Source: Acidobacteriota bacterium
Lineage (GTDB): Bacteria; Acidobacteriota; Terriglobia; UBA7540
Assembly: GCA_902812415.1 (NCBI GenBank)
Contig: CADDZJ010000003.1
Coordinates: 62,001-126,000 of the forward strand
Reading direction: 5' to 3'
DNA length: 64,000 bases
Positions 1-64,000 of the stretch are shown piece after piece. The notes beneath the pieces are model-generated. The model ran no database searches and was not told where the DNA came from. It saw only the letters and a program-made list of their open reading frames with translations. The stretch's first letter is position 1. Every line of letters starts with the position of its first letter. A program made the position numbers and the translations under genes.

Positions 1-1
1 C

Positions 2-592
2 TCGCATGAATTGCTGACCCGCCAGGAAGTCAAACGGCTTCTCGATTCGCTCTCAGAAACTCAGCCGAAGCTTGTCGAGGAACTGGTGCCCAAAATTTTG
101 AGCCTTGGAGAGGTTCACCGCGTGTTTCAGCAGCTTCTGCGCGAGCAGGTGCCCATCCGCGATCTGACGACCATTCTGGAAACTATTCTGGATGCGGCTG
201 TCGTTAACAAGAATCCCGTGCTTCTGGTTGAAGCCGTGCGTCAGGCCATGGCTCGCCAGTTGGTGCGACCGCTGCTCGACGATCAGGGCAAGCTCACCGT
301 CATCACGCTCGACAGTCAACTGGAAGAACAGATTTACCACGCGATGGATGCTCAGGCCCCCGCAACGCGGCCCGTCTCCATGCAGCCTTCTTACCTGAAG
401 CGCGTGGTGGAGGGCATCCAGTCATTTATGGGCGAGCATCTCGCCATCGCCTGTCCGACCCTGCTTTGCAGTTCTCCGGCGCGATTCCACCTCCGCAGGA
501 TGCTTGAACCCTTCCTGCCCAAACTGGTGGTGCTCTCGCCGAATGAAATACCTTCAACCGTTTCAATCCAATCCATGGGAGTGGTGCGGTGA
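2..592 (+). CDS. flhA: Flagellar export gate protein FlhA, C-terminal fragment
   Basis: This is the last 196 residues of FlhA, the integral inner-membrane export gate of the flagellar type III apparatus. The open frame runs in from the left edge, so the gene is truncated only by the window. The visible part is the cytosolic domain that docks substrates and chaperones. It has the typical FlhA run HELLTRQEVKRLLD followed by a VRDL-like stretch (VPIRDLTTILETILDAA). The stop TGA overlaps the GTG start of fliA in a GTGA arrangement, which suggests translational coupling. In many bacteria flhF and flhG lie between flhA and fliA; here nothing does. Confidence 0.93.
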   Translation, partial: SHELLTRQEVKRLLDSLSETQPKLVEELVPKILSLGEVHRVFQQLLREQVPIRDLTTILETILDAAVVNKNPVLLVEAVRQAMARQLVRPLLDDQGKLTVITLDSQLEEQIYHAMDAQAPATRPVSMQPSYLKRVVEGIQSFMGEHLAIACPTLLCSSPARFHLRRMLEPFLPKLVVLSPNEIPSTVSIQSMGVVR

Positions 593-1416
593 GTACAAAT
601 TGGCGCATGGCTCATGACAGCTCGCCCCCGGAAGCCGGCCAGGGAACGGCTAAACGTCATTACGAACAGGTCGCAAATCTTCAAGGCGAAGAGCGCAACC
701 GGCTGGTGATGGAGCACCTGCCATTAGTGCAGTTCATCGCCAGGCGCATTCACGACCGGCTTCCCCAGCACGTTCCCCTTGAGGATCTGGTGAACGCGGG
801 CGTTGTGGGGCTGCTCGAAGCCCTGCGGCATTATGATCCCTCAAAGAACGCCGAACTGAAGACGTACGCCAAAATTCGCATCCACGGGGCCATCCTCGAT
901 AGCTTGCGCGATCTCGACTGGAGCCCGCGAAGCTTGCGCCGCAAGGCGCGCGAAGTGGAACAGGCCACGCGCAAGCTCCGGGCCACTCTAGGCTATGCGC
1001 CTTCTGAGCCGGAAATCGCCCAGGAAATGGGAATGCCTCTGGATGAATTTAACCGTTTGCTGACCGACCTGCGCGGCCTTGACCTGGGAAGTTTGCAAGC
1101 GCTTAACGAGGATTCGGAAGGCGGCGACCGCGCCGAGAAGTATTTGCCGAATTCCCCGGATACCGATCCGCTCTACATCTGCCTTCGCAGCGAGGTGCGG
1201 GAATGCCTGGCGCGCGCGGTAGGCGAATTGCCGGAACGTGAACGACAACTGATGGCTCTCTATTACGTCGAGGAATTGACGATGAAAGAAATTGGGATGG
1301 TACTGGGATTAGGAGAAGGGCGCATCTCACAGCTTCATTCTGCGGCGCTCGTCCGGCTTCGCGCCCGCATGCAGGAACTGCTCGGCTCGCGTCCTGCCAA
1401 AAGGGCGCGCGCGTAG
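589..1416 (+). CDS. fliA: Flagellar sigma factor FliA (sigma-28/WhiG family)
   Basis: A 275-residue sigma-70-family factor of the FliA/WhiG class that directs RNA polymerase to late flagellar promoters. Region 2 lies at about residues 35-115 and includes EDLVNAGVVGLLEALRHYD and the diagnostic TYAKIRIHGAILDSLRDLDW segment. Region 3 spans roughly 120-165. The region 4 helix-turn-helix is near 215-265 (LPERERQLMALYYVEELTMK). Length is normal for the family. The GTG start overlaps the flhA stop by 4 bases. Its probable regulator FlgM is encoded about 10 kb downstream, and sigma-28-like promoters appear before flgM and the HDOD gene. Confidence 0.95.
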   Translation: MSTNWRMAHDSSPPEAGQGTAKRHYEQVANLQGEERNRLVMEHLPLVQFIARRIHDRLPQHVPLEDLVNAGVVGLLEALRHYDPSKNAELKTYAKIRIHGAILDSLRDLDWSPRSLRRKAREVEQATRKLRATLGYAPSEPEIAQEMGMPLDEFNRLLTDLRGLDLGSLQALNEDSEGGDRAEKYLPNSPDTDPLYICLRSEVRECLARAVGELPERERQLMALYYVEELTMKEIGMVLGLGEGRISQLHSAALVRLRARMQELLGSRPAKRARA

Positions 1417-1512
1417 TAGGGGCGGGCGACGCCCACCCGGGGGCGCATGCCACACGCCCTGGAGCGCGCGCCGCGCGCCCCTACAGATGAATTATTCAGA
1501 GGTATATCGGAC

Positions 1513-2496
1513 ATGGAAAAAATGCTCGATCAGGATGAAATTGACGCGCTATTCGGAGCGGCGCAGAAAACTCTGAAAAACGAGGCCGAGACGGCCACGC
1601 CGCCCAAGCGTATCTTTGCGGCGGTCTTCGGCCCATCAAGCCGCCTTACCAAACAGCAAGTGCATTTGATCAGCGTCCTCCATGAAACCTTCACCCGACG
1701 GCTGGCTGCCCGCCTTGGAGGCTACCTCCACACCTTGATTGAGGCCCGGCTGGTTTCAGTCGAGGAATTACCTTACAACCAGTTTCTGGCGCGAATTCCC
1801 AAAGTGACCTACTGGGCCTCTATTAACCTGGTGCCTCAGGATGCCATTGCGGCTCTCAACATGGACCTCAATCTGGCGTTTCCGATCATCGATCTGCTTC
1901 TGGGCGGAAATGGCAGAGTTGAGATTGAGCAGCGGGAAGTGACGGAGATTGAAGAACACGTGATTGAAGCTGTGGCCTCAATCGTCTGTCAGGAATTTGA
2001 TGCCACGTGGCAGTCTCTTGTGGAAATGAAATTCATTTTCGGACAGCGACAGAACCAGGTGCAGATCCTGCGGCTCCTTCCGCCTGAAGAGAAAATTCTG
2101 GCTCTGGGCTTCGAGATTCAACTGCCTTGGGTTTACGGCATGCTGAATTTTGCGTTCCCGGCGGCTGTAGCCAGCACCTTGCTGCGTAAGATCACGGAAA
2201 GATGGATTACACAGAAACGAGGCAGAGCGCCTGAAGGCAACACCTCCCTGCATCGGCTGGCAAAGCAATTTATCTTCCCAGTCGAAGCGACTCTCAGCCC
2301 TCATCGGATGCGCGGTCAGGAGGTCCTGGGACTTAAAAAAGGGCAGGTGCTTGATTTGGGCCATCTCGTCAAGGATCCCATCCTGATTACCGTGGCGGGA
2401 AAACAGCTATTCACCGCTCATCCTGTCCGGGTTGGCAACATGCGCGGGGCCATGATTGAAAAGCGCGCCCCCGCATCCCATATTCCACGCGTTTAA
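1513..2496 (+). CDS. fliM: Flagellar motor switch protein FliM
   Basis: A 327-residue FliM, a C-ring switch subunit that binds phosphorylated CheY and sets rotation direction. The N-terminus carries the CheY-binding motif LDQDEIDALF at residues 5-14. The central CheC-like domain follows, and the SpoA (FliN-like) domain lies at about 255-325. I chose the ATG at 1513 because it puts the motif at the extreme N-terminus and has an AGAGG-type ribosome site about 10 bases upstream. The frame is open back to 1447, but that extension is encoded by a palindromic intergenic repeat. fliN follows after 9 bases. Confidence 0.94.
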   Translation: MEKMLDQDEIDALFGAAQKTLKNEAETATPPKRIFAAVFGPSSRLTKQQVHLISVLHETFTRRLAARLGGYLHTLIEARLVSVEELPYNQFLARIPKVTYWASINLVPQDAIAALNMDLNLAFPIIDLLLGGNGRVEIEQREVTEIEEHVIEAVASIVCQEFDATWQSLVEMKFIFGQRQNQVQILRLLPPEEKILALGFEIQLPWVYGMLNFAFPAAVASTLLRKITERWITQKRGRAPEGNTSLHRLAKQFIFPVEATLSPHRMRGQEVLGLKKGQVLDLGHLVKDPILITVAGKQLFTAHPVRVGNMRGAMIEKRAPASHIPRV

Positions 2497-2505
2497 GGAG
2501 TTCTT

Positions 2506-3363
2506 ATGAGCCCTGCAAATTTAACTACGCCCGGCGCCGAAATACAAAGCTGGCAGGCCGTTTGGCTGGAAAGCGTTTCACAAACGCTTGCCCAGCTTGG
2601 CGGTCAATCCTATGTGGTTGAAGGGTTTACGGAAAAAGACGTCGCTGCCGTAGACCTCCAAACAACCGGCTCAACGGGCCATTGGCTTCGTTTTAACCTG
2701 GACGGGGAAGGCGAGATCACCGAATTCGCCTTCTGGCTTGCCGAACCGGATGGCTTGGCGCTCGCTCGGCTGGCTTCGGGCGGACCCATTGAGTCTGACG
2801 CCCTGTTCGCGCCCGAGCATCAGGAAGCTCTTCTCAGCCTGTTTCAAACCGTAGCCGACCTGGCTGGAAAATTATGGGCGGGAAAAACCGGGAAAAACGC
2901 GACGCCGAAATGGTGTGGCCGCGAACGCCCCGCCTGGGTTCCTGCGGCGCAAAGCGGCATACGCATCAAGGGTTCATCAGGACTTGTCATCACCATTCAC
3001 TTATGGCTCCGAAGAAGCAACGGGAAATATTCTCCGGAAATTGCGCTTCCTCGCGCTGAAAAGACTGATGGAACGCCTCCGCCCCTGGAATCATTCTCGG
3101 ACACCAATTTAAGCCTGCTGCTGGATGTGGAGCTGGAAGTAACCCTGCGTTTCGGCCAGCGACAGATGCCGCTCAAGGACATCCTGGAACTGGGGCCGGG
3201 CTCAGTCGTTGAGCTGGATCAGCAAGTGCGCGACCCCGCAGAATTGTTGATCGGGCGGAAAGTAGTGGCGCGCGGCAACGTGGTGGTCGTTGATGGGAAC
3301 TACGGCCTTCAAATTACGGAACTGGCCAGCCCAAGCGAGCGCATGGAGTTCCTGAAACGATAA
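2506..3363 (+). CDS. fliN: Flagellar switch protein FliN with long N-terminal domain
   Basis: A 285-residue protein whose last 85 residues are a clear FliN/SpoA domain (LLDVELEVTLRFGQRQMPLK, then a GSVVELDQ turn). This domain builds the lower C-ring with FliM and receives the export ATPase complex. Ordinary FliN is about 100-140 residues. The extra 190 residues upstream contain a stretch resembling the CheC/FliM middle fold (FAFWLAEPDGLALARLASGG), so the architecture recalls FliY. I do not see the conserved CheC phosphatase residues, so phosphatase activity is doubtful. An AAGGAG site lies ahead of ATG 2506. A repeat element begins 88 bases downstream. Confidence 0.86.
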   Translation: MSPANLTTPGAEIQSWQAVWLESVSQTLAQLGGQSYVVEGFTEKDVAAVDLQTTGSTGHWLRFNLDGEGEITEFAFWLAEPDGLALARLASGGPIESDALFAPEHQEALLSLFQTVADLAGKLWAGKTGKNATPKWCGRERPAWVPAAQSGIRIKGSSGLVITIHLWLRRSNGKYSPEIALPRAEKTDGTPPPLESFSDTNLSLLLDVELEVTLRFGQRQMPLKDILELGPGSVVELDQQVRDPAELLIGRKVVARGNVVVVDGNYGLQITELASPSERMEFLKR

Positions 3364-3451
3364 CAATTCCGGCCCCCCGGAAAAGCAAATCCATTTTTCA
3401 CGGCAGAACCGCAAGCCTGGTGACAGAATCCGGAACCTCAGCGCGTTATAA

Positions 3452-3606
3452 CAGGTTGCTGAAAAACCCTTACCGCTTGTCATTCCGGGGAGCCAAAGGC
3501 GGTCCCGGGCTTGCGAGGAAGGAATCTCGTAAGCCATTTATTTGCAGAGCAAGATTTTTCGCTTCGCTCGGAATGACAGCGCTTAGGATCGTCTTTCAGC
3601 AACCTG
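3452..3606. repeat. Family A palindromic repeat, copy 1 (MITE-like)
   Basis: A 155-bp element bounded by imperfect terminal inverted repeats: CAGGTTGCTGAAAAAC on the left and GTCTTTCAGCAACCTG on the right. Inside is a second inverted pair, TGTCATTCCGGGGAGC against GCTCGGAATGACAGC. Related copies lie at 8971-9110, 20773-20939 and 27773-27986. There is no coding capacity for a transposase. The element ends directly before the ATG at 3607, so that codon is probably not the start of the next gene. Confidence 0.85.
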
Positions 3607-3619
3607 ATGACCCTGCGAT

Positions 3620-3646
3620 TGAAGATTTCGCCGGTTCTGCCGATAG
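3620..3646 (+). promoter_or_regulatory. Candidate sigma-28 promoter for the HDOD gene
   Basis: TGAAGATT (6 of 8 to TAAAGTTT), an 11-base spacer, and GCCGATAG (7 of 8 to GCCGATAA). It lies just inside the right edge of a repeat element, about 20 bases before the ATG at 3667. Confidence 0.6.
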
Positions 3647-3666
3647 GAAAGATCATCGGATTAAGC

Positions 3667-4626
3667 ATGGACTCGAAAATACCGGGGGCTGCACCGCGCC
3701 CTTCGGAAAACCCACAACCAACTCTGCCCAATCCACGTGAGAACGGTGCGACTGCGCGCGCAACCAGCCATCCGCTCGCCCTGTGGCCCTCTCTGCCTCA
3801 GCCCATTGCGGAAATCAATAAGATTCTGATCTCCGAACCGTTGGACTTGCGGCAACTAACCCAGGTGACGGAGCAGCACCCGGAATTCAGCGGTCGGATT
3901 GTCAAGCTGTCAAATTCGTCGCTCTTCAGCCTCCCTTACCCCATCTCGACGCTGGCCCAGGCGGCCATGGTGATTCATTCTGACGTGCTCCGCACTTTGG
4001 CACTGACTTGTTATCTCATCGAGTCTATCGGCAGGATGCTTTCTCCGGCGGCAGGGCTTCTCTTCTGGCGCCATGGTCTGCTGGCGGCAGTCCTAAGCCA
4101 GCGCCTCGGCCAATGGAGCGGATTTGGGGAGCCTGAGTTAGCTTATTTTGCGGGAATGCTGCACGATATCGGCTGGCTTCCTTTGCTCGCGCATGCGGCT
4201 GTTTCAGACGCAAGCGTTGCTGGCTCGCTTCCATCCTTAACGGCACTGGAAGAACGTCACCGGGAACGCGGGTTCGATCATTGCGCGCTCGGAACCGCCA
4301 TTGGGGGGTTGTGGAACTTTCCGTTTGCGCTAGTGGAGGTGTTCGGCTTTCATCATGAGCCGGAGCGCGCGCCGAATTGTCCGGAACTTGTCGGGATGGT
4401 TGCCATCGCTGATGCATGCGCTCACCTGAGTCCTATACAGATTCGTAGCGGGGAAACCAGTCCCGAGGCTGAAAAAGGCAGCCCAAATTATGGTACACTA
4501 AACGCGCTTCGCCGCTTGGATCCTCACCTCCGTCTGAGGCTGGCGGAGACTTTAACCACTGAATCGCGCCGCGTTGACCAGTGGCTACAACAGGATTTCA
4601 TGAAATCTTCCATCAGTTCCGCATAG
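3667..4626 (+). CDS. HDOD-domain signalling protein
   Basis: A 319-residue protein with an HDOD domain at about residues 40-260. This is the HD-GYP-related fold found in many chemotaxis and c-di-GMP-linked regulators. An HD pair is visible (MLHDIGWLPLLAH) and a later FHHEPE motif resembles the second metal-ligand region, although many HDOD proteins are catalytically inactive. The frame opens at 3607. I prefer the ATG at 3667 because a sigma-28-like promoter occupies 3620-3646 and would not transcribe the earlier codon. Placement between fliN and a CheY suggests a role in motility signalling; the substrate or partner is unknown. Confidence 0.85.
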   Translation: MDSKIPGAAPRPSENPQPTLPNPRENGATARATSHPLALWPSLPQPIAEINKILISEPLDLRQLTQVTEQHPEFSGRIVKLSNSSLFSLPYPISTLAQAAMVIHSDVLRTLALTCYLIESIGRMLSPAAGLLFWRHGLLAAVLSQRLGQWSGFGEPELAYFAGMLHDIGWLPLLAHAAVSDASVAGSLPSLTALEERHRERGFDHCALGTAIGGLWNFPFALVEVFGFHHEPERAPNCPELVGMVAIADACAHLSPIQIRSGETSPEAEKGSPNYGTLNALRRLDPHLRLRLAETLTTESRRVDQWLQQDFMKSSISSA

Positions 4627-4646
4627 ACTCGCAGCGCTAGCTCAAA

Positions 4647-4654
4647 GCCGATAA
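4647..4654 (+). promoter_or_regulatory. Candidate sigma-28 -10 element upstream of cheY
   Basis: A perfect GCCGATAA lies 81 bases ahead of the cheY start. No good -35 occurs at the 11-base spacing. The nearest partial match is TAGACTCG, 15 bases upstream, so this is weaker than the sites before flgM and the HDOD gene. Confidence 0.35.
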
Positions 4655-4735
4655 CTCATCTCTCCCTATCGAGATTCCTGAGACCCTCAACGGAAAAAGC
4701 GCTCATGCCGGTGGCGCTTGGATTAAAGTGAAAGT

Positions 4736-5131
4736 ATGAAGAAGCTTCGCTTGCTTGTTGTCGATGATTCACCCATGATCCGCAAGATGGTGGAGGGCTT
4801 TCTTCGGCACGCATCGACTCCTATCGAGATTTTTGAAGCCTCGAACGGGAAGGATGCCCTGGCGCTGGCTCAAAGCCAGCATCTCGATCTGATTCTTTGT
4901 GATATCAACATGCCGGGAATGAATGGATTGGAATTCCTGCGGACCATCCGGGCTAATGATGGCACTCGTGACATCCCAGTGGTGATTATCAGCGCGGAAG
5001 GAAGGGCCGAGCGCGTGAAGGAGGCAGTGGAGGCCGGGGCGCAAGGCTTTTTGCGGAAGCCCTTCACAGCCCAGGAAATGCGGGATCAAATCGTTCGGGT
5101 TCTTGGTCAGGCTTCGATTGATGTTCCCTGA
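4736..5131 (+). CDS. Single-domain response regulator, CheY-like
   Basis: A 131-residue stand-alone receiver domain. The acidic pocket (D10, D11), phospho-acceptor D56 (LILCDINMPGMNG), conserved S86 and K108 (FLRKPF) are all present, so phosphorylation is expected. There is no output domain. With FliM nearby carrying a CheY-binding motif, control of the motor switch is a reasonable inference. No histidine kinase is encoded in the window, so the phosphodonor is unknown. A perfect sigma-28 -10 element lies 81 bases upstream. Confidence 0.92.
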   Translation: MKKLRLLVVDDSPMIRKMVEGFLRHASTPIEIFEASNGKDALALAQSQHLDLILCDINMPGMNGLEFLRTIRANDGTRDIPVVIISAEGRAERVKEAVEAGAQGFLRKPFTAQEMRDQIVRVLGQASIDVP

Positions 5132-5226
5132 ACTCATTCCCCTCACTGCCTTCATGTCGCGCGGTCTTGAGCGAGATCAGCGATACGCCGGGCTGACGGA
5201 GCTTTTTAATAGCGCCTATTGAGGAC

Positions 5227-5325
5227 TGCAAATCACAATGATTTCTGTAGCGGTGCTGTCCTCAGCGCCGAAAAACCGCCGGTGGGGACACCGGCGCTAC
5301 AGCAGAGGTTGTCACTGTAATTGCA
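5227..5325. repeat. Family B palindromic repeat, copy 1
   Basis: About 99 bp. The core TGTAGCGGTGCTGTCC pairs with GGGGACACCGGCGCTACAG around CAGCGCCGAAAAACCGC. The outer arms TGCAAATCACAATGATTTC and GTTGTCACTGTAATTGCA form degenerate terminal repeats shared with the copies at 17122-17222 and 45314-45397. Confidence 0.75.
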
Positions 5326-5332
5326 GGCCTCG

Positions 5333-5611
5333 CTAAGTTGCGTCCGTCCATATCTTCATGGCGGATTCGTATTTACTCTCCTGATCTGTCGCTGTCACCA
5401 GGAGCCGATGTTCATTGCCCGGTCTTGCCTCACCAACGTGATCAAAACTCCGTTCGTACTGCACGGAAGGCGTGGCCAATTGATCGTCGGCCAATGTGCT
5501 GCCGTCTAATGTGATCTTCACTTCGGTAATTTGCTGGCCGGGATCAGCCACAACTTTCACGCCGATGCCCTCTCCCATGCTCTCACGTTGCACGTCGAGT
5601 GTGAATTTCAA
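5333..5611 (-). CDS. Small hypothetical protein, possible 3' part of a split secreted gene
   Basis: Translation from 5611 (TTG) gives 92 residues rich in beta-strand pattern (EGIGVKVVADPGQQITEVKI). The amino-acid pattern is convincing only in this C-terminal part of a longer open frame that extends to 5965. I chose the TTG because a GGAG-type site lies about 8 bases upstream. The alternative is that this is the 3' half of the gene ending at 5685, shifted by one frame: protein-like sequence continues without a break across the join (SIYKALQAAKDRVFALW). The product family is not recognised. Confidence 0.5.
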   Translation of the reverse strand: MKFTLDVQRESMGEGIGVKVVADPGQQITEVKITLDGSTLADDQLATPSVQYERSFDHVGEARPGNEHRLLVTATDQESKYESAMKIWTDAT

Positions 5612-5684
5612 GCGCTCATCTCCGAGATAACTGCAAAGCGTCTGCCAGAGCGCGAATACTCTATCTTTCGCCGCTTGGAGCGCT

Positions 5685-5984
5685 TTATAAATGCTTAAAG
5701 AGCCCCTTGATGGCAGCCGCTGCCCCGTGCCCGGCGGCTTTTGTCCCGTGAACCGCCGTGCTGGTCGCCGCTGATTGCGCCACGTCGTGCCCCGCGGAAG
5801 CGGTCGTGGAAGCCGTCGTGGTAGCAACCTTTTCGCTCCCGTTGGCAGTCTTCGTCGCAACAGTCTTCGTAACCTTAGCGGCTTTCTTGGCTTTATGATG
5901 GAGCAACCCCGCAGCCAGGCTGGTCTGAGTCCACCCTGCCAGTGAGATACTGAAAAGCGCCACAACCAACCATCGAAATTTCAC
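5685..5984 (-). CDS. Small exported Ala/Thr-rich protein
   Basis: From GTG 5984 this is a 99-residue protein. It has a clear signal peptide (MKFRWLVVALFSISLAGW, cleavage near SLAA/G) and a mature part dominated by Ala, Thr, Lys and His (KKAAKVTKTVATKT). GTG 5984 has a strong GAGGTGG ribosome site; the earlier ATG at 6032 would place 16 polar residues before the signal. No enzyme motif is visible. It may be complete, or it may be the 5' part of a gene that continues into 5333-5611 after a frameshift. Confidence 0.6.
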   Translation of the reverse strand: MKFRWLVVALFSISLAGWTQTSLAAGLLHHKAKKAAKVTKTVATKTANGSEKVATTTASTTASAGHDVAQSAATSTAVHGTKAAGHGAAAAIKGLFKHL

Positions 5985-6366
5985 AATCCACCTCGCAAAA
6001 AATTCTGTCTCATTTGTCTCACCTGGCTCCATTATCTCATTCAGGCCTGCTAATCTTGTATTGCTATGGCGTTAGAGGGCGCTCTACACGGCTTTGCGCC
6101 TAAGAAGCCTGTAGAGCGCCCCTGCAAGGCAATCCTTGTCAGCGCCGGAGAAATCACCCCTCCCAATCGGCGCTCGGCAGAAGTTTCCGAGGCGGCAACA
6201 GGCGGTCGGCAACAAGTTTCCGGCTAGAAGCATTTAAGTAACCGCCCGTTTGCCCCTGATGCGCGGCTAAGTCATTTTAACCTCACAGGTTATCCGCTTC
6301 GTTTCACAGCCACTCCATTTTGGCGGTTGAAGTGCACATGAGCTGGGCGAAAGAGGAATGCACGAA
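5985..6366. other. Intergenic region with a hairpin repeat
   Basis: A 382-bp stretch between the divergent secreted gene and flgF. It contains a palindrome, GGGCGCTCTACA (6078-6089) against TGTAGAGCGCCC (6110-6121), with a 20-base loop. The flgF ribosome site AGAGGA lies at the right end. I find no convincing sigma-28 or sigma-54 promoter for the flgF operon here. Confidence 0.6.
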
Positions 6367-7110
6367 ATGAATAGCGGCTTCTACTCAGCGTTGACCGGCC
6401 TCATGGCAAGATTCCAATCTCTGAATCTGCTTGCCGGGAACCTCGCCAATGTCAGCACGACAGGCTACAAAGCGCAAGTGCCCTTTTATGAGGCGCTCAA
6501 TGTCGCCCAGGGCCGCGCCGCCACAGCGCCTCTCAATCAGGCCATTAATGATTTTGGCGTGTTGGGCGGTTCCCAACTCGATCGTCAGCCGGGTTCGATC
6601 GAGCACACAGGCAGCAGTCTAAATATTGCCCTGCGAGGCTCGGGGTTTTTAGTCGCGCAGACAGCGGCAGGGATTCGCTATACACGGAACGGCAGCCTCC
6701 AGCTTGGCTCTAACGGCGAACTGCTCAGCGCTTCAGGCGACCCGATCCTGGGGGCCAAAGGCCCCATTCGGCTGCCCGAAGGGCCGGTTTCCATCAGCGC
6801 CGATGGGCTGATTTCCGTCAACGGCACATTGGTGGACCGCCTCCAGGTGATGGACTTCCCCCCCAATGCGCCAATGCTTGCGGAAGGGAATTCTTATTTC
6901 ACAGCGCCTGCGAATCTGGCGCAGCCCGATTTGAAGCCTCAGATCATCCAGGGCGCATTGGAATCCTCCAACTACAACGCCATTACCGGCGTTGTGAATC
7001 TGATCACTTTGCAACGCCAGGCGGACCTGCTGCAACGCGCTGTTTCCATCTTCTACACCATCATGGATGCGGCGGCGGTGCAGCAACTTCCCAGCGTTCC
7101 AGCTTCTTAA
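6367..7110 (+). CDS. flgF: Flagellar proximal rod protein FlgF
   Basis: A 247-residue rod-family protein beginning MNSGFYSALTGLMARFQSLN. It carries the flagellar basal-body rod signature (LLAGNLANVSTTGYK) near residue 25 and the C-terminal family helix (NLITLQRQADLLQRAVSIFY). ATG 6367 is preferred over ATG 6358 because AGAGGA sits 9 bases ahead of it and only 1 base ahead of the other. Exported by the flagellar type III system, so there is no signal peptide. First gene of the flgF-G-A-H-I-J run; flgG follows after 10 bases. Confidence 0.9.
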   Translation: MNSGFYSALTGLMARFQSLNLLAGNLANVSTTGYKAQVPFYEALNVAQGRAATAPLNQAINDFGVLGGSQLDRQPGSIEHTGSSLNIALRGSGFLVAQTAAGIRYTRNGSLQLGSNGELLSASGDPILGAKGPIRLPEGPVSISADGLISVNGTLVDRLQVMDFPPNAPMLAEGNSYFTAPANLAQPDLKPQIIQGALESSNYNAITGVVNLITLQRQADLLQRAVSIFYTIMDAAAVQQLPSVPAS

Positions 7111-7120
7111 GGAGATCTTC

Positions 7121-7912
7121 ATGTTTCCAGCGCTTTACGTGGCCGCCGGAGGAATGACGGCTCAGCAATTAAATCTCGACAACATCGCCAACAATCTGGC
7201 AAACATCAGCACCGTGGGTTTTCGGCAGAGAAGGATTCAGTTTGAAGACCTGGTCTACCAGAACCTCGTCGTCCCAGGCTCCGCCGCCACGCAGCAGACC
7301 ACCATGCCCACCGGCCTTCAAATCGGCCTGGGCGCGCGCACTGCGGCTTCGGAAATTTTGCAAACTCAAGGGGAATACACGAATACCGGCAATCCGTTAG
7401 ACCTCACCATTCAAGGTCAAGGATTTTTCCAGGTGCTGCTGCCGACCGGACAGATTGCTTACACGCGCGCCGGCGCCTTCCAGCTCAATGAACAACGCAA
7501 TATCGTGACGGCAGACGGGAATCCCCTCGACCCGCCCATCACGATTCCCTCCGATGCCCTGACGATCAGTATCGGCACGGATGGCACGGTCTCCGTCACT
7601 GAACCCGGCTCGCAGCAAGCGCAGCAGGTGGGCACGATCCAGCTTGCTTTGTTTCCGAATTCGGCAGGACTACAGAGCATTGGTCAGAACTTGTTTATCC
7701 CGACCACTTCTTCTGGCGCGCCGATCACCGGCACTCCGGGCGGCAACGAGGGACTCGGCACCGTGCAGCAGGGAATGCTTGAGCAATCCAATGTCAACGT
7801 CGTGGACCAGTTCGTTGCCATGATCGAGACACAGCGCGCCTATGAAGCCAACTCGCGCGTGGTGCAAAGCGCCGACCAGATGTTGCAACAGTTGAACCAA
7901 TTGGCGCCGTAA
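7121..7912 (+). CDS. flgG: Flagellar distal rod protein FlgG
   Basis: A 263-residue distal rod subunit. The rod signature (NLDNIANNLANISTVGFR) lies at residues 17-34 and the C-terminal coiled helix (VNVVDQFVAMIETQRAYEAN) near the end; both are diagnostic of FlgG/FlgE/FlgF and the length fits FlgG. The start is the ATG at 7121 with a near-perfect AAGGAG six bases ahead, overlapping the flgF stop. It polymerises on FlgF and passes through the P and L rings built by FlgI and FlgH, encoded just downstream. Confidence 0.94.
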   Translation: MFPALYVAAGGMTAQQLNLDNIANNLANISTVGFRQRRIQFEDLVYQNLVVPGSAATQQTTMPTGLQIGLGARTAASEILQTQGEYTNTGNPLDLTIQGQGFFQVLLPTGQIAYTRAGAFQLNEQRNIVTADGNPLDPPITIPSDALTISIGTDGTVSVTEPGSQQAQQVGTIQLALFPNSAGLQSIGQNLFIPTTSSGAPITGTPGGNEGLGTVQQGMLEQSNVNVVDQFVAMIETQRAYEANSRVVQSADQMLQQLNQLAP

Positions 7913-7953
7913 TAGCTTCAGGCGAGACTTAACTTCCTGAGGATCCGCTAAAG

Positions 7954-8916
7954 ATGCAGCCTGTAAAGTCCATTACGATTCTCGCTTTTGCCAACCTTCT
8001 GCTCGTCGCGCCCCTGAGAGCGCAAGCGTGGAATGGCAATAGCCGCCTGGCTCTCCAAACCGGAGTGGAAGCCTACACGTCTTCATTAACGCTGGCTGAT
8101 TTGTTGCCGCGTTCAGCGCCGGAGGTCCTCCGCGCGCGCTGCGCTCAAATCAACTTTGGAGAATCTCCCCAGCCCGGCGAGACTCGCCGGCTGACGCGCC
8201 AGGAGATTTTGAACCGCCTGGTTGGCGCGCCCGATCTGGCTCAGGAATTGGCGATTCCGCCTGCAATCTTCGTCACGCGCTTCAGCAGGCCGCTTACACG
8301 CATCGAGTTGCTCCAGGCCATTCAAACCGCGCTTCAGCAACGAGGCGCGGGCGGGCTCAATTCCATACATTCCAGCGACCTCGAACTCCCTATGCCCATC
8401 CGCGTCACGCAGGATGATGCCGGCCTTGAAGTCACTGCCATCGAATATGATCCATTTCGCCAGGAAACGTGCTTTCGCATGCGCGCCACAAAGGATGCTT
8501 CGCTGGTTCCCTTTGCGGTTTATGCGCGTGGAAAGATCAAGGTTCCGCTCCTGGCAGCTCGCCGCGACCTGCCAACAGGGCAGATCGTGACAAGCGATGA
8601 TTTCCAAATGACTCCCCGCGAAGTAACGGGGCTTTTGCCGAACAATCTGCCAACCCTCAGCGAGATTACCGGGCTGGCGACTCGCCAGGTTATCCGGGAA
8701 GGCCAGGTGGTCTACGGCTCAATGTTTGGACCCGCGACCCTTGTTCGCACCGGGCGGCCCGCCGAGCTGATCCTGCAAGGCGCGCGTTTCCGGGCGACTC
8801 TGATTGTGATTCCGATGCAGCCTGGGACGATGGGGCAGGAAGTGCGAGCGCGCACTAAAGATCGAATTTATCAGGCAAGGGTCGTTGGCCGCGACCAGCT
8901 TTATGCTGCGCTATGA
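7954..8916 (+). CDS. flgA: Flagellar P-ring assembly chaperone FlgA
   Basis: A 320-residue periplasmic chaperone for FlgI. A Sec signal peptide (LAFANLLLVAPLRAQA) occupies residues 10-25. The C-terminal half is the SAF-type FlgA domain: VPLLAARRDLPTGQIVTSDD, a GLATRQVIREGQVV strand pair, and a final GQEVRARTKDRIYQARV. A GAGGA site lies about 10 bases ahead of ATG 7954. It is placed between flgG and flgH-flgI, as in many flg operons. It is longer than enterobacterial FlgA (about 220), the extra length being at the N-terminal side. Confidence 0.9.
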   Translation: MQPVKSITILAFANLLLVAPLRAQAWNGNSRLALQTGVEAYTSSLTLADLLPRSAPEVLRARCAQINFGESPQPGETRRLTRQEILNRLVGAPDLAQELAIPPAIFVTRFSRPLTRIELLQAIQTALQQRGAGGLNSIHSSDLELPMPIRVTQDDAGLEVTAIEYDPFRQETCFRMRATKDASLVPFAVYARGKIKVPLLAARRDLPTGQIVTSDDFQMTPREVTGLLPNNLPTLSEITGLATRQVIREGQVVYGSMFGPATLVRTGRPAELILQGARFRATLIVIPMQPGTMGQEVRARTKDRIYQARVVGRDQLYAAL

Positions 8917-8947
8917 TCGCGGGACGAAATTCTTAGAGGATTCGTTT

Positions 8948-9823
8948 ATGAGTTTATTGGGAATATCCCCCAGGTTCTTGAAAAACTCTCGCACCCTGTC
9001 ATTTCGAGGAGCCAAAGGCGGCGAGGGATTGCGCAACCACTGTATTTTCAAAACGAGATTCCTCGCTGCGCTCGGAATGACAAGCTTCGGGAACGTTTTT
9101 CAGCAACCTGTTAGGTGGCTTGAAAGTCGAGCGAGTTTGGGCATCCTTCTTTCTCTCATGCTGGTGATCGCGGCAGCCCCCGCCCAAGCCCGAAAAAAGC
9201 GCAAACCCCAGCAAGAATCGCTCTCCGAATATTTGCAGCAGGTGAATCAAGAGATCGGTTCTCCATATCAGCCTACGGCCGGAAGCCTGTGGAATCCGGA
9301 TGTATCCTTTGGGAAGCTCAGCCGCGACGATAAAGCCCTGAACGTCGGGGATCTCGTCACCATCGATGTGGTTGAGCTCACCACTTCTTCAGCCACCGGC
9401 ACAGCCAAAACACAGAGAACCTTCTCGGCGAATTCGGGCATCAGCCAATTCCTGGGACCGATCGGGCCAAGATCGGGGTTACAAAACCTTTTCGCGCCCA
9501 ACTCGCAAGAGGCGCTCTCCGGACAAGCTCAAACAGCGACCAGCTATCAGCTTAATACCAGCCTGACCGGTCGCGTCGTGGCGACTCTGCCCAACGGCTA
9601 TCTGGTTGTGGAAGGGCATCGACGCATTAATAACGGCAACCAAAGCCAATTGGTCACGCTTCGCGGCGTAGTGCGTCCTGACGACGTGAGCACCGATAAC
9701 GTCATCCTTTCATCTCAAATGAGCAACCTGGAACTGGAAGTGAACGGCAAAGGCATCATCAACGAGGGAACGCGCGAGCCAAACGTTATCATCCGAACCC
9801 TGCTTCACATTTTGAATTTCTAA
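8948..9823 (+). CDS. flgH: Flagellar L-ring protein FlgH with repeat element in its 5' end
   Basis: The FlgH L-ring subunit is recognisable from about residue 85 (LWNPDVSFGKLSRDDKALNV) to the C-terminus (RTLLHILNF), including GDLVTIDVVE and VVEGHRRI. The ATG at 8948 has AGAGGA 7 bases ahead and gives 291 residues. Residues 9-54 are encoded by a family A repeat lying in frame. The plausible signal peptide (LGILLSLMLVIAAAPAQA) only begins near residue 64. The native start may therefore lie inside or after the repeat. There is no lipobox Cys, unlike enteric FlgH. Assembly of an outer-membrane L-ring is the expected role. Confidence 0.88.
   Translation: MSLLGISPRFLKNSRTLSFRGAKGGEGLRNHCIFKTRFLAALGMTSFGNVFQQPVRWLESRASLGILLSLMLVIAAAPAQARKKRKPQQESLSEYLQQVNQEIGSPYQPTAGSLWNPDVSFGKLSRDDKALNVGDLVTIDVVELTTSSATGTAKTQRTFSANSGISQFLGPIGPRSGLQNLFAPNSQEALSGQAQTATSYQLNTSLTGRVVATLPNGYLVVEGHRRINNGNQSQLVTLRGVVRPDDVSTDNVILSSQMSNLELEVNGKGIINEGTREPNVIIRTLLHILNF
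8971..9110. repeat. Family A palindromic repeat, copy 2, inside flgH
   Basis: A 140-bp element with ends CAGGTTCTTGAAAAAC and GTTTTTCAGCAACCTG and inner arms TGTCATTTCGAGGAGC and GCTCGGAATGACA. It lies within the flgH reading frame without introducing a stop. Confidence 0.88.
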
Positions 9824-9827
9824 AATC

Positions 9828-10955
9828 ATGAAAAGACTGCGCAAATTTTACGGCTTTGTTTTCGCTTTCCTTGCGGTCACGGGCTCCATTCAAGCCGCGG
9901 CGACCACGCCAAAGCAAAGAATTGTCCATCTCGGCGACGTCACCACCATCGAAGGCGTGCGGGATAATCCCCTGGTGGGCGTTGGGCTGGTTGTTGGCCT
10001 GAACCGCACGGGCGATCAGCAACCCACCATTTTTCCGATGCAGACGCTCGCCAACATTCTTCAGAAATTCGGCATCCAGACCCCGGGCCGCCTGATCCTG
10101 GTGCGCAACATCGCCGCCGTATTTGTCACGGCTGAACTGCCTCCCTTCGCCGAACCAGGGACCCGAATCGATGTGAACGTTTCCTCCGCCGGCGATGCCA
10201 AAAGCCTGGAAGGCGGAACCTTGCTGCTGACATCGCTTTACGGACCGGATGGCAAGGTGTATGCCATGGCGCAAGGGCCGCTCACCCTTGGCGGCTATAC
10301 TGCGGGCGTACCGGGAAATAATCTGACCGTGAACCAGCCCACCTCCGGTCGCATTGCTGGAGGCGCCATTGTGGAGCGCGCAGTGCCTGTGGATCTGAGC
10401 CAGATGAAGACGCTTTCCTTGCTTTTGCGCCAGGCCGATTTTGCCACTTCGGAAAACATTGCCGCCGCCATTAATCAAGCCATGGGCAGAAGCGTGGCAA
10501 CGGCGGTCGATAGCCGCCGCATTGATATTCCGGCCTCCGCCATGGGCGGGCAAAGCGTAACGCAGTTCTTTGCCAGGATCGAAGACCTTCCCGTTACCAT
10601 CAACCCGCGCGCGGAAGTTGTGGTGAATGAGCGCACGGGAACTATTGTGATGGGCGGTGATGTCACAATCGGCGCTGTTTCCGTGATGCACGGCAACTTG
10701 GCTATTGCGATCACCACTCAATATCAGGTGTCTCAACCTCCGGCTTTCTCCACCGGCCAAACGGTGGTGGTGCCGCAAACGACGGTTCAGTATAAGGAAA
10801 ATCCGGCAAAGCGCCTGGAACTCCCGCAAGGAGCGACGGTGGAAGACCTGGTCAACGGAATGCAAAGCATTGGCGCAACCCCGCGCGATATCGTGGCGAT
10901 TTTAGAGGCGATCAAAGCCGCCGGCGCACTGAACGCTCAGTTGCGAATTATTTAA
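9828..10955 (+). CDS. flgI: Flagellar P-ring protein FlgI
   Basis: A 375-residue P-ring subunit with a signal peptide (FYGFVFAFLAVTGSIQA) and strong family motifs: the N-terminal DVTTIEGVRDNPLVGVGLVV, the NIAAVFVTAELPPF strand, and the C-terminal LVNGMQSIGATPRDIVAILE. Length is standard. It follows flgH after 4 bases. The product is secreted to the periplasm and assembled around the FlgG rod with FlgA's help. A 91-base spacer separates it from flgJ. Confidence 0.96.
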   Translation: MKRLRKFYGFVFAFLAVTGSIQAAATTPKQRIVHLGDVTTIEGVRDNPLVGVGLVVGLNRTGDQQPTIFPMQTLANILQKFGIQTPGRLILVRNIAAVFVTAELPPFAEPGTRIDVNVSSAGDAKSLEGGTLLLTSLYGPDGKVYAMAQGPLTLGGYTAGVPGNNLTVNQPTSGRIAGGAIVERAVPVDLSQMKTLSLLLRQADFATSENIAAAINQAMGRSVATAVDSRRIDIPASAMGGQSVTQFFARIEDLPVTINPRAEVVVNERTGTIVMGGDVTIGAVSVMHGNLAIAITTQYQVSQPPAFSTGQTVVVPQTTVQYKENPAKRLELPQGATVEDLVNGMQSIGATPRDIVAILEAIKAAGALNAQLRII

Positions 10956-11046
10956 CATCTCCTCGCCCGCCTGGAGCAAGGGAAGCGCGAAATAACGGAG
11001 GGCCTTAACAGCGCGCCGGAAGGCATGCTGCGAAAGTAAAAAGATC

Positions 11047-11568
11047 ATGGGACTCTCAACGCTCTCTGCGATTGCTCGGTCAAACTCGCTGACGGCTCCT
11101 AAAAGTGCCACAAACCCGAGTGCGTCCAAACTTACCAACCCGTCGCAGGATGAAAAACTACGGAAGGCAACCGAACAGTTTGAATCCATGCTGGTCTCGA
11201 CTCTTTGGAAGGATATGGTCAAGACTTTTGCCGATCCCGGATCGGGGTCCGATGAGCCGGGTTTTGACACCATGCGAGACCTGAGCCTTCGCGCCATGAC
11301 AACCGCTCTGGCGGCTTCGGGCGGCATCGGCATCAGCCGCATGCTCTATCAACAGATAGAGCGACTCCAGGCAGCCGCCGATCATACTAATGCGGATCAG
11401 ACGAACACCGATAGGAAAGATTCAGGCAAATCAGGCCGCCCACCCTCCCACGAAGGCCGGCGGACGGCTGAAAGTTTCTTAAATTCTCTTCATCAGCCGG
11501 CAACAGCGAAATTGTCAACTCTGGAAGCTATTCAAATGTCAGAAGATCACCGCTGCATACGAAATTGA
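11047..11568 (+). CDS. flgJ: Rod-binding protein FlgJ (N-terminal domain only)
   Basis: A 173-residue protein whose residues 35-110 form the FlgJ rod-binding (rod-cap) domain (KATEQFESMLVSTLWKDMVK, then RDLSLRAMTTALAASGGIGI). The C-terminal muramidase domain of enteric FlgJ is missing, and the tail is a low-complexity polar segment. This single-domain form is common outside gammaproteobacteria; a separate peptidoglycan hydrolase would be needed to open the wall. The last gene of the flgF-J run; flgM starts under its own promoter downstream. Confidence 0.85.
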   Translation: MGLSTLSAIARSNSLTAPKSATNPSASKLTNPSQDEKLRKATEQFESMLVSTLWKDMVKTFADPGSGSDEPGFDTMRDLSLRAMTTALAASGGIGISRMLYQQIERLQAAADHTNADQTNTDRKDSGKSGRPPSHEGRRTAESFLNSLHQPATAKLSTLEAIQMSEDHRCIRN

Positions 11569-11588
11569 GAACTTTCTAAGGCAAGGAT

Positions 11589-11616
11589 TAAAGTTTTCTC
11601 TCATCCCAGCCGATAT
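11589..11616 (+). promoter_or_regulatory. Sigma-28 promoter of the flgM operon
   Basis: TAAAGTTT (8 of 8) at 11589-11596, a 12-base spacer, and GCCGATAT (7 of 8) at 11609-11616. It lies 36 bases before the likely flgM start and in the gap after flgJ. FliA-dependent expression of flgM-flgN-flgK-flgL is expected. Confidence 0.85.
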
Positions 11617-11652
11617 ATGCAGTCGTAACGGATAACATTGGTGAGGCTGGAT

Positions 11653-11955
11653 GTGAGAATCAATTCTATTCCGCAACTTCCGGAAAGCCAGCAGCCCGAG
11701 GCAACCTCGGTTCGCAAGGCTGGAGATCCAACGCAGGCCGACGCCCTGAATCAGGGCGCGGATGTGGCAACCCTTTCAACCGGCAGCGCCCAGATTGAGT
11801 CTCTGAAGGCTCAATTGCAGGCCCTGCCAGACGTGCGGCAGGAAAGGGTGCAGCAACTACAGAAGGCTGTTAATGGGGGCACGTATCAAGTCAGCAATCA
11901 ACAAATCGCGGATGCGATTTTCTCCGAGCTGTTTGGGGCGCCTCCGCGCTCGTAA
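11653..11955 (+). CDS. flgM: Anti-sigma-28 factor FlgM
   Basis: A roughly 100-residue FlgM. The C-terminal half (ESLKAQLQALPDVRQERVQQ, then GTYQVSNQQIADAIFSEL) matches the sigma-28-binding helices of the family, and the N-terminal half is low-complexity, as expected for an intrinsically disordered protein. The frame opens at TTG 11638, but GTG 11653 gives the usual MRIN-type N-terminus and has GAGG 6 bases upstream. FlgM holds FliA inactive until hook completion allows its export. Its own gene lies behind a sigma-28 promoter, giving negative feedback. Confidence 0.88.
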   Translation: MRINSIPQLPESQQPEATSVRKAGDPTQADALNQGADVATLSTGSAQIESLKAQLQALPDVRQERVQQLQKAVNGGTYQVSNQQIADAIFSELFGAPPRS

Positions 11956-11973
11956 GCGGAACGGCTGGCATTT

Positions 11974-12156
11974 ATGGCGGACATTCCTGAAATCAACGCT
12001 CCCGTCCTGGAATCTGTTTCGGATGCTCCCGAAAGGCTTCAGTTCCATCTCAAGCGCGATACAGCCCGCAAACCTCCTCCTCGTCCCAGCAAGGATACCG
12101 CTGATCTCGAACCCGAGGATGAGGAGCCGAAGCGCCAACTCGACGTCACAGCTTGA
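11974..12156 (+). CDS. Small conserved-looking protein between flgM and flgN
   Basis: A 60-residue acidic, proline-rich protein (FHLKRDTARKPPPRPSKDTA) starting 18 bases after flgM and ending 6 bases before flgN, so it is very likely co-transcribed. No known domain, signal peptide or membrane segment is visible, and the composition suggests disorder. A longer frame (11873-12166) overlaps it but runs through the flgM 3' end with an unlikely composition. A role as a flagellar accessory or export-associated peptide is inferred only from position. Confidence 0.55.
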   Translation: MADIPEINAPVLESVSDAPERLQFHLKRDTARKPPPRPSKDTADLEPEDEEPKRQLDVTA

Positions 12157-12162
12157 ATTCCC

Positions 12163-12600
12163 ATGAAACCTGAGGCCGAAAAACTTCTGGATTTGGCACA
12201 AAAGCGGCTGGACGCGCTCCGAGACCTGGCCGCCGCGATCGGCGAGGCGCAGCAGGCCCTGACGAATCTCGATCTGGAAGCCATCCAGGAGAATACCGAG
12301 CGCCAAAAAGCTCTATGCTCTACGATTGCTCACCTCGACTCTGAAATCACACGCTTGCGTCCTCTCTGGAACAGTGGGATGGGCAAGACTTCAGCCGATC
12401 GCTGGTCGGAATTTCTTCGCCAAATGCAAACGGCGGGGACCGAAGTGAGGCGGCAAAATCAGGTTCAGGCAGGACTATGGCGAGCCTTGCGGCGCACCGT
12501 GCAGGCCATTCAAACCTGTCTTTCTTCACAGAACCTGGGTCTTTATCAGCCGCCTCGGGTTCGGCAGAATCTCTCATTCGTCGAAGGGAGGGACCGATAA
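12163..12600 (+). CDS. flgN: FlgN-like export chaperone for hook-filament junction proteins
   Basis: A 145-residue, nearly all-helical protein with heptad-like runs (AEKLLDLAQKRLDALRDLAA, ENTERQKALCSTIAHLDSEI). This resembles the FlgN family, which binds FlgK and FlgL and delivers them to the export gate. Its place between flgM and flgK is the classic one. Sequence identity to enteric FlgN is low, so the call rests on fold pattern and context. ATG 12163 follows the preceding small gene by 6 bases. Confidence 0.72.
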   Translation: MKPEAEKLLDLAQKRLDALRDLAAAIGEAQQALTNLDLEAIQENTERQKALCSTIAHLDSEITRLRPLWNSGMGKTSADRWSEFLRQMQTAGTEVRRQNQVQAGLWRALRRTVQAIQTCLSSQNLGLYQPPRVRQNLSFVEGRDR

Positions 12601-12603
12601 CTC

Positions 12604-13998
12604 ATGGGAACCCTCTCGGGAAGCTTGAACATCGCTCTCTCGGCCCTGATGGCTGATCAGGCAGCGGTCGAGGTGACGAGCAACAACATCGCCAACGCCA
12701 ATACTCCGGGCTACTCCCGCCAGCGTCCCGTTTTTGTGGAACAACCCTCCGTGACGTTTGGCAACCTGCAATTCGGGTTGGGAACCGAGCTTCAGTCGAT
12801 TCAACGCGTCACAGACCCTATCCTGGAATTGCAGATCGATCACGAAACGCAGAATCAGAACCAATTGAGCGCGTTCATCGGCGCGATGAACCAGGTGAAC
12901 GCTTTATTCAATGAAACCCAGGGAGTGGGCCTTCAAAGCGCCATCACCCAATTTTTTAACAGCTTTCAGGAACTCTCGACCAATCCGACCAGCACGGTGA
13001 TGCGGCAGGCAGTGCTGAACGCCGGTCAGAACCTCTCTACCGCATTTAACCAGGCCTCCAACACGTTGACCCAAATTAGGGGCAGTCTGGACCAATCGGT
13101 GAATCAAGTTGTAGGACAAATCAACAACCTGACCTCCCAGATCGCAACCCTCGACAACCAGATCGGAACCGTAACTAGCACTCAATCCGGAAATCAGCTT
13201 CAGGATCAGAGAAATCAGCTTATCAACCAACTTTCGGCGCTGATTGGAGTCTCTGTCATCAATGTGAACGGCGGATCTTTGACCATTACCACCGCCAATG
13301 GAGCGCCGCTCGTGGTTGGAAATCAAAGCTACGCGCTGACTACCCAGCCGGACCCGACCACCGGATCAGAACAGGTTTACGATCAGGGATCCAACATCAC
13401 AACTGGAATCCACGGCGGGCAACTGGGTGGGGTGATTGAAGCTCGGGATCAGGGCGTGATCGCAGCTCAAGCCCAACTGGATAATCTGGCCGCCAGCATC
13501 ATGAACGCCGTCAATACACAGCACCAGCAGGGATACGATCTGTCGGGCGCAGCCGGCGGGCAGTTTTTTGCTCCATTCACCCCAACTCAGCCAGGCACGA
13601 ACGAGGGCGCCGCGGCTCAGATGGCCGTGGCCATCACGGATCCCACCCAGGTTGCTGCCAGTTCCAGCGCCTCTTCACCGGGAGACAACGGCAATGCGCT
13701 GGCGCTCGCTGCCGTTCAGAACCAGCCGATCATCAACAATCAAACGGCAGGGGCTTTCTATGCGGGCTTCATCGGCGGCTTGGGAAACGAGGTCTCAAAC
13801 GCAACAAACGAGCAACAGACCTCCAATCTTATTCTTCAGCAACTCCAGAACCAACGCGCCAATGTCTCCGGCGTTTCGATGGATGAAGAGGCGGCGAACC
13901 TGGTGAAATACCAACTCGCTTATGAAGCCTCGGCGCGTGTGATCGCCACGGTTGACGCCCTGGACCAAACAACGATGAACCTTGTGAACGGAGGCTAA
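12604..13998 (+). CDS. flgK: Hook-filament junction protein FlgK (HAP1)
   Basis: A 464-residue FlgK. The N-terminal D0 region (GSLNIALSALMADQAAVEVT, then NNIANANTPGYSRQR) and C-terminal D0 region (EEAANLVKYQLAYEASARVI) are both intact, with a variable, Gln/Asn-rich central domain. It is shorter than the 546-residue Salmonella protein, the loss being in the surface-exposed middle. It joins hook to filament together with FlgL, whose GTG start follows after one base. GGAGG precedes the start by about 13 bases. Confidence 0.94.
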   Translation: MGTLSGSLNIALSALMADQAAVEVTSNNIANANTPGYSRQRPVFVEQPSVTFGNLQFGLGTELQSIQRVTDPILELQIDHETQNQNQLSAFIGAMNQVNALFNETQGVGLQSAITQFFNSFQELSTNPTSTVMRQAVLNAGQNLSTAFNQASNTLTQIRGSLDQSVNQVVGQINNLTSQIATLDNQIGTVTSTQSGNQLQDQRNQLINQLSALIGVSVINVNGGSLTITTANGAPLVVGNQSYALTTQPDPTTGSEQVYDQGSNITTGIHGGQLGGVIEARDQGVIAAQAQLDNLAASIMNAVNTQHQQGYDLSGAAGGQFFAPFTPTQPGTNEGAAAQMAVAITDPTQVAASSSASSPGDNGNALALAAVQNQPIINNQTAGAFYAGFIGGLGNEVSNATNEQQTSNLILQQLQNQRANVSGVSMDEEAANLVKYQLAYEASARVIATVDALDQTTMNLVNGG

Positions 13999-13999
13999 C

Positions 14000-14896
14000 G
14001 TGGGCATCCGCCTGGTATTCGATCCTTATAACACGCTGCTCCAGGATATCACCCAGGACCGCCAGCGCTTTAATAACGCGCTCCAGCTAGTAGCCAGCGG
14101 CCAGCAGCTTAATTCACTTTCCGATAATCCCGCCCAGGCTCAGTCCTTCGTGGAGAATAAGTTTGAAGCTGGAAACCTGGATCAATTCACGCAGAACATC
14201 TCCGGAATACAAGGGCCGCTTCAAGCAGCGGATTCCGCTCTGAATGCAGTTGGCGAAGCGCTGACCAGCGCCATTTCACTTGCCACCCAGGGGGGCAGTC
14301 CCACGCTCTCCCCCTCAGACCGGCAGGCTTTAGCGACTCAGGCCAATAACTTGCAGCAGGAAATTCTGGGTCTCGCCAACAGCGAGTTTCAAGGCGTCTA
14401 TCTCTTCGGCGGGACGGATTCCACGACCGCGCCGTACGTTCAGAACGGCGGGAGCGTGAATTACACAGGAAACAACAACTCAAACCAGGTCGAGATCGCG
14501 CAGGGCATCTTCGTGAAGACTAATCTGCCGGGAAATGCCGTTTTTAGTGCCCCAGGGGCTGATGTCTTTCAGGCTTTACAGGATCTATCCTCGGCGCTTC
14601 AAAGCGGATCGACCTCCGCACTTTCCACAGCGACGTCAGAACTCAATAAGGCCTTCAGTAATGTCAGCGTACAGCGGACTTATTACGGCTTTGCTCTCTC
14701 CCAGCTTCAGACAACTTCCAAAATCCTGACCTCTGAGAGCACCCAGCTTACGGAACAGCAAAACACTTTGATTGCCGCCGATCCCGCGCAGGCTATCACG
14801 GCCATGAATCAGGCTCAGACCACCCTGGACGCAGCCTTGGCCTCCGCGGGCAGAATCTCACAAGACAGTCTCTTGAACTACCTGCCGACGCCTTAA
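14000..14896 (+). CDS. flgL: Hook-filament junction protein FlgL (HAP3)
   Basis: A 298-residue flagellin-like junction protein. The N-terminal helix motif (ASGQQLNSLSDNPAQAQSFV), the central YLFGGTDSTTAPY strand of the FlgL family and the C-terminal D0 helix (AMNQAQTTLDAALASAGRIS) are all visible. The start is the GTG at 14000 with GGAGG 6 bases ahead. It is the last gene of the flg run. No csrA or fliW, often found after flgL, is present, and no flagellin gene lies in the window. Confidence 0.92.
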   Translation: MGIRLVFDPYNTLLQDITQDRQRFNNALQLVASGQQLNSLSDNPAQAQSFVENKFEAGNLDQFTQNISGIQGPLQAADSALNAVGEALTSAISLATQGGSPTLSPSDRQALATQANNLQQEILGLANSEFQGVYLFGGTDSTTAPYVQNGGSVNYTGNNNSNQVEIAQGIFVKTNLPGNAVFSAPGADVFQALQDLSSALQSGSTSALSTATSELNKAFSNVSVQRTYYGFALSQLQTTSKILTSESTQLTEQQNTLIAADPAQAITAMNQAQTTLDAALASAGRISQDSLLNYLPTP

Positions 14897-14968
14897 TCAG
14901 TAGGCCGACAGCGTTTTCTTCAGCATCAAAAGCCTGGCCCCAAATGCGTCTCAAAGGGCGCGCGCTTC

Positions 14969-15325
14969 TCACCGAGTCCCTTTCAGCGCTTCAACCCAAT
15001 CCGCAATCGCGCGCAGTTGGGCGCTTCCGGCGCGAAGCTCCTCCCGGCGCTCATTCAGACCGGATTCAAGTTTCTGAATCAGATCTTTTATCTGCCGGAG
15101 GTTTTCCTGATACTCCTTCCTCTGCGCCTGCCACTCCGAATCGAAATCGGACGGAGAATCCTCCAATAGCTGCTTACCCTGGCCGATCAGATCCGACAAA
15201 ATCTGGATCTCCTCCAGCCCCAGGATTTTTCCCAGCGGCCCTGCGGCGCACTGCTTCGCGCGTTGAAGAACCTCAGCTAATTGGATATTGAGCGCTTCGA
15301 GACGCCCGGCAGCCGTGTTTGTCAT
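14969..15325 (-). CDS. Coiled-coil protein of unknown function
   Basis: A 118-residue protein predicted to be almost wholly helical with Leu/Glu/Gln heptads (LSDLIGQGKQLLEDSPSDF, ENLRQIKDLIQKLESGLNER). ATG 15325 has an AAGGGA site about 10 bases ahead; an earlier in-frame ATG at 15367 lacks one. It is convergent with flgL and divergent from glpK. The size and helical build resemble FlgN-type or FliT-type chaperones, but I see no diagnostic motif. A competing + strand frame (14944-15291) has a composition unlike a protein. Confidence 0.6.
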   Translation of the reverse strand: MTNTAAGRLEALNIQLAEVLQRAKQCAAGPLGKILGLEEIQILSDLIGQGKQLLEDSPSDFDSEWQAQRKEYQENLRQIKDLIQKLESGLNERREELRAGSAQLRAIADWVEALKGTR

Positions 15326-15440
15326 CAAAAGTAATCCCTTCTGCGATTCTCCGCCATATTTTCTCATAAACCAGCCTCTCGGTACGCCAAAAGCCTGCTA
15401 CGATAGTGAGCGCCCCAAATTATCGAGGGGAAGCAGACTC

Positions 15441-16946
15441 ATGAGCGCATCCTACATTCTTGCTCTCGATCAAGGCACCACCAGTTCCCGCGCTTTGCTG
15501 ATAGATCGCGCCGGAAGCGTTGTGACATCCGCCAGCCTCGAATTCAGGCAATACTATCCGCAGCCTGCATGGGTGGAGCACGACGCTGAAGAAATCTGGC
15601 AATCACAGTGGAGCGTCGCAGAAGAGGCGTTGAAGAAAGCCGGCGTCGAACCGCAACAGGTTGCAGCCATTGGCATCACCAACCAGCGCGAAACGGTGGT
15701 GCTGTGGGATCGAGAAACCTCAAAGCCTCTTCATCACGCCATCGTGTGGCAGTGCCGTCGCACCGCGCCGGATTGCGACCGCATTCGACGCGAAGGTTAC
15801 GATCGCGTCTTGCGCGAAAAGACCGGCCTGGTCGTCGATGCGTATTTCTCGGCCACCAAGATCGCCTGGCTGCTTGAAAACGTGCCAGGCGCAAGAAACC
15901 TGGCAGAGCGTGGAAAGCTTGCTTGCGGAACCGTGGATAGCTGGCTCATCTGGAAACTCACGCGAGGACGCGTTCACGCTACCGATGTCTCCAACGCCTC
16001 ACGGACCTTGCTTTTTAATATCCACTCGCTTGCCTGGGATGATGAAATACTCCGCTACTTCCGCATTCCGGCATCTCTGTTGCCCGAGGTCAGGCCATCG
16101 AGCGGCGTTCTGGGGGAAACCGATTTTTTGGGAAGCCCGCATCGCATTCCGATTGCCGGCGTGGCTGGTGACCAGCAAGCTTCCCTCTTCGGTCACCGCT
16201 GTTTCAAGCCCGGCGATGTGAAAAACACCTACGGAACCGGTTGTTTTCTTCTGATGAATACGGGATCGCAAATTCCCACTTCGCAAACAGGCCTCGTTTC
16301 AACGGTGGCCTGGCAGCGCGATGGCGCCGTTTCTTACGCTCTCGAAGGCAGCATCTTTATTGCAGGAGCCGCCATTCAATGGCTGCGCGACGAACTGCAA
16401 ATGATTCGCGACGCGGCTGATACGGAAGCAATGGCGCTCGAGACGCCCGACGCGGGAGGGGTTTATTTCGTTCCGGCTTTCGTCGGCCTGGGCGCGCCTT
16501 ACTGGGATGCCTATGCGCGGGGCACCATCGTGGGTCTCACGCGCGGAAGTAATCGCAATCATCTGGCGCGCGCGGCGCTGGAATCGATGGCCTATCAGAC
16601 GCGCGACGTTGTGGAATGCATGATTCGTGATTCAAATCTAAAGCCGGAGTTGTTGCGGGTGGATGGAGGCGCGGCGCGGAACAATTTTCTCTGCCAGTTT
16701 CAGGCCGACATCCTGGAAATTCCAGTGGAACGCGCCGCCGTCACGGAATCCACGGCCTTAGGCGCAGCGTGTCTTGCGGGGCTTGCGACAGGATTTTGGA
16801 AAGATGAGCGGGAAGCCATGGCCGCCCAGTCCCAATCCGAAACGAATAGAACACGTTTCGAGCCAAAACTAAGTGTGGCTTCTCGCGAAGAGCTTTACGC
16901 CGGCTGGCAAAGAGCTGTGGAGCGCGCCAAAGGTTGGGCTGAATGA
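15441..16946 (+). CDS. glpK: Glycerol kinase
   Basis: A 501-residue FGGY-family kinase that converts glycerol and ATP to glycerol 3-phosphate. The N-terminal phosphate-binding loop (LALDQGTTSSRALLID), the GITNQRETVVLWD segment, the glycerol-binding region and the second signature (GVYFVPAFVGLGAPYWD) are intact, as is the C-terminal LRVDGGAARNNFLCQ. The frame opens at 15288, but ATG 15441 has a GAGGGG site and gives the normal N-terminus. No glpF or glpD lies beside it. A strong hairpin follows the stop. Confidence 0.97.
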   Translation: MSASYILALDQGTTSSRALLIDRAGSVVTSASLEFRQYYPQPAWVEHDAEEIWQSQWSVAEEALKKAGVEPQQVAAIGITNQRETVVLWDRETSKPLHHAIVWQCRRTAPDCDRIRREGYDRVLREKTGLVVDAYFSATKIAWLLENVPGARNLAERGKLACGTVDSWLIWKLTRGRVHATDVSNASRTLLFNIHSLAWDDEILRYFRIPASLLPEVRPSSGVLGETDFLGSPHRIPIAGVAGDQQASLFGHRCFKPGDVKNTYGTGCFLLMNTGSQIPTSQTGLVSTVAWQRDGAVSYALEGSIFIAGAAIQWLRDELQMIRDAADTEAMALETPDAGGVYFVPAFVGLGAPYWDAYARGTIVGLTRGSNRNHLARAALESMAYQTRDVVECMIRDSNLKPELLRVDGGAARNNFLCQFQADILEIPVERAAVTESTALGAACLAGLATGFWKDEREAMAAQSQSETNRTRFEPKLSVASREELYAGWQRAVERAKGWAE

Positions 16947-16962
16947 GAATCGTTCTTGTAGC

Positions 16963-16993
16963 GGCGGTGTCCTCACCGCCGGATTTTACTGTT
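16963..16993 (+). terminator. Probable terminator of glpK
   Basis: The perfect 7-bp stem GGCGGTG/CACCGCC with loop TCCT is followed by GGATTTTACTGTTTT. The hairpin is half of a family B repeat, which may have been co-opted as a terminator. Confidence 0.55.
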
Positions 16994-17121
16994 TTGGAGA
17001 GAATAAGATCACTGCTCCGGCGCGCGCCTTCCAGCCTTGCCACACTCCCGTGAGTGGGAAAGGGAAACCACCGAGCGCCGCGCGAAGGGTCTTTATCGGC
17101 GTCTCAAATTATTGAGAATTA

Positions 17122-17222
17122 CAAATTATAGTGACAACACGGACTGTAGCGGCGCTGTCCTCAGCGCCGAAAAACGCCGGTGGGGACACCGGCGCTACAG
17201 AAAATGCTGGCACTATAATTTG
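17122..17222. repeat. Family B palindromic repeat, copy 2 (best-preserved)
   Basis: A 101-bp element with 12-bp perfect terminal inverted repeats, CAAATTATAGTG and CACTATAATTTG. They enclose TGTAGCGGCGCTGTCC and GGGGACACCGGCGCTACAG around a short central spacer. It has no coding capacity. Confidence 0.82.
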
Positions 17223-17245
17223 GAAACCTCAGCAATAGCGCAATC

Positions 17246-17977
17246 TTATTGTGACGCGCCGGAAGAGCCCGTCGAGGTTGTGGGCTCAGTCGGGCTATTA
17301 AACGTTCCGGGCGGCAAGTTAACTGTAACGTCTTCATCCAGTCGCATTCCAATGAGCGACCCGGCCAGCAACGTCGCCTGCTTGCCTTTGGGAATCAGGA
17401 TTGCCGCCAGACCGCTCGCAACCCCCACGGCAATTCCCGGGCCAAGGCCGCCAGCCACCGCCGCGGCCGCGGTCGGAGCGGCAAACATTGCAAGCTGCTT
17501 CTTGTGTGAAGGGCCTCCGCCCTTGAGGTCACCTTCCGGGCCAACGTTTTCGCTTCCGTTCTCTGCGCTGGAAAAGACTTCCGTAAGCGATCCCAGTATG
17601 GCGACTTTCTCACCGTTGGGCATGGTGATGTTGTCAAACTGGATCGCCAGATAACCGCCTTTGCCGCGATGCCCAGCCTGCTTCACTTCCGAAATGTGTC
17701 CATCAACCCGCACTCCCTTGCGAAGCACGGTGATATCCTCCACGTTCACAGGCTCAATCAGCGTAGTGATAATGCGATCCCCCACGCGCGCGGTTTTGGA
17801 ATTGATCGAGGTGTGCAATTGCAGCTTGAATTCCGTGCCTTCGGGAATCGTAATCGCATTCAGATCGTTCTGCAAAGCCTGCTGATCCGAAGCGCTCTGC
17901 GCCTCCTGAGCGCACACCCATCCGGCGCCTCCCGAAATCATGAGGCTCGCCATGAGAAAGATTAAAAATCGTCTCAT
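17246..17977 (-). CDS. Exported protein of unknown function with glycine-rich segment
   Basis: A 243-residue protein with a signal peptide (FLIFLMASLMISGGAGWVCA). The core at about residues 43-130 is beta-rich (IPEGTEFKLQLHTSINSKTA, ARVGDRIITTLIEPV) and resembles the outer-membrane-channel beta-barrel domain of TrbI/VirB10-like proteins in pattern only. Residues 165-200 form a hydrophobic Gly/Ala glycine-zipper-like stretch (AAVAGGLGPGIAVGVASGLA). There are no conjugation genes nearby, so I do not infer secretion of DNA. Envelope localisation is likely. Confidence 0.7.
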   Translation of the reverse strand: MRRFLIFLMASLMISGGAGWVCAQEAQSASDQQALQNDLNAITIPEGTEFKLQLHTSINSKTARVGDRIITTLIEPVNVEDITVLRKGVRVDGHISEVKQAGHRGKGGYLAIQFDNITMPNGEKVAILGSLTEVFSSAENGSENVGPEGDLKGGGPSHKKQLAMFAAPTAAAAVAGGLGPGIAVGVASGLAAILIPKGKQATLLAGSLIGMRLDEDVTVNLPPGTFNSPTEPTTSTGSSGASQ

Positions 17978-18157
17978 GCAGTCAACTCCCTCTCAAGAAG
18001 CTTTCCTTTCGGAGGCTGGTTCCGCCTTCGTCAACATCCCCTATTTCATCACCAAAGCCGCGCCCGCGTCAAAGAGAAAAATCGAACAGCAGGATCGTTG
18101 TGGCCGGCCATCTGCACGGTGTTGGCAGGAGCGTTAATAAGCCTGACCTCTTCAGCT

Positions 18158-18187
18158 TTTACATTTCCGGCGTCGATGCCCTACAAT
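18158..18187 (+). promoter_or_regulatory. Candidate sigma-70 promoter of gltX
   Basis: TTTACA at 18158-18163, an 18-base spacer, and TACAAT at 18182-18187, about 74 bases before the gltX ATG. Confidence 0.5.
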
Positions 18188-18260
18188 GGCTTGCTGAACG
18201 CTGTCGGCTTACTGGCAAGCGCAAATGCACCATCGCGCTATAAGCCCCTGACCTTTCGAT

Positions 18261-19739
18261 ATGGAACCAATCCGTGTCCGCTTTGCGCCCTCGCCTACCG
18301 GATATCTTCACGTGGGCGGCGCGCGCACAGCGCTTTATAACTGGCTATTTGCCCGCCGCGAACGCGGCGTCTTCGTGCTTCGCATTGAGGATACAGATGT
18401 GGATCGCTCGCGGCCTGAGCTGGCGCAGGCGATCCTCGACAGCCTGAAATGGCTCGGACTCCACTGGGATGAAGGTCCTTATTTTCAGTCCCAGCGCCTC
18501 GACCGCTATCGCGCGGTGGCTGCACGGTTGGAGGACGCTGGGGCCGCCTACCCCTGCTTCTGCTCTGCTGATGAACTGCAACAGAAGCGCGAGAGAGCCG
18601 CAGCCGAGCATCGCGCCTGGAAATACGACGGCCATTGCCGGAACCTTTCAGATGCCGACCGCGCCCGCCAGCGCGCCGAAGGCCGCGCTTCCGCCTTGCG
18701 ATTCCGCGTGCCGGAGAGCGGCGCAACAAGCTTTGATGACCAGGTCTTTGGCTCGATCAAACTGGCCCACAGCGATCTTGAGGATTTTGTCCTGCTGCGC
18801 TCGGATGGCAACCCCACCTACCATCTCAGCGTCGTCGTGGACGATCTGGATATGAAGATCACGCATGTGATCCGCGGCGCCGATCACATTTCCAATACGC
18901 CGAAACAAATCCTGCTCTTTCAGGCGCTCGACGCTGCGGTTCCGAATTTTGCTCATCTGCCCCTCATTCTGGGGCCTGACCGCCAGCGGCTTTCCAAGCG
19001 CCACGGAGCAACCTCTGTCAGCGCGTATCAGGAGCAGGGCATTCTTCCTGAAGCGCTTGTGAATTTCCTCGCGCTTCTGGGCTGGACGCCTCCCAACCAG
19101 AAAGAGTTGCTCTCGCTTGAAGAGATGGTGGAAATGTTCTCGATTGAAGCGGTCTCAAAATCCAATGCGGTCTTTGATACGGAGAAGCTCGCCTGGATGA
19201 ACAGCGAGTACCTTCGTCATCTGCCGTTGTCGAGACTTCTTCCTTTAATTCAGCGCGAGCTTGAATCCGCGGGGCTTTGGCAGACTGCTTTTGCAGATAA
19301 GGAGCGCGAGAAGTTTGAGAAATCCGTGACGCTGCTTCAATCCCGCGCGCGCAACCTGAAAGACTTTTCCGGCTTCGGGAGGGCATTCTTTACCGATCAC
19401 TTTGAATATGATCCGGAAGCCGTGAAGAAATTCTGGAAAGACCCTGTTCTGGCTGATCTGCTTGAAGCGCTCGCCCAGCGGTTGGAGAAGCTTTTGCCCT
19501 TTGATTTGGAATCCACGGAAAAATGTCTTCGCTCCCTTGCAGAAGAAAAAGGGGTGAAAGCAGGTGTGCTGATCAACGGCGCGCGGGTGGCGCTGACAGG
19601 CCAAGCCGTTGCCCCGGGACTATTTGAGGTGATGACGACGCTGGGCCAGGATGCTGTGGTGAATCGTCTTCATCGCGCAGCGCGATTTTTGACCGAACAG
19701 ACCGCCCCGCATTCCGTAAGCCCGGTGGATAGCCATTAG
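18261..19739 (+). CDS. gltX: Glutamate-tRNA ligase
   Basis: A 492-residue class I aminoacyl-tRNA synthetase that charges tRNA-Glu. The HIGH-type motif (APSPTGYLHVGGARTALYNW) is at residues 7-26, and the KMSKS-type loop appears as RLSKRHGA near residue 243. The catalytic-domain motif HLSVVVDDLDMKITHVIRG and a full anticodon-binding region are present. Length is typical. It is monocistronic as far as can be seen, behind a sigma-70-like promoter. Confidence 0.97.
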   Translation: MEPIRVRFAPSPTGYLHVGGARTALYNWLFARRERGVFVLRIEDTDVDRSRPELAQAILDSLKWLGLHWDEGPYFQSQRLDRYRAVAARLEDAGAAYPCFCSADELQQKRERAAAEHRAWKYDGHCRNLSDADRARQRAEGRASALRFRVPESGATSFDDQVFGSIKLAHSDLEDFVLLRSDGNPTYHLSVVVDDLDMKITHVIRGADHISNTPKQILLFQALDAAVPNFAHLPLILGPDRQRLSKRHGATSVSAYQEQGILPEALVNFLALLGWTPPNQKELLSLEEMVEMFSIEAVSKSNAVFDTEKLAWMNSEYLRHLPLSRLLPLIQRELESAGLWQTAFADKEREKFEKSVTLLQSRARNLKDFSGFGRAFFTDHFEYDPEAVKKFWKDPVLADLLEALAQRLEKLLPFDLESTEKCLRSLAEEKGVKAGVLINGARVALTGQAVAPGLFEVMTTLGQDAVVNRLHRAARFLTEQTAPHSVSPVDSH

Positions 19740-19805
19740 CCTTGATTGTTCGCGATAACCGCGCGCGCTCCGGCCAATTTGGACGGACGCCGCCCATCCC
19801 TACGT

Positions 19806-20594
19806 TTACGTGTGACGGGCGGATTGAAACAGCGCAAAGGCGGCCCCTTCGGGGTCGGCGATCACCGCCATGCGGCCTACGCCTTCGTGCGTGGTCGGAG
19901 GCAGATAAATTTTAGCGCCGCGGCGTTCGGCCCTGTTAGCAACTGCGTCGCAATCGGACACCGCGAAATAAATCAACCAGCGCGGAGGAACCTTCCGGTC
20001 GCGCCGCTCCGACAATGGAAACCCACCCACATAACTTTCGCCATTTACAATGTGAAGATACCGGGTGGGGTCTCTCTCATCGGCCACCGCTTTCCAGCCG
20101 AATAAGTCGGAATAGAACTGGCTGGCGCGCGTCGGATCCGGCGTGCTCAATTCCGCCCAGCAAAGCGTACCATCCACGCCTGTGATCTCCGTGCCGATGT
20201 TTTTCTTCGCTTGCCAGACGGAGAAAACGCCTCCCATCGGGTCCTGGAACGTCGCCATCCGGCCGGAATCCGACATATCAAAGGGCGGCGCAAGAACCTT
20301 CCCTCCAAGCTGGCTCACCCGATTCGCAGCCTCGTCCGCGTTGTCGACAGCGATATACACCATCCAGTGCGGCATCACGCCCTTCGACCGCTGCTCGGGC
20401 CGCAAAGGATACGCAGCAGCGACCGCCCGGCCCTCCAGTTGATAAATTGAAACGAAGCTTTCCGGGCCTATTGGGACATTTTTGATGTGCCAGCCAAAGA
20501 CCGAATGATAGAAGTTGTCGGCAGCCTCGATGTCTGTTGTGCCCAGATCGATCCAGCAGAAGGCGCCCGGCGAATGCTTTTCAATGTAAGGCAT
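19806..20594 (-). CDS. Two-domain VOC (glyoxalase/bleomycin resistance) family protein
   Basis: A 262-residue protein with two tandem vicinal-oxygen-chelate domains. The first starts at FCWIDLGTTDIEAADNFYHS (residues 12-31) and the second at TLCWAELSTPDPTRASQFYS (about 142-161). Each ends in a DPxGxxFxxxQ-like strand (ADPEGAAFALFQ). It is similar in layout to hydroxylase/glyoxalase-like proteins of unknown substrate. The divalent metal ligands are not obvious. Convergent with gltX. Confidence 0.85.
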   Translation of the reverse strand: MPYIEKHSPGAFCWIDLGTTDIEAADNFYHSVFGWHIKNVPIGPESFVSIYQLEGRAVAAAYPLRPEQRSKGVMPHWMVYIAVDNADEAANRVSQLGGKVLAPPFDMSDSGRMATFQDPMGGVFSVWQAKKNIGTEITGVDGTLCWAELSTPDPTRASQFYSDLFGWKAVADERDPTRYLHIVNGESYVGGFPLSERRDRKVPPRWLIYFAVSDCDAVANRAERRGAKIYLPPTTHEGVGRMAVIADPEGAAFALFQSARHT

Positions 20595-20975
20595 GGAATG
20601 AATATTACACGAACCAGAGCCTGCAAGAAAGCGGGAATTGCATGCTCTTTGAGAATGCGGTTTACAACACTCGAAATCGAACGATAGAATAAAAAGGCGT
20701 CTAAAATTTACGCCCTGGTAAGAATGGCGACATTTCGGAAGGGGAGAGAGGTTTACGCCTATCCTAACCTAACAGGTTGCTGAAAAACTCTCGTAGCCTG
20801 TCATTCCGAGGAGCCGAAGGCGGCGAGGAATCTCTGTATTTGAAAATGCAGGGATTCTTCCGCCTCGCTGCACTCGGCGTCAGAATGACAAGCGAAGGGC
20901 TCGGAATGACGGCTTTCAGAATCGCTTTTCAATAACCTGCCAGGGCACCAATGATTCCGGCCTTCCGCCACTCCT
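20595..20975. other. Intergenic region carrying a family A repeat
   Basis: A 381-bp gap between the divergent VOC gene and coaD. The left 175 bases show no clear motif. The rest is the family A element at 20773-20939, which ends 36 bases before the coaD ATG. Confidence 0.6.
20773..20939. repeat. Family A palindromic repeat, copy 3
   Basis: A 167-bp element with ends CAGGTTGCTGAAAAAC and GCTTTTCAATAACCTG (one arm slightly decayed) and inner arms TGTCATTCCGAGGAGC and GGGCTCGGAATGAC. It shares with copy 4 a second internal run ending AAGGGCTCGGAATGAC. Confidence 0.85.
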
Positions 20976-21479
20976 ATGGCTGAAGTTGCAGTCATTTATC
21001 CGGGATCCTTTGATCCCATTACGAATGGTCATCTGGACCTCATCCGGCGGGGAAGTCAGCTTTTCGATCGCCTGGTGGTGGCGATCCTGACGAACCTGGA
21101 AAAGGAACCGCTTTTCACCATCGATGAGCGCATCGACATGTTGCAACTTGTAACCGAGGACATTGCCAACGTCTCCGTGGATACTTTCAGCGGACTTCTG
21201 GTGGATTACGCCCGCCAGAAGCAGGCGCGCGCCATTCTGCGCGGCATTCGCGCCTTCTCAGATTACGAGTACGAACTCCAGATGGCGTTGATGAATCGCA
21301 AACTTGAACCCAGACTCGAAACGGTTTTTATGATGCCCGGAGAGTCTTTCGCCTATATCAGCTCACGATTGGTGAAGGAAATTTTTCACCATGGAGGGCC
21401 CGTAAAAGGCCTTGTTCCGCCGCTGGTGGAGGACAGGTTGAAGCAGAAATTTCCAGCGCGTGCTGCACAAATGCGATAG
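20976..21479 (+). CDS. coaD: Phosphopantetheine adenylyltransferase
   Basis: A 167-residue enzyme that transfers AMP from ATP to 4'-phosphopantetheine, the penultimate step of coenzyme A synthesis. The nucleotidyltransferase motif YPGSFDPITNGHLDLI includes the T/HxGH histidine at residue 18. The GIRAFSDYEYELQMALMNR helix and the C-terminal ISSRLVKEI loop are intact. No ribosome-binding sequence is obvious before ATG 20976, whose upstream region is a repeat element. It heads a same-strand run with the aminotransferase and the mannose genes. Confidence 0.96.
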   Translation: MAEVAVIYPGSFDPITNGHLDLIRRGSQLFDRLVVAILTNLEKEPLFTIDERIDMLQLVTEDIANVSVDTFSGLLVDYARQKQARAILRGIRAFSDYEYELQMALMNRKLEPRLETVFMMPGESFAYISSRLVKEIFHHGGPVKGLVPPLVEDRLKQKFPARAAQMR

Positions 21480-21489
21480 CAGGAAAGTC

Positions 21490-21564
21490 AGGCTCAAACC
21501 TTCTGGCGTCAACCGCCTCTTAATCCCCTCCCTATCCAGGGGGAGTTGTGAGCCAGATTTTATT
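21490..21564 (+). terminator. Possible terminator after coaD
   Basis: GGCTCA pairs with TGAGCC, enclosing a CCCCTCCC/GGGGGAG stem, and is followed by AGATTTTATTT. Confidence 0.35.
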
Positions 21565-21585
21565 TAACAATCGAGGTTAAACATT

Positions 21586-22782
21586 ATGCAATTTTCTGAA
21601 GCGATCAACAGAATTTCCGTTTCACCCACATTCGCGGTGGTGCAGAAAGCAGCCAAGCTGAAAGCCCGCGGAATTGATGTTGTGGATTTTGGCGCGGGCG
21701 AGCCCGACTTCCCCACGCCCGAAAACATCAAGCAGGCGGCCATCCGCGCGGTGGAGCAGAATTTCACCAAATATACGCCCACCGGCGGGATTGCTGAGCT
21801 GAAGCAGGCGATTGTCGAACGCCACGCCAAGGATTTCGGGTCCAGCTACAAACCTGAAGAATGCCTTGTGACTGTCGGAGGCAAGCAAGCCATCTTTGAG
21901 GCCGTGGCGGCTGTCATCAATCCTGGAGACGAGGTGATTCTGCCTGCGCCCTATTGGGTCTCCTTTCTGGATATTGTAAATTACGCGGGCGGCCGGGTGG
22001 TGACGCTCGAAACCCGCGAAGATGAAGGCTTCGCGCTGCGCGCAGAGGCAGTAGAAAAGCTGGTCACGCCCAAGACGCGCATCCTGGTTGTGAATTCGCC
22101 GAACAATCCAACAGGGGCTGTTGTGCCGCCCGAGGAAATGCAAAAGCTGCTGGCGTTGGCGGAGCGGCGCAACTTCCTGCTGATGTCAGACGAGTGCTAC
22201 TGCCACTTCCTCTACGAGGGGCGCAAGCCTTTCTCGCTGGGCGCGTCGAAAAACCGCGAGAATCTGCTGATTGTGGGATCTCTTTCCAAGACCTATTCCA
22301 TGACCGGCTGGCGGGTGGGGTACGCTCTGGGCGCATCATCCCTGCTGGACGCCATGCTCAAACTGCAAAGTCACTCCACCTCGAACCCAACTTCCATTGC
22401 GCAGAAGGCTGCGGTCGAAGCGCTCCGGGGGCCGCAGGAGTCCGTGCAAACAATGCTTGCCGAATACGCGCGGCGACGGGAAAAGATCGTCGCTGGACTG
22501 CGATCTATTCCGGGCATTGAGTGCGTCAATCCGGAGGGCGCATTCTACGTTTATCCGAATGTGGGCGGCGCCCTGGAAAAGGCGGGCATGGAAGATGCCA
22601 CGGCGTTCGCGGAAAGGCTGCTCGAAGAAGTCCATGTGGCGTTGGTTCCGGGTCCTGCATTTGGCACGCGCGAGCACGTGCGCATCTCCTATGCCACATC
22701 CCAGGAGCAGATTGATGAAGGGCTGCGAAGACTGAAACAATTCGTTTCGCAGCTCCGTCCCGCTTATGCCCAAGCTCGATAG
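21586..22782 (+). CDS. PLP-dependent aspartate-type aminotransferase (class I)
   Basis: A 398-residue fold-type I aminotransferase. The PLP-binding lysine is K235 in GSLSKTYSMTGWRVGY. The motif VNSPNNPTGAVV supplies the Asn that contacts the cofactor, and YTPTGGIAELKQAI is typical of the I-gamma aspartate transaminases of thermophiles and Acidobacteriota. The likely reaction is aspartate plus 2-oxoglutarate to oxaloacetate plus glutamate, though a broader substrate range is possible. A GAGG site precedes ATG 21586. The 3' end overlaps manA by 17 bases. Confidence 0.92.
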   Translation: MQFSEAINRISVSPTFAVVQKAAKLKARGIDVVDFGAGEPDFPTPENIKQAAIRAVEQNFTKYTPTGGIAELKQAIVERHAKDFGSSYKPEECLVTVGGKQAIFEAVAAVINPGDEVILPAPYWVSFLDIVNYAGGRVVTLETREDEGFALRAEAVEKLVTPKTRILVVNSPNNPTGAVVPPEEMQKLLALAERRNFLLMSDECYCHFLYEGRKPFSLGASKNRENLLIVGSLSKTYSMTGWRVGYALGASSLLDAMLKLQSHSTSNPTSIAQKAAVEALRGPQESVQTMLAEYARRREKIVAGLRSIPGIECVNPEGAFYVYPNVGGALEKAGMEDATAFAERLLEEVHVALVPGPAFGTREHVRISYATSQEQIDEGLRRLKQFVSQLRPAYAQAR

Positions 22783-23866
22783 CCCGCTCCAGCTTTCTCC
22801 TGTCCTCAAACCCAAAATCTGGGGGCGGCGCAGCTTAGCGCCGCTCTATCCAGATCAGTGGACCACGCGCCGAGGGCGCACTGTCAGCATTCGCTATCCC
22901 CAGCGGAAGGGCCTCGAAGAGGAGCGCATCGGCGAAGTCTGGTTGACCGATGATGAGGCTGTCTTCACAAACGGCGTGCTGGCTGGAATGAGTCTGGCCC
23001 AGGCCTGCAAGCGCTACGGGCCGGAGCTTTGCGGCGAGGGCGCGGCCGATGGTCGATTTCCGATTCTGGCCAAATTCCTCTTTACAAGCGATTGGCTCTC
23101 TGTTCAGGTACATCCCGATGATGATTATGCGCGCCAGCATGAAAACGGAAGCCTGGGCAAGTGCGAAATGTGGTATATGATCCATACGGAGCCGAAAGCT
23201 GAAATACTGCTTGGCCTGAAGCCGGGCACAACTCTTCAGGAATTGGGCGCAGCCATCGACCAGAACCGTTGCTCTCAGTTGCTTCAGCGGTTTTCACCCC
23301 ATCCCGAGGAAGCCGTCTTCGTACCGCCTGGAACGGTTCACGCTCTGGGCCCGGGCTTGACCCTATTTGAGGCAGAAGAGAATTCCGATATCACCTATCG
23401 GCTGGATGATTTCGGCCGCAAGGGGCAGGACGGCAAGCCGCGTCCCCTGCACCGCGAAAAAGCTCTTGAAACCACACGACCGCACCAGCCGCCTCTGCGC
23501 GACCTGCCGCAACTCAAATTACAGGAACCGTATGGCGCGCGAAGATTCGTCCTGGCCTGCCCATTCTTTGCCGTGGAGGAACTCACCCTGGCAAAAATCG
23601 CGGCATTTACCGGACCTCGCGCGCGGGTGGAGGCTTTTACAGTGCTATCGGGTGAGGGCCGCGTTGAGATACCCTCCGGCTGGTACGCCTACCGGACAGG
23701 GGATGTCTGGCTCATTCCGCCGGCCACTCCCACATATCGCCTCGTGCCTGAAGTCTCTGGCCGGCTGCTGAAATTTTACGTTCCGAACCTTGAAGCGGAT
23801 TTCCGCAAGCCCCTTGCCGAGCGAGGAATCAGCGGCGAGGATATTGAAAGAATTGTCTTTGCCTGA
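22766..23866 (+). CDS. manA: Mannose-6-phosphate isomerase, class I
   Basis: A 366-residue zinc-dependent isomerase converting fructose 6-phosphate and mannose 6-phosphate. Metal-ligand motifs are seen at SVQVHPDDDYARQHE (about residue 115) and the FVPPGTVHALGPGLTLFEAE segment (about 183-202), followed by the family run SDITYRLDDFGR. It overlaps the preceding aminotransferase, which suggests coupling. With the two genes downstream it supplies GDP-mannose for glycans or polysaccharide. Confidence 0.93.
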   Translation: MPKLDSPLQLSPVLKPKIWGRRSLAPLYPDQWTTRRGRTVSIRYPQRKGLEEERIGEVWLTDDEAVFTNGVLAGMSLAQACKRYGPELCGEGAADGRFPILAKFLFTSDWLSVQVHPDDDYARQHENGSLGKCEMWYMIHTEPKAEILLGLKPGTTLQELGAAIDQNRCSQLLQRFSPHPEEAVFVPPGTVHALGPGLTLFEAEENSDITYRLDDFGRKGQDGKPRPLHREKALETTRPHQPPLRDLPQLKLQEPYGARRFVLACPFFAVEELTLAKIAAFTGPRARVEAFTVLSGEGRVEIPSGWYAYRTGDVWLIPPATPTYRLVPEVSGRLLKFYVPNLEADFRKPLAERGISGEDIERIVFA

Positions 23867-23899
23867 AGCGAACGCGCTTCCTTGCGCCATCCCAATCGA

Positions 23900-24997
23900 A
23901 TGAGACGTCGAAATCGCGTTTTCGAGCACGCTTACGCCGTGATCCTGGCCGGAGGAAGCGGCACACGCTTCTGGCCGCTGAGCCGCCGCAAGCAACCCAA
24001 ACAGCTGCTTCGTCTCTTTGGAGAAAAGACCCTTCTCGCACAGACATTGGAGCGGATTGAGCGCCTGATCCCACCCGAGCGCACCTATATTTTCACGAAT
24101 CAGGCGATTCAAAACATCGTGCGGCGGGAAGTTCCCCGGGTTCCTCGCCAACAGATTGTGGCTGAGCCTGCGAGCCGCAATACGGCCCCTGCCCTCGGCC
24201 TTGCCGCGTTTGAAATCCTCTCCCGCGATCCGGAAGGTCTCATGGTGGCGCTCCCTTCGGATCATTTGATCTCGAAGCCCGCACAGTTCAGGCGCGTTCT
24301 TCTGGCCGGATGTAGGGCGGCCTTCCAGGAAGGCCACTCCGTGGTGATTGGCCTTAAACCGACGCGGCCTGAAACCGGCTACGGCTATATTCATCGCGGC
24401 GAGCTAATTGGCTGCGAGGATGGTCTTGAAATTTTTGCTGTCCGACAGTTCACGGAAAAACCCCCGCTTGCCAAGGCGAAGCGCTACGTTCGCTCTGGAA
24501 ACTATTTCTGGAACGGTGGCATGTTCATCTGGAAAGCTGCCACGCTGGTTAAAAACCTCCAGCGTTATCAGCCCGAAATGGCGCGCGGGCTTGGGCGCCT
24601 CGCTGAGGCAGGAGGCGCCCGCTCTGAAAAAGCCCTGAAGCGCCTTTACCCGCAGCTCGAAAACATCTCCATCGACTACGCCCTGATGGAAAAAATCCCT
24701 GAGGTGTACGCAGTTGCGGCCGATATCGGCTGGAGCGACGTGGGGAGTTGGGCGACAGCCTACGAGCTAAGCCCCAAGGATCGGGATGAAAACGTAGCCC
24801 CTCCGGCCGGCTTTCTATTCGGTTCACGACGCAATATGATTGTTTCACCGAAGAGGTTCATCGCCGCTGTGGGCGTGGAGGACCTTGTCATTGTGGATAC
24901 GGAGAATGCGCTTCTGGTTTGCTCACGCCATCACGCCCAGGATGTGGGGAAAGTAGTCCAGGAATTGGAACGGCGTAATCTGAAGAGCTTGCTTTAA
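23900..24997 (+). CDS. manC: Mannose-1-phosphate guanylyltransferase
   Basis: A 365-residue nucleotidyltransferase making GDP-mannose from mannose 1-phosphate and GTP. The signature AVILAGGSGTRFWPLSRRK is near the N-terminus. The sugar-phosphate region FTEKPPLAKAKRYVRSG and the YALMEKIPEVYAVAADIGWS motif are conserved. It lacks the fused C-terminal isomerase domain of longer ManC proteins, fitting the separate manA upstream. The start may be ATG 23900 or TTG 23882. Confidence 0.94.
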   Translation: MRRRNRVFEHAYAVILAGGSGTRFWPLSRRKQPKQLLRLFGEKTLLAQTLERIERLIPPERTYIFTNQAIQNIVRREVPRVPRQQIVAEPASRNTAPALGLAAFEILSRDPEGLMVALPSDHLISKPAQFRRVLLAGCRAAFQEGHSVVIGLKPTRPETGYGYIHRGELIGCEDGLEIFAVRQFTEKPPLAKAKRYVRSGNYFWNGGMFIWKAATLVKNLQRYQPEMARGLGRLAEAGGARSEKALKRLYPQLENISIDYALMEKIPEVYAVAADIGWSDVGSWATAYELSPKDRDENVAPPAGFLFGSRRNMIVSPKRFIAAVGVEDLVIVDTENALLVCSRHHAQDVGKVVQELERRNLKSLL

Positions 24998-25017
24998 TCC
25001 GGCGCAACGAAGTTCGT

Positions 25018-26448
25018 ATGCCGAACGATATTCAATTCGGAACTGACGGCTGGCGCGGAATCATCGGCGATGACTTCATTTTTGCGAACGTGCGCCGTGT
25101 GGCTGAAGCCGCAGCCCGCTATGTCTTGGCGAAAGGCGAGGCCGAGCGCGGCCTGGTGGTGGGCTACGACACACGCTTCCTTTCCCCGGAAAGCGCGCAT
25201 CTGGTTGCGGAGGTGATTGCCGGCGCAGGCATTCCGGTGATTCTTGCCGACCGGCCCACGCCCACGCCGGCCATCAGCTTTGCCGTTGTCGCGCGCCGAA
25301 CAGCGGGCGCCATCATGGTGACAGCCAGCCACAATCCTTATCGCTGGAACGGAATCAAGTTCAAGGCTTCCTACGGCGGGTCCGCGGCGCCGGCGATTGT
25401 AAAAGAGATCGAAAACCATCTTACAGATTCGGATCATGTCTCGGCCTCAAAATCGCCTGGCCGAGCCGCGTCCATCGACACAGTTGATCTGATCAGTCCC
25501 TATCTCGAGCGGCTCAAAGCGTTGGTGAATCTTAAGCGCATCCAAGGCTTCGGCCTACGGTTTGCCATTGATCCGATGTACGGGGCAGCCCGTGGACTCA
25601 TTGCCCGACTATTTACAGAGGCTGGCATTACCTGCCACGAAATTCACGGCGAGCACAACCCTCTCTTTCCGGGTTTGAACCCAGAGCCTATCGAGCCGCA
25701 TGTTGAAGAATTACGGCGCGCCATCGCCCAGAATCATTGCCATGCGGGCCTCGCGACCGACGGCGACGCCGACCGAGTGGGCGCGGTGGACGTGAGCGGA
25801 GCCATGATTGATTCGCATAAGATCTTCTCCATTTTGCTCCGCCACCTGGTTGAAGACCTGGGCCGGCGCGGCGAAGTGGTGCGGACTTTTTCCACCACGA
25901 AAATGATCGATAAGATCGCGCAAAAGCACGGCCTGCCTTTGCACGTAACGCCGATCGGTTTCAAATATATCTCTGAACTGATGCGCGCGCGCGACATCCT
26001 GATTGGCGGCGAAGAAAGCGGCGGCATTGGAATCAAGGGCCACTTGCCGGAACGCGATGGCATTCTGAACTCTCTGTTGCTTGCGGAAGTGATGGCGGAA
26101 AAAGAGAAAACGCTCGGAGAACTGGTTGAGGAATTGAATAAGGAATTTGGCCCTCACTACTACGGCCGCGTGGACCTGGAAGTCGAGCGGCCTGCCATCG
26201 ATCACACCCTGCGTCTGGTGGAAGAGCGCCGGATTACCCAGATCGCAGGCCGCAAAGTTACGGCTGTCGAGGACCTTGACGGCTTCAAGATGCTTCTGGG
26301 AGATTCTGCCTGGCTGATGGTGAGAGCCTCAGGCACTGAGAACCTGCTGCGCGTCTACGCCGAGGCGCCTTCACCCGATGAAGTCAGGAAGATGCTGGAT
26401 GAAGTCACAGAGCGGGTACACGACCAAGCCGCCTTGAAGCAATCCTGA
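25018..26448 (+). CDS. Phosphomannomutase/phosphoglucomutase family enzyme
   Basis: A 476-residue alpha-D-phosphohexomutase. The phosphoserine loop is MVTASHNPYRWNGIK (about residues 100-114), the metal-binding loop is LATDGDADRVGAVD, the sugar-specificity loop is IGGEESGGIG, and the phosphate-binding loop is VRASGTENLLRVYAEA. From the position beside manA and manC I infer mannose 6-phosphate to mannose 1-phosphate, completing a GDP-mannose pathway. Glucose phosphate activity cannot be excluded from sequence. Convergent with nusB. Confidence 0.9.
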   Translation: MPNDIQFGTDGWRGIIGDDFIFANVRRVAEAAARYVLAKGEAERGLVVGYDTRFLSPESAHLVAEVIAGAGIPVILADRPTPTPAISFAVVARRTAGAIMVTASHNPYRWNGIKFKASYGGSAAPAIVKEIENHLTDSDHVSASKSPGRAASIDTVDLISPYLERLKALVNLKRIQGFGLRFAIDPMYGAARGLIARLFTEAGITCHEIHGEHNPLFPGLNPEPIEPHVEELRRAIAQNHCHAGLATDGDADRVGAVDVSGAMIDSHKIFSILLRHLVEDLGRRGEVVRTFSTTKMIDKIAQKHGLPLHVTPIGFKYISELMRARDILIGGEESGGIGIKGHLPERDGILNSLLLAEVMAEKEKTLGELVEELNKEFGPHYYGRVDLEVERPAIDHTLRLVEERRITQIAGRKVTAVEDLDGFKMLLGDSAWLMVRASGTENLLRVYAEAPSPDEVRKMLDEVTERVHDQAALKQS

Positions 26449-26475
26449 TCAACCGAATTCGCCTTCTCGATTCCC

Positions 26476-26892
26476 TCATGAACCCTGGTGAGCCGCAGCC
26501 TTCCGCACCCCTTCCAGAATTCCGTTCACAAAGTCAACCGAATCCACGGTTGAAAAACGGCGAGCCAGTTCGAGAGCCTCGTTAATGACCACCGCCGGGG
26601 GATTTTCGGGCACGTGAAAAAGCTCGTAGAGCGCCAGGCGAAGAATGTTGCGGTCGACGGCGGCCATGCGCTCCAGTCGCCAGTGCTGTGCCTGAGATCG
26701 CACCAGCGAATCAAGAGTTGGAGCTTCCGCCACGGCGCCTTCAAAGAGCGAGCGAGCGAACCTCTCGGTTTCCGCATCCAACTGGCGCGGCTCAAGGAAA
26801 TTCGCAATTACCTGCTCCGGGGAATGCCGGCCCAGATCCCACTGGAAAAGCATCTGTAAGGCGAGTTCCCGGGCTTTTCTTCTGGAAGGCAT
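26476..26892 (-). CDS. nusB: Transcription antitermination factor NusB
   Basis: A 138-residue all-helical RNA-binding protein that joins NusE on boxA to allow rRNA antitermination. The N-terminal RRKARELALQMLFQWDLGR and the C-terminal DRNILRLALYELF and PAVVINEALELARRFSTVDS motifs match the family. ATG 26892 gives the standard length; the frame continues back to 27030 through sequence that does not resemble NusB. The usual partner ribH is not adjacent. Confidence 0.94.
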   Translation of the reverse strand: MPSRRKARELALQMLFQWDLGRHSPEQVIANFLEPRQLDAETERFARSLFEGAVAEAPTLDSLVRSQAQHWRLERMAAVDRNILRLALYELFHVPENPPAVVINEALELARRFSTVDSVDFVNGILEGVRKAAAHQGS

Positions 26893-26951
26893 CGGTGTCA
26901 ATAAGGTTTGAAAGGGCCGGCGAGCCGTTGTGCAGACCATTGGAGCAGCGG

Positions 26952-27734
26952 CTATTTTCCGGCAAATTTTGCTGGCCGCTTTTCCAGAAACGCGCGCGTT
27001 CCCTCCTTCATATCTTCCGTGGTGCAGCACAAGCCAAATAAGTCGGCTTCGAGGAATTCGCCTTCGCGCTGGCTCATTTCCAGGCCGTGATGGACCGCCT
27101 CGAGGGAAAGCTTCACCGCCAGAGGAGCATTGGCCATAATTTTGCGCGCCAACGCCTCAGCGGTGGCTATCAAGTCCTTTTTCGGAACGACGCAGTTCAC
27201 CAGGCCAATGCGATATGCTTCCTGCGCGGTAATCGGTTCTCCAGTCAAAATCATCTCGAGGGCCCTTCCCTTTCCCACCAGCCGGGAAAGCCGCTGCGTA
27301 CCTCCATAGCCCGGGATAATTCCAATCTTTACCTCCGGCTGTCCGAAGCGGGCATCTTCGGAAGCTACGCGCAAAGTGCATGCCATGGCGAGTTCGCAGC
27401 CTCCGCCCAGGGCATAGCCGTGAATCGCCGCAACGACAGGTTTTCCCAGATTTTCGATCAGATCGGCCAGTTCCTGGCCGCGGCATGAAGCTTCCTTGCC
27501 GCGCAGGGAATCCAGCCGGGAAAGCTCCCCGATATCTGCGCCAGCGACAAAAGCTCGTTCTCCCGCTCCCTGCAGGATCACGGCTCGCACTTCGTCATTG
27601 CTTTGAATCGCCTCAAAGCAGGTCTTTAGTTCCGTCATCACCGCATTGTTCAACGCGTTGAGCTTCTCAGGGCGGTGGATTGAAACATAGGCAATTCCTT
27701 CGCGCTGCTCGTAAAGCAAGGTTTCGTAGGTCAT
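26952..27734 (-). CDS. Enoyl-CoA hydratase/isomerase family protein
   Basis: A 260-residue crotonase-fold enzyme. The oxyanion-hole segment (AFVAGADIGELS) and the second CoA-binding motif (IHGYALGGGCELAMA) are present. Both catalytic glutamates expected of a true hydratase can be seen, in GGGCELAMA and in FGQPEVKIGIIPGYGGTQ. It therefore probably hydrates trans-2-enoyl-CoA in beta-oxidation or a related pathway. No other fatty-acid genes are beside it. It runs in the same direction as nusB. Confidence 0.92.
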   Translation of the reverse strand: MTYETLLYEQREGIAYVSIHRPEKLNALNNAVMTELKTCFEAIQSNDEVRAVILQGAGERAFVAGADIGELSRLDSLRGKEASCRGQELADLIENLGKPVVAAIHGYALGGGCELAMACTLRVASEDARFGQPEVKIGIIPGYGGTQRLSRLVGKGRALEMILTGEPITAQEAYRIGLVNCVVPKKDLIATAEALARKIMANAPLAVKLSLEAVHHGLEMSQREGEFLEADLFGLCCTTEDMKEGTRAFLEKRPAKFAGK

Positions 27735-27772
27735 CGTTTTTCAATCTCGGGTTTTCATCTCAAGCTGTCTGG

Positions 27773-27986
27773 TAGGTTGCTGAACAACTCCCACGGCCTG
27801 TCATTCCGAGGAGCCGAAGGCGGTCCCGAGCCTGCGAGGGAGGAATCTCGCCTGTCCTGGGTTGTCAGAACAAGATTCCTCGCGGAGTTTACCCTGAGCG
27901 AAAATACAGGGATTCTTCGCTTGCGCTCAGAACGACAAGCAAAGGGCTCGGAATGACAGCACTCGAGATCGTTTTTCAGCGACCTG
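27773..27986. repeat. Family A palindromic repeat, copy 4 (longest)
   Basis: A 214-bp element starting TAGGTTGCTGAACAAC and ending GTTTTTCAGCGACCTG. It contains TGTCATTCCGAGGAGC and two successive right-hand arms (GCGCTCAGAACGACAAGC, then GGGCTCGGAATGACAGC), suggesting an internal duplication or a nested insertion. Confidence 0.83.
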
Positions 27987-27999
27987 CCAAGGTAATCTC

Positions 28000-28779
28000 T
28001 CACACAGACGCCTTGCGGGCAACTACTCTCAGCCGTCGATAATCCACGTGCCACGTTCCATCATGAAAGAGATCAGGCCGAAGCATCGACTCGACACCTT
28101 CAAGGAAACGCCCCTGCCCTTTGGCGGGAACAGCTGCAAGAAATACCCCGGCAAACATTCTGATCCAGTTGCGCATTCCGTCCTCACCTTCTTCCAAAGG
28201 CGTGAGACGATCAAATAGAACCGCGAACGTCACGTCAAATCCCTGCCGCTCGAGGATTGAGCTATATTCGCCGACGCTCGGGAAATACCACGGGTTCGGA
28301 TCCTTCTCAGGATTCACGTTCAGAGCTTCAAGAGAGCGGTAAAACGCATTGACTAATCTCTGCACATTGCCCTTTCCACCAAACTCCGCCACGAATCGGC
28401 CGCCTAGCCTGAGCGCCTTCCAGACGCAGCTGGCCACGCGCTCAGCCTGCTGAATCCAATGGAGCGCCGCGTTTGAAAAGACGGCATCCACGGGCTGGCC
28501 CAGGCTGAAGTCCCGCGCGTCGGCCACTCTGAATTCCAGCGTCGGATAATGTTTGCGCGCTTCTTCAATCATCTCTGTGGAACTGTCAATACCCATCACC
28601 TCTGCGCCGCGCGCCGCAATTTGTGCGGTAAGGTGGCCTGTGCCGCAACCGAGGTCAAGGATACGCTCACCTGCCTGAGGGTTGAGCAAGTCGATGAGAT
28701 CAGCGCCCCGCTGCCACACGAACGAGTGCCGGGCATCGTAAAGCTCAGGGTTCCAAGTTGCCACGCCAGCGTCTGACAA
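28000..28779 (-). CDS. Class I SAM-dependent methyltransferase
   Basis: A 259-residue methyltransferase. Motif I is ILDLGCGTGHLTAQIAARG (residues 40-58) and the acidic ribose contact follows in VMGIDSSTEM. The later VDAVFSNAALHWIQQAERV resembles trans-aconitate methyltransferase (Tam). A small-molecule carboxylate substrate is possible but not proven. The TTG start at 28779 has a perfect AAGGAGG six bases ahead, a strong argument for the rare start codon. Confidence 0.88.
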   Translation of the reverse strand: MSDAGVATWNPELYDARHSFVWQRGADLIDLLNPQAGERILDLGCGTGHLTAQIAARGAEVMGIDSSTEMIEEARKHYPTLEFRVADARDFSLGQPVDAVFSNAALHWIQQAERVASCVWKALRLGGRFVAEFGGKGNVQRLVNAFYRSLEALNVNPEKDPNPWYFPSVGEYSSILERQGFDVTFAVLFDRLTPLEEGEDGMRNWIRMFAGVFLAAVPAKGQGRFLEGVESMLRPDLFHDGTWHVDYRRLRVVARKASV

Positions 28780-29119
28780 AACAATCCTCCTTCTGACTGA
28801 CGATAGGGTTGAGGGTTACAAACTTCAGCGGAATTCCTATTGTAGCGCCGATGCCCCGATCGGCGATATTGTAGCCGCGTTCTGCCCGTGCCGATGCTAT
28901 TCAAAAAGCAAGACCGACGGTGGGGACACCGCCGCTACAGCCCCCACTTCGCATGCAGCGAAGAAACCCAAAGCAAGTCAGCGGGTTTGACAGGATAATG
29001 CCGTTTTGTTAGATTTTCAAAGGCCGCAAAAATTGCGTCTGTCATCCGCCCGCGCACTCCTCCAGGCGCGCCATCATCGGGATTGCCGCCCTGCCTCAAA
29101 CAGGTGAACGATAGATTTC
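28780..29119. other. Intergenic region with a decayed family B palindrome
   Basis: The 340 bp between the divergent methyltransferase and lepA genes. A composite repeat spans 28841-28940 (TGTAGCGCCG at the left, GGGGACACCGCCGCTACAG at the right). No certain promoter is seen. Confidence 0.55.
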
Positions 29120-30925
29120 ATGACTGACCCTCGATACATCCGCAATTTCTGCATCGTGGCCCACATCGACCACGGCAAGTCCACGCTCGCCGACCGCCTG
29201 CTAGAGCTGACCGGGGCGCTTTCCAAGCGCGAGATGGCCGACCAGGTGCTCGACTCGATGGACCTTGAGCGGGAACGCGGCATCACCATCAAAGCTCACG
29301 CCGTGCGGCTGCTTTACCAGGCCCGCGATGGGAATACTTACCAACTCAATCTGATTGATACGCCCGGACACGTAGATTTTTCCTACGAAGTTTCGCGCAG
29401 CCTTTCAGCCTGCGAAGGCACGCTTCTGGTGGTTGACGCCTCCCAGGGCGTGGAAGCCCAGACGCTCGCCAACGCGCAGCTTGCCTTGCACAACAAGCTT
29501 GAAATCATCCCCGTCATTAACAAAGTTGATCTTCCCGGCGCGGACGTTGAAATGACCAAGCGGCAGATTGAGAACGCCCTGGCGCTTGATTCGAGCGAGG
29601 CTCTGCTCATCAGCGCCAAGCAAGGCACGGGGGTGCCGGAAGTCCTGGAAGCAATTATCCAACGCATTCCTCCGCCCGCCGGTTCGAGCGACGCGCCGCT
29701 TCGAGCTTTGATTTTCGATTCCTGGTACGACCCCTATCGCGGCGTCATCGTGCTGGCGCGGATCATGGAAGGAACGCTCGCCGTGGGCGCTCGCATCCGG
29801 CTCTGGTCCAATCAACAGGTCTACACCGTGGAGGGTCTCGGCATCCTCACTCCAAAGCCTGTCCAGATCGATCAGCTTCAGGCCGGCGAAGTGGGCTACA
29901 TCATTGCCAACATCAAGCGGGTTTCGGATACGCGCATCGGCGACACCATCACCGACCACGACCGGCCCGCCAGCAAACCCCTGCCCGGCTTTGAGGAGAT
30001 CAAACCGATGGTCTTTGCCGGGCTTTATCCCGTCGAGGCCAGCGAGTATGAAACCCTGCGCGACGCCCTGGAAAAGCTGCGGCTGAATGATTCCTCCTTC
30101 TTCTACGAGCCGGAAAACTCCGTCGCCCTGGGGTTTGGCTTTCGGTGCGGCTTCCTGGGCCTGCTGCACATGGAAATCATCCAGGAGCGGTTGGAGCGTG
30201 AATTCAACCTGAGCCTCATCACCACCGCTCCGAGCGTTCGCTACCGCATCACGACCAAGTCCGGAGAAGTTCTGGATGTGGATACGCCCAGCAAGTTTCC
30301 GCCCGCTGGCGACATCGCCAAAATCGAAGAACCCATCATCACCGCTTTGATCTTTACCCAGGATGAGTACCTGGGCGGCATTTTGCAGTTGCTGGAAGAA
30401 AAGCGCGGCGTGCAGAAGGGTTTTGAATATGTCTCGGAAAAGCGCGTCCTTCTGACTTATGAATTGCCGCTCAACGAAATCGTTCTCGATTTCTATGACC
30501 GGCTCAAGAGCGTTTCGCGCGGTTACGCCTCGCTGGATTATCATCTTTCGGGATTCTGGGAGTCCGATCTCGTCAAGGTGGACCTGCTGATTGCCGGCGA
30601 ACCGGTGGATGCGCTTTCCTTCATCTGCCACCGTGAACAGGCGTATCCGCGAGCGCGAGTCCTGTGCGAAAGAATGCGCAAGCTCATTCCGCGGCAGCTC
30701 TTTGAAGTGGCCATCCAGGCCAGCATCGGCGCCAAGATCATTGCTCGTGAGAATGTGGCCGCAATTCGCAAAAACGTCCTGGCGAAATGCTACGGCGGCG
30801 ACGTGACCCGAAAAAGAAAATTGCTGGAGAAGCAGAAAGAGGGGAAAAAGCGGATGAAACGCGTGGGGAGGGTGGATATTCCTCAGGAAGCTTTCCTGGC
30901 CGTCCTCAAAGTGACCGAATCCTAG
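29120..30925 (+). CDS. lepA: Elongation factor 4 (LepA)
   Basis: A 601-residue translational GTPase that acts on stalled or initiating ribosomes. G1 is [11 protein letters not shown]3 DTPGHVDF, G4 NKVDLPGA and G5 ISAKQG. The LepA-specific C-terminal domain is complete ([20 protein letters not shown], then RKKLLEK-like basic tail). Length is standard. It is monocistronic here; lepB, often adjacent, is absent. Confidence 0.97.
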
Positions 30926-31235
30926 AAAGTGACCTATTGGCGCTCATCCCTGAGAAGGTGCGAATCAATTCATCCGCGCCGTTGTAGCGGCGAACTAAGG
31001 TCGCCGTAGTTTTTGAAAACCAAAACCCGGCGATCGCAGATCGCGGGTGTCAGCGATCACAGATCGCCGCTACAGCGAGATTTTTTCACAACTCCTGAGA
31101 GCCGCTTTCCAGAATCTTGCCTGCAAGCCCAAATTGATAGCAAAATAACCCGTTTGAGCAAGGTTTGTGAGACCTTCACGGGCCTTCCCACTCAAGAGCA
31201 GGCCTTCTGCAAGAAAAAATAAGGAGAAGCCTCTG
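30926..31235. other. Intergenic region with palindromic repeat
   Basis: A 310-bp gap. A long palindrome spans 30983-31075 (TGTAGCGGCG at the left, CGCCGCTACAG at the right, with an inner GCGATCGCAGATCGC repeat). An AAGGAGA ribosome site for the next gene is at the right edge. Confidence 0.55.
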
Positions 31236-31550
31236 ATGAGCGATGCCCCAACCCGAGCGCAATCCCGGGCTTCGTCTCCCGTCCAGCGGGAGAACGATGC
31301 AATTTATCAACGAGGCCAGGTGGTTGCGCGCGTCATTGATCCTGAAATCGACCTTGAAGCTAAGGAAATTCGCTTCGCGGAGCTCTATAACAGCGATTAT
31401 CTTCTGCTGCCCGATGAATGCGAATTTCAGCAGCACCGAATTCTGGTTCGCAAGATAGCCTACGCGACGAAAGTGGAGAAAGAGTCACTGCATAAAGGAA
31501 GGATTTTGCGGGGAGTGACGGCGGAGATTCTGGGCTATCGGGAGCACTAG
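31236..31550 (+). CDS. Hypothetical protein, 104 residues
   Basis: ATG 31236 has AAGGAGA eight bases ahead, and the frame is well formed. The protein has a polar, probably disordered N-terminus and a charged helix-strand core (DPEIDLEAKEIRFAELYNSD, then KVEKESLHKGRILRGVTAEI). No signal peptide, membrane segment or known motif is recognised. It stands alone between lepA and a repeat. Confidence 0.6.
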   Translation: MSDAPTRAQSRASSPVQRENDAIYQRGQVVARVIDPEIDLEAKEIRFAELYNSDYLLLPDECEFQQHRILVRKIAYATKVEKESLHKGRILRGVTAEILGYREH

Positions 31551-31558
31551 CCCTCGCG

Positions 31559-31687
31559 AGAACCTGTTTCAAAACCTCAGACCGCTCATATTGAGCCGTG
31601 GGCCTAGCCCGCCACCCAAAATGGCGGCGTAAAGCCGCCGCTACCGCGCGCGCCCGATGCCGCGAAATAGGTTTTGAAACAGCTTCT
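31559..31687. repeat. Palindromic repeat with 15-bp terminal inverted repeats
   Basis: A 129-bp element. The left end AACCTGTTTCAAAACCT matches the reverse of the right end AGGTTTTGAAACAGCTT apart from small changes. Inside is TGGCGGCG/CGCCGCTA. Similar in design to families A and B but with different ends. Confidence 0.7.
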
Positions 31688-31747
31688 AGCCATCCCTGCT
31701 TTCCGGCAAACCCGGCGATGAGCCCGAACGCTCAACGCCAGCACGAT

Positions 31748-31993
31748 CTAATTAATCGATAACTCAAAAGCTGGAACATCAAGCTGAAGAAGGGTTAAGG
31801 CGTCAGTAATATCATCCAGTAGGCTCCGCATACCTTCCACTCCCGCCTCAGCGGCTTGGATCATGCTCCGCGCGCATTTGACGCAGAGGCACAACCCAGA
31901 GCGATCCGCGACATCATTCGGACGGCAGCAAGCACAAGGCCAATCTTTTCGTGAGTGAACCATCAACCCGCCAGGCGACATTGCGTAGTCCAT
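31748..31993 (-). CDS. Small Cys-rich protein, possible zinc-binding
   Basis: An 81-residue protein with six Cys in two clusters, CACC (residues 20-23) and CLCVKC (about 35-40), and then a helical C-terminus (LLDDITDALTLLQLDVPAFE). The arrangement could make a zinc ribbon. A very strong AGGAGG lies five bases ahead of ATG 31993, which supports a real gene despite its size. The function is unknown and the neighbours give no clue. Confidence 0.62.
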   Translation of the reverse strand: MDYAMSPGGLMVHSRKDWPCACCRPNDVADRSGLCLCVKCARSMIQAAEAGVEGMRSLLDDITDALTLLQLDVPAFELSIN

Positions 31994-32448
31994 GGGAACC
32001 TCCTGGTCATGGACTGAGCAATTAGGGGGCCATAATCTTATGGAGAACCTATCAAACTGAGATTCGGTGTGAAGACCTAAGAAGGCTCATTCCGCACTCT
32101 CGTGTGATATATTTGTAATCTAATGAAAATAAATGACTTCAAAAAACTGCGGGCGGGAATTCGAAGGTATTTTGCGAGCTTAACCCGCTTGTTGCATGTG
32201 CTTCTGTGGGTATGAAGCTCCGCTGATACCTCCTGTCTAAATCCTTTTTGATCCAAAATGGGATAAGTCGTTACCGTTTTGCGCCATATCGCTTTCAGGA
32301 CGAAACCAGGTTTTCTCCATTTTTTTCTAATATTTCAGCATGAGAAACTCAAAGTGCCGCGAAAGATGTAAAAGCTACACGAAATGGTATAGCCTCGGGG
32401 TGAGAGCCAGTTTCACCGAGGCGATGTTCTGTCTCGATGACCATTCAG
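31994..32448. other. AT-richer intergenic region
   Basis: A 455-bp stretch between the Cys-rich gene and the 3' end of the glycosyltransferase. It is lower in GC than its surroundings (for example, around 32110-32140 and 32300-32340). I see no gene in it. A GCCTCGG...CCGAGGC hairpin at 32392-32422 may end the glycosyltransferase transcript. Confidence 0.5.
32392..32422 (-). terminator. Hairpin downstream of the glycosyltransferase gene
   Basis: Read on the minus strand, GCCTCGGTGA pairs with TCACCCCGAGGC around a 9-base loop, 27 bases after the stop. There is no T-run, so intrinsic termination is uncertain. Confidence 0.3.
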
Positions 32449-33645
32449 TCAACCTTTCAAGGCTGCCGCATAAGCCCTTAACAATTCCCGCTTCTGCATC
32501 TCCCAATTGAGTTCCTCCCGAACCCGCTGATGGCCTGTTTCGCCCAACTGTTGCCGAAGCGTTTCGGAATCAAGTAACTGGATGATTTTTTCGGCGAAAT
32601 CTTCGGGATCGTTCGAGCAGGCATAGAGCGCTGCATCGTCTGCCGCGCGGCGGCCCTCCGTAAGATCAAAGAGCACCACAGGCCGACCATAGGCCATATA
32701 CTCCAGCACCTTATTCATGGTGGACTTATCATTCATCGGATTCTTCGGGTCAGGCGCCACACAGACATCGGCGGTGGAAAGGTAAGCCGCCACTTCCTCA
32801 TCCGGGATTCTTCCTGCGAAGCGAACCATGGAACCGAGGCCGCTTTCTACCGCCCGCTGCTTCAGCCGCGGCAATTCACTGCCTGCGCCAATCAGAACAA
32901 ATAGCGTGTCATCTGTTTGACGCCGTTTCCGGAAATAGAGAATAGACTGAAACAACAAATCCAGGCCTTCCTGAGGGCCCATTACGCCGAGATAAACCAC
33001 CAGAAACCTCTTCCCGCTTTTCAACTCCGGCTGCGGCGGCTTCTGCTGAATTTTCGATAAATCCGGACTGCTTCGCACCACAAATACGCGATCGGGCGGC
33101 ATACCCCCGCGTTCGATGGCGATCTCGCGGTAAGAATCATTGGTGGCAATCGCGACCGCAGCCGCGCGATAAGTGAGCCGCTCAGCCAACCGGATGAGGC
33201 GAAAGAGCAAGCCGCTCTTTCGTCCGAATTTGGCTTCATAAAGCTCAGGATTTAAATCGTGATGATCAAAGATGAAGCGAACGCCCAGAGGCCTGAATAA
33301 CCGGCCAATCAGAAAGATCGTATCCGGGGGATTGCAGGCGTGCAGGATGCGGAATCGGCTGCGCCGGTAAACCGTCAGGGCCAGCCAAAGCTCCGCCGCC
33401 AAAGCCCATCCGTATTCCACAAGATAGCCCACCGGGCTTGAAGCCTCCCAGAGCGAGTGACGGTAAATTTCAATGCCTTCTCGGCGCTCATAGGAGCTTT
33501 GGAATTCGCCTCGTCTGGGAGAAATGACCGACACCCGGTATCCCGCGTCTCTCAAGGCGCGCGCTTCCTGCCAGACCCTGCGATCAAAAGGTACAGGCAG
33601 GTTTTCAACGATGATGCAGACGGAAATCGGCTGTTGGCCTGACAT
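32449..33645 (-). CDS. Glycosyltransferase, GT4-like (GT-B fold)
   Basis: A 398-residue GT-B enzyme. An N-terminal acceptor domain starts PISVCIIVENLPVPFDRRVW, with a nucleotide-sugar domain from about 210 (FLVVYLGVMGPQEGLDLLFQ). The family 4 acidic region appears as APDPKNPMNDKSTMNKVLEY. The donor and acceptor cannot be told from sequence. It is last in a minus-strand cassette behind asparagine synthase and an alpha/alpha-barrel protein, suggesting surface polysaccharide or glycan modification. A 128-base gap with a palindrome separates it from the synthase. Confidence 0.9.
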   Translation of the reverse strand: MSGQQPISVCIIVENLPVPFDRRVWQEARALRDAGYRVSVISPRRGEFQSSYERREGIEIYRHSLWEASSPVGYLVEYGWALAAELWLALTVYRRSRFRILHACNPPDTIFLIGRLFRPLGVRFIFDHHDLNPELYEAKFGRKSGLLFRLIRLAERLTYRAAAVAIATNDSYREIAIERGGMPPDRVFVVRSSPDLSKIQQKPPQPELKSGKRFLVVYLGVMGPQEGLDLLFQSILYFRKRRQTDDTLFVLIGAGSELPRLKQRAVESGLGSMVRFAGRIPDEEVAAYLSTADVCVAPDPKNPMNDKSTMNKVLEYMAYGRPVVLFDLTEGRRAADDAALYACSNDPEDFAEKIIQLLDSETLRQQLGETGHQRVREELNWEMQKRELLRAYAAALKG

Positions 33646-33706
33646 AATCAGGAAAACGGCAAGTGAAGCTCAGACGCCATTAAAATAACGGTTCACATCA
33701 GGGTGG

Positions 33707-33726
33707 ATTCCCGCTTGCGCGGGAAT
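33707..33726. repeat. dRS3-like palindrome, copy 1
   Basis: A 20-bp site with the exact form ATTCCC-N8-GGGAAT (spacer GCTTGCGC), in the gap between the asparagine synthase and glycosyltransferase genes. An in-frame copy lies at 63568-63587 and a degenerate one at 36899-36918. Confidence 0.75.
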
Positions 33727-33773
33727 GACACCGCTATTTTCATACCGGGTGATGAGCCGCGCGATCACGGCGT

Positions 33774-35639
33774 TTAGCCTCCATTCCCCATCCTCTCTCG
33801 CCACAGTTCGAAATTCAGGAGCGCCCACAATTGCTTCTGCCGGTCGCGAATGCCGTTCAGGTGCTCTTGAACGAAGCATTCCACGCTGGCAGCATTGAAA
33901 TACCCCTGAGTTTCGAGGCGTGGCGAAAGGAGCAAATCCCGGATCATGGGCTTCAGAGCGCCCTGAAACCACAACCCCATTGGAACGGTGAAACCCACTT
34001 TGCGCCGCCGAAGCGTTTCCGGCAGAAGCCGCGCGCGGAACATGCGGCGCATGAAAGCTTTGGTTTGAAAGCCACGCACCAGAAAGCGATCGGGTATACG
34101 GGCCGCAAGCTCCACCACCTGATGGTCAAGCAGGGGCAGCCGCTCCTCGATGGAGGCGGCCATCGTCATATGGTCTCCGCGCAGCAGAAGATTATCCGGC
34201 AGCCAGACCTTCAAGTCGGCATACAGCAGCCGCTTCAGCGGAGAGCGGCTGGGATGGCGCTGGCAATAACCCGCCAACACTTTCGCCGGATGGCCAGGAT
34301 CAATCTGGGCCAGAAAATCGCGGCTGAAGAGCGCCGCCTGCTCTTCCCGCGAGAATGAGGCAAACCAATTTGCGGCGCGCGCAGCCTCTTCGTGAATCGA
34401 AAGCGATTCGAGAGCCGTCTGCGCCCGGCGCTGGCTGTAAGGCAGCCATCGCGCCACCCTCCGCACCAGGCCGGAGGGCAGAAAAGCCGCGAAGCCGGCC
34501 AGCCGCTCAGCAGCATATTTGGGATACCCGGCGAAAATCTCATCCCCGCCCTCTCCCGCCAGAACCACTTTGACGCTACGCGCCGCAAGGCAGGACATGC
34601 GATAAAGCGCCACATCGGTGGGTTCAGCCAGCGGCTCCTCGCGCAGAGAAATCAGGTGAGGTAAGTCGTTTTTGAAATCATCAGCATTGACCACCAGTTC
34701 CTGATGTTCGGTCTTAAACTGCCTTGCCACGGCGCGCGCCCAGGGAAGCTCGCTGTAACCCGGCTCGTCGAAGCCCACGGAAAAAGTTCGCAAAGGCTTC
34801 GCGCCAAGTTCCGACATCAGGGCGACCACCGCGCTCGAATCGATCCCGCCGCTCAGGAAAGCCCCCAGCGGAACATCCGCAATCAGCCGCAGGCGGACCG
34901 ACTCTCGCAGGCAATCGAGTATTTCATTCGCAAGCTTTTCCGGCGACTGCTCGCTTTCCGGCTCGTTGGGCGCATCCCAGTAAGATTGAGTCTTGATTCC
35001 TCGTGAATCAGCTAAAAGATAGTGTCCAGGAAGAAGCTTTCGAACATCCTGATAGAAGGTGTTGGGCGCAGGAACGTAGCGAAAGGCGAAGAAATCGTAG
35101 ACCGCCTGCAGGTCCACTTCAAAACATCGGGCCGCCAACTGGCGGAGCGCCCGCAACTCCGAGGCAAAAATGACGCCTTCCCTGGAAGCCGAGTAAAAAA
35201 GCGGCTTGATGCCCAGGCGGTCGCGCGCCAGAAACAATCGCCTTTGGCGAGAATCCCACAGGGCGAAGGCAAACATGCCCCGCAATTCCTTGAGGCAATC
35301 TACTCCGCGTTCTTCATAGAGATGCAGAATCACCTCCGTATCCGACGCCGTGCGGAGTTGATGCCCTTTATGGATAAGCCCTGACCTTAACTCGCGATAG
35401 TTGTAAATCTCGCCGTTAAAAGTGATCCAAAGCGAGGCATCTTCATTTGAAAGCGGTTGATGCCCACCCGGTAGATCGATAATGCTCAGCCGCCGATTCC
35501 CCAGCCCAAGCTCCTGATCAATGTAAAATCCCTCGTCGTCGGGACCGCGATGGGCCATGGCGTCGGCGGCGCGCTTCAGCCGCTCCGAATCCGCTGGCGC
35601 GCGGCTTCCAAAGTTAAACACTCCGCAGATTCCGCACAT
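33774..35639 (-). CDS. asnB: Asparagine synthase (glutamine-hydrolysing) family amidotransferase
   Basis: A 621-residue class II amidotransferase. The nucleophile Cys2 is in MCGICGVF, with RGPDDEG and WITFNGEIYNYREL completing the glutaminase domain. The synthetase domain has the pyrophosphate loop FLSGGIDSSAVVAL at 262-275. ATG 35639 is fixed by the need for Cys at position 2; the open frame to 35699 must be ignored. Paralogues in polysaccharide loci amidate sugars or uronic acids rather than making asparagine, and the neighbouring glycosyltransferase points that way. Confidence 0.9.
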   Translation of the reverse strand: MCGICGVFNFGSRAPADSERLKRAADAMAHRGPDDEGFYIDQELGLGNRRLSIIDLPGGHQPLSNEDASLWITFNGEIYNYRELRSGLIHKGHQLRTASDTEVILHLYEERGVDCLKELRGMFAFALWDSRQRRLFLARDRLGIKPLFYSASREGVIFASELRALRQLAARCFEVDLQAVYDFFAFRYVPAPNTFYQDVRKLLPGHYLLADSRGIKTQSYWDAPNEPESEQSPEKLANEILDCLRESVRLRLIADVPLGAFLSGGIDSSAVVALMSELGAKPLRTFSVGFDEPGYSELPWARAVARQFKTEHQELVVNADDFKNDLPHLISLREEPLAEPTDVALYRMSCLAARSVKVVLAGEGGDEIFAGYPKYAAERLAGFAAFLPSGLVRRVARWLPYSQRRAQTALESLSIHEEAARAANWFASFSREEQAALFSRDFLAQIDPGHPAKVLAGYCQRHPSRSPLKRLLYADLKVWLPDNLLLRGDHMTMAASIEERLPLLDHQVVELAARIPDRFLVRGFQTKAFMRRMFRARLLPETLRRRKVGFTVPMGLWFQGALKPMIRDLLLSPRLETQGYFNAASVECFVQEHLNGIRDRQKQLWALLNFELWRERMGNGG

Positions 35640-35670
35640 TTGTTTATCAACGCCCACTTCTACGGGCTTC

Positions 35671-36804
35671 TCAAATCGAAAACAGCGAGCGGGAATCACG
35701 CCCCGCGCAAGGCAGCAGCAGATGAAACAGAGTCATCGCTTCTGGCCGGGGATAAGAGCGGCTGTCGCGCAAAAAGCCGTAATCCCCTTCGGAATAAGCG
35801 AAACTTCCATCCGGGCGCTGACGGGCGAGCATCCGAGCATAACAACGCTCGCTGAGCTTTTCGGCTTTCTCAGAAACCCCGAGCCGCGCGGCTTCATGGA
35901 GCGCGGCACCCAAGGCCGCCGTATAGTAATCCACTTCAGGCAGCGCTTGGAAGCAATCGGCGGCGCTCGCGCCCGACGGCGTGACGCCTTTCTCCAGAAA
36001 CGCCGCAAGCGCCGGCAGCAGCTTTCGCGCTGCGCCGATGGGATCAATTTCGGCAGACCAGGCAAGCTTCATCAACTGAAAGGCATTGTACTGAAAGCAA
36101 AGGTAATGTTCACGACCACGCTCCAATGGGCTCGCAACGACATAGGGCAACTCTCCCGTGGGCCGTTGAACGTCTGCCAGGAACTGGAACATCTCCGCAA
36201 CATGCGCAAGATATTTTTCATCACTGGCAACCTTCCAGAGCCTCAGAAAAAGCCATGCGGTTTCGACCGAGTTGTTGGGAACCTTTCCGCGAGGATGGTC
36301 AAAATAATTGATGGCTTCGCCACCGTTGTGGGGCTGAAATCCAATGCGATCGATCAGGAACCTGTGCCAACGGAGGGCGGCTTCAAGAAATTTCCGTTCT
36401 TTCGTCCGCAAGTAAGCTGCCAGCAAACCTGTTGCGCCCCAGTTGCCTTCAACCGTCGCAATCAAATGTTTCCGCTCGGGCAGAGGATAGCGCCAGTAAC
36501 CTTCTGAAGTCTGCAACTGCAGGATCGCCTCCGCCGTCTGCAGCGCGAGTTTATGATAACTTTCCTTCTCGGTTGCATCATAGAGCATCCAATTAGCAAG
36601 AACCCAATAACCTTGCGTCTGCATGAAAATATAATCATCATGCCAGGGGATCGCGCTGAGCGCGCTCTTCAGGAATCGCCAGGCGCGCAAATTGAAACGC
36701 ACACCCGCATCCGGGCCTTCCAGCAAGCCGCGCCGCAGGAAAGCCCGCTTCAGATGCTGGTGCAATCTCTCCGCAGACTGTAAAAGTTGGTCGCAATCGG
36801 GCAT
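35671..36804 (-). CDS. Probable alpha/alpha-toroid protein (six-hairpin glycosidase-like)
   Basis: A 377-residue, helix-rich protein with repeated aromatic hairpins (AEAILQLQTSEGYWRYPLPE, FLADVQRPTGELPYVVA, ARQRPDGSFAYSEGDYGFLR). This recalls the six-hairpin glycosidase or prenyltransferase-like toroids. There is no signal peptide, so it is probably cytoplasmic. Catalytic residues cannot be assigned. It is first in the cassette, 31 bases before asnB. Similar proteins occur in exopolysaccharide loci; a role in handling a glycan is inference. Confidence 0.68.
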   Translation of the reverse strand: MPDCDQLLQSAERLHQHLKRAFLRRGLLEGPDAGVRFNLRAWRFLKSALSAIPWHDDYIFMQTQGYWVLANWMLYDATEKESYHKLALQTAEAILQLQTSEGYWRYPLPERKHLIATVEGNWGATGLLAAYLRTKERKFLEAALRWHRFLIDRIGFQPHNGGEAINYFDHPRGKVPNNSVETAWLFLRLWKVASDEKYLAHVAEMFQFLADVQRPTGELPYVVASPLERGREHYLCFQYNAFQLMKLAWSAEIDPIGAARKLLPALAAFLEKGVTPSGASAADCFQALPEVDYYTAALGAALHEAARLGVSEKAEKLSERCYARMLARQRPDGSFAYSEGDYGFLRDSRSYPRPEAMTLFHLLLPCAGRDSRSLFSI

Positions 36805-36898
36805 GAGATTTTGAGGAATTCAGCAGCGGCTTCCAGGCCGAAAGCGGTCACTCCTGCGTAGATGGGAATCCAGCGCCCAGACTGCTTATCCGCCGCGG

Positions 36899-36918
36899 AT
36901 TCCCGCCTGCCCGGCAAT
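36899..36918. repeat. dRS3-like palindrome, degenerate copy
   Basis: ATTCCC-N8-GGCAAT, one base off the ATTCCC-N8-GGGAAT form, upstream of the molybdopterin oxidoreductase gene. Confidence 0.5.
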
Positions 36919-37016
36919 GACGGCTCCGTGGACGCTGTAGCGAATCATTCCGCGCAGCAATCTAATTTCTCATCATATGACCTTAAGCCACTTTTGTGCA
37001 TCTCATAAATGAGCTT

Positions 37017-38036
37017 ATGAACCGCAGAAAATTCGTCATCGGAGCCATCGCGGGCGGAGTTGGCCTTGCAGAATATATCTATACCAGCGAATATATGAAC
37101 CAGCTCGCCGATCCCTCGCGCGATCTTTCGGTGAAGCAGTACGCCCGATATGGCGCCGGGGCGGCGCTTGCGGCCATCACGCCCAACGATCAGTTTTATA
37201 TCACCAGCAAGGGCGACACGCCTCGGGTTGAAGCCTCCTCCTGGCGATTAAGAATTGACGGCCTAGTTGCCCATCCCATCGAAATCACTTACGATCAGTT
37301 GCTTGGCCTGCCCCGCGTTGAGCGAATTCTGACGCTTGAGTGCATCTCCAATCCCATTGGCGGCAACGCCATTGGCAACGCGCAATGGACCGGCACGCCG
37401 TTAAAGCCTCTGCTCGAACGCGCCCGACCCACCAAAGACGCCTCGCACGTGATCATCGAAGCCGCCGATGGTTACTCCACCGGCCATCCGATTGAGCGCA
37501 TCTGGAACGAGTACAACTTTCTAGCCTACCGTATGAATGGCGACCCCTTGCCGCCGGTTCACGGATATCCTACGCGCGTCTTTATTCCCGGAAAATTCGG
37601 CATGAAGCAGCCGAAATGGATCACTCGCATTCGATTTGTGAACCGGCCCTATCTGGGCTACTGGGAAACTCGCGGCTGGTCTGACGACGCCGAACGCTGG
37701 GCGCAGGCTCGGTTTACTGACCTCAAGGACGGCGCAAAACTGCGAGGCCGGGATATTGAGCTTTTTGGCTACGCGGTGGGCAATCTCGATGGCATCAAGG
37801 CCGTTGAGCTCAGCTTCGATGGGGGCCGCGCCTGGCGGAATGCCGATATTTTCAGCAACCCCTCGCCTCTCGTCTGGGTGTTCTGGAAATTTCGCTGGAA
37901 CTCTCCCCAGCGCGGCAAATATGAAATCATGGTGCGAGCCGTCGATGGGGAGGGGCGGATTGAGGGAACCGATCCGCTGGGCATTTATCCGGCAGGCGCT
38001 ACGGGATTACAGCGGGTGAAGGTTGTGGTCGTCTGA
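37017..38036 (+). CDS. Molybdopterin-dependent oxidoreductase, sulfite oxidase family
   Basis: A 339-residue protein beginning MNRRKFVIGAIAGGVGLAEY, a twin-arginine-type export signal. The molybdopterin-binding fold includes the molybdenum ligand C109 in LTLECISNPIGG, the YSTGHPIERIWNEYNFLAYR stretch and PVHGYPTRVFIPGKFGMKQ. The C-terminal dimerisation domain is complete (VELSFDGGRAWRNADIF). It resembles the periplasmic YedY/MsrP and sulfite dehydrogenase group, but no heme partner gene is adjacent. ATG 37017 is preferred over GTG 36996 for the Tat signal. Confidence 0.87.
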   Translation: MNRRKFVIGAIAGGVGLAEYIYTSEYMNQLADPSRDLSVKQYARYGAGAALAAITPNDQFYITSKGDTPRVEASSWRLRIDGLVAHPIEITYDQLLGLPRVERILTLECISNPIGGNAIGNAQWTGTPLKPLLERARPTKDASHVIIEAADGYSTGHPIERIWNEYNFLAYRMNGDPLPPVHGYPTRVFIPGKFGMKQPKWITRIRFVNRPYLGYWETRGWSDDAERWAQARFTDLKDGAKLRGRDIELFGYAVGNLDGIKAVELSFDGGRAWRNADIFSNPSPLVWVFWKFRWNSPQRGKYEIMVRAVDGEGRIEGTDPLGIYPAGATGLQRVKVVVV

Positions 38037-38053
38037 CTCCTCGCTTCAGTGGC

Positions 38054-38090
38054 AGCCACGGCTGGTGCTTTTCCAACCGTGGGCTTTTTG
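38054..38090 (+). terminator. Terminator of the oxidoreductase gene
   Basis: The stem CCACGGCTGG/CCAACCGTGG with one mismatch is followed by GCTTTTTG, 18 bases after the stop. A second small hairpin (CGCAGTT/AACTGCG) follows. Confidence 0.65.
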
Positions 38091-38244
38091 TTGGGAGAAA
38101 CCCGCAGTTAATTCAAACTGCGAGTTAATCGTGGCTACCGTTTTTTCTCATCTTTGCCTCCCATCGAGGGAGTAGGGCCGGGGTGCAGGGCAGAACATTC
38201 GAGATGCGAGATTCAAGATTCGTCGCTCATCGCTCATCACTGTC

Positions 38245-39375
38245 TTAATTAAATTTCCCGCTGAAATTCGTGTTCACGCTATTGGTGAGATTGCCGGTGC
38301 AAGAAGTGCTTGTGCTGGGGTCGCAACAAGGCTGGGCGTTTTCATTATAGCCGCACGCCCAGCCGCCGAAATCGCTCAAATCATAAATCCCCTTTAGCGG
38401 GATGGCGATCACGTGATATTGGCCTTGCGGAACGACCATCTGGTAGCTGCCGTCCATATTCGTCAGCGTATCGGTTACCGCTGCGCCCGAAGTTGCATCC
38501 ATCACCACTACATGAGACGCAAAGATGCCCGAGCCTCCCAACGTCACTCTTCCGGAAAGCGTTCCGGTCACACCGGCGAAATTCGCGGAAGGATAGACTG
38601 AGCCGATGCCGATGGCGTCATCCACCGAAAGGTTGCGCTGCGGAACGCCGCCCGTATCACCAAAAGCAAACATGATGGCGTTGGCGAGGCCGCTGTGATC
38701 CATGCCCAGCAGGTGGCCCGCTTCATGCGTCGCAATCGCCTGCAAGTCGAAATCGTTTTGCGGCGTGGTGGGGGCGGTTGAAAAAGTATCCTTCGGATTG
38801 AATTCAATATCCGCATCGACGATGCAGGATTGCAAGGGGCACGTGAAGGTTGCATTGGGATTGGAGGAATGTGCGCACTGGTAACTCAGCGGCGGCGGTG
38901 AGCCAAAAACCGTGGCGATATCCGTGAAAGCGATCGTCCCTGTGGGAAAATCATTGGTGTTGGTATCGGTGAATCCCACCACGTTCACGCAATCCTGAGA
39001 ATCTGGCGCCGTGGTTGAACTGGGCGGCCCCTGAGAAATGATCAGGTTGGCCAGCGGCTGGCTATTCAGGCTTGCATTCTGCCAGGAAGCAAAAGCATTC
39101 TGAAGAGCCTGGATAACGGTCGGGCTCCCGACCGTATCCACATTGTTCCCTGTCGGCCCCAGGCTCCAGCTCACGGTATTTGTGCAAGGAAGACCGTTAT
39201 TGAAATTTCCGCTGCACCATTTGGTGGCTACCGGTCCGTTCACGTTATCCTGCTCGTGGGTGTAGGCAAAGAGAAAAACCGTCGTCGATACGAAAAACAG
39301 GCAGGCGCCAAGCGCCCGCCAGCGTTTATGAACCCGTGAAGGACCGGCAGGCCGCGATGATCTTCTCCATCTCAT
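38245..39375 (-). CDS. Matrixin-family zinc metalloprotease, exported
   Basis: A 376-residue protein with a membrane or signal segment at about residues 21-38 (ALGACLFFVSTTVFLFAY). The metzincin zinc motif HEAGHLLGMDH is at 217-227, with catalytic Glu218 and a likely Met-turn near M235. Residues 265-335 look like a carboxypeptidase-regulatory-type beta sandwich (GTLSGRVTLGGSGIFASHVV, DGSYQMVVPQGQYHVIAIP). There are many Cys pairs. It is last in a three-gene operon, 7 bases after the preceding stop, with a GAGGTG site. The substrate is unknown. Confidence 0.9.
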   Translation of the reverse strand: MRWRRSSRPAGPSRVHKRWRALGACLFFVSTTVFLFAYTHEQDNVNGPVATKWCSGNFNNGLPCTNTVSWSLGPTGNNVDTVGSPTVIQALQNAFASWQNASLNSQPLANLIISQGPPSSTTAPDSQDCVNVVGFTDTNTNDFPTGTIAFTDIATVFGSPPPLSYQCAHSSNPNATFTCPLQSCIVDADIEFNPKDTFSTAPTTPQNDFDLQAIATHEAGHLLGMDHSGLANAIMFAFGDTGGVPQRNLSVDDAIGIGSVYPSANFAGVTGTLSGRVTLGGSGIFASHVVVMDATSGAAVTDTLTNMDGSYQMVVPQGQYHVIAIPLKGIYDLSDFGGWACGYNENAQPCCDPSTSTSCTGNLTNSVNTNFSGKFN

Positions 39376-39382
39376 AAAGCTT

Positions 39383-40282
39383 TCACCTCGTCATCACCGT
39401 CATGCGCTCGCCCTGGAAGGGCGCTTCGCCGCCAGAAACCTGATGGGTGGCCTTGATCGACGCCTCTCGCCCGCGAATCGAGACCGCTGTCCAATGGAGC
39501 GTCCAATGGCCTGCGGTCTTGCTTCCCCATCCATCCACCAGGCTCCCCGCCGGAATCACGGTCTGGGTGTTGGGATAGACATCCTGCGTGGTCTCGGCTT
39601 CCACCTCGATCCTTCCCACCCCGTCAAATGAAACCGAACGGATCACCAGCGGAAGAGCCGTCCCGGAGGGAATCACAATGGGCTTGGCGATTGCGCTTGA
39701 GACTTTCTGATGGAATTCCTGAAGCGGCATGGTTTCAGGCTGCGTGGTCACGTGGCCGCCGGCCGCTGGCTGACCGTAGAAGAAACGCCCCATCGGCGTG
39801 ATCACCCGTTCCTGGCCGGTGCGCTGATCGCGGTAGATGCGATAGGCGCCCTGCATCATCCCCACCACGTGGTAATGCGCTGGAGTCGCGGGAGCGCGCT
39901 CCAGGAACAGCACGTAGCGCGACTGAGGGAAAAAGTGCACTGTACCGGGCACATAGACGCGAAAATGACCGAGCGTACCGCCCGGCTGCTCCACCACGAC
40001 CGTAGACGGAGTGTTGCCCTTGGTATCCGAATCCACCGCAATCGTCGTGAGCGTGACAATCTCCGTATGGCTGGCGTTCCATTCGCTCACCTGGCTCACC
40101 ACGTGACCTTGCAGCACATTGCTTGCCGCCTGGGTCAGTTGTTGCAAACTTAACTGCACCAGGCTGGTGGCGGAGGCGGAGACGGACAGGAATAACTCCA
40201 AGCCCAACGCTAGCGTCGCCAGCGAAAAGGCGCTTTTACTTCCGCTGAAAGAAAATCCGAGAGATCGAGTGCAAGTCTTCAT
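39383..40282 (-). CDS. Exported protein, matrixin-operon partner of unknown function
   Basis: A 299-residue protein with a signal peptide (SLATLALGLELFLSVSASA). The core is beta-rich: QAASNVLQGHVVSQVSEWNA, then TIAVDSDTKGNTPSTVVVEQ, PGGTLGHFRVYVPGTVHFFP and VLFLERAPATPAHYHVVGMM. From memory, proteins of this pattern often lie beside matrixin genes in Acidobacteriota and Myxococcota; I know no assigned function. Four bases separate it from the gene before and 7 from the protease. An inhibitor, chaperone or substrate-binding partner of the protease are all possible. Confidence 0.75.
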   Translation of the reverse strand: MKTCTRSLGFSFSGSKSAFSLATLALGLELFLSVSASATSLVQLSLQQLTQAASNVLQGHVVSQVSEWNASHTEIVTLTTIAVDSDTKGNTPSTVVVEQPGGTLGHFRVYVPGTVHFFPQSRYVLFLERAPATPAHYHVVGMMQGAYRIYRDQRTGQERVITPMGRFFYGQPAAGGHVTTQPETMPLQEFHQKVSSAIAKPIVIPSGTALPLVIRSVSFDGVGRIEVEAETTQDVYPNTQTVIPAGSLVDGWGSKTAGHWTLHWTAVSIRGREASIKATHQVSGGEAPFQGERMTVMTR

Positions 40283-40286
40283 GCTT

Positions 40287-41126
40287 TTAAGATCCAGAAA
40301 CAATAACGACTCCGCCTGGAAAAACGGAAATTTCCCCGGCAGGATTTTCGACGATCAGATTGCGCGGCCCCAGGGCCGCTCCCGGGCTGACGTTGATATT
40401 AAAATTCACCGCGGGAGTGTTATCCGTCGTGGTGGTGAAGTCGCTCACCACCGGTTGAGTGATCGTGATATCGTTATTGCCGGTTATGATATAGAACGTT
40501 CCGGGCTTTATCCCATTTCCAACCACAAAAAGCTGCACATTCTGCGCTCCCGGATTCAAGGTAAGGATTCCCGCCGTGGCGCTCGTTCCAATCCCGATGG
40601 CTTGCAGCAACAATGTGGGAGGATTAAAAGACGGGACAGCGATGTTGACGTTGGAAGTCGTTGCCCCCGCGCTGACCGACACGTTCGTAGGGCTCAAAGC
40701 CGGTACCACGTAGAAGCTTAAGGAGTTGCTAGTTGTGCTGCCCGAAGCGACCGCCACGTTAAAAGTGCCCGCACTTGAAAGGGCGCTTGCGGGAATCTGG
40801 GCTGTCAACTGGCCGGAATTAACAACCGTCGTGGACTCCGACGTTCCGTTAAACACCACCTGGTTACCTGATCCGAAGCCGCTGCCATTCACCGTGAGCG
40901 TAAAGGCGGGCCCATTCTGCATAACGACAATCGGACTCAGGGATGACAAGGAGACCGAACTGCTCCCTGAGCCTGACCCACTGCCTGAACCGCCTCCAGA
41001 ACTCCCGCCGGAGCTTGACCCGCTGCCGCCCCCTCCGCAACAGAGAGTGAAAATAGCCACTGAGAGACATAACGTCCCCAGCAGCAAACCTTGCGAAAAC
41101 CCTTTTCTTTTCACGCCCTTAACCAT
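40287..41126 (-). CDS. Exported TIG/IPT-domain protein with Gly/Ser-rich linker
   Basis: A 279-residue protein. A hydrophobic N-terminus (LLLGTLCLSVAIFTLCC) ends in two Cys and could be a lipoprotein signal, although the lipobox is not canonical. A 35-residue Gly/Ser linker follows, then Ig-like domains of the TIG type (LSSLSPIVVMQNGPAFTLTV, NGSGFGSGNQVVFNGT). The C-terminal half repeats similar strands. It is first in the operon with the matrixin protease, behind a clear sigma-70 promoter. A surface-attached scaffold or adhesion role is inferred only from the fold. Confidence 0.78.
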   Translation of the reverse strand: MVKGVKRKGFSQGLLLGTLCLSVAIFTLCCGGGGSGSSSGGSSGGGSGSGSGSGSSSVSLSSLSPIVVMQNGPAFTLTVNGSGFGSGNQVVFNGTSESTTVVNSGQLTAQIPASALSSAGTFNVAVASGSTTSNSLSFYVVPALSPTNVSVSAGATTSNVNIAVPSFNPPTLLLQAIGIGTSATAGILTLNPGAQNVQLFVVGNGIKPGTFYIITGNNDITITQPVVSDFTTTTDNTPAVNFNINVSPGAALGPRNLIVENPAGEISVFPGGVVIVSGS

Positions 41127-41774
41127 CCGCCTTTCACTGCGGCAAATTAACCGATAGGGTTAGATGCAGCCCTTTCACCGATTGTCGCTTCAACTTTACC
41201 ATGAAGGGGTACTTTCCTGAAAGGATAATATCCATTTATTAACTGACTTTCAATCTCAGCTGATTCTTACAATAACTTCCCCCACCCCTCCTTCACCAAG
41301 GAGGGGTGGTCCCTCCGCGAGCGCGAGCTGAGTCCCCGCATCAAGGATGGGAATTCCCCTCCTCTCTCAAAAGGCGCAGCCTCGCGCATAGCCTTCAAGC
41401 CAAATCGGGATTCGAGAATTATCTTCGTAACTGCCTGATTTTTCAGCACATCCTCGGTTCGCCTTCATCCGCCCATGGCCTTCCAGCCATCGCGCCACAC
41501 CGGGCGCGCCAGCGCGCGGCAGTGAGCCTTGGAGGTGGGCATTGATGGAATTTTTGCGGTCCATTGCGCTCCTTTCATCGCGTCTTCAGCATAGCAGAGC
41601 GGAAAGCGCGAAAGGAGACGGATGAGACATTTGAGACACTTTTCCCATTCATCCCCTTAACCAAGGAGAGGAATTCCCGCCTCCCTGAGAAGGGCAAGCC
41701 ACGGGGCAGCGGAAAGCGTCGGGCTTGCGGTCCGCTTATTTGGGGATGACAGGGTGAAAGGCGGGAGCATTACA
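41127..41774. other. Long intergenic region
   Basis: A 648-bp stretch between the pseudopilin 3' end and the TIG gene. It holds the promoter above and a hairpin of CCCACCCCTCC against GGAGGGGTGG near 41281-41310. Several short open frames have protein-unlike composition, and I call no gene. Confidence 0.55.
41225..41253 (-). promoter_or_regulatory. Sigma-70 promoter of the TIG-matrixin operon
   Basis: On the minus strand: TTGAAA, a 17-base spacer, then TATTAT, giving a leader of roughly 95 bases before ATG 41126. Confidence 0.65.
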
Positions 41775-42539
41775 TCAGTTTGAAAATCCAGAGTCCTGAT
41801 TCCCGGTTGGCTGGTTATTATTCCCGGGCTGAGAGAACAAGGACGGATTATTCATGCCGCCTGGCTGGTTGGAGGGGGAACCGGGCTGAGGCGATTGGGT
41901 GACCTGGGGTTGCGGAAGGCCGTACTCCACATAGTTGAGACCCAGAAATTCCCATTCATCGTAATGTTTCCTGCGATCGATCACGCGAATCGATTGCCGG
42001 TTGCTGCACGGCGCAACGCCCACAATAAAAGCCCCCAGCAGCGTGCCCGTCTGGCCTGAGGAATCGGAGCCTGAATCGAGGGACCGATCACAGGTTGAAG
42101 GCGGATGCTTTTTGGGCTTTTTCGGTTCGGTCTGCTCGGTGGGCACAGATTCCTGCCCGGAAGGGAGTGTTGTCGCGTGAGGTTGCACCTGGCTCGGCGT
42201 CAGTGTGGACTGAACCCAGGAATCAATCAATACGCCGGCGGCGTTCGCATGGATAAATCGCCACCGGCCATTCGGGCTGAGCGGATCACGGTAAGGTTCG
42301 CGCAAAAACCGCATGTTATCCGTCTTGAGCAGGTCTTTAACTGAAGTGGGATAACGCCCAAACCGGCGATGAAAGAGATAGATGGCGCGCTCGTATTGCT
42401 CGGCGCGAAAAATCGCCTCTTCTTCCCGCTCCCGCTGCCCTTCCTGATAAATGCTGGGCAGCGCCGCCGTCAGCGAAATGAGCAGAACCGTGACCATGAT
42501 CATCATGGCCACAAAAGCGTAGCCGCAAGGGGCCGGCAT
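41775..42539 (-). CDS. Atypical pseudopilin lacking Glu5
   Basis: From ATG 42539 this is a 254-residue protein with a six-residue leader ending in Gly (MPAPCG) and a hydrophobic prepilin helix (YAFVAMMIMVTVLLISLTAA). Position +5 of the mature protein is Ala, not Glu. The early globular part resembles GspG (YPTSVKDLLKTDNMRFLREP, then DPLSPNGRWRF), followed by a Pro/Lys-rich linker and a Gln/Asn/Pro tail. The frame is open to 42626, overlapping the PilP-like gene. Loss of Glu5 is typical of tip-initiating pseudopilins such as GspK. Confidence 0.75.
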   Translation of the reverse strand: MPAPCGYAFVAMMIMVTVLLISLTAALPSIYQEGQREREEEAIFRAEQYERAIYLFHRRFGRYPTSVKDLLKTDNMRFLREPYRDPLSPNGRWRFIHANAAGVLIDSWVQSTLTPSQVQPHATTLPSGQESVPTEQTEPKKPKKHPPSTCDRSLDSGSDSSGQTGTLLGAFIVGVAPCSNRQSIRVIDRRKHYDEWEFLGLNYVEYGLPQPQVTQSPQPGSPSNQPGGMNNPSLFSQPGNNNQPTGNQDSGFSN

Positions 42540-42576
42540 GCGCCTCGGGTTCCGGGCGGCGGCGCTTGCGCTTTTG

Positions 42577-43152
42577 CTATTCGGGGAACGGAAGTTCCAC
42601 GGTGTGATGGAAAGACTCATCTTCAATTTCGATCAAGGCGGGAGTGATTTTTAACACCCGGTAAGTCTTGTCAAACACGTCGCCTTCGTGAACCACATAG
42701 ACCTGCTGCTGGTCGGCAAGATAGGCTTCCATAGGGCCTTGATCCTTCACGCTATAGCCCACGGCCTTGAAGGGGACGGGCGGAGGCGGCGGCGGGCCGG
42801 GCGGCGCAGCGCTCGCGGCTTCCGCGGCTTGCCTTGCGCGAAGCGAGGCTTGAATCTGCTGCGGAGTGGGAGCAAACGAAAAGGGATCGCGGTCGGGAGC
42901 GGTCAGCGGCGTCGATTCCAGGGCCTGGTAAGCAACCAGATTCAGCGCGGGGCTTTCCGGCAAAGCTTGCGTCGCGGGCGTTCGAGGAATCACGCGGACA
43001 CGGCTTGCTTCAGGCCGCGCGGGAGGCGGGGTCTGGTCTGCGGCTACGGCGTCCACCGCGCGCATCCGAAAAGCCAGCCGCAGGAAGAGCGCTACGCAAA
43101 CCACGCCGAGAAGGATGGTAACGGCTGTTTCAAGGCGCTTCTTCTGTTTCAT
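42577..43152 (-). CDS. pilP: PilP-like/GspC-like inner-membrane linker protein
   Basis: A 191-residue protein with one N-terminal membrane helix (AVTILLGVVCVALFLRLAF), a long Pro/Ala-rich periplasmic linker (about 40-120) and a C-terminal beta domain (AVGYSVKDQGPMEAYLADQQ, VVHEGDVFDKTYRVLKITPA). This resembles PilP and the homology region of GspC, which connect the inner-membrane platform to the secretin. It follows PilO with a 4-base overlap. No lipobox is seen, unlike many PilP proteins. Confidence 0.72.
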   Translation of the reverse strand: MKQKKRLETAVTILLGVVCVALFLRLAFRMRAVDAVAADQTPPPARPEASRVRVIPRTPATQALPESPALNLVAYQALESTPLTAPDRDPFSFAPTPQQIQASLRARQAAEAASAAPPGPPPPPPVPFKAVGYSVKDQGPMEAYLADQQQVYVVHEGDVFDKTYRVLKITPALIEIEDESFHHTVELPFPE

Positions 43153-43697
43153 GGCATCAGATAAAGATCGGCGCGCAGTTCCAAACCGAGGTCGTTATTT
43201 GCCGTGGAGGTAAACTTGAAGCTGCGCACCACGATGAAATCGCTCGCCGTCTCAAGCTGGTGAGCAAAGGTGAGCAGCCCCGCAAACGGCCCCTCCACGC
43301 TCACCCGAAGCCCCAGGTGCTCGAAAGGCTCGCCCTTCTCATGTTCCACATTATACGCGATTCCGGAAAGCTGCACACCCGATTCCTGGGTGAGATGCTG
43401 AATCAAAAGCGCCGCCCGGGAAAAACCCTCGCGACGCGGCGGAATGTGTTCGGACAGGAAGGCGCGAAGCTCGCGGTCTTCAACCGGAATGGCTGCATTG
43501 CGCTTTTCAAGCTGAGCCCATCGCGCCTTCTCGCGCAGCCAATCGAGGCGGGTCAGCGTGAACTGCTGCTCGTCGCGAGCCGCCAGATGAGCCAGCGGGC
43601 GCTCGAGGCCGAAATAGGCCGCAAGGTCCAGCCCGATCAGGACCAGGGCGACGATGAGCGTGATTCGAGCCCAATCTCTTCGCTTCCGCGCAGTCAT
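43149..43697 (-). CDS. pilO: PilO-like platform protein
   Basis: A 182-residue bitopic membrane protein: a short cytosolic N-terminus, a transmembrane helix (ITLIVALVLIGLDLAAYFGL), a coiled-coil (LDWLREKARWAQLEKRNAAI) and a ferredoxin-like domain (SVEGPFAGLLTFAHQLETAS). ATG 43697 overlaps the pilN stop region and gives the expected size. It forms the PilN/PilO heterodimer of the inner-membrane alignment complex. Confidence 0.8.
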   Translation of the reverse strand: MTARKRRDWARITLIVALVLIGLDLAAYFGLERPLAHLAARDEQQFTLTRLDWLREKARWAQLEKRNAAIPVEDRELRAFLSEHIPPRREGFSRAALLIQHLTQESGVQLSGIAYNVEHEKGEPFEHLGLRVSVEGPFAGLLTFAHQLETASDFIVVRSFKFTSTANNDLGLELRADLYLMP

Positions 43698-43698
43698 G

Positions 43699-44301
43699 TT
43701 ACGGCTGCCGCTCCCCCGTTCTCGGATGGGGCCATTCCGCCCCAACGTAGCGCGCGCTGCACGTGAGCGTCACCATGCCCTTGTTGGTTCCGTTCGTGTC
43801 AAACGCCTGATCCGTAACGGTCACCGCGTTAAAATCCGGAGAGCGTTCAAGATTGCGGAGAAACTGATATACCGCCTCGCTTTCGGCGCCTTCCACGCTG
43901 AACTTGACGGTGGGGCCGTCTTGGGTCTGGGTCAGCGACAGGCTGGTGAGCCGCGCCTGGCCGGGCAGAAGCCGGGTGACTTTGGAAGTCAATCCGGAAA
44001 GCGAAACCTTCTTCTGGTCGATCAGCGAATTCAGGAAATTGATCTGCTGATAGAGTCTTACGGTCGGCGCGCCTCGCAAGACTTCCTGCGACTTGGCCTC
44101 GCGGATGCGCAATTCGCTGATCTCAGCCTGATACCTTAGAATCGAGCGATGCACCTTGCGATACTCCTCAAACTGGCGGCCAGTGGCCATCACGATTTGA
44201 ACCAGAAGAGCAGCCGCCAGGACCATCACCACCGGCGCTCCGTAACGGAGCATCCGGCGCAGGCGACTTTCGGGACTGGCCAGATTAATGTCAATCTTCA
44301 T
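43699..44301 (-). CDS. pilN: PilN-like platform protein
   Basis: A 200-residue protein starting MKIDINLASPES, a close match to the conserved PilN N-terminal INL motif that inserts into PilM. A transmembrane helix (GAPVVMVLAAALLVQIVMA) and a coiled-coil (YRKVHRSILRYQAEISELRI) follow, then a ferredoxin-like C-terminal domain. The first 4 bases overlap the end of pilM. Confidence 0.86.
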   Translation of the reverse strand: MKIDINLASPESRLRRMLRYGAPVVMVLAAALLVQIVMATGRQFEEYRKVHRSILRYQAEISELRIREAKSQEVLRGAPTVRLYQQINFLNSLIDQKKVSLSGLTSKVTRLLPGQARLTSLSLTQTQDGPTVKFSVEGAESEAVYQFLRNLERSPDFNAVTVTDQAFDTNGTNKGMVTLTCSARYVGAEWPHPRTGERQP

Positions 44302-45272
44302 GAAAGTTTTCCGCAGTTTGCAAGCAGACCCGCCAGCGGAGCGCCAAACGCGGCGAAAAGCGGGCGCTCCTCCGCGCTGAGGGGTTGTTCGAGATTCGCG
44401 CCGCAGGGGAGATTCTCAACCGGCAGACCAAGAGCTTCGGATAGAGCCGGATTGAGTCGATCGCCGGCCGCCGGGCGAGCGCAACACCACGCCCGCGCAA
44501 TCTCCACGCCCATGCGGTCGCGGGCGCTGGCCGCCGCGCGCGCCGCTTCAGAAACGATCTCCGCCGTCTGATCCCCTTCCGGCCAGGCCAGCCGCCGGCT
44601 TCGCCAGAACCGCAACCGCTCGCCTTCCACCACCGCATGAGTGACGTATCCCGAGCAGACATGCGTCAGAAGCTGGCCGCCGGCTTCCGCCTCCGAAAGC
44701 AGCGGCAGCAATGCCATGGTGGTCGGAAGGATCAAAAAAGCCCTGCCGCGGAATGGCTCAAGCAGGCTCTCGTACTCCGCGAGCACCGCCTGATTCACGG
44801 CCACAACAAGCAGTTCAATGCGGCTGGGTTCCTGATGGATAATTTGATAAGAAAGATGCGCTTCCTCAGCCGGAAATCCCAGGCTATCCTTGATCTTCCA
44901 ACGGATTAGAGCCTCTAACTCCTTCGCTTTTGCGGGCAATGCCTCAAAGTTCAGCACACTGACCCGAACCACGACATCCGGAATTAAGAGACCGTATCTC
45001 CCCCCTCCGTTGCCTACCGCTTTTGAAATTTTTCCGAGCGCCTGACTCAATCCCTCCGGCTGTTTGACGTTCGATTGCGCAGGCGAGGGATCGAGGATGC
45101 CCGGGTCGAGGCCCGCCACCGCCATGCGACGCAGCGCGGGAGACGCGCCGCCTCCCCACCGCGCTCCGACGACAAACTCAGACTCGATCTCGATGAGGCC
45201 AGCCGGCAGGCTGCGCCGCGATTCGCGCGCGATGAATGCCGGCAGCTTTTGTTTTGAGTCTTTCGGATCCAT
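44298..45272 (-). CDS. pilM: PilM-like actin-fold platform protein
   Basis: A 324-residue cytoplasmic protein with PilM/GspL-type features: a segment near residues 93-150 (GLLIPDVVVRVSVLNFEALP, then ELEALIRWKIKDSLGFPAEE) and later pieces of the actin-like fold. The nucleotide-binding loops are poorly conserved, so ATP binding is uncertain. It is first of the pilM-N-O-P run and separated from gspE by a family B repeat of about 140 bases. Confidence 0.8.
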   Translation of the reverse strand: MDPKDSKQKLPAFIARESRRSLPAGLIEIESEFVVGARWGGGASPALRRMAVAGLDPGILDPSPAQSNVKQPEGLSQALGKISKAVGNGGGRYGLLIPDVVVRVSVLNFEALPAKAKELEALIRWKIKDSLGFPAEEAHLSYQIIHQEPSRIELLVVAVNQAVLAEYESLLEPFRGRAFLILPTTMALLPLLSEAEAGGQLLTHVCSGYVTHAVVEGERLRFWRSRRLAWPEGDQTAEIVSEAARAAASARDRMGVEIARAWCCARPAAGDRLNPALSEALGLPVENLPCGANLEQPLSAEERPLFAAFGAPLAGLLANCGKLS

Positions 45273-45313
45273 AATGGGGCGCTTTTAGGCCGAAGATGCG
45301 GTCTCACGGGAAC

Positions 45314-45397
45314 TGCAAATTATAAAGTGACAACATTATTCTTTGGCGGCGCTGTCCCAGCGCCGAAAAACCGCCGGTGAGGACACCAGCGCTACAG
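45314..45397. repeat. Family B palindromic repeat, copy 3 (truncated right end)
   Basis: TGCAAATTATAAAGTGACAAC at the left, then GGCGGCGCTGTCCCAGCGCC and GAGGACACCAGCGCTACAG. The right terminal arm is missing. It fills the gap between pilM and gspE. Confidence 0.7.
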
Positions 45398-45412
45398 CCG
45401 AGCACGGCGCGC

Positions 45413-47023
45413 CTATTCGACAAACGTCACCTTATTAATCTCGCGCAGCGTCGTCACGCCTTCGCGGACTTTCTCGAGCGCTGATTCGCGCAAGGTCACC
45501 ATGCCCTCGCGTCGCGCCGCGCGGCGCAGTTCCGAAGTGGATTTCCGCTCGAGGATCAGCTCGCGGATGGTGTCCGTCAGGGCCATCAGTTCCCCGATCG
45601 CCGTGCGCCCGCGGAAGCCCGTCTGGTTGCAAAGGGGGCAGCCTGCGCCTTCATACATCACCACGCCGCGCCAGGCTTCGAAATCCAGGCCCGATTCCTC
45701 ATAAAGCTCCAGGGGAACCTCCACCGGCCGTTTGCAGGCTTCGCAGATCATCCGCACCAGGCGCTGCGCCAGAATGCAATTGAGCGCCGAAACAAAATGG
45801 TAGGAGTCCACGCCCATGTTCAGAAAGCGGCTCAGAACGTCCACCACGTTGTTGGCGTGGACGGTGGTGAAAACCAGGTGGCCGGTCAGCGCGGACTGGA
45901 TGGCGATCTGGGCTGTCTCATTGTCTCGAATCTCGCCCACCATGATCTTGTCAGGATCATGCCGCAAAATCGACCGCAGCCCGCGGGCAAACGTCAGCCC
46001 CTTCTTCTCATTCACCGGCACCTGCGTGATGCCGCGAATCTGGTATTCCACGGGATCTTCGATGGTGATGATCTTGTCTTCGTCGCTCTTGATTTCCGAG
46101 ATGGCCGCGTAAAGCGTGGTGGTTTTGCCGCTGCCGGTCGGCCCGGTGACCAGCACCATGCCATAAGGCTCGCGGATGAACCGACGCAGGCGCTTGAGTT
46201 CCCGATCATGAAAGCCCAGAACGTCCAGCCGCAACTGGCGGAACTTCTCACTGAGCGATTCCTTATCCAGGATGCGGAGCACCGCATCCTCCCCATTAAT
46301 CGACGGCATGATGGACACCCGGAAATCAATCGAGCGGCCTTTGTAGAAAACTCGGAAGCGGCCATCCTGCGGCACGCGCCGTTCAGCGATGTCAAGCTCC
46401 GCCATCACTTTGATGCGCGTGATCAGGTTGGACTGATACTCCTGCGCGAGAGGCGTCATCGCCTCCTGCAATACGCCATCGATCCGGTTTTTCACCACCA
46501 CGGCGTTGTCATGGCATTCAATATGAATGTCGCTGGCGCGGCGTTCCAATCCGGCAAAGATGATGGAATCCACCAGACGGATCATCGGATTGACGTCACG
46601 CCCTTCGACCAGATGTTCCAGGGATAAGACGGCTTCCTCATCCTGCTCCGCCCCGGCGGTGGTGACGCGAAAATCTTCCGTGGCCTGATCCAGCACCCGC
46701 CGTGAAGGTTCCGTCATCTTCAGCAGATCACGCAACTGGTTCGCCGCCGCTACGCGGATGGTCAGGCGGCGGTTCAGCTTCAATTCCAGCTCCTCAAACC
46801 GGTCGAGCGCGGCAGGGTCAGCGACGGCAATGGCCAGGGAATGGTCGTGCGCCTCCAGAGGGAAGAACTCGTATTTCACCATCAGGTCGAGCGGAATCGA
46901 TTGCAGCAACGCCTGATCAGCCTCAAAGCCGCGCAGGTCCACAAACTCAAAGTGGTAGCGCGATGCAAGTTCCCGGGCTCGGTCCAGTTCAGTCTGGCTT
47001 TGTAATTGGACTTCCTCAGCCAT
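45413..47023 (-). CDS. gspE: GspE/PilB-type secretion or pilus-extension ATPase
   Basis: A 536-residue hexameric ATPase. Walker A is GPTGSGKTT (294-302), the Asp box is ASDIHIE (about 163-169), Walker B lies in IMVGEIRDNETAQIA and the His box in HLVFTTVHANNVVD. A tetra-Cys zinc motif (CEAC...CPLCNQ) near 425-465 marks the GspE/PilB extension group rather than PilT. The N-terminal domain is a short T2SSE_N module. No PilT-type retraction ATPase is encoded in the window. A GGAGGTG-like site precedes the ATG. Confidence 0.93.
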   Translation of the reverse strand: MAEEVQLQSQTELDRARELASRYHFEFVDLRGFEADQALLQSIPLDLMVKYEFFPLEAHDHSLAIAVADPAALDRFEELELKLNRRLTIRVAAANQLRDLLKMTEPSRRVLDQATEDFRVTTAGAEQDEEAVLSLEHLVEGRDVNPMIRLVDSIIFAGLERRASDIHIECHDNAVVVKNRIDGVLQEAMTPLAQEYQSNLITRIKVMAELDIAERRVPQDGRFRVFYKGRSIDFRVSIMPSINGEDAVLRILDKESLSEKFRQLRLDVLGFHDRELKRLRRFIREPYGMVLVTGPTGSGKTTTLYAAISEIKSDEDKIITIEDPVEYQIRGITQVPVNEKKGLTFARGLRSILRHDPDKIMVGEIRDNETAQIAIQSALTGHLVFTTVHANNVVDVLSRFLNMGVDSYHFVSALNCILAQRLVRMICEACKRPVEVPLELYEESGLDFEAWRGVVMYEGAGCPLCNQTGFRGRTAIGELMALTDTIRELILERKSTSELRRAARREGMVTLRESALEKVREGVTTLREINKVTFVE

Positions 47024-47202
47024 TCTTCACCTCCGAAAGCATCAGACCTGCGCCATTTTTAGTCGTCTGTCACTAACGTTTCTGGACAATGTGTGGTCAA
47101 GGCCAGGATGGCCATGCCACCATCGTGGCACGGGCGTCCCGCTCGCGGGTCCGGTCCAGGTGTTGATGGGACATACGACTTGACGCATATTCATCTGCCG
47201 CG

Positions 47203-48405
47203 CTAAGCCACCTGTGAGTAAAGCGAGAACAGCGGCAGATAGAACGCAATCAAAATAAAAGCCACCACCACCGCGACGGCGGCGATCATGAGCGGATCGA
47301 CCAGCGCCACCAGCGCCGCAAGATCGATGTTTACATCCTCTTCGTAAAATTCGGCGACGCTGTCGAGCATGGCCGCCAGGGCGCCCGTGGTCTCGCCCAC
47401 CTCGACCATATCCAGGGCGGTTGAGGGGAAAAGCCCGCTCGCCTGGAGGCTCGAGAACAACGAGTGGCCGCCCGTCACTTCCTTGGCGGCGTTACCGATG
47501 GCCCTGGCAATCAAGGGGCTGGTGATGGAAGCCTGTGTCGTTTCCAGCGCTTCGACAATCGGCACCCCTCCTTGCAGCAACGTCCCGAGCGAGCGCGCAA
47601 ACTCGCCGACGGAAAACTTCAGCAGAAGAGGCCCAACGCCGGGCAAGCCAAACTTCAGGCGATCCCATGCCAGGCGCACGCGCGGAGATTTCCATGCCGC
47701 ACGGAGCGCGAACGCTAAAAGAATAACCGCGATGAAGATTTCCAGCGCCGAATGACGCGCGCCCAGCGCAAAGGCGATGGTCATCTGCGTGATCTGCGGC
47801 AACTGAATGTTCAGATCACGGTAAAGCATGGCGAAATTGGGCACAATGAAGCTGACCACGAAGCTCACCAGAACGCACAGGAAGAAAACCAAAAAGGCAG
47901 GGTAAATGAGAGCCGCCAGAATCTTTTTGCGAAAACCGCGGCTGATTTTCTGATAGGAAAGATATTGGGCGAGCACCTTGTCCAGGCTGCCGCTGCGCTC
48001 GCCGGCGCGGATCGTAGCCGCATAGAGCTTGGGAAAGCGGCCGGTCGCCTCAAAAGCGTCCGAGAGCAACGCCCCGGAACGCACCGAGTCTCGCACTTTT
48101 TCAAGCGCCGCTCGCATTTCCTGGCTGCGGGCCTGGCGCGCCAGCAATTCCAGGGATTTCTGAAGCGGCAACCCGGATCGGGAAAGGGTGAGAAACTGCT
48201 GGTTAAAAATCACGAACTCATCCGCGCGAATCTTGCGCCGACTCAGGAAGGCCAGGTTGGCGTGCAGCCAATCCTTAGACCGCACCGAGAAGATGTAGTA
48301 GCCTTGTGCCGCCAGTCGCTGCCGGACTTCTGTTTCGGATTCCGCCTGCTCGGTCTGGTTCAGCACCTGACCGCCAGCCGTGGCAACTTTACAGATAAAT
48401 TCCAT
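47203..48405 (-). CDS. gspF: GspF/PilC-type inner-membrane platform protein
   Basis: A 400-residue polytopic protein with two GspF domains (about 65-190 and 270-390) and three hydrophobic segments, including AALIYPAFLVFFLCVLVSFV and MIAAVAVVVAFILIAFYLPL. The motifs FNQQFLTLSRSGLPLQKSLE and TTGALAAMLDSVAEFYEEDV are typical. It anchors the assembly ATPase and pseudopilins. About 180 bases separate it from gspE, containing a TGCCAC/GTGGCA palindrome. Confidence 0.92.
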   Translation of the reverse strand: MEFICKVATAGGQVLNQTEQAESETEVRQRLAAQGYYIFSVRSKDWLHANLAFLSRRKIRADEFVIFNQQFLTLSRSGLPLQKSLELLARQARSQEMRAALEKVRDSVRSGALLSDAFEATGRFPKLYAATIRAGERSGSLDKVLAQYLSYQKISRGFRKKILAALIYPAFLVFFLCVLVSFVVSFIVPNFAMLYRDLNIQLPQITQMTIAFALGARHSALEIFIAVILLAFALRAAWKSPRVRLAWDRLKFGLPGVGPLLLKFSVGEFARSLGTLLQGGVPIVEALETTQASITSPLIARAIGNAAKEVTGGHSLFSSLQASGLFPSTALDMVEVGETTGALAAMLDSVAEFYEEDVNIDLAALVALVDPLMIAAVAVVVAFILIAFYLPLFSLYSQVA

Positions 48406-48518
48406 AATTCCGAGCCGTGGAAGGACGTTTCAACCTGATTTGTGCGGAGACATTTGTACGATGGATGGATAATGGAACTTCCGTTCCTGCTTTTCTGCCT
48501 TCCGCTTTCCGCTCTTTC

Positions 48519-49028
48519 TTACCAGTCACTATAATGCGTTCCATCCAGCGCGGTGGCGTCCGACCCGCTGTGTACGTCTACAACCCCCGACTGCGCCTGG
48601 TCAGACGAGGTCGGCACATCTTCGATATCCACTTTCCAGGTTTCGCTGGACCCCGTCATCGGGTCCACAGGAATGCCGCCGCGCAGATAACCCGCGTCCA
48701 CCAAATCCTGCAAAGCGGCGGGCGGTTGCTGCTTATCCACGGTGTATTCGTCAATGAGATGGCGCATCGTATAAAGATCATCGCGCAGGACGGCCTCCCG
48801 CGCCCGCCGGATAGCCGTTGTATAGGTGGGAACCGCAAACGAAGCCAGAATCATGATCAACGTCAGCACCACCATCAGTTCAAGCAGGGTAAAGCCGACT
48901 GGGAAGGTCCTCTGTCGGTTGTCCGTAGCTCGTCGTCCATCCTTCGTCCTGCTTCGCACCTGACACCTGACGCCTGACACCCGTTTTCTTAAGGCTATCT
49001 TTGCTTGTCTGGCGTTCATCCTGATCAT
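48519..49028 (-). CDS. GspG-like major pseudopilin (paralogue 2)
   Basis: A 169-residue type II pseudopilin. The prepilin site is PVG/FTLLELMVVLTLIMIL with Glu5 intact. The globular domain has the GspG-type VDAGYLRGGIPVDPMTGSSE loop and ends LDGTHYSDW. The leader as read from ATG 49028 is 45 residues, far longer than usual. About half of it (GVRCQVRSRTKDGRRATDN) is encoded by a low-complexity direct-repeat tract. No better start lies nearer the cleavage site. Confidence 0.85.
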   Translation of the reverse strand: MIRMNARQAKIALRKRVSGVRCQVRSRTKDGRRATDNRQRTFPVGFTLLELMVVLTLIMILASFAVPTYTTAIRRAREAVLRDDLYTMRHLIDEYTVDKQQPPAALQDLVDAGYLRGGIPVDPMTGSSETWKVDIEDVPTSSDQAQSGVVDVHSGSDATALDGTHYSDW

Positions 49029-49037
49029 CCATTCACT

Positions 49038-49511
49038 CTACCAACTCGAATATGGCGTGCCATCCAGGCCCGTGCCGTTACTCTTGGAATACACGTCAAA
49101 GACATTTTCACCGCCCCACGAGGTCGAGTCCGGATCGTCCTGCATCGAGCGCAATCCCCAATCAGCCTGTCCCGTCATCGGATCGACGGGGATTTTACGC
49201 AAAAAGCGATAGCGAAGCTTTGAAGACCCTTTCACCGGGACGCCTTTTACGAGCGTTTCGAGATCGGGCGGGTAGCCAAACGTATCGGGCTGAACCGGAA
49301 TCAGGCCCCGATCTGAGAAATCCTTATAGTGGTCAATGGCCGTTCGGATTTCGCGCAAGTCGCGCCGCAACTCCACTTCTCTCAAATGCTGAGCGTGCAT
49401 TTGCGCGAGCGGCAGAGCCACGCTGGCCAGAAGCGCCATGAGCGCCATGGTCACCACCAGTTCCAGCAGCGTAAAGCCGCGTTCGGCATTTTTCTCAATG
49501 CCTTCTTTCAA
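49038..49511 (-). CDS. GspG-like pseudopilin (paralogue 1)
   Basis: A 157-residue pseudopilin from TTG 49511, which overlaps the secretin stop (TTGA) and has AGGAG seven bases ahead. The leader is then 12 residues (MKEGIEKNAERG), followed by FTLLELVVTMALMALLASVA with Glu5. The globular part has KIPVDPMTGQADWGLRS and ends LDGTPYSSW, the same tail as the downstream paralogue. An ATG at 49592 is in frame but would overlap the secretin by 85 bases. It probably forms the pseudopilus with its paralogue. Confidence 0.86.
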   Translation of the reverse strand: MKEGIEKNAERGFTLLELVVTMALMALLASVALPLAQMHAQHLREVELRRDLREIRTAIDHYKDFSDRGLIPVQPDTFGYPPDLETLVKGVPVKGSSKLRYRFLRKIPVDPMTGQADWGLRSMQDDPDSTSWGGENVFDVYSKSNGTGLDGTPYSSW

Positions 49512-51331
49512 CGCCGGACTCCTTGAGGCTGCTGGCTTGGCGCGACGGGTTTCGAGCCTTCGACCGGTGGAGGCGGAGAGGGCGGATTCCATCGCTGAGC
49601 TTCAAGATCGTCCGGCAGCCGCACGATGCGCGGGTTGAGCATGATCAAAACCTCTTCGTCCCTCACCTCGTAGCTCTGATCGGAAAAGAAGTACTTCAGC
49701 AAAGGAATGTCCGCCAAACCCGGCAATCCCGACACAATGCGATTCGTCTGCGACTGAATCAGCCCTCCGAGCAGGCTCACCTCGCCTTCCTTCAGGCGGA
49801 TGGTGTGTTCCACCGTGCGTTGCGTGAACGTAGGCTCCTCCACACCCCCGATATTCACCGGCGTTCCCACTGATGAAATATCGATCTTGGCTTTCAGAAT
49901 GATGTCGCCATTGGCCGCAACAAAGGGGGTAATATCCAGATTCACGCCTACGTCCTGGTACTGAAACTGCGTATTCGCCAAAAGACCGAAAGCGCTGGTC
50001 CCGCCGCCTAACACACCCGCTGTCGGCACGCCAAAGCTGCCGGTTGCGAAGGGAACGCGCTGGCCAATCCGCAATTTGGCGTCTTCGCCCGCTGTGACAC
50101 GAAGCTGCGGATTCTGCAAGACATGAGTCTGGTTATCAGTCAGCAAAGCGTTGGCGATGACGCCCGGCAAAGCCACGGAGAAATCCCCTGTTGTCAGTTT
50201 GCCCAGCCGGTTCAACTGCAAAGTGGGAGCGGTCGGCGTCGTCTGGCCATTTGAGCCGGTCGTCGAAGAACTGCTGCCGGGCGGGTTAAAGCCAAAAGCC
50301 ATCAGGGTATTGCCGGAAAGAGGCACTGGAGAAAGGCCCAGGTCGCGCAGTCGATCTTTATCCGCTTCGAGCACCGTCACATCGATCAATACTTCCGCCT
50401 TCCCGCGATCGAGACTATGGATCAATTTTTCAGCGGTCGCAACCTTATCCGGCGTTCCGTAAATGATGATCGAGTTCGTTTCCGGATTATCGTAGGCCTT
50501 CTGGATTCCAACCACCTGCTTGACGGCGGTCAGGATCGCGGTGCGGTCCGTGGGCGAGAGCGGGTTCTGGAGATAAACCGTCTTCATAACCTCCAGTTCC
50601 ATTTCCCGGCGGTTCGACGGGCTGTCCGTCACTACCAGAATCGTATTCGGCGTGATCGGCTTCCAGAAGACGCCCGCTTCAACCGCAGCCGCCTGAAGGG
50701 CTTCGCCGATAGTGACGTTGGTCAGGTCAAGGGAGACGGGCCGGGGCTGAAAATTATAATAGAAAACCACATTGATGCCGGCCAGCTTGGCCAGCGTCTC
50801 AAACACGCGGCGGCTATCTGCGGAAATATGGAGGTGAGCGATGGGCTCAGTGGAAAGCGGCTTCAACTCGGCGGCGCCGGCGGTTTCGGTCTGCTGCCCG
50901 CGTTCCATCGCCCTGCGAATCTCATTCTCGCGCCGCCTCTTGGCGGCAGATTCCTGCCATAAAATTCGCTGAAGTTCCTCAGCCGCCGCTTGATTGCTGG
51001 GATCAATGCTGACAGCTTTCTGAAACTCTCCAGCCGCCTCCGAAGGACGATTTTCAGCCAGCAGTTGCTTCCCCTTGGCGTAGTGAGTCAGCGAGGCTTT
51101 CGTGCGGGCTTCGTGCTCGTAGATCAGAAAACGAGGATTATTCGGCTGAATCTGAAGGGCTTTCTGGAAGTTGATGACGGCGGTATCGTAGTCTTTCTGC
51201 TCTTCGGCTTTCCGGCCCTGGCGAAAAGCGACCGTCGCCGGACTGCAACTGACGCAGAGTAAAACGGCTCCCAGCACAACCGCCAGCCATAGCCTTCCGC
51301 CCTGCGCCTTCTGCCCAAACTTGCCTGACAT
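49508..51331 (-). CDS. TPR-secretin fusion, outer-membrane channel
   Basis: A 607-residue protein. The N-terminus is a signal with a possible lipoprotein Cys (LGAVLLCVSCSPA). Residues about 34-120 hold two TPR units (QGRKAEEQKDYDTAVINFQK, then ENRPSEAAGEFQKAVSIDPS). A secretin-type STN domain spans about 165-250 and a secretin N-domain about 260-335. The C-terminal secretin barrel includes VGVNLDITPFVAANGDIILK and EGEVSLLGGLIQSQ. TPR and secretin are usually separate genes (pilotin or MshN-like). Member of the hybrid system with GspE, GspF and PilMNOP. Confidence 0.9.
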   Translation of the reverse strand: MSGKFGQKAQGGRLWLAVVLGAVLLCVSCSPATVAFRQGRKAEEQKDYDTAVINFQKALQIQPNNPRFLIYEHEARTKASLTHYAKGKQLLAENRPSEAAGEFQKAVSIDPSNQAAAEELQRILWQESAAKRRRENEIRRAMERGQQTETAGAAELKPLSTEPIAHLHISADSRRVFETLAKLAGINVVFYYNFQPRPVSLDLTNVTIGEALQAAAVEAGVFWKPITPNTILVVTDSPSNRREMELEVMKTVYLQNPLSPTDRTAILTAVKQVVGIQKAYDNPETNSIIIYGTPDKVATAEKLIHSLDRGKAEVLIDVTVLEADKDRLRDLGLSPVPLSGNTLMAFGFNPPGSSSSTTGSNGQTTPTAPTLQLNRLGKLTTGDFSVALPGVIANALLTDNQTHVLQNPQLRVTAGEDAKLRIGQRVPFATGSFGVPTAGVLGGGTSAFGLLANTQFQYQDVGVNLDITPFVAANGDIILKAKIDISSVGTPVNIGGVEEPTFTQRTVEHTIRLKEGEVSLLGGLIQSQTNRIVSGLPGLADIPLLKYFFSDQSYEVRDEEVLIMLNPRIVRLPDDLEAQRWNPPSPPPPVEGSKPVAPSQQPQGVRR

Positions 51332-51468
51332 AAGCCTTCTGATTATCCCGCATGGCGGTTTGCGAATGCAAGGGTAATCGCGCTCCGCAAGACCTTGGAT
51401 AGGAAGACTATGCCCTTATAAATTCGGATAACAAGCCAGAAGAACAGTTGCAGATGAGGATCGGGCGA

Positions 51469-52002
51469 TTATGAACCTGAGGGGATAATGCCAAACAAGG
51501 ATTGACCGTACTCAACAGGTTGGCCGTTCTGGAGGTAAATCTCGGCAACTTCACCGGCAATTTCGGCCTCGATTTCGTTCATCAACTTCATCGCTTCGAT
51601 GATGCACAGCACCTGCCCTTTTTGGATCTTGTCCCCTACCTTGACATAGGGTGGGGCCTCCGGGCTAGAGGAGGCATAAAAAGTGCCGACGATGGGCGAC
51701 CGGATGACATGAAGATTTTCAGGAGCGCGATCTCGGACCTCAGCCTTGGCGGACGCAGGGGTCTCAATCGGCGTTGTCGGCGCCGTGATCGGATGTGTCG
51801 CCGCCCGCTCCGTATGCGCAGTCATTCCCTGCTCCGCGGAGCTTTCCAAAACAACCCCCCGCTTGATGCGAATTCGAAAGCCATTCTTCTCCATCTCAAA
51901 TTCGCTGATGCTCCGTTCGCTCAACAGGTCCACAATCTCTCGGAGGGCCTCCAGGTTCAAAAGCTCTTGCCGTTCCTCTTTGCGCGAGGTTTTTCCAGGC
52001 AT
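51469..52002 (-). CDS. accB: Biotin carboxyl carrier protein of acetyl-CoA carboxylase
   Basis: A 177-residue AccB. The biotin-attachment site EAMKLMNEI puts the modified Lys at 139. The preceding SPIVGTFYASSSPEAPPYVK is the standard lipoyl/biotinyl domain opening with its thumb. A Thr/Pro/Ala-rich linker (about 60-95) joins an N-terminal helical domain (LREIVDLLSERSISEFEMEK). accC normally follows accB but here the secretin gene does. The Xaa-Pro peptidase gene upstream matches the common peptidase-(efp)-accB neighbourhood. Confidence 0.95.
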   Translation of the reverse strand: MPGKTSRKEERQELLNLEALREIVDLLSERSISEFEMEKNGFRIRIKRGVVLESSAEQGMTAHTERAATHPITAPTTPIETPASAKAEVRDRAPENLHVIRSPIVGTFYASSSPEAPPYVKVGDKIQKGQVLCIIEAMKLMNEIEAEIAGEVAEIYLQNGQPVEYGQSLFGIIPSGS

Positions 52003-52060
52003 TATGGCTAATACTCCAATAAGGTATAAGGGTATATAAGCTGTGCCAAAACTGCTCTTC

Positions 52061-52129
52061 TAGCGGGCAATGTCTCCACCGCCAGTTTTTATTTCAATCA
52101 CTCGGGCGCGCGGGACATTGCCGCTACAG
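52061..52129. repeat. Family B-related palindrome
   Basis: TAGCGGGCAATGTC at the left and GACATTGCCGCTACAG at the right form a nearly perfect stem in the gap upstream of accB. Confidence 0.6.
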
Positions 52130-52185
52130 TGAATCTTTCAGCCTCTTCACTCACGCTCCGGAACTGTGAAGAATTCAAAGCCGGT

Positions 52186-53280
52186 CTATTCAATCCACCA
52201 CCGGTCCTTGACCGCCTCAGTCAGAACTTCAGTTCCTGTCTCGGTCACCAACACGGTGTCTTCAATCCGAATTCCGCCAAAGTCTTTCAGATAAATCCCG
52301 GGTTCAACCGTCACGACAGCCCCCGCAGGCACGCGCTTCTTTTCACTTTTTCCAAGGCGAGGCGGTTCGTGAATTTCAATTCCGACCCCGTGGCCTGTGC
52401 TATGCGTGAAGCGATCCGCCAGGCCCTTCCTGGCGAGCGACCTTCGGGCGGCGGCATCCACCTTCTGAGCTTTCACGCCCGCCCGAAGGTCTTCCATGGC
52501 GCGTTCTTGAGCGTTGAGCACCGACCCATAGAGCGAGCGCACACGCCGACCCGGCGTTCCCAGATAAAGGGTGCGTGTCATATCCGCCATATAGCCGCCG
52601 AGTATAGCACCAAGATCGAGGATCACCAACTCACCCGGCTCTAATAGCTTAGCTGAAGCGCGGGCGTGAGGCAAAGCGGCTCGCGCGCCCGAAGCGACAA
52701 TGGTCTCAAAGGCCGCCCCTTCAGCGCCTTTGCGGCGCATGCGGAATTCAAGCTCCCCGGCGATATCCTTCTCTGAGATTCCCGGCCGCACCTCGCCGAC
52801 AATTTCCTCATAAACCTCCGACGTCAGAAGGCATGCCTTCCGAATCTGGGAAATTTCCAGATCGTCTTTCACCACTCGCAGATTCTCAAGCAAGCTCCCC
52901 GCAGGCAACCACTTCATGGCGGCGGGCGATCCGCGGCGAAGAGCCTGGAATCCCTCCCAGGTGAGAAACGACTCCTCAAAACCGGCTCGCTTTTCGCGCC
53001 TCTTCCTGAACCAACGCGCCGCCGCTCGCAGAAGCCCGTCCCGGACTTCTACCACCTCCACCCCATGAGCCTGTTCTTGCGCCTGAAGCGTGTATCGCGG
53101 ATCGACCAGCAGAAGAGCTTCTGTACCACTCCAGATTGTGACGCCGGCGCTGCCGCGAAAGCCGGTAAGATAAAAGACGTTTGCCGGCTTCGTGACCATC
53201 AATAAGGGCAGCTTGCGGGCCGCCATTTTCCGTCGTAACGCCTTCTGCCGGGCTTCAAAATATTTTAAATTCGATTCCAC
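52186..53280 (-). CDS. Xaa-Pro aminopeptidase/dipeptidase, M24B family
   Basis: A 364-residue metallopeptidase with a creatinase-like N-terminal domain and pita-bread C-terminal domain. The five metal ligands are visible: two Asp in LVILDLGAILGGYMADMTRT, His in HSTGHGVGIEIHEP, Glu in VVTVEPGIYL and Glu in GGIRIEDTVLVTE. It cleaves peptides N-terminal to or after proline; substrate length cannot be told. It lies upstream of accB with a 183-base gap containing a repeat. Confidence 0.93.
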   Translation of the reverse strand: MESNLKYFEARQKALRRKMAARKLPLLMVTKPANVFYLTGFRGSAGVTIWSGTEALLLVDPRYTLQAQEQAHGVEVVEVRDGLLRAAARWFRKRREKRAGFEESFLTWEGFQALRRGSPAAMKWLPAGSLLENLRVVKDDLEISQIRKACLLTSEVYEEIVGEVRPGISEKDIAGELEFRMRRKGAEGAAFETIVASGARAALPHARASAKLLEPGELVILDLGAILGGYMADMTRTLYLGTPGRRVRSLYGSVLNAQERAMEDLRAGVKAQKVDAAARRSLARKGLADRFTHSTGHGVGIEIHEPPRLGKSEKKRVPAGAVVTVEPGIYLKDFGGIRIEDTVLVTETGTEVLTEAVKDRWWIE

Positions 53281-53440
53281 CCGTCTTTTACCCCTTACTC
53301 AGCATTTCTCCCATGTTATCTGAAATCATGGGCCATGAACCCGGTTGATTTTAGGATTAGGGTTTTCTAATGCAAATCTCGCTGGGGCGAGCGCGAGGTT
53401 GAAAAATACGCCAGGGAACTTATGAAATGCGCCACTAAGG

Positions 53441-53446
53441 TATAAT
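53441..53446 (+). promoter_or_regulatory. Possible sigma-70 -10 element of the cysteine desulfurase gene
   Basis: A perfect TATAAT lies 17 bases before ATG 53464, but the -35 region (around ACTTAT) is poor. A GAAGGA ribosome site follows. Confidence 0.35.
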
Positions 53447-53463
53447 TTCCTGAAGGACATTTC

Positions 53464-54630
53464 ATGAAGCTGCCGATTTACTTCGATCACCACGCCACAA
53501 CGCCGGTAGACCCTCGCGTTCTGGAAGCGATGCTGCCCTACTTCACGGAAAAGTTTGGCAACGCCGCCAGCCGAAGCCATCGTTTCGGCTGGGAAGCCGC
53601 GGAAGCTGTTGAGACAGCTCGGAAACAAGTGGCTCGGCTGATTCATGCGCGCCCGCAGGAAATTCTCTTCACTTCCGGAGCCACCGAATCCGACAACCTG
53701 GCCCTCAAAGGCGTTGCCCGAGCGCATCGCGAAAAGGGCAATCACATCATCACGCTTCCTACCGAGCACAAAGCTGTGCTGGATTCATGCCACCGGCTCG
53801 AGCAGGAAGGTTTTCGCGTAACCTATCTACCCGTGAACCGCGACGGCCTGATTGACCTCGACCGGCTGAAAGCGGCCTTCACTCCGCAGACCATTCTGGT
53901 CAGCGTCATGGCGGCTCATAACGAGATTGGCGTCGTCCAGGCCCTGACGGCTATCGGCCAGCTTTGTGGCGAGCGCGGTGTTCTATTTCATACTGATGCG
54001 GCGCAGGCTGCCGGTAAAATCCCAATCCATGTCGAGAGTATGCAGATCGATCTTCTCTCGATCAGCGCTCATAAGATGTACGGCCCAAAGGGTGTGGGAG
54101 CGCTTTACGTGCGTGAGCGCAAGCCTCCGCTGGCCATTGAGCCTCTGATTGATGGCGGCGGCCATGAACGCGGGATGCGTTCCGGGACGCTCAACGTTCC
54201 CGGGATCGTGGGCCTGGGGAAGGCTTGCGAAATCTGCCGGCAAGAGATGCCGCAGGAATCCGAGCGGCTTTGCAGCTTGCGCGACCGCCTGCGGGATGGG
54301 ATTCTCTCACGTTTGGATGACGTCTACGTTAACGGCAGCATGGAGCGCCGCCTGCCCCACAATTTGAATCTGAGTTTCGCTTCAGTCGATTCCGAATCGC
54401 TCCTGGTGGCGCTGAACGATATCGCTTTATCCACCGGTTCCGCCTGCACTTCCGCCAAATCGGAACCTTCCTACGTGCTGAAGGCGTTGGGCGTGCCGGA
54501 TGAACTCGCCTACGCCTCCCTTCGTTTCGGCCTGGGCCGTTTCAATACTGAAGAAGAAGTGGACTACGTGGTGGATCGCGTCGCCGAAGCCGTAACCAAC
54601 TTGCGAAGTCTCTCCCCGGCCCTGGAATAG
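53464..54630 (+). CDS. iscS: Cysteine desulfurase (NifS/IscS family)
   Basis: A 388-residue PLP enzyme that removes sulfur from cysteine for Fe-S clusters and thio-modification. The cofactor Lys is K204 in [16 protein letters not shown]. The catalytic loop is [14 protein letters not shown] with C328. The N-terminus [20 protein letters not shown] is standard for the IscS-like group. No iscU, iscR or mnmA gene is adjacent, so the sulfur acceptor is unknown. A GAAGGA site precedes ATG 53464. Confidence 0.95.
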
Positions 54631-54668
54631 AGCCCTCATCGCCAGGCGCCGCGTTGCAGAAAAGAAGC

Positions 54669-54795
54669 TGTCATTCTGAGCGAGCGCGGCGAGCGAAGAA
54701 TCTCGGTATTGGCGAAATTGTGCGAAATATGCGGATTCTTCACAGGGTTTATCTTGAGCGTAATACCGGGATCCTTCGCTCCGCTCAGGATGACA
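54669..54795. repeat. Family A-related palindrome without the outer ends
   Basis: TGTCATTCTGAGCGAGCG at the left and CGCTCAGGATGACA at the right enclose two AGAATC/GGATTC-type arms. The CAGGTTGCTG ends of family A are missing, so this is a related but separate subfamily. Confidence 0.65.
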
Positions 54796-54878
54796 AGACC
54801 CAAAGTTTTTGCTTGGAAAACCAGATGGACGACCTTGCCATACAACGCCCGCATTGCAGCGTTGCGACGTTATCCAGA

Positions 54879-55487
54879 TCACACATGGATGTGCAGGTAC
54901 CACAAATTCAGGCTGATCAATTCGCGCAGAGAATATAAAGTTCGGAGGTAGGAATCCGCTTCAATCGAACTATTCGGAACAGGCGAGCCATAGGCCGTGA
55001 CGCCAAACTTTGCAAACAGAAGCTTGATTCGATAAAGATGGAATCCATCGCTCACCGCGATGCAGGTATGCGCATGGCGCTGGTTGAGGATCTGAGCGGC
55101 AGCGTATACGCTCTGATACGTGGTGGCGCCTTCCGCCGTGCTGAGGATTTTTCCGGCCGCGACTCCTTTCTGGATGAGATAATCGCGCCCCACACCCGCT
55201 TCGGTGTAATGCGGGTCGCCGCCGCTTCCACCGGTGGTGATGATGAGAGGCGCAAGGCCGCGCTCTTCCAGGCTGAAAGCGTGATCAAGCCGCGCCTGAT
55301 AGACAGGCGAGGGCGCGCCATCGTATTCCGCTGCGCCCATCACCACGATGGCGGCAGCCGGCTTGGCCTCATCCGTCATCGCCTGGGCGCGGATGGCGCG
55401 ATAAAGAGAGCGTTCAAAGAGTGCCCCGACCGCCAGAGCGATGAGGATTCCGGCGTAAATCCAACGATGGGGATGAAAGCGTCTCAG
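54879..55487 (-). CDS. YdcF/DUF218 family membrane-anchored protein (apparent CTG start)
   Basis: A DUF218-type protein (AAIVVMGAAEYDGAPSPVYQ, LAPLIITTGGSGG, DGFHLYRIKLLF). The first ATG in frame (55379) would give 166 residues with no membrane segment. The frame continues upstream to 55487, where CTG overlaps the tsaC stop as CTGA and AAGGAG lies eight bases ahead. This adds RRFHPHRWIYAGILIALAVG, a typical single N-terminal membrane anchor of this family (202 residues in all). No ATG, GTG or TTG is available in that extension. YdcF-type proteins are linked to envelope metabolism; the reaction is unknown. Confidence 0.82.
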   Translation of the reverse strand: MRRFHPHRWIYAGILIALAVGALFERSLYRAIRAQAMTDEAKPAAAIVVMGAAEYDGAPSPVYQARLDHAFSLEERGLAPLIITTGGSGGDPHYTEAGVGRDYLIQKGVAAGKILSTAEGATTYQSVYAAAQILNQRHAHTCIAVSDGFHLYRIKLLFAKFGVTAYGSPVPNSSIEADSYLRTLYSLRELISLNLWYLHIHV

Positions 55488-56113
55488 CCGAGCAACTCCT
55501 TAAGGGCCTCTTCAGAAATAGGCCCATGGCGTAGGACGCGCGGATGATCCCCCGCCAGGTCTACCACGGTGGATGCCTCGTCGCTGCCGGTAGACCCTCC
55601 ATCCAGTATGAGAGGCAGATGGCGGCCAATCTGCTCGTCCACCTCGGCAGCCGTCTTGCAAACGTGGTGATCGGAAAGATTGGCGCTGGTTCCGGTCAGC
55701 GGCCTTCCTGCGGCCGCGATGAGCGCAACCGCCAGCGGCGCGCGCGGCCAGCGCAATCCAACATTGCCGGTGTTGCCGGTCACCTTGAGGGGGATGAGCT
55801 TTGAAGCAGGCACCACCAGCGTCAGCGGGCCGGGCCAGTACTTCTCGGCAAGTTCAAAGAAGAGGTGCGGAGGATCATTCGTGAGTTCAATGGCTTGGTC
55901 AATTGAACTCACCAGCAGCGGCAGCGGCCGGTTAAAGGCGCGCCCCTTGACGCGAAAAACCTCAGCCACGGCGGAAAGATTGAACGGATCCGCGCCTAAA
56001 CCGTAAACCGTATCCGTTGGAAACGCCACCACTTTGCCATCGGTAATCAGCCGGGTGGCGCACTCCAAAACGTATTCCAGTCTTGAGCCTTCAACTTTCA
56101 AAATCTCTGCCAT
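55484..56113 (-). CDS. tsaC: L-threonylcarbamoyladenylate synthase (TsaC/Sua5 family)
   Basis: A 209-residue YrdC-fold enzyme that makes threonylcarbamoyl-AMP from threonine, bicarbonate and ATP for the t6A modification of ANN-decoding tRNAs. The signature GKVVAFPTDTVYGLGADPFN, the KYWPGPLTLVVPA segment and GRPLTGTSANLSDHHVC are intact. It lacks the C-terminal Sua5 extension. It overlaps the YdcF-like gene by 4 bases. Confidence 0.93.
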   Translation of the reverse strand: MAEILKVEGSRLEYVLECATRLITDGKVVAFPTDTVYGLGADPFNLSAVAEVFRVKGRAFNRPLPLLVSSIDQAIELTNDPPHLFFELAEKYWPGPLTLVVPASKLIPLKVTGNTGNVGLRWPRAPLAVALIAAAGRPLTGTSANLSDHHVCKTAAEVDEQIGRHLPLILDGGSTGSDEASTVVDLAGDHPRVLRHGPISEEALKELLG

Positions 56114-56272
56114 AAAGCTTTACCGTTCGCCAATTTGCGCGTGGCGCTGACCGTAGCACAGGCCGGAATTCGCGTCAAGCCGATATCCCTGAAGATACCA
56201 CTCGGAGGGGGCAGCATCGGCAAATTTCTTGCCGACGCCGTAGCCCGAAACGATGTGAACAATTCGGATGAG

Positions 56273-58903
56273 TTATTGGCTGGAGAGAAACAATTGCTGG
56301 AAGCCGAGCGCATTCACATCCGTGAAACGTGGAGTGCCGGGGGGAAGGTCAGAAATGTTTTGAAAATCTGCATCAAAGCTATAACCGCGAGTCGGCGGGC
56401 TATAAACGGTAGTGCAGCACTTGAATACTCCGGTTGCCTGACGGGAATAGTAGAAATCTGCAATGGAACCCTTGTAGTAAAGCGTCTGGCCACCCCAGTT
56501 TTCGAGCATACGCAAGAAGTTATGCACGCCGCCGTCGGTGCCAAAGTCCTGCGAAATAGAGTAACCATAAATCGGACTTGTCCCTCCCGATTGAAATGTC
56601 TGAAAAGGCACGTTGGTGCCCCCCATCACAGCGGTACGGTAGTAGGTAGTCGATGCAGGGCGGTTGCCGGGGTTGGTAGGCGAAGTAAAGCTTTCAAGGT
56701 CTGTCCAGCTATTGGAAAGCAGCGTGACGGCGTCTCCCATCACTGCAGACGGAACATGGCAAGCGCCCGGAATATCGCTAAATGATGAGCCTCCGGCTGG
56801 CGCGGCATTATAATCACCGAGGAGATAAACAGGATTTTCCGCCGCGACAGTGAATCCTCCTGAGCCGTTTGACCCTTCAGGCGTCGAACAGTTTGCCACA
56901 TTCAAAGGAGGCAGATTCCCCAGTGTTCCATCCATCAAACGCAAGGCGCGCCGGAAGAAGATAACGGGATTTTTTTCAGCCTGCCCGGCCGAGAGCGTGG
57001 TTCTGGGAGTAGCGGTGGGACCGAGTGGCGCAATACTCTGGCAAGGATAGAGCGGAGAAGTGGCGCTGGCGCATGAGGGTTTCGCGCCATAGGTATCAAA
57101 CGAATCCTGGTTCCAATTGCTTGTGCCCGCGTTGGCTCCGTCCACGTCTTCGGGAGCTTCCATCGCGCCATCCGGAGCGCCGGTAGGCGAAGCAGGGTTC
57201 ACAATATCCTCGTTGCCGAACATGCCCGTTTCTCCGACCCCAGGAGCAAAGTTACCCCGCCGGTCCGAAAAATAAACGATATAACCTCCGTTATTCAGCG
57301 CCATCGTTCCGCTGCTGCCGAACTGTCCGGCAAACCAGCGCTGAAGATTCGCAACATCCAATTCAACAACGCTCATCACTCCATTGAGGTAAATATTTCC
57401 ATCATTGACGTCGCGTAAACTTCCCTCGCGGGTGTCGTACATGTTGATCGGGACGTAATCATAGGGGTTCAGGCTGCCCACCGGGTTTGTGACACACGGA
57501 CCTGACTTCGCACCAGGAGTCAAGCCCGGATTAGGATTGCAGTTATAACGATTGGGCTCTTCCAGATGAACAATAGGATGGTTTGTGCACGAAAGAGGCA
57601 AAGTGCTATTGGCCGTGATGCCCTGTTTAAGGATTTCTGTGGTCACATTTTGCCAGGCGCCAGAACTTACTTGAATATCGATCTCAATGTATCCGCCAAT
57701 CAGAGATATATTCGCAGGAATCAGAAAATCATTGTCCTGTTCAAGGATGGCGCGCAGCGGCTTACCCTTAAACGTCGGTACTGAGCCGGGAGACAGCGCG
57801 AGAGGCGCATGGCAAGGGTCCACTGTATACCAGGTAATCGGGAACGCTGTGTTCAGCGAAACCGCGCCCGAGGGGTTCGGAAGACTGTTTGCACTATCCG
57901 AGAGAAGAATCCGCATGCTGGCCTGATTTTCCAGGCGGGCCTGCGCGAGCAACGGCGTATCTGCCCCTTGAGCGCGTTCAATAATCGAAATGGGGGCGGC
58001 GCCCTGAAAGGCGATGGCCATATTGAGCTGCTTAACGCCCGTGGCAGAAGTCTGAATATTCCCGTAATACGTGTTGAGCGAGAGCGCCTTCCAGCCAGAG
58101 TTAGGAGCGCTGCCCAGCCCTCCGGTCAGGCTGCCTTCGTTCCGGGCCAGGGGACGATAATTACCCGGCGTGGTCACCACATTGACGTTTCCATTGTAGC
58201 TGGCGGAGGTTGTCCAGCCATTCGAGAGCTGCGCCCGAATCACATTCTGGTAGGCGGTTACCTTCGAAGGGAGCGTCAAGTTGCTGCCATCGCCCTCAGC
58301 CAGATAAAGATTACCGTTGGTGGCTACGCGGCCACCGAAGCTGAAGTCAGGCCCCGCAAAAAAGGAGAGGTCATTGTTCGAGAAGATGCCAAATTCAAAG
58401 ATAGGCACCGCAACTTCCTGAATCTCCCGCACCAGTTTAACCTCGGTGTTGTCGGCGCCTTCCGCAATGGCCGTCAAGGTGAAGTGGGTAATCGCGCCCT
58501 GCAGTCCCGCCAGTGGACCGCTGCCTCCAATCGTGCCGGAGGTCGATAAGAGGCCTCCGTTGGAGTTAGTCTGATAGCCGATGTAATAACCGCCTGAAGG
58601 AAACTGGCCGCCGGCTGGCGGGAAAATCACGCCTGGAATAGCCGGCGGCTGGGTATCTAAAGCATTGATCTGCGCAGGCGTCGGCGAGGCGGTATGAGAA
58701 AAAAGCGTGTCGATCTGCGCGCTCATGTTCTCCAGCGCTCCCTCAGCCCCATAGAAAGCCACCGAATTATCCACTCCGCTCGCCACCGTCTTCTGTTCAT
58801 CCATCACCATATAGATGAACCCGGCCGCTGCAAGCGAAAAAATGGTGAGCGTCAACAACGTGACGATCAAGGCGATCCCGGATTGTTTTCTGCGGCTTGG
58901 CAT
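56273..58903 (-). CDS. pilX: Giant PilX-like minor pilin
   Basis: An 876-residue protein. The leader is nine residues ending in Gly (MPSRRKQSG), followed by a PilX-type hydrophobic helix (IALIVTLLTLTIFSLAAAGF) without Glu5, as usual for PilX. The next part (VDNSVAFYGAEGALENMSAQ) is the PilX_N region. The remaining 800 residues form a large extracellular domain rich in Gly, Asn and Ser with an acidic, calcium-loop-like patch (APEDVDGANAG). Ordinary PilX is about 150-250 residues. AGGGG lies nine bases before ATG 58903. Last gene of its operon; no pilY1 follows. Confidence 0.82.
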   Translation of the reverse strand: MPSRRKQSGIALIVTLLTLTIFSLAAAGFIYMVMDEQKTVASGVDNSVAFYGAEGALENMSAQIDTLFSHTASPTPAQINALDTQPPAIPGVIFPPAGGQFPSGGYYIGYQTNSNGGLLSTSGTIGGSGPLAGLQGAITHFTLTAIAEGADNTEVKLVREIQEVAVPIFEFGIFSNNDLSFFAGPDFSFGGRVATNGNLYLAEGDGSNLTLPSKVTAYQNVIRAQLSNGWTTSASYNGNVNVVTTPGNYRPLARNEGSLTGGLGSAPNSGWKALSLNTYYGNIQTSATGVKQLNMAIAFQGAAPISIIERAQGADTPLLAQARLENQASMRILLSDSANSLPNPSGAVSLNTAFPITWYTVDPCHAPLALSPGSVPTFKGKPLRAILEQDNDFLIPANISLIGGYIEIDIQVSSGAWQNVTTEILKQGITANSTLPLSCTNHPIVHLEEPNRYNCNPNPGLTPGAKSGPCVTNPVGSLNPYDYVPINMYDTREGSLRDVNDGNIYLNGVMSVVELDVANLQRWFAGQFGSSGTMALNNGGYIVYFSDRRGNFAPGVGETGMFGNEDIVNPASPTGAPDGAMEAPEDVDGANAGTSNWNQDSFDTYGAKPSCASATSPLYPCQSIAPLGPTATPRTTLSAGQAEKNPVIFFRRALRLMDGTLGNLPPLNVANCSTPEGSNGSGGFTVAAENPVYLLGDYNAAPAGGSSFSDIPGACHVPSAVMGDAVTLLSNSWTDLESFTSPTNPGNRPASTTYYRTAVMGGTNVPFQTFQSGGTSPIYGYSISQDFGTDGGVHNFLRMLENWGGQTLYYKGSIADFYYSRQATGVFKCCTTVYSPPTRGYSFDADFQNISDLPPGTPRFTDVNALGFQQLFLSSQ

Positions 58904-58961
58904 GACGTTTTCCCCTCATATGGCTCCCGCCCTCAGCGGCTCTCGGCGCGTCGGAACGTTT

Positions 58962-60131
58962 TTAATATTTATCTACATACTCCAGGTTACGAAGCGTAAT
59001 CGCTGAAGCAACTGAGTTGCTGTAATACTGGCGACTTCTCCGCAAGGCGTGGCTTGATATTCCGGAGATCCACAGATTCACCTTGCTGATCTGGTTCGGA
59101 TTGGGCGGGCTTGGCAGGTTGGTATTCCCCGCCCCTCCCGTCGACAGATCATAGGTGAATTGCAGGTTATCAATTCCGTAAGCGACAGGATTGGGCGCAC
59201 TGTTGTCCAGTTCGCGCATCAACGTGTATGGATGCGCCGGATTCGAGTTATCGAGATAATAGGTGATCATGTCCACTTTAGTCAGCGTCACCGGAGGATA
59301 CCTTCCTCCAGACTGCAAACTGTCAATGGTTCCGCCGCACCCTGGCGCGCCAGCACACACCTGATCCAGACCAAGCGGGTCTGACACGAAATAAAGAATG
59401 TTGCTGTTCGTATCGACTTGAGTCACCATTCCCAGAGCGTAGCCCGCACTGCTCGAAAACATCATCAGGTCGCCGACATTCACGTTATAAGCGCCTCCGG
59501 GCGCCATCGTGCAGTTTTGAGTGCAGGTTGGAGGTCCCGGGACGTTAACGCTGACGGTATAGCCGCTGGATGAAGACGATGTGATATTCGCCACGGGCAG
59601 ATTCTGGGAAATCCAGCGCTCATCTGTCGTAAGGATGGTCACCTCATCAGAAAGTTTGCCGTTGATGAATCCACTCAAGCCCTGACCCGGCGTGATCACG
59701 GAAAGAACAATGCCGCCGCTGCCATTGCCGGTGGAGGGAAAAACCGTCTTGCCGGGTCCCGGGCGTTTCACGCTCGTGATGCCGTTCATGCTGGGTATCG
59801 GAACTCCTCCAATGGGAATCGAAGTCCCAGCCGCGTAAAAATCACGCGCGATCAGGTCTGCGGAAGCGCGCAGATTTTCATTGACCTCCGACATGGCGGA
59901 AACGCTTTCCGTCATGCTCTGAAGATCATTCAAGAAGCCGAAAGCCACACCCAGTAAAACGACGGTGAGGGCCAGCGCCACCAGCACTTCGATAAGAGCC
60001 ATGCCTTGATCTGACGCCCAATGCGGCTTGGGCAACCCTGCCCTGTGACAGGCGCCTGATCGGCAAAGCAGCGTTGACCGCGGAAGTGAGAATCTCTGTT
60101 CCATCTGTAGCTTCGTCAACTGATCAGACAT
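58962..60131 (-). CDS. pilW: PilW-like minor pilin
   Basis: A 389-residue prepilin. The cleavage site is SDQG/MALIEVLVALALTVVLLG with Glu5. From ATG 60131 the leader is 43 residues. A TTG at 60035 with AGGG ahead would shorten it to 11 and is a reasonable alternative. ATG 60131 overlaps the pilV stop, so coupling could support it. The mature part is beta-rich with Gly/Ser/Pro loops and the C-terminus carries the usual PilW-type strand (VAYGIDNLQFTYDLSTGGAG). Confidence 0.85.
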   Translation of the reverse strand: MSDQLTKLQMEQRFSLPRSTLLCRSGACHRAGLPKPHWASDQGMALIEVLVALALTVVLLGVAFGFLNDLQSMTESVSAMSEVNENLRASADLIARDFYAAGTSIPIGGVPIPSMNGITSVKRPGPGKTVFPSTGNGSGGIVLSVITPGQGLSGFINGKLSDEVTILTTDERWISQNLPVANITSSSSSGYTVSVNVPGPPTCTQNCTMAPGGAYNVNVGDLMMFSSSAGYALGMVTQVDTNSNILYFVSDPLGLDQVCAGAPGCGGTIDSLQSGGRYPPVTLTKVDMITYYLDNSNPAHPYTLMRELDNSAPNPVAYGIDNLQFTYDLSTGGAGNTNLPSPPNPNQISKVNLWISGISSHALRRSRQYYSNSVASAITLRNLEYVDKY

Positions 60132-60633
60132 AAGGGGAGATGTAGCAATTCAATTGATAGCTTCCTGTCACATTTGTGGGCGTCAGATAAGTGATCGTGA
60201 TGGTGATTTGTTTTAAGACGTTGCTGATCGTCGTGATTTTGATCTCTCGCTTATACCCATTCAGTGGGACGGCCACGCCGTCCGAAAGCATGCCGTCCGG
60301 CCCTGGCATGATGATGGTTTCCACCGGTCCGTCGTCGGCTGTATTAACCATGCCATCGCTGCCGGGACTCGTAAGAGGTTGGGGACCATCAAGAAAAATG
60401 CCGCCATTGCTGATGTTGTTAATCTGATTCCAAGTGAGTGTTTCATTGTTTCGCGCCGTGAGCACATCTTCCATGGCCTCTCGGGCTTTCTGACGAGCAA
60501 GCGCCTCCTGCTGACAGGACATGACAACGGTCATGCCCTGACCATACATATAGGCCAAACTCAGGAGACCAACGGTCAGGATGACTCCTGAAATCATGAC
60601 CTCGATCAATCCGAAACCACGTTCGCTGTTCAT
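60124..60633 (-). CDS. pilV: PilV-like minor pilin
   Basis: A 169-residue prepilin with a six-residue leader (MNSERG) and FGLIEVMISGVILTVGLLSL, Glu5 present. The helix continues into the PilV-type ARQKAREAMEDVLTARNNET segment. A GGAGG site lies 12 bases ahead of ATG 60633. Second gene of the left minor-pilin operon; expected to join FimT, PilW and PilX in the tip complex that primes pilus or pseudopilus assembly. Confidence 0.88.
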   Translation of the reverse strand: MNSERGFGLIEVMISGVILTVGLLSLAYMYGQGMTVVMSCQQEALARQKAREAMEDVLTARNNETLTWNQINNISNGGIFLDGPQPLTSPGSDGMVNTADDGPVETIIMPGPDGMLSDGVAVPLNGYKREIKITTISNVLKQITITITYLTPTNVTGSYQLNCYISPYV

Positions 60634-60684
60634 GGCAACGAGCCTCCTCTCCTCACCTGCGATAGCCTTTCCCCGTTCGGATGT

Positions 60685-61263
60685 TCAAAACCAACGGGTT
60701 CCGTTATAGCTGTACCCTTTGATTCTCGCCGTGGCGCCCATTACAGTTACTGCCCTCGCGGCCGACGGCTTGCCTAGGATGCCCATGAAAACCGTTCCAT
60801 TCACCAACCGTCCCATCCCATCCGTCGCAGTATCATCCCCCAGGAAGATCACCGTATTCCCGCCCGCAAAATTAACAGGAAGTCCGTTTCCAAACCCGTC
60901 CGGCGTATCGGGTACCGTGGGAAACACCGTATAGATCACTCCCTGGCTGAGAAAGTTATCCGCGATCGGTGTGAGCGCCCCGTCCAGTTCTTGCCTCACA
61001 ACGGTGATCTCATTGGCGCCTTTGAAGGTGACGATGAAATTCCGCCGCTGGTCAATAGCTGCTTGCCTGGCCTGGCGAAGCTGCGCCACAACCAGTTCAA
61101 CGGAATTATCGGCGCGGACGCCGGGAAGAATATCCGTGACAATTTCGGTCGCCATTCCTGTCGCAATTGCGAGAATGAGAATGACTACCAAAATCTCAAT
61201 CAGGCTGAATCCAGTCTCACTGCGCTTCAACTGCGCTTGATTTGGGGCAATTGGGCCACTCAT
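60685..61263 (-). CDS. fimT: FimT/GspH-like minor pilin
   Basis: A 192-residue prepilin from ATG 61263 with an 18-residue leader ending TG and FSLIEILVVILILAIATGMA, Glu5 present. The GspH/FimT domain follows (SVELVVAQLRQARQAAIDQR, RRNFIVTFKGANEITVV). First gene of the left operon. A sigma-28-like promoter sequence lies about 50 bases upstream. A frame extension to 61305 is possible but gives a poorer leader. Confidence 0.88.
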   Translation of the reverse strand: MSGPIAPNQAQLKRSETGFSLIEILVVILILAIATGMATEIVTDILPGVRADNSVELVVAQLRQARQAAIDQRRNFIVTFKGANEITVVRQELDGALTPIADNFLSQGVIYTVFPTVPDTPDGFGNGLPVNFAGGNTVIFLGDDTATDGMGRLVNGTVFMGILGKPSAARAVTVMGATARIKGYSYNGTRWF

Positions 61264-62048
61264 CGGGCATTTCCCAGTTATTGAATATACAATCCTGAAG
61301 TTCAAAACTTTTTATCGGTATTTTGAAAAAAAAAATTAGCTCCTGCTTGACGGAAACTGCTAAGCCTGATAACTTGTTAGTAAATAGGAACGCCTGGGTC
61401 TCCCTTTATAATGCAGGTTTGGGCGTGACTCTTTCCCCTCGGTTGAAGACGAAATCTCTGAATCGGCCGAGAAGAATCGTGCTCTTCATCAACTTGCAAA
61501 GGCCGCGTACCGTCTACCGCAACCATACGGCTTTCCTTGAACATTCTCTAACATGGACGCAGGCGAAACAGGCAAGGCATCTGGAAAGGCTCCCTGTCGG
61601 CAGCTTAAAGTCGGGCGGAAGCTTGCAGGAATTCAGGCTCCAGCAGCAGAAGCTTCGAGAACCCTTTTCATCTTTTCCTGAGAAAGACTCAGAGTTGACT
61701 CAATGCGTGACGACAACAAAAAAAATGTTTAGGGTCGGTGAACGCAAGAAAATACCATCTTGCTGAAAGCAAGGATGTTATTGGCTTCTTATTGGCTTAC
61801 CTTTGACCAATAATTTCAAAAATTTCTTGTATCTTAAAGAATCTAAATGACTTATGGATTTAATGTGTTCGTTTCTTGTAATTAAAAGAAAAGAAGGAAC
61901 TTAACATAAAAATAGGGAAATTGTTCGTCGTCCGACGACATGAAATTAAAAAATAGCGACGCATCGTGACATGCACGCTCTACCGAAGAAAAGGCTCTGA
62001 AATTGGGGAGTTCTCAGGTCAGAGCCGTCATCCGCCGATGGAGTCTAT
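61264..62048. other. Divergent intergenic control region, AT-rich
   Basis: A 785-bp region between the two minor-pilin operons. Bases about 61760-61970 are strikingly AT-rich for this window. A near-perfect 13-base palindrome GTCGTCCGACGAC lies at 61927-61939. A hairpin, GGCTCTGA with TCAGAGCC at 61993-62026, sits just before the ribosome site of the right operon. A 147-residue frame on the + strand (61323-61766) starts with TTG and has unconvincing composition, so I do not call it. Confidence 0.6.
61312..61338 (-). promoter_or_regulatory. Possible sigma-28 promoter of the left minor-pilin operon
   Basis: On the minus strand: TAATTTTT (6 of 8 to TAAAGTTT), an 11-base spacer, and ACCGATAA (7 of 8 to GCCGATAA). 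The T-rich -35 could be a chance match. Confidence 0.35.
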
Positions 62049-62723
62049 ATGGAAACCCCGGAGCAGGGTCATGAAATTAAGAATCCGGGCATACAGATGG
62101 GATCGGAAAAGGTCTGCGGCTTTTCATTGATCGAACTGATCATCGGGGTGGCGGTGGCCGGCATTATAGCCGCCATGACAGTGCCGATGGCTCTCACCTC
62201 CCTGAAAGACTACCACCTGAATGCGGATGCCGCCAACCTCGCCAACTTCGCCAATGTGGCGAGGATGAAAGCGGCCTCGCAGTACGCTCCATACCGGCTG
62301 AATATCAGCACGACCAATGGGACTTTTACGATGGAAAGACTCTGCGGCGATACCCCTTCTTCCGTGGACAGCAACTGTTCCGGAGGACTGAATCCTTACA
62401 ACCCATTCAGCACGCCCCAAATTGACCTTGGAACGCAATACGCAGCCCAGGGTGATGCGTATTCCAGTTGTCGGCCGAACGGCATTAGCGTGTTCCCCGG
62501 GGATATCACCGCCGACCCAGCGAACTGCCCCGCGCTTCTCCAGATTTACTTTAACACCCGCGGCGTGCCTGTTAACAGCAACGGCGGCCCACTCACCAAC
62601 AGCGGCGCAGTCGTCTATATCACAAACCCGGATAATCTCGTGGACGCCGTAACTTTTTCCCTGGGCGGGCGAGTTGCGGTATGGACCTGGAATTCCGGCA
62701 CATCCCAATGGGTGATGAGGTAG
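62049..62723 (+). CDS. fimT: FimT/GspH-like minor pilin (right operon)
   Basis: A 224-residue prepilin. The leader is 24 residues ending CG, followed by FSLIELIIGVAVAGIIAAMT with Glu5. The FimT-type helix continues (LANFANVARMKAASQYAPYR). It has four or more Cys in the globular part and a C-terminal VDAVTFSLGGRVAVWTWNSG strand typical of GspH/FimT. A GGAG site lies before ATG 62049; M17 is an alternative start. It is a paralogue of the gene starting at 61263, on the opposite strand. Confidence 0.87.
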   Translation: METPEQGHEIKNPGIQMGSEKVCGFSLIELIIGVAVAGIIAAMTVPMALTSLKDYHLNADAANLANFANVARMKAASQYAPYRLNISTTNGTFTMERLCGDTPSSVDSNCSGGLNPYNPFSTPQIDLGTQYAAQGDAYSSCRPNGISVFPGDITADPANCPALLQIYFNTRGVPVNSNGGPLTNSGAVVYITNPDNLVDAVTFSLGGRVAVWTWNSGTSQWVMR

Positions 62724-62727
62724 AAGA

Positions 62728-63459
62728 ATGAACCCAGCCGGCGAGAATCGCAACCGCGTCATTCGGATTGCAGCGCGGGACCGCAAAAGAAAGAGCCTGG
62801 GGCCGACAGTTGGAAAGAAACTAGAGCTTTCTGAAATGATCCGCCACTCTTCACTCATCACTCGTCACTGGCATGATGATCGCGGCCTGAGCCTGATTGA
62901 AACCATGGTTGCGGTGCTGATCGCTTTGTTCGCAGTTTTCAGCCTGGGAGCCATCATTTTCACCGCTTCGGTGACCGGCAAAAATCAGGGCTCCGAAGTG
63001 ACTCGGGCCACCATTTACGCGCAGGATAAGATGGAAAAGCTGCTTTCCCTTGGCGCGCAGACCCAGACTCCGGTTAATCCTCCTGACTTTTCGAGTTGCA
63101 CCAAACCCGCGTCCTCACAACCGTCTCAGTGCAACACCACCGGAATTACAGGAAGCAGTTGGGCAACCGGATTGCTAGCGGGCGGCTCGATCAGCGCCAC
63201 AACGCCCAGTTGTTCCTCTGTAAGCCCTGGTTATGCTGACTTTCTGGACGTTAATGGAATTCAGCTTACGGGAGGCGGTTGCGCAAGCTTCTCTAACATT
63301 GCCTATATCCGCGAGTGGCAGATTACGGACCTTGTTTCTCCCACCGGCGGGCCAGCCATGAAACAAATCACGGTTGCCGTTTTTGCGTTAAGCGCCGAGA
63401 ACCCGGTAGGCGGCCAGCCGATTATCGTTCTGACCAGCGTGCTGTCTAATCCCAATTAG
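62728..63459 (+). CDS. pilV: PilV-like minor pilin (right operon)
   Basis: A 243-residue prepilin read from ATG 62728, four bases after fimT. The cleavage site is DDRG/LSLIETMVAVLIALFAVFSL with Glu5. The PilV-type ARATIYAQDKMEKLL-like helix follows. The leader from this start is 53 residues, too long to be normal. ATG 62836 would give a 17-residue leader that includes the SSLITRHWH tract, so the start is uncertain. The mature part has paired Cys and Ser/Thr-rich loops. Confidence 0.82.
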   Translation: MNPAGENRNRVIRIAARDRKRKSLGPTVGKKLELSEMIRHSSLITRHWHDDRGLSLIETMVAVLIALFAVFSLGAIIFTASVTGKNQGSEVTRATIYAQDKMEKLLSLGAQTQTPVNPPDFSSCTKPASSQPSQCNTTGITGSSWATGLLAGGSISATTPSCSSVSPGYADFLDVNGIQLTGGGCASFSNIAYIREWQITDLVSPTGGPAMKQITVAVFALSAENPVGGQPIIVLTSVLSNPN

Positions 63460-63469
63460 AAGCGATGCC

Positions 63470-64000
63470 ATGAAGATACAACCTCAGATCAATTTAACCG
63501 CCGCTGTTGACGCAAGACATCGCGCCGAAATTGCGAAGGGCCTTCTCGGAAATCGCCCGTGGCAGTCATTCCCGCGCAAGCGGGAATCCATGAGCCAGAC
63601 CTCCGCCGCCAGAAAGCGAGAACAGGAATCGATCCTCTCCACGGCTGGCTTTTCAATGCTGGAGCTGCTGGTCAGCGTTGCCATCATCACGTTGATTATG
63701 GGCGCGGTGTTCCAATTTATGGCCCAGGTTCAGAAGAGATACCAGGGCAATCAGGTAACCACCGAATCCAATCAAAGCGCGCGCGCCGCCCTGGAGGTGA
63801 TGACCCAGGAGATTGGCCAGGCGGGGTATAACTCAAATCCAAATCCCAATACCAGTCAGCCCGCTGAAAATACTTACCAACTTCCCTACGTCAACGGCAT
63901 TCTCTATGATTCTTCACTCACCCAGTCGAACGATCACACGCTGGATTTTTATGGAGACATCAACAACGACGGGAACCAGGACTACGTGTCCTATAGTCTC
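63470..64000 (+). CDS. pilW: PilW-like minor pilin, partial at right edge
   Basis: The frame from ATG 63470 runs off the window after 177 codons. The prepilin site is STAG/FSMLELLVSVAIITLIMGAV with Glu5, and the PilW-type NQSARAALEVMTQEIGQAGY segment follows. From 63470 the leader is 60 residues and contains, in frame, the dRS3-like palindrome at 63568-63587 (WQSFPRKRES). ATG 63590, just after the palindrome, gives a 20-residue leader but has only a weak GGGAA ahead. Third gene of the right operon. Confidence 0.82.
   Translation, partial: MKIQPQINLTAAVDARHRAEIAKGLLGNRPWQSFPRKRESMSQTSAARKREQESILSTAGFSMLELLVSVAIITLIMGAVFQFMAQVQKRYQGNQVTTESNQSARAALEVMTQEIGQAGYNSNPNPNTSQPAENTYQLPYVNGILYDSSLTQSNDHTLDFYGDINNDGNQDYVSYSL
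63568..63587. repeat. dRS3-like palindrome, copy 2, inside pilW
   Basis: Exact ATTCCC-N8-GGGAAT with spacer GCGCAAGC, the reverse complement of the spacer in copy 1. It lies in the leader-coding part of the right pilW gene. Confidence 0.78.

Follow-up and report, generated by a model that had tools for sequence, protein, structure and literature searches.

Tannerella forsythia produces potempins, inhibitors of its KLIKK proteases, one of which is the matrixin karilysin (PMC7296668, PMC4404884). In Listeria, the metzincin Mtz cleaves the TIMP-like lipoprotein Tim, a proposed effector; the TIMP likeness of Tim was obtained with Phyre2 at about 60% confidence, and the authors found no earlier report of TIMP-resembling bacterial proteins (PMC8235301). 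Inhibition by AprI (alkaline protease inhibitor, MEROPS I38) is described as involving a zinc-NH2 bond (Hege 2001, as cited in PMC8235301). TIMP is at present traced back to the ancestor of the eumetazoans (PMC10755359). The Listeria mtz-tim pair and the Tannerella potempins are the nearest precedents for the operon described here, whose middle gene, judged by sequence comparison and structure models, encodes an exported TIMP/NTR-superfamily protein that is probably the cognate inhibitor of the neighboring matrixin.

The operon lies in a 64,000-nucleotide stretch of DNA, the window, from a soil bacterium of the Terriglobia (Table 1). Three minus-strand ORFs are separated by the spacers AAGC (4 bases) and AAGCTTT (7 bases), and a signal-peptide-like segment opens each of the three proteins, which confirms the compact operon of exported proteins described in the first-pass annotation. 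Same-family relatives keep this order, with a gene 1 counterpart upstream of the middle protein-matrixin pair, and the arrangement is therefore not a chance one. The good promoter claimed for the operon does not stand because the region holds 3 promoter-like sites of 10/12 quality versus 2.4 ± 1.5 in shuffles; the match is statistically unremarkable, and promoter strength was dropped as evidence. Gene 1, previously called a TIG protein, encodes an exported Ig/TIG-like protein but does not match the Pfam TIG model, matching NCBIfam NF058597 (choice-of-anchor Z repeat; E = 6e-21) instead. The type II secretion-like cluster next to the operon encodes the secretin GspD, two pseudopilins, GspF, GspE, PilM/N/O/P-like proteins and a pseudopilin-like protein, and the cassette also comes after such a cluster in 10 of 15 loci of the Terriglobia family.

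Table 1. Features of the matrixin operon and its surroundings, in window coordinates.
Feature	Position	Strand	Remarks
Type II secretion-like cluster directly upstream of the operon	41775..51331	-	Same strand as the operon
Sigma-70-like promoter match TTGAAA-17-TATTAT (10/12)	41253..41225	-	About 100 bases before gene 1
Gene 1, exported Ig/TIG-like protein, 279 aa, possible lipoprotein	41126..40287	-	CoaZ repeat at residues 59-140
Gene 2 (P0001), middle protein, TIMP/NTR-like and VirB10-like domains, 299 aa	40282..39383	-	AlphaFold pLDDT 85
Mature NTR/TIMP-like OB-fold domain of gene 2, residues 39 to about 160	39803..40168	-	N-terminus predicted T39-S40
C-terminal beta domain of gene 2, residues 200-299	39386..39685	-	Fold like VirB10/TrwE/ComB10/CagY C-terminal domains
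Gene 3, exported matrixin (metzincin, PF00413), 376 aa	39375..38245	-	Weak CarboxypepD_reg-like tail
Catalytic zinc site HEAGHLLGMDH of gene 3, residues 217-227	38695..38727	-	HExxHxxGxxH motif

The gene 3 protein scores 49 bits against PF00413 (E = 7e-13, cut-off 24) and has a Met-turn region (AIMF) after the zinc site, in agreement with the complete protease site noted earlier. There is no PRCGxP-like motif and no cysteine-switch prodomain in this matrixin, and a PRCGxP-like switch is present in only 1 of 146 stand-alone family matrixins. The cysteine-switch prodomain is a trait of animal MMPs and is not required of bacterial matrixins.

The middle protein matched no Pfam, NCBIfam or PHROGs family; matches to the CshA repeat and complement C3 were weak and were taken as chance. 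Its predicted signal peptidase I site is the AxA sequence A36-S37-A38 and its only cysteine sits at residue 4, thus the protein lacks a lipobox. A PDB fold search with the AlphaFold model of gene 2 matched agrin NtA (1jb3, probability 1.00, TMt 0.60), which is titled "structurally related to N-TIMP-1" in the PDB, and TIMP-2 (1br9, probability 1.00). The model of a Myxococcales relative placed TIMP-3, TIMP-2, the PCOLCE NTR domain, TIMP-1, TIMP-1 and TIMP-2 at ranks 1-6 of 350,542 chains. The Foldseek E-values are modest (0.01-0.1), and the two independent models agree in predicting an NTR-type OB fold for the gene 2 N-terminal domain. The C-terminal 100 residues match VirB10-type structures in fold (probability 1.00), and this domain is fused to the NTR/TIMP-like domain only in the Terriglobia family of gene 2.

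Neither gene 2 nor its relatives match PF00965 (TIMP), and a direct HHalign comparison of the middle-protein family with TIMP alone was not significant (probability 2%, P = 0.02). A control search with PF00965 turned up bacterial CxC proteins, one of which passes the Pfam TIMP gathering score. HHalign aligned this CxC family with the middle-protein family at E = 2.1e-10 and with human TIMP-2/3 at E = 1.1e-9; the real bridge alignments scored 60-64 versus a top score of ≤16.6 in 60 column shuffles. The homology to TIMP rests on the CxC bridge and the fold rather than on the direct profile comparison; taken together, profiles and models give good support for placing the gene 2 N-terminal domain in the TIMP/NTR superfamily.

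The N-terminal Cys-x-Cys of TIMP proper is absent from the family, which has Thr-Thr/Ser-Leu instead. The residue before the predicted mature start (residue 0) is Ala in 87 of 94 domains, residue 1 is Thr or Ser in 75 of 94 and residue 2 is Thr or Ser in 65 of 94. From residue 1 to the Gly/Ala of strand A there are 21 residues in 83 of 95 domains, the same spacing as in TIMP-1 and TIMP-2, and 75 of the 95 NTR/TIMP-like domains are cysteine-free.

Of the genomes sampled, 128 of 297 from Acidobacteriota and 146 of 189 from Myxococcota encode homologues of the middle protein, and no plasmid homologues were found. A same-strand matrixin was adjacent or C-terminally fused at 108 of 119 evaluable loci in these two phyla. 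Pairing was seen at 20/20 loci of the protein's own family, 8/8 of the class, 23/27 of the top phylum hits, 32/33 of a phylum sample without preselection and 25/31 Myxococcota loci. The matrixin lies downstream of its partner in 93 of 94 unfused pairs, and the NTR domain is N-terminal in every one of 14 NTR-matrixin fusions; no fused protein was present in the viral contigs searched. In the reverse tally, an NTR/TIMP-like partner domain accompanied 20 of 30 matrixins. A matrixin detection threshold of E ≤ 1e-6 was too strict for cross-genome co-occurrence scoring. These counts bear out the first-pass statement that the family sits beside matrixins in other phyla as well. No matrixin adjoins six of the Myxococcota loci or the membrane-anchored "FDEKV" subgroup (L084, L086, L089-L091), which counts against an inhibitor, as do the dead matrixins that serve as partners at L116 and L142.

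The same counts bear on the proposal that the NTR domain serves in targeting or adhesion and recruits the protease to a ligand. In its favor, agrin NtA and the PCOLCE NTR domain stand near the top of the fold searches, and the middle protein carries a further accessory domain, the VirB10-like one. Some NTR domains such as these two are not chiefly known as MMP inhibitors, which counts against inhibition. The near-obligate link to matrixins makes a targeting role very unlikely, and the related CxC family shows no such linkage (0 of 22 CxC-TIMP genes adjoin a matrixin in the specificity control).

The earlier suggestion of a dedicated inhibitor, activator or substrate is narrowed by the fold and the TIMP bridge to a TIMP-type inhibitor; inhibition itself we infer, and the best reading is that the inhibitor would silence the matrixin during export. 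Signal peptidase would cleave behind the conserved Ala to leave a free Thr-(Thr/Ser) N-terminus. By analogy with TIMP, this N-terminus and the next loop, which carries an invariant Gly-Gly, would form a ridge that enters the active-site cleft; the free α-amine and first carbonyl of the inhibitor would then bind the catalytic zinc, and the side chain of residue 2 would sit in S1′. Model confidence is poor near the N-terminus (residues 32-37, pLDDT < 50) and the family lacks the cysteines by which residues 1 and 3 of TIMP are stapled; both points count against this reading. Translated first from the same message, the inhibitor would hold the matrixin inactive during folding in the periplasm and up to its export, a role that would fall to the inhibitor since the protease lacks a cysteine-switch prodomain. 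Export plausibly proceeds through the adjacent type II secretion machine, and the VirB10-like tail may, more speculatively, tether the inhibitor to the envelope and let the protease leave alone. In the fusions, the inhibitor domain would occupy the usual place of a prodomain.

That position also suits a folding helper or latency domain akin to a prodomain, an intramolecular chaperone that would act in cis in the fusions and in trans in the operons. The N-terminal or upstream location of the domain, the lack of a classical prodomain in the matrixins and the retention of the domain next to dead matrixins all fit such a helper. In the operons each partner is a polypeptide in its own right and has a signal peptide of its own, and a conserved free mature N-terminus together with TIMP homology is specifically what an inhibitor needs; a folding helper is accordingly unlikely. 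Alternatively, the partner could be a substrate or effector that the matrixin cuts to release an active TIMP-like fragment, as proposed for Mtz-Tim. This is the reading with an experimental precedent in a metzincin and TIMP-like pair (PMC8235301), a precedent that counts against inhibition, and membrane-anchored variants are known here as well (the FDEKV subgroup and L042). It is nevertheless improbable: the majority of members are not lipoproteins, both modules stay in one chain in the fusions and no common cleavage site is evident between the NTR domain and the tail.

Read as cognate inhibition, the pairing gives a large unnamed family of hypothetical proteins a concrete, testable function and offers a possible answer to how bacterial matrixins that lack a cysteine-switch prodomain might be restrained. 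Its recurrence, sometimes as a fusion, in two phyla suggests that TIMP-style control of matrixins is not an animal invention, and the physical coupling of bacterial TIMP homologues to matrixins has a bearing on where the MMP/TIMP system came from. It is a tentative idea, and one that leans toward doubtful, that an operonic or fused bacterial NTR-fold module whose N-terminus chelates the matrixin zinc shares common ancestry with animal MMP/TIMP. If true, a bacterial protease-inhibitor cassette could be the ancestor of the animal pair, or the source from which that pair was put together on two occasions. The natural fusions are ready constructs for structural work and possible scaffolds for metalloprotease inhibitors.

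Potempin A is an OB-fold protein, and no potempin was among the 50 best fold matches of either the gene 2 or the Myxococcales model. AprI has a lipocalin-like barrel, unlike the middle protein, and targets serralysins rather than matrixins; it is a cognate bacterial inhibitor of a metzincin, as the middle protein is predicted to be. The potempins, like the putative inhibitor here, are exported and encoded immediately in front of their cognate proteases, one of which is a matrixin, whereas they are small lipoproteins of one Bacteroidota species with no significant mutual sequence similarity (PMC4404884). Listeria mtz-tim likewise has a secreted metzincin gene adjoining a TIMP-like gene, but it is a prophage-linked Firmicutes pair with tim downstream of mtz (PMC8235301). 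The cassette here is chromosomal, has the partner upstream and belongs to Gram-negative phyla; the two are likened by description, not by sequence. The gene 2 tail is predicted to resemble the TrbI-type C-terminal domain of VirB10, ComB10 and CagY in fold; here it is appended to a TIMP-like protein, and no type IV secretion role is implied. The middle family resembles TIMP (PF00965) in its predicted OB fold, in the length of the N-terminal segment ahead of strand A, in a Thr/Ser as second residue, in having a matrixin as partner and in the profile homology that runs by way of the bacterial CxC proteins. The N-terminal CxC, the TIMP disulphides, the C-terminal TIMP subdomain and detection by PF00965 belong to TIMP only, whereas the middle family is bacterial and is encoded beside, or fused to, its protease.

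The operon comprises three minus-strand genes, with the gaps of 4 and 7 bases that the first-pass annotation gave, and its last product is a matrixin whose zinc site (HEAGHLLGMDH, residues 217–227) is complete, as also described there (49 bits for PF00413 against a cut-off of 24). The first product, originally called a TIG protein, is a choice-of-anchor Z (CoaZ) repeat protein by its NF058597 match. The promoter upstream of the operon had been stressed as a good one, and its match does not exceed chance expectation. The middle gene encodes P0001, an exported protein of 299 residues without a named family.

Features of the matrixin cassette, its surroundings and selected homologous loci
Feature	Sequence	Position	Strand	Basis or remark
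TIG/Ig-like exported protein (gene 1)	Window	41126..40287	-	ORF
Middle protein P0001 (gene 2)	Window	40282..39383	-	ORF
VirB10/ComB10-like C-terminal domain of P0001	Window	39386-39685	-	Predicted fold
Matrixin (gene 3)	Window	39375..38245	-	ORF; PF00413
Type II secretion-like cluster (GspD-type secretin, pseudopilins, GspF, GspE, PilM/N/O/P-like)	Window	41775-51331	-	Directly upstream of cassette
TIMP-like domain with degenerate matrixin	L116	5079-7016		Fused
TIMP-like domain with degenerate matrixin	L142	from 1396		Adjoining
Fusion with membrane segment	L042	58-1992	-

An AlphaFold model of P0001 consists of two beta domains (mean pLDDT 85) and has low confidence at the mature N-terminus (residues 32–37, pLDDT < 50). 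In Foldseek searches of the PDB, the first domain resembled agrin NtA, TIMP-2, TIMP-1 and PCOLCE NTR (probabilities 0.98–1.00), and the second domain resembled the VirB10, TrwE, ComB10 and CagY C-terminal domains (probability about 1.00). Fusion of a VirB10/ComB10-like domain to the TIMP-like domain is confined to the window's Terriglobia family. For a Myxococcales homologue with the first domain only, also modelled (pLDDT 72), ranks 1–6 of 350,542 chains were TIMP-3, TIMP-2, PCOLCE NTR, TIMP-1, TIMP-1 and TIMP-2. Foldseek E-values are modest (0.01–0.09), as is usual with small OB folds; despite this, the TIMP/NTR ranking obtained with the predicted models is specific.

Direct profile comparison of the middle family with TIMPs was not significant (P = 0.02). 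The Pfam TIMP model, used as a control query, found a bacterial protein whose mature N-terminus is CSC, as in TIMPs, and its relatives form a bacterial family with Cys-x-Cys mature N-termini (CxC family), of which one member, L194, exceeds the Pfam TIMP gathering score (27.0 vs 23.1 bits). By HHalign, the CxC family matched both the middle family (E = 2.1e-10, 94 columns) and human TIMP-2/-3 (E = 1.1e-9, 100 columns), with scores of 60–64 against a top score of 16.6 for column-shuffled controls. Both links persist when the CxC protein that was the initial hit of the TIMP-model search is removed, and with PDB-verified TIMP sequences only, a repeat that uses the checked TIMP-2 and TIMP-3 sequences and leaves out TIMP-1. 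The source of the signal is the wider Acidobacteriota set (E = 3.7e-11 against the CxC family); the window's own family alone (22 sequences) gives a weaker match (E = 3.7e-4). Membership of P0001 in the TIMP/NTR superfamily is well supported, and we hold it to be very probable. P0001 is not a TIMP proper, having neither a CxC N-terminus nor a PF00965 match. Exported CxC TIMP-like proteins form a separate Acidobacteriota family (L188–L209) that is not beside matrixins, and in a specificity control 0 of 22 CxC-family genes adjoined a matrixin.

Full-length relatives of P0001 lie within its own Terriglobia family, and the N-terminal 150–200 residues are far more widespread, occurring in 65 of the 101 nearest genomes, 128 of 297 sampled Acidobacteriota genomes and 146 of 189 Myxococcota genomes. 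The neighbor tally proposed in the first-pass annotation was run on ORFs called mechanically, with profiles constructed here for each partner; of 119 evaluable loci, 108 had a matrixin that was either fused or adjoining on the same strand. By sample, pairing was 20/20 in the family, 8/8 in the class, 25/31 in Myxococcota, 23/27 among the highest-scoring phylum matches and 32/33 in a further phylum sample drawn without regard to neighbors. Conversely, 20 of the 30 best phylum matrixins have the domain adjoining or within the same protein. The Acidobacteriota exceptions without a matrixin all belong to one distinct subgroup (L084, L086, L089, L090 and L091), whose proteins combine an FDEKV motif with a membrane anchor at the C-terminus. 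In two loci, L116 and L142, the partner is a degenerate matrixin whose zinc motif has been lost (e.g. HNVGHFIGLGE) and which is a possible pseudoprotease.

The matrixin lies downstream in 93 of 94 unfused pairs, and in 14 fusions the middle-type domain is N-terminal to the matrixin in a single chain. A domain so placed could act as a prodomain or chaperone, a role we consider unlikely. With its additional CoaZ/TIG repeat, the L039 fusion unites the modules of all three operon genes in one chain. The TIMP-like domain and the matrixin of the L042 fusion are joined through a predicted membrane segment, and these halves might sit on different sides of the membrane or be split by cleavage.

P0001 is a putative TIMP-type inhibitor of its cognate matrixin, the reading we regard as probable. 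In TIMPs, the Cys1 amine and carbonyl chelate the active-site zinc, Thr/Ser2 is directed into S1′, and a second loop completes the ridge; the complexes 1uea and 3ma2 are among the fold matches. The signal peptide of the middle family ends in a near-invariant Ala (87/94), followed by Thr/Ser at residue 1 (75/94) and residue 2 (65/94). The strand-A Gly/Ala lies exactly 21 residues from residue 1 in 83 of 95 members, the same spacing as in TIMP-1 and TIMP-2, and in profile alignments an invariant Gly-Gly (residues 101–102 of P0001) aligns to the TIMP second-loop region. The family differs from TIMPs in lacking the disulfides that hold the N-terminus, 75 of 95 domains having no Cys. A cysteine-switch motif occurs in 1 of 146 stand-alone matrixins, so nearly all would need another form of control; this may instead be a short prodomain, as in karilysin.

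Among the 15 family loci with sufficient flanking sequence, 10 retain the link between the cassette and the secretion-like cluster. The substrates of type II systems are proteins already folded in the periplasm, and a matrixin that would fold there before export is therefore a likely cargo, as the linkage suggests. An inhibitor translated first from the shared message would protect the cell from the protease. The middle-type domain might otherwise serve targeting, which we think very improbable.

The nearest known systems are Listeria mtz-tim, a metzincin with a TIMP-like lipoprotein, and the Tannerella potempins, small inhibitors whose genes immediately precede those of their KLIKK proteases; a cognate inhibitor beside a metzincin is already a known kind of arrangement. 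P0001 could also act as an effector after cleavage, the role reported for Listeria Tim (PMC8235301), and this seems to us rather improbable. Since no description of the middle-protein family was found in the literature accessible without subscription, and TIMPs were dated to the eumetazoan ancestor in a 2023 analysis (PMC10755359), the new element is a broad set of bacterial TIMP homologues linked to matrixins through shared operons and through fusions.
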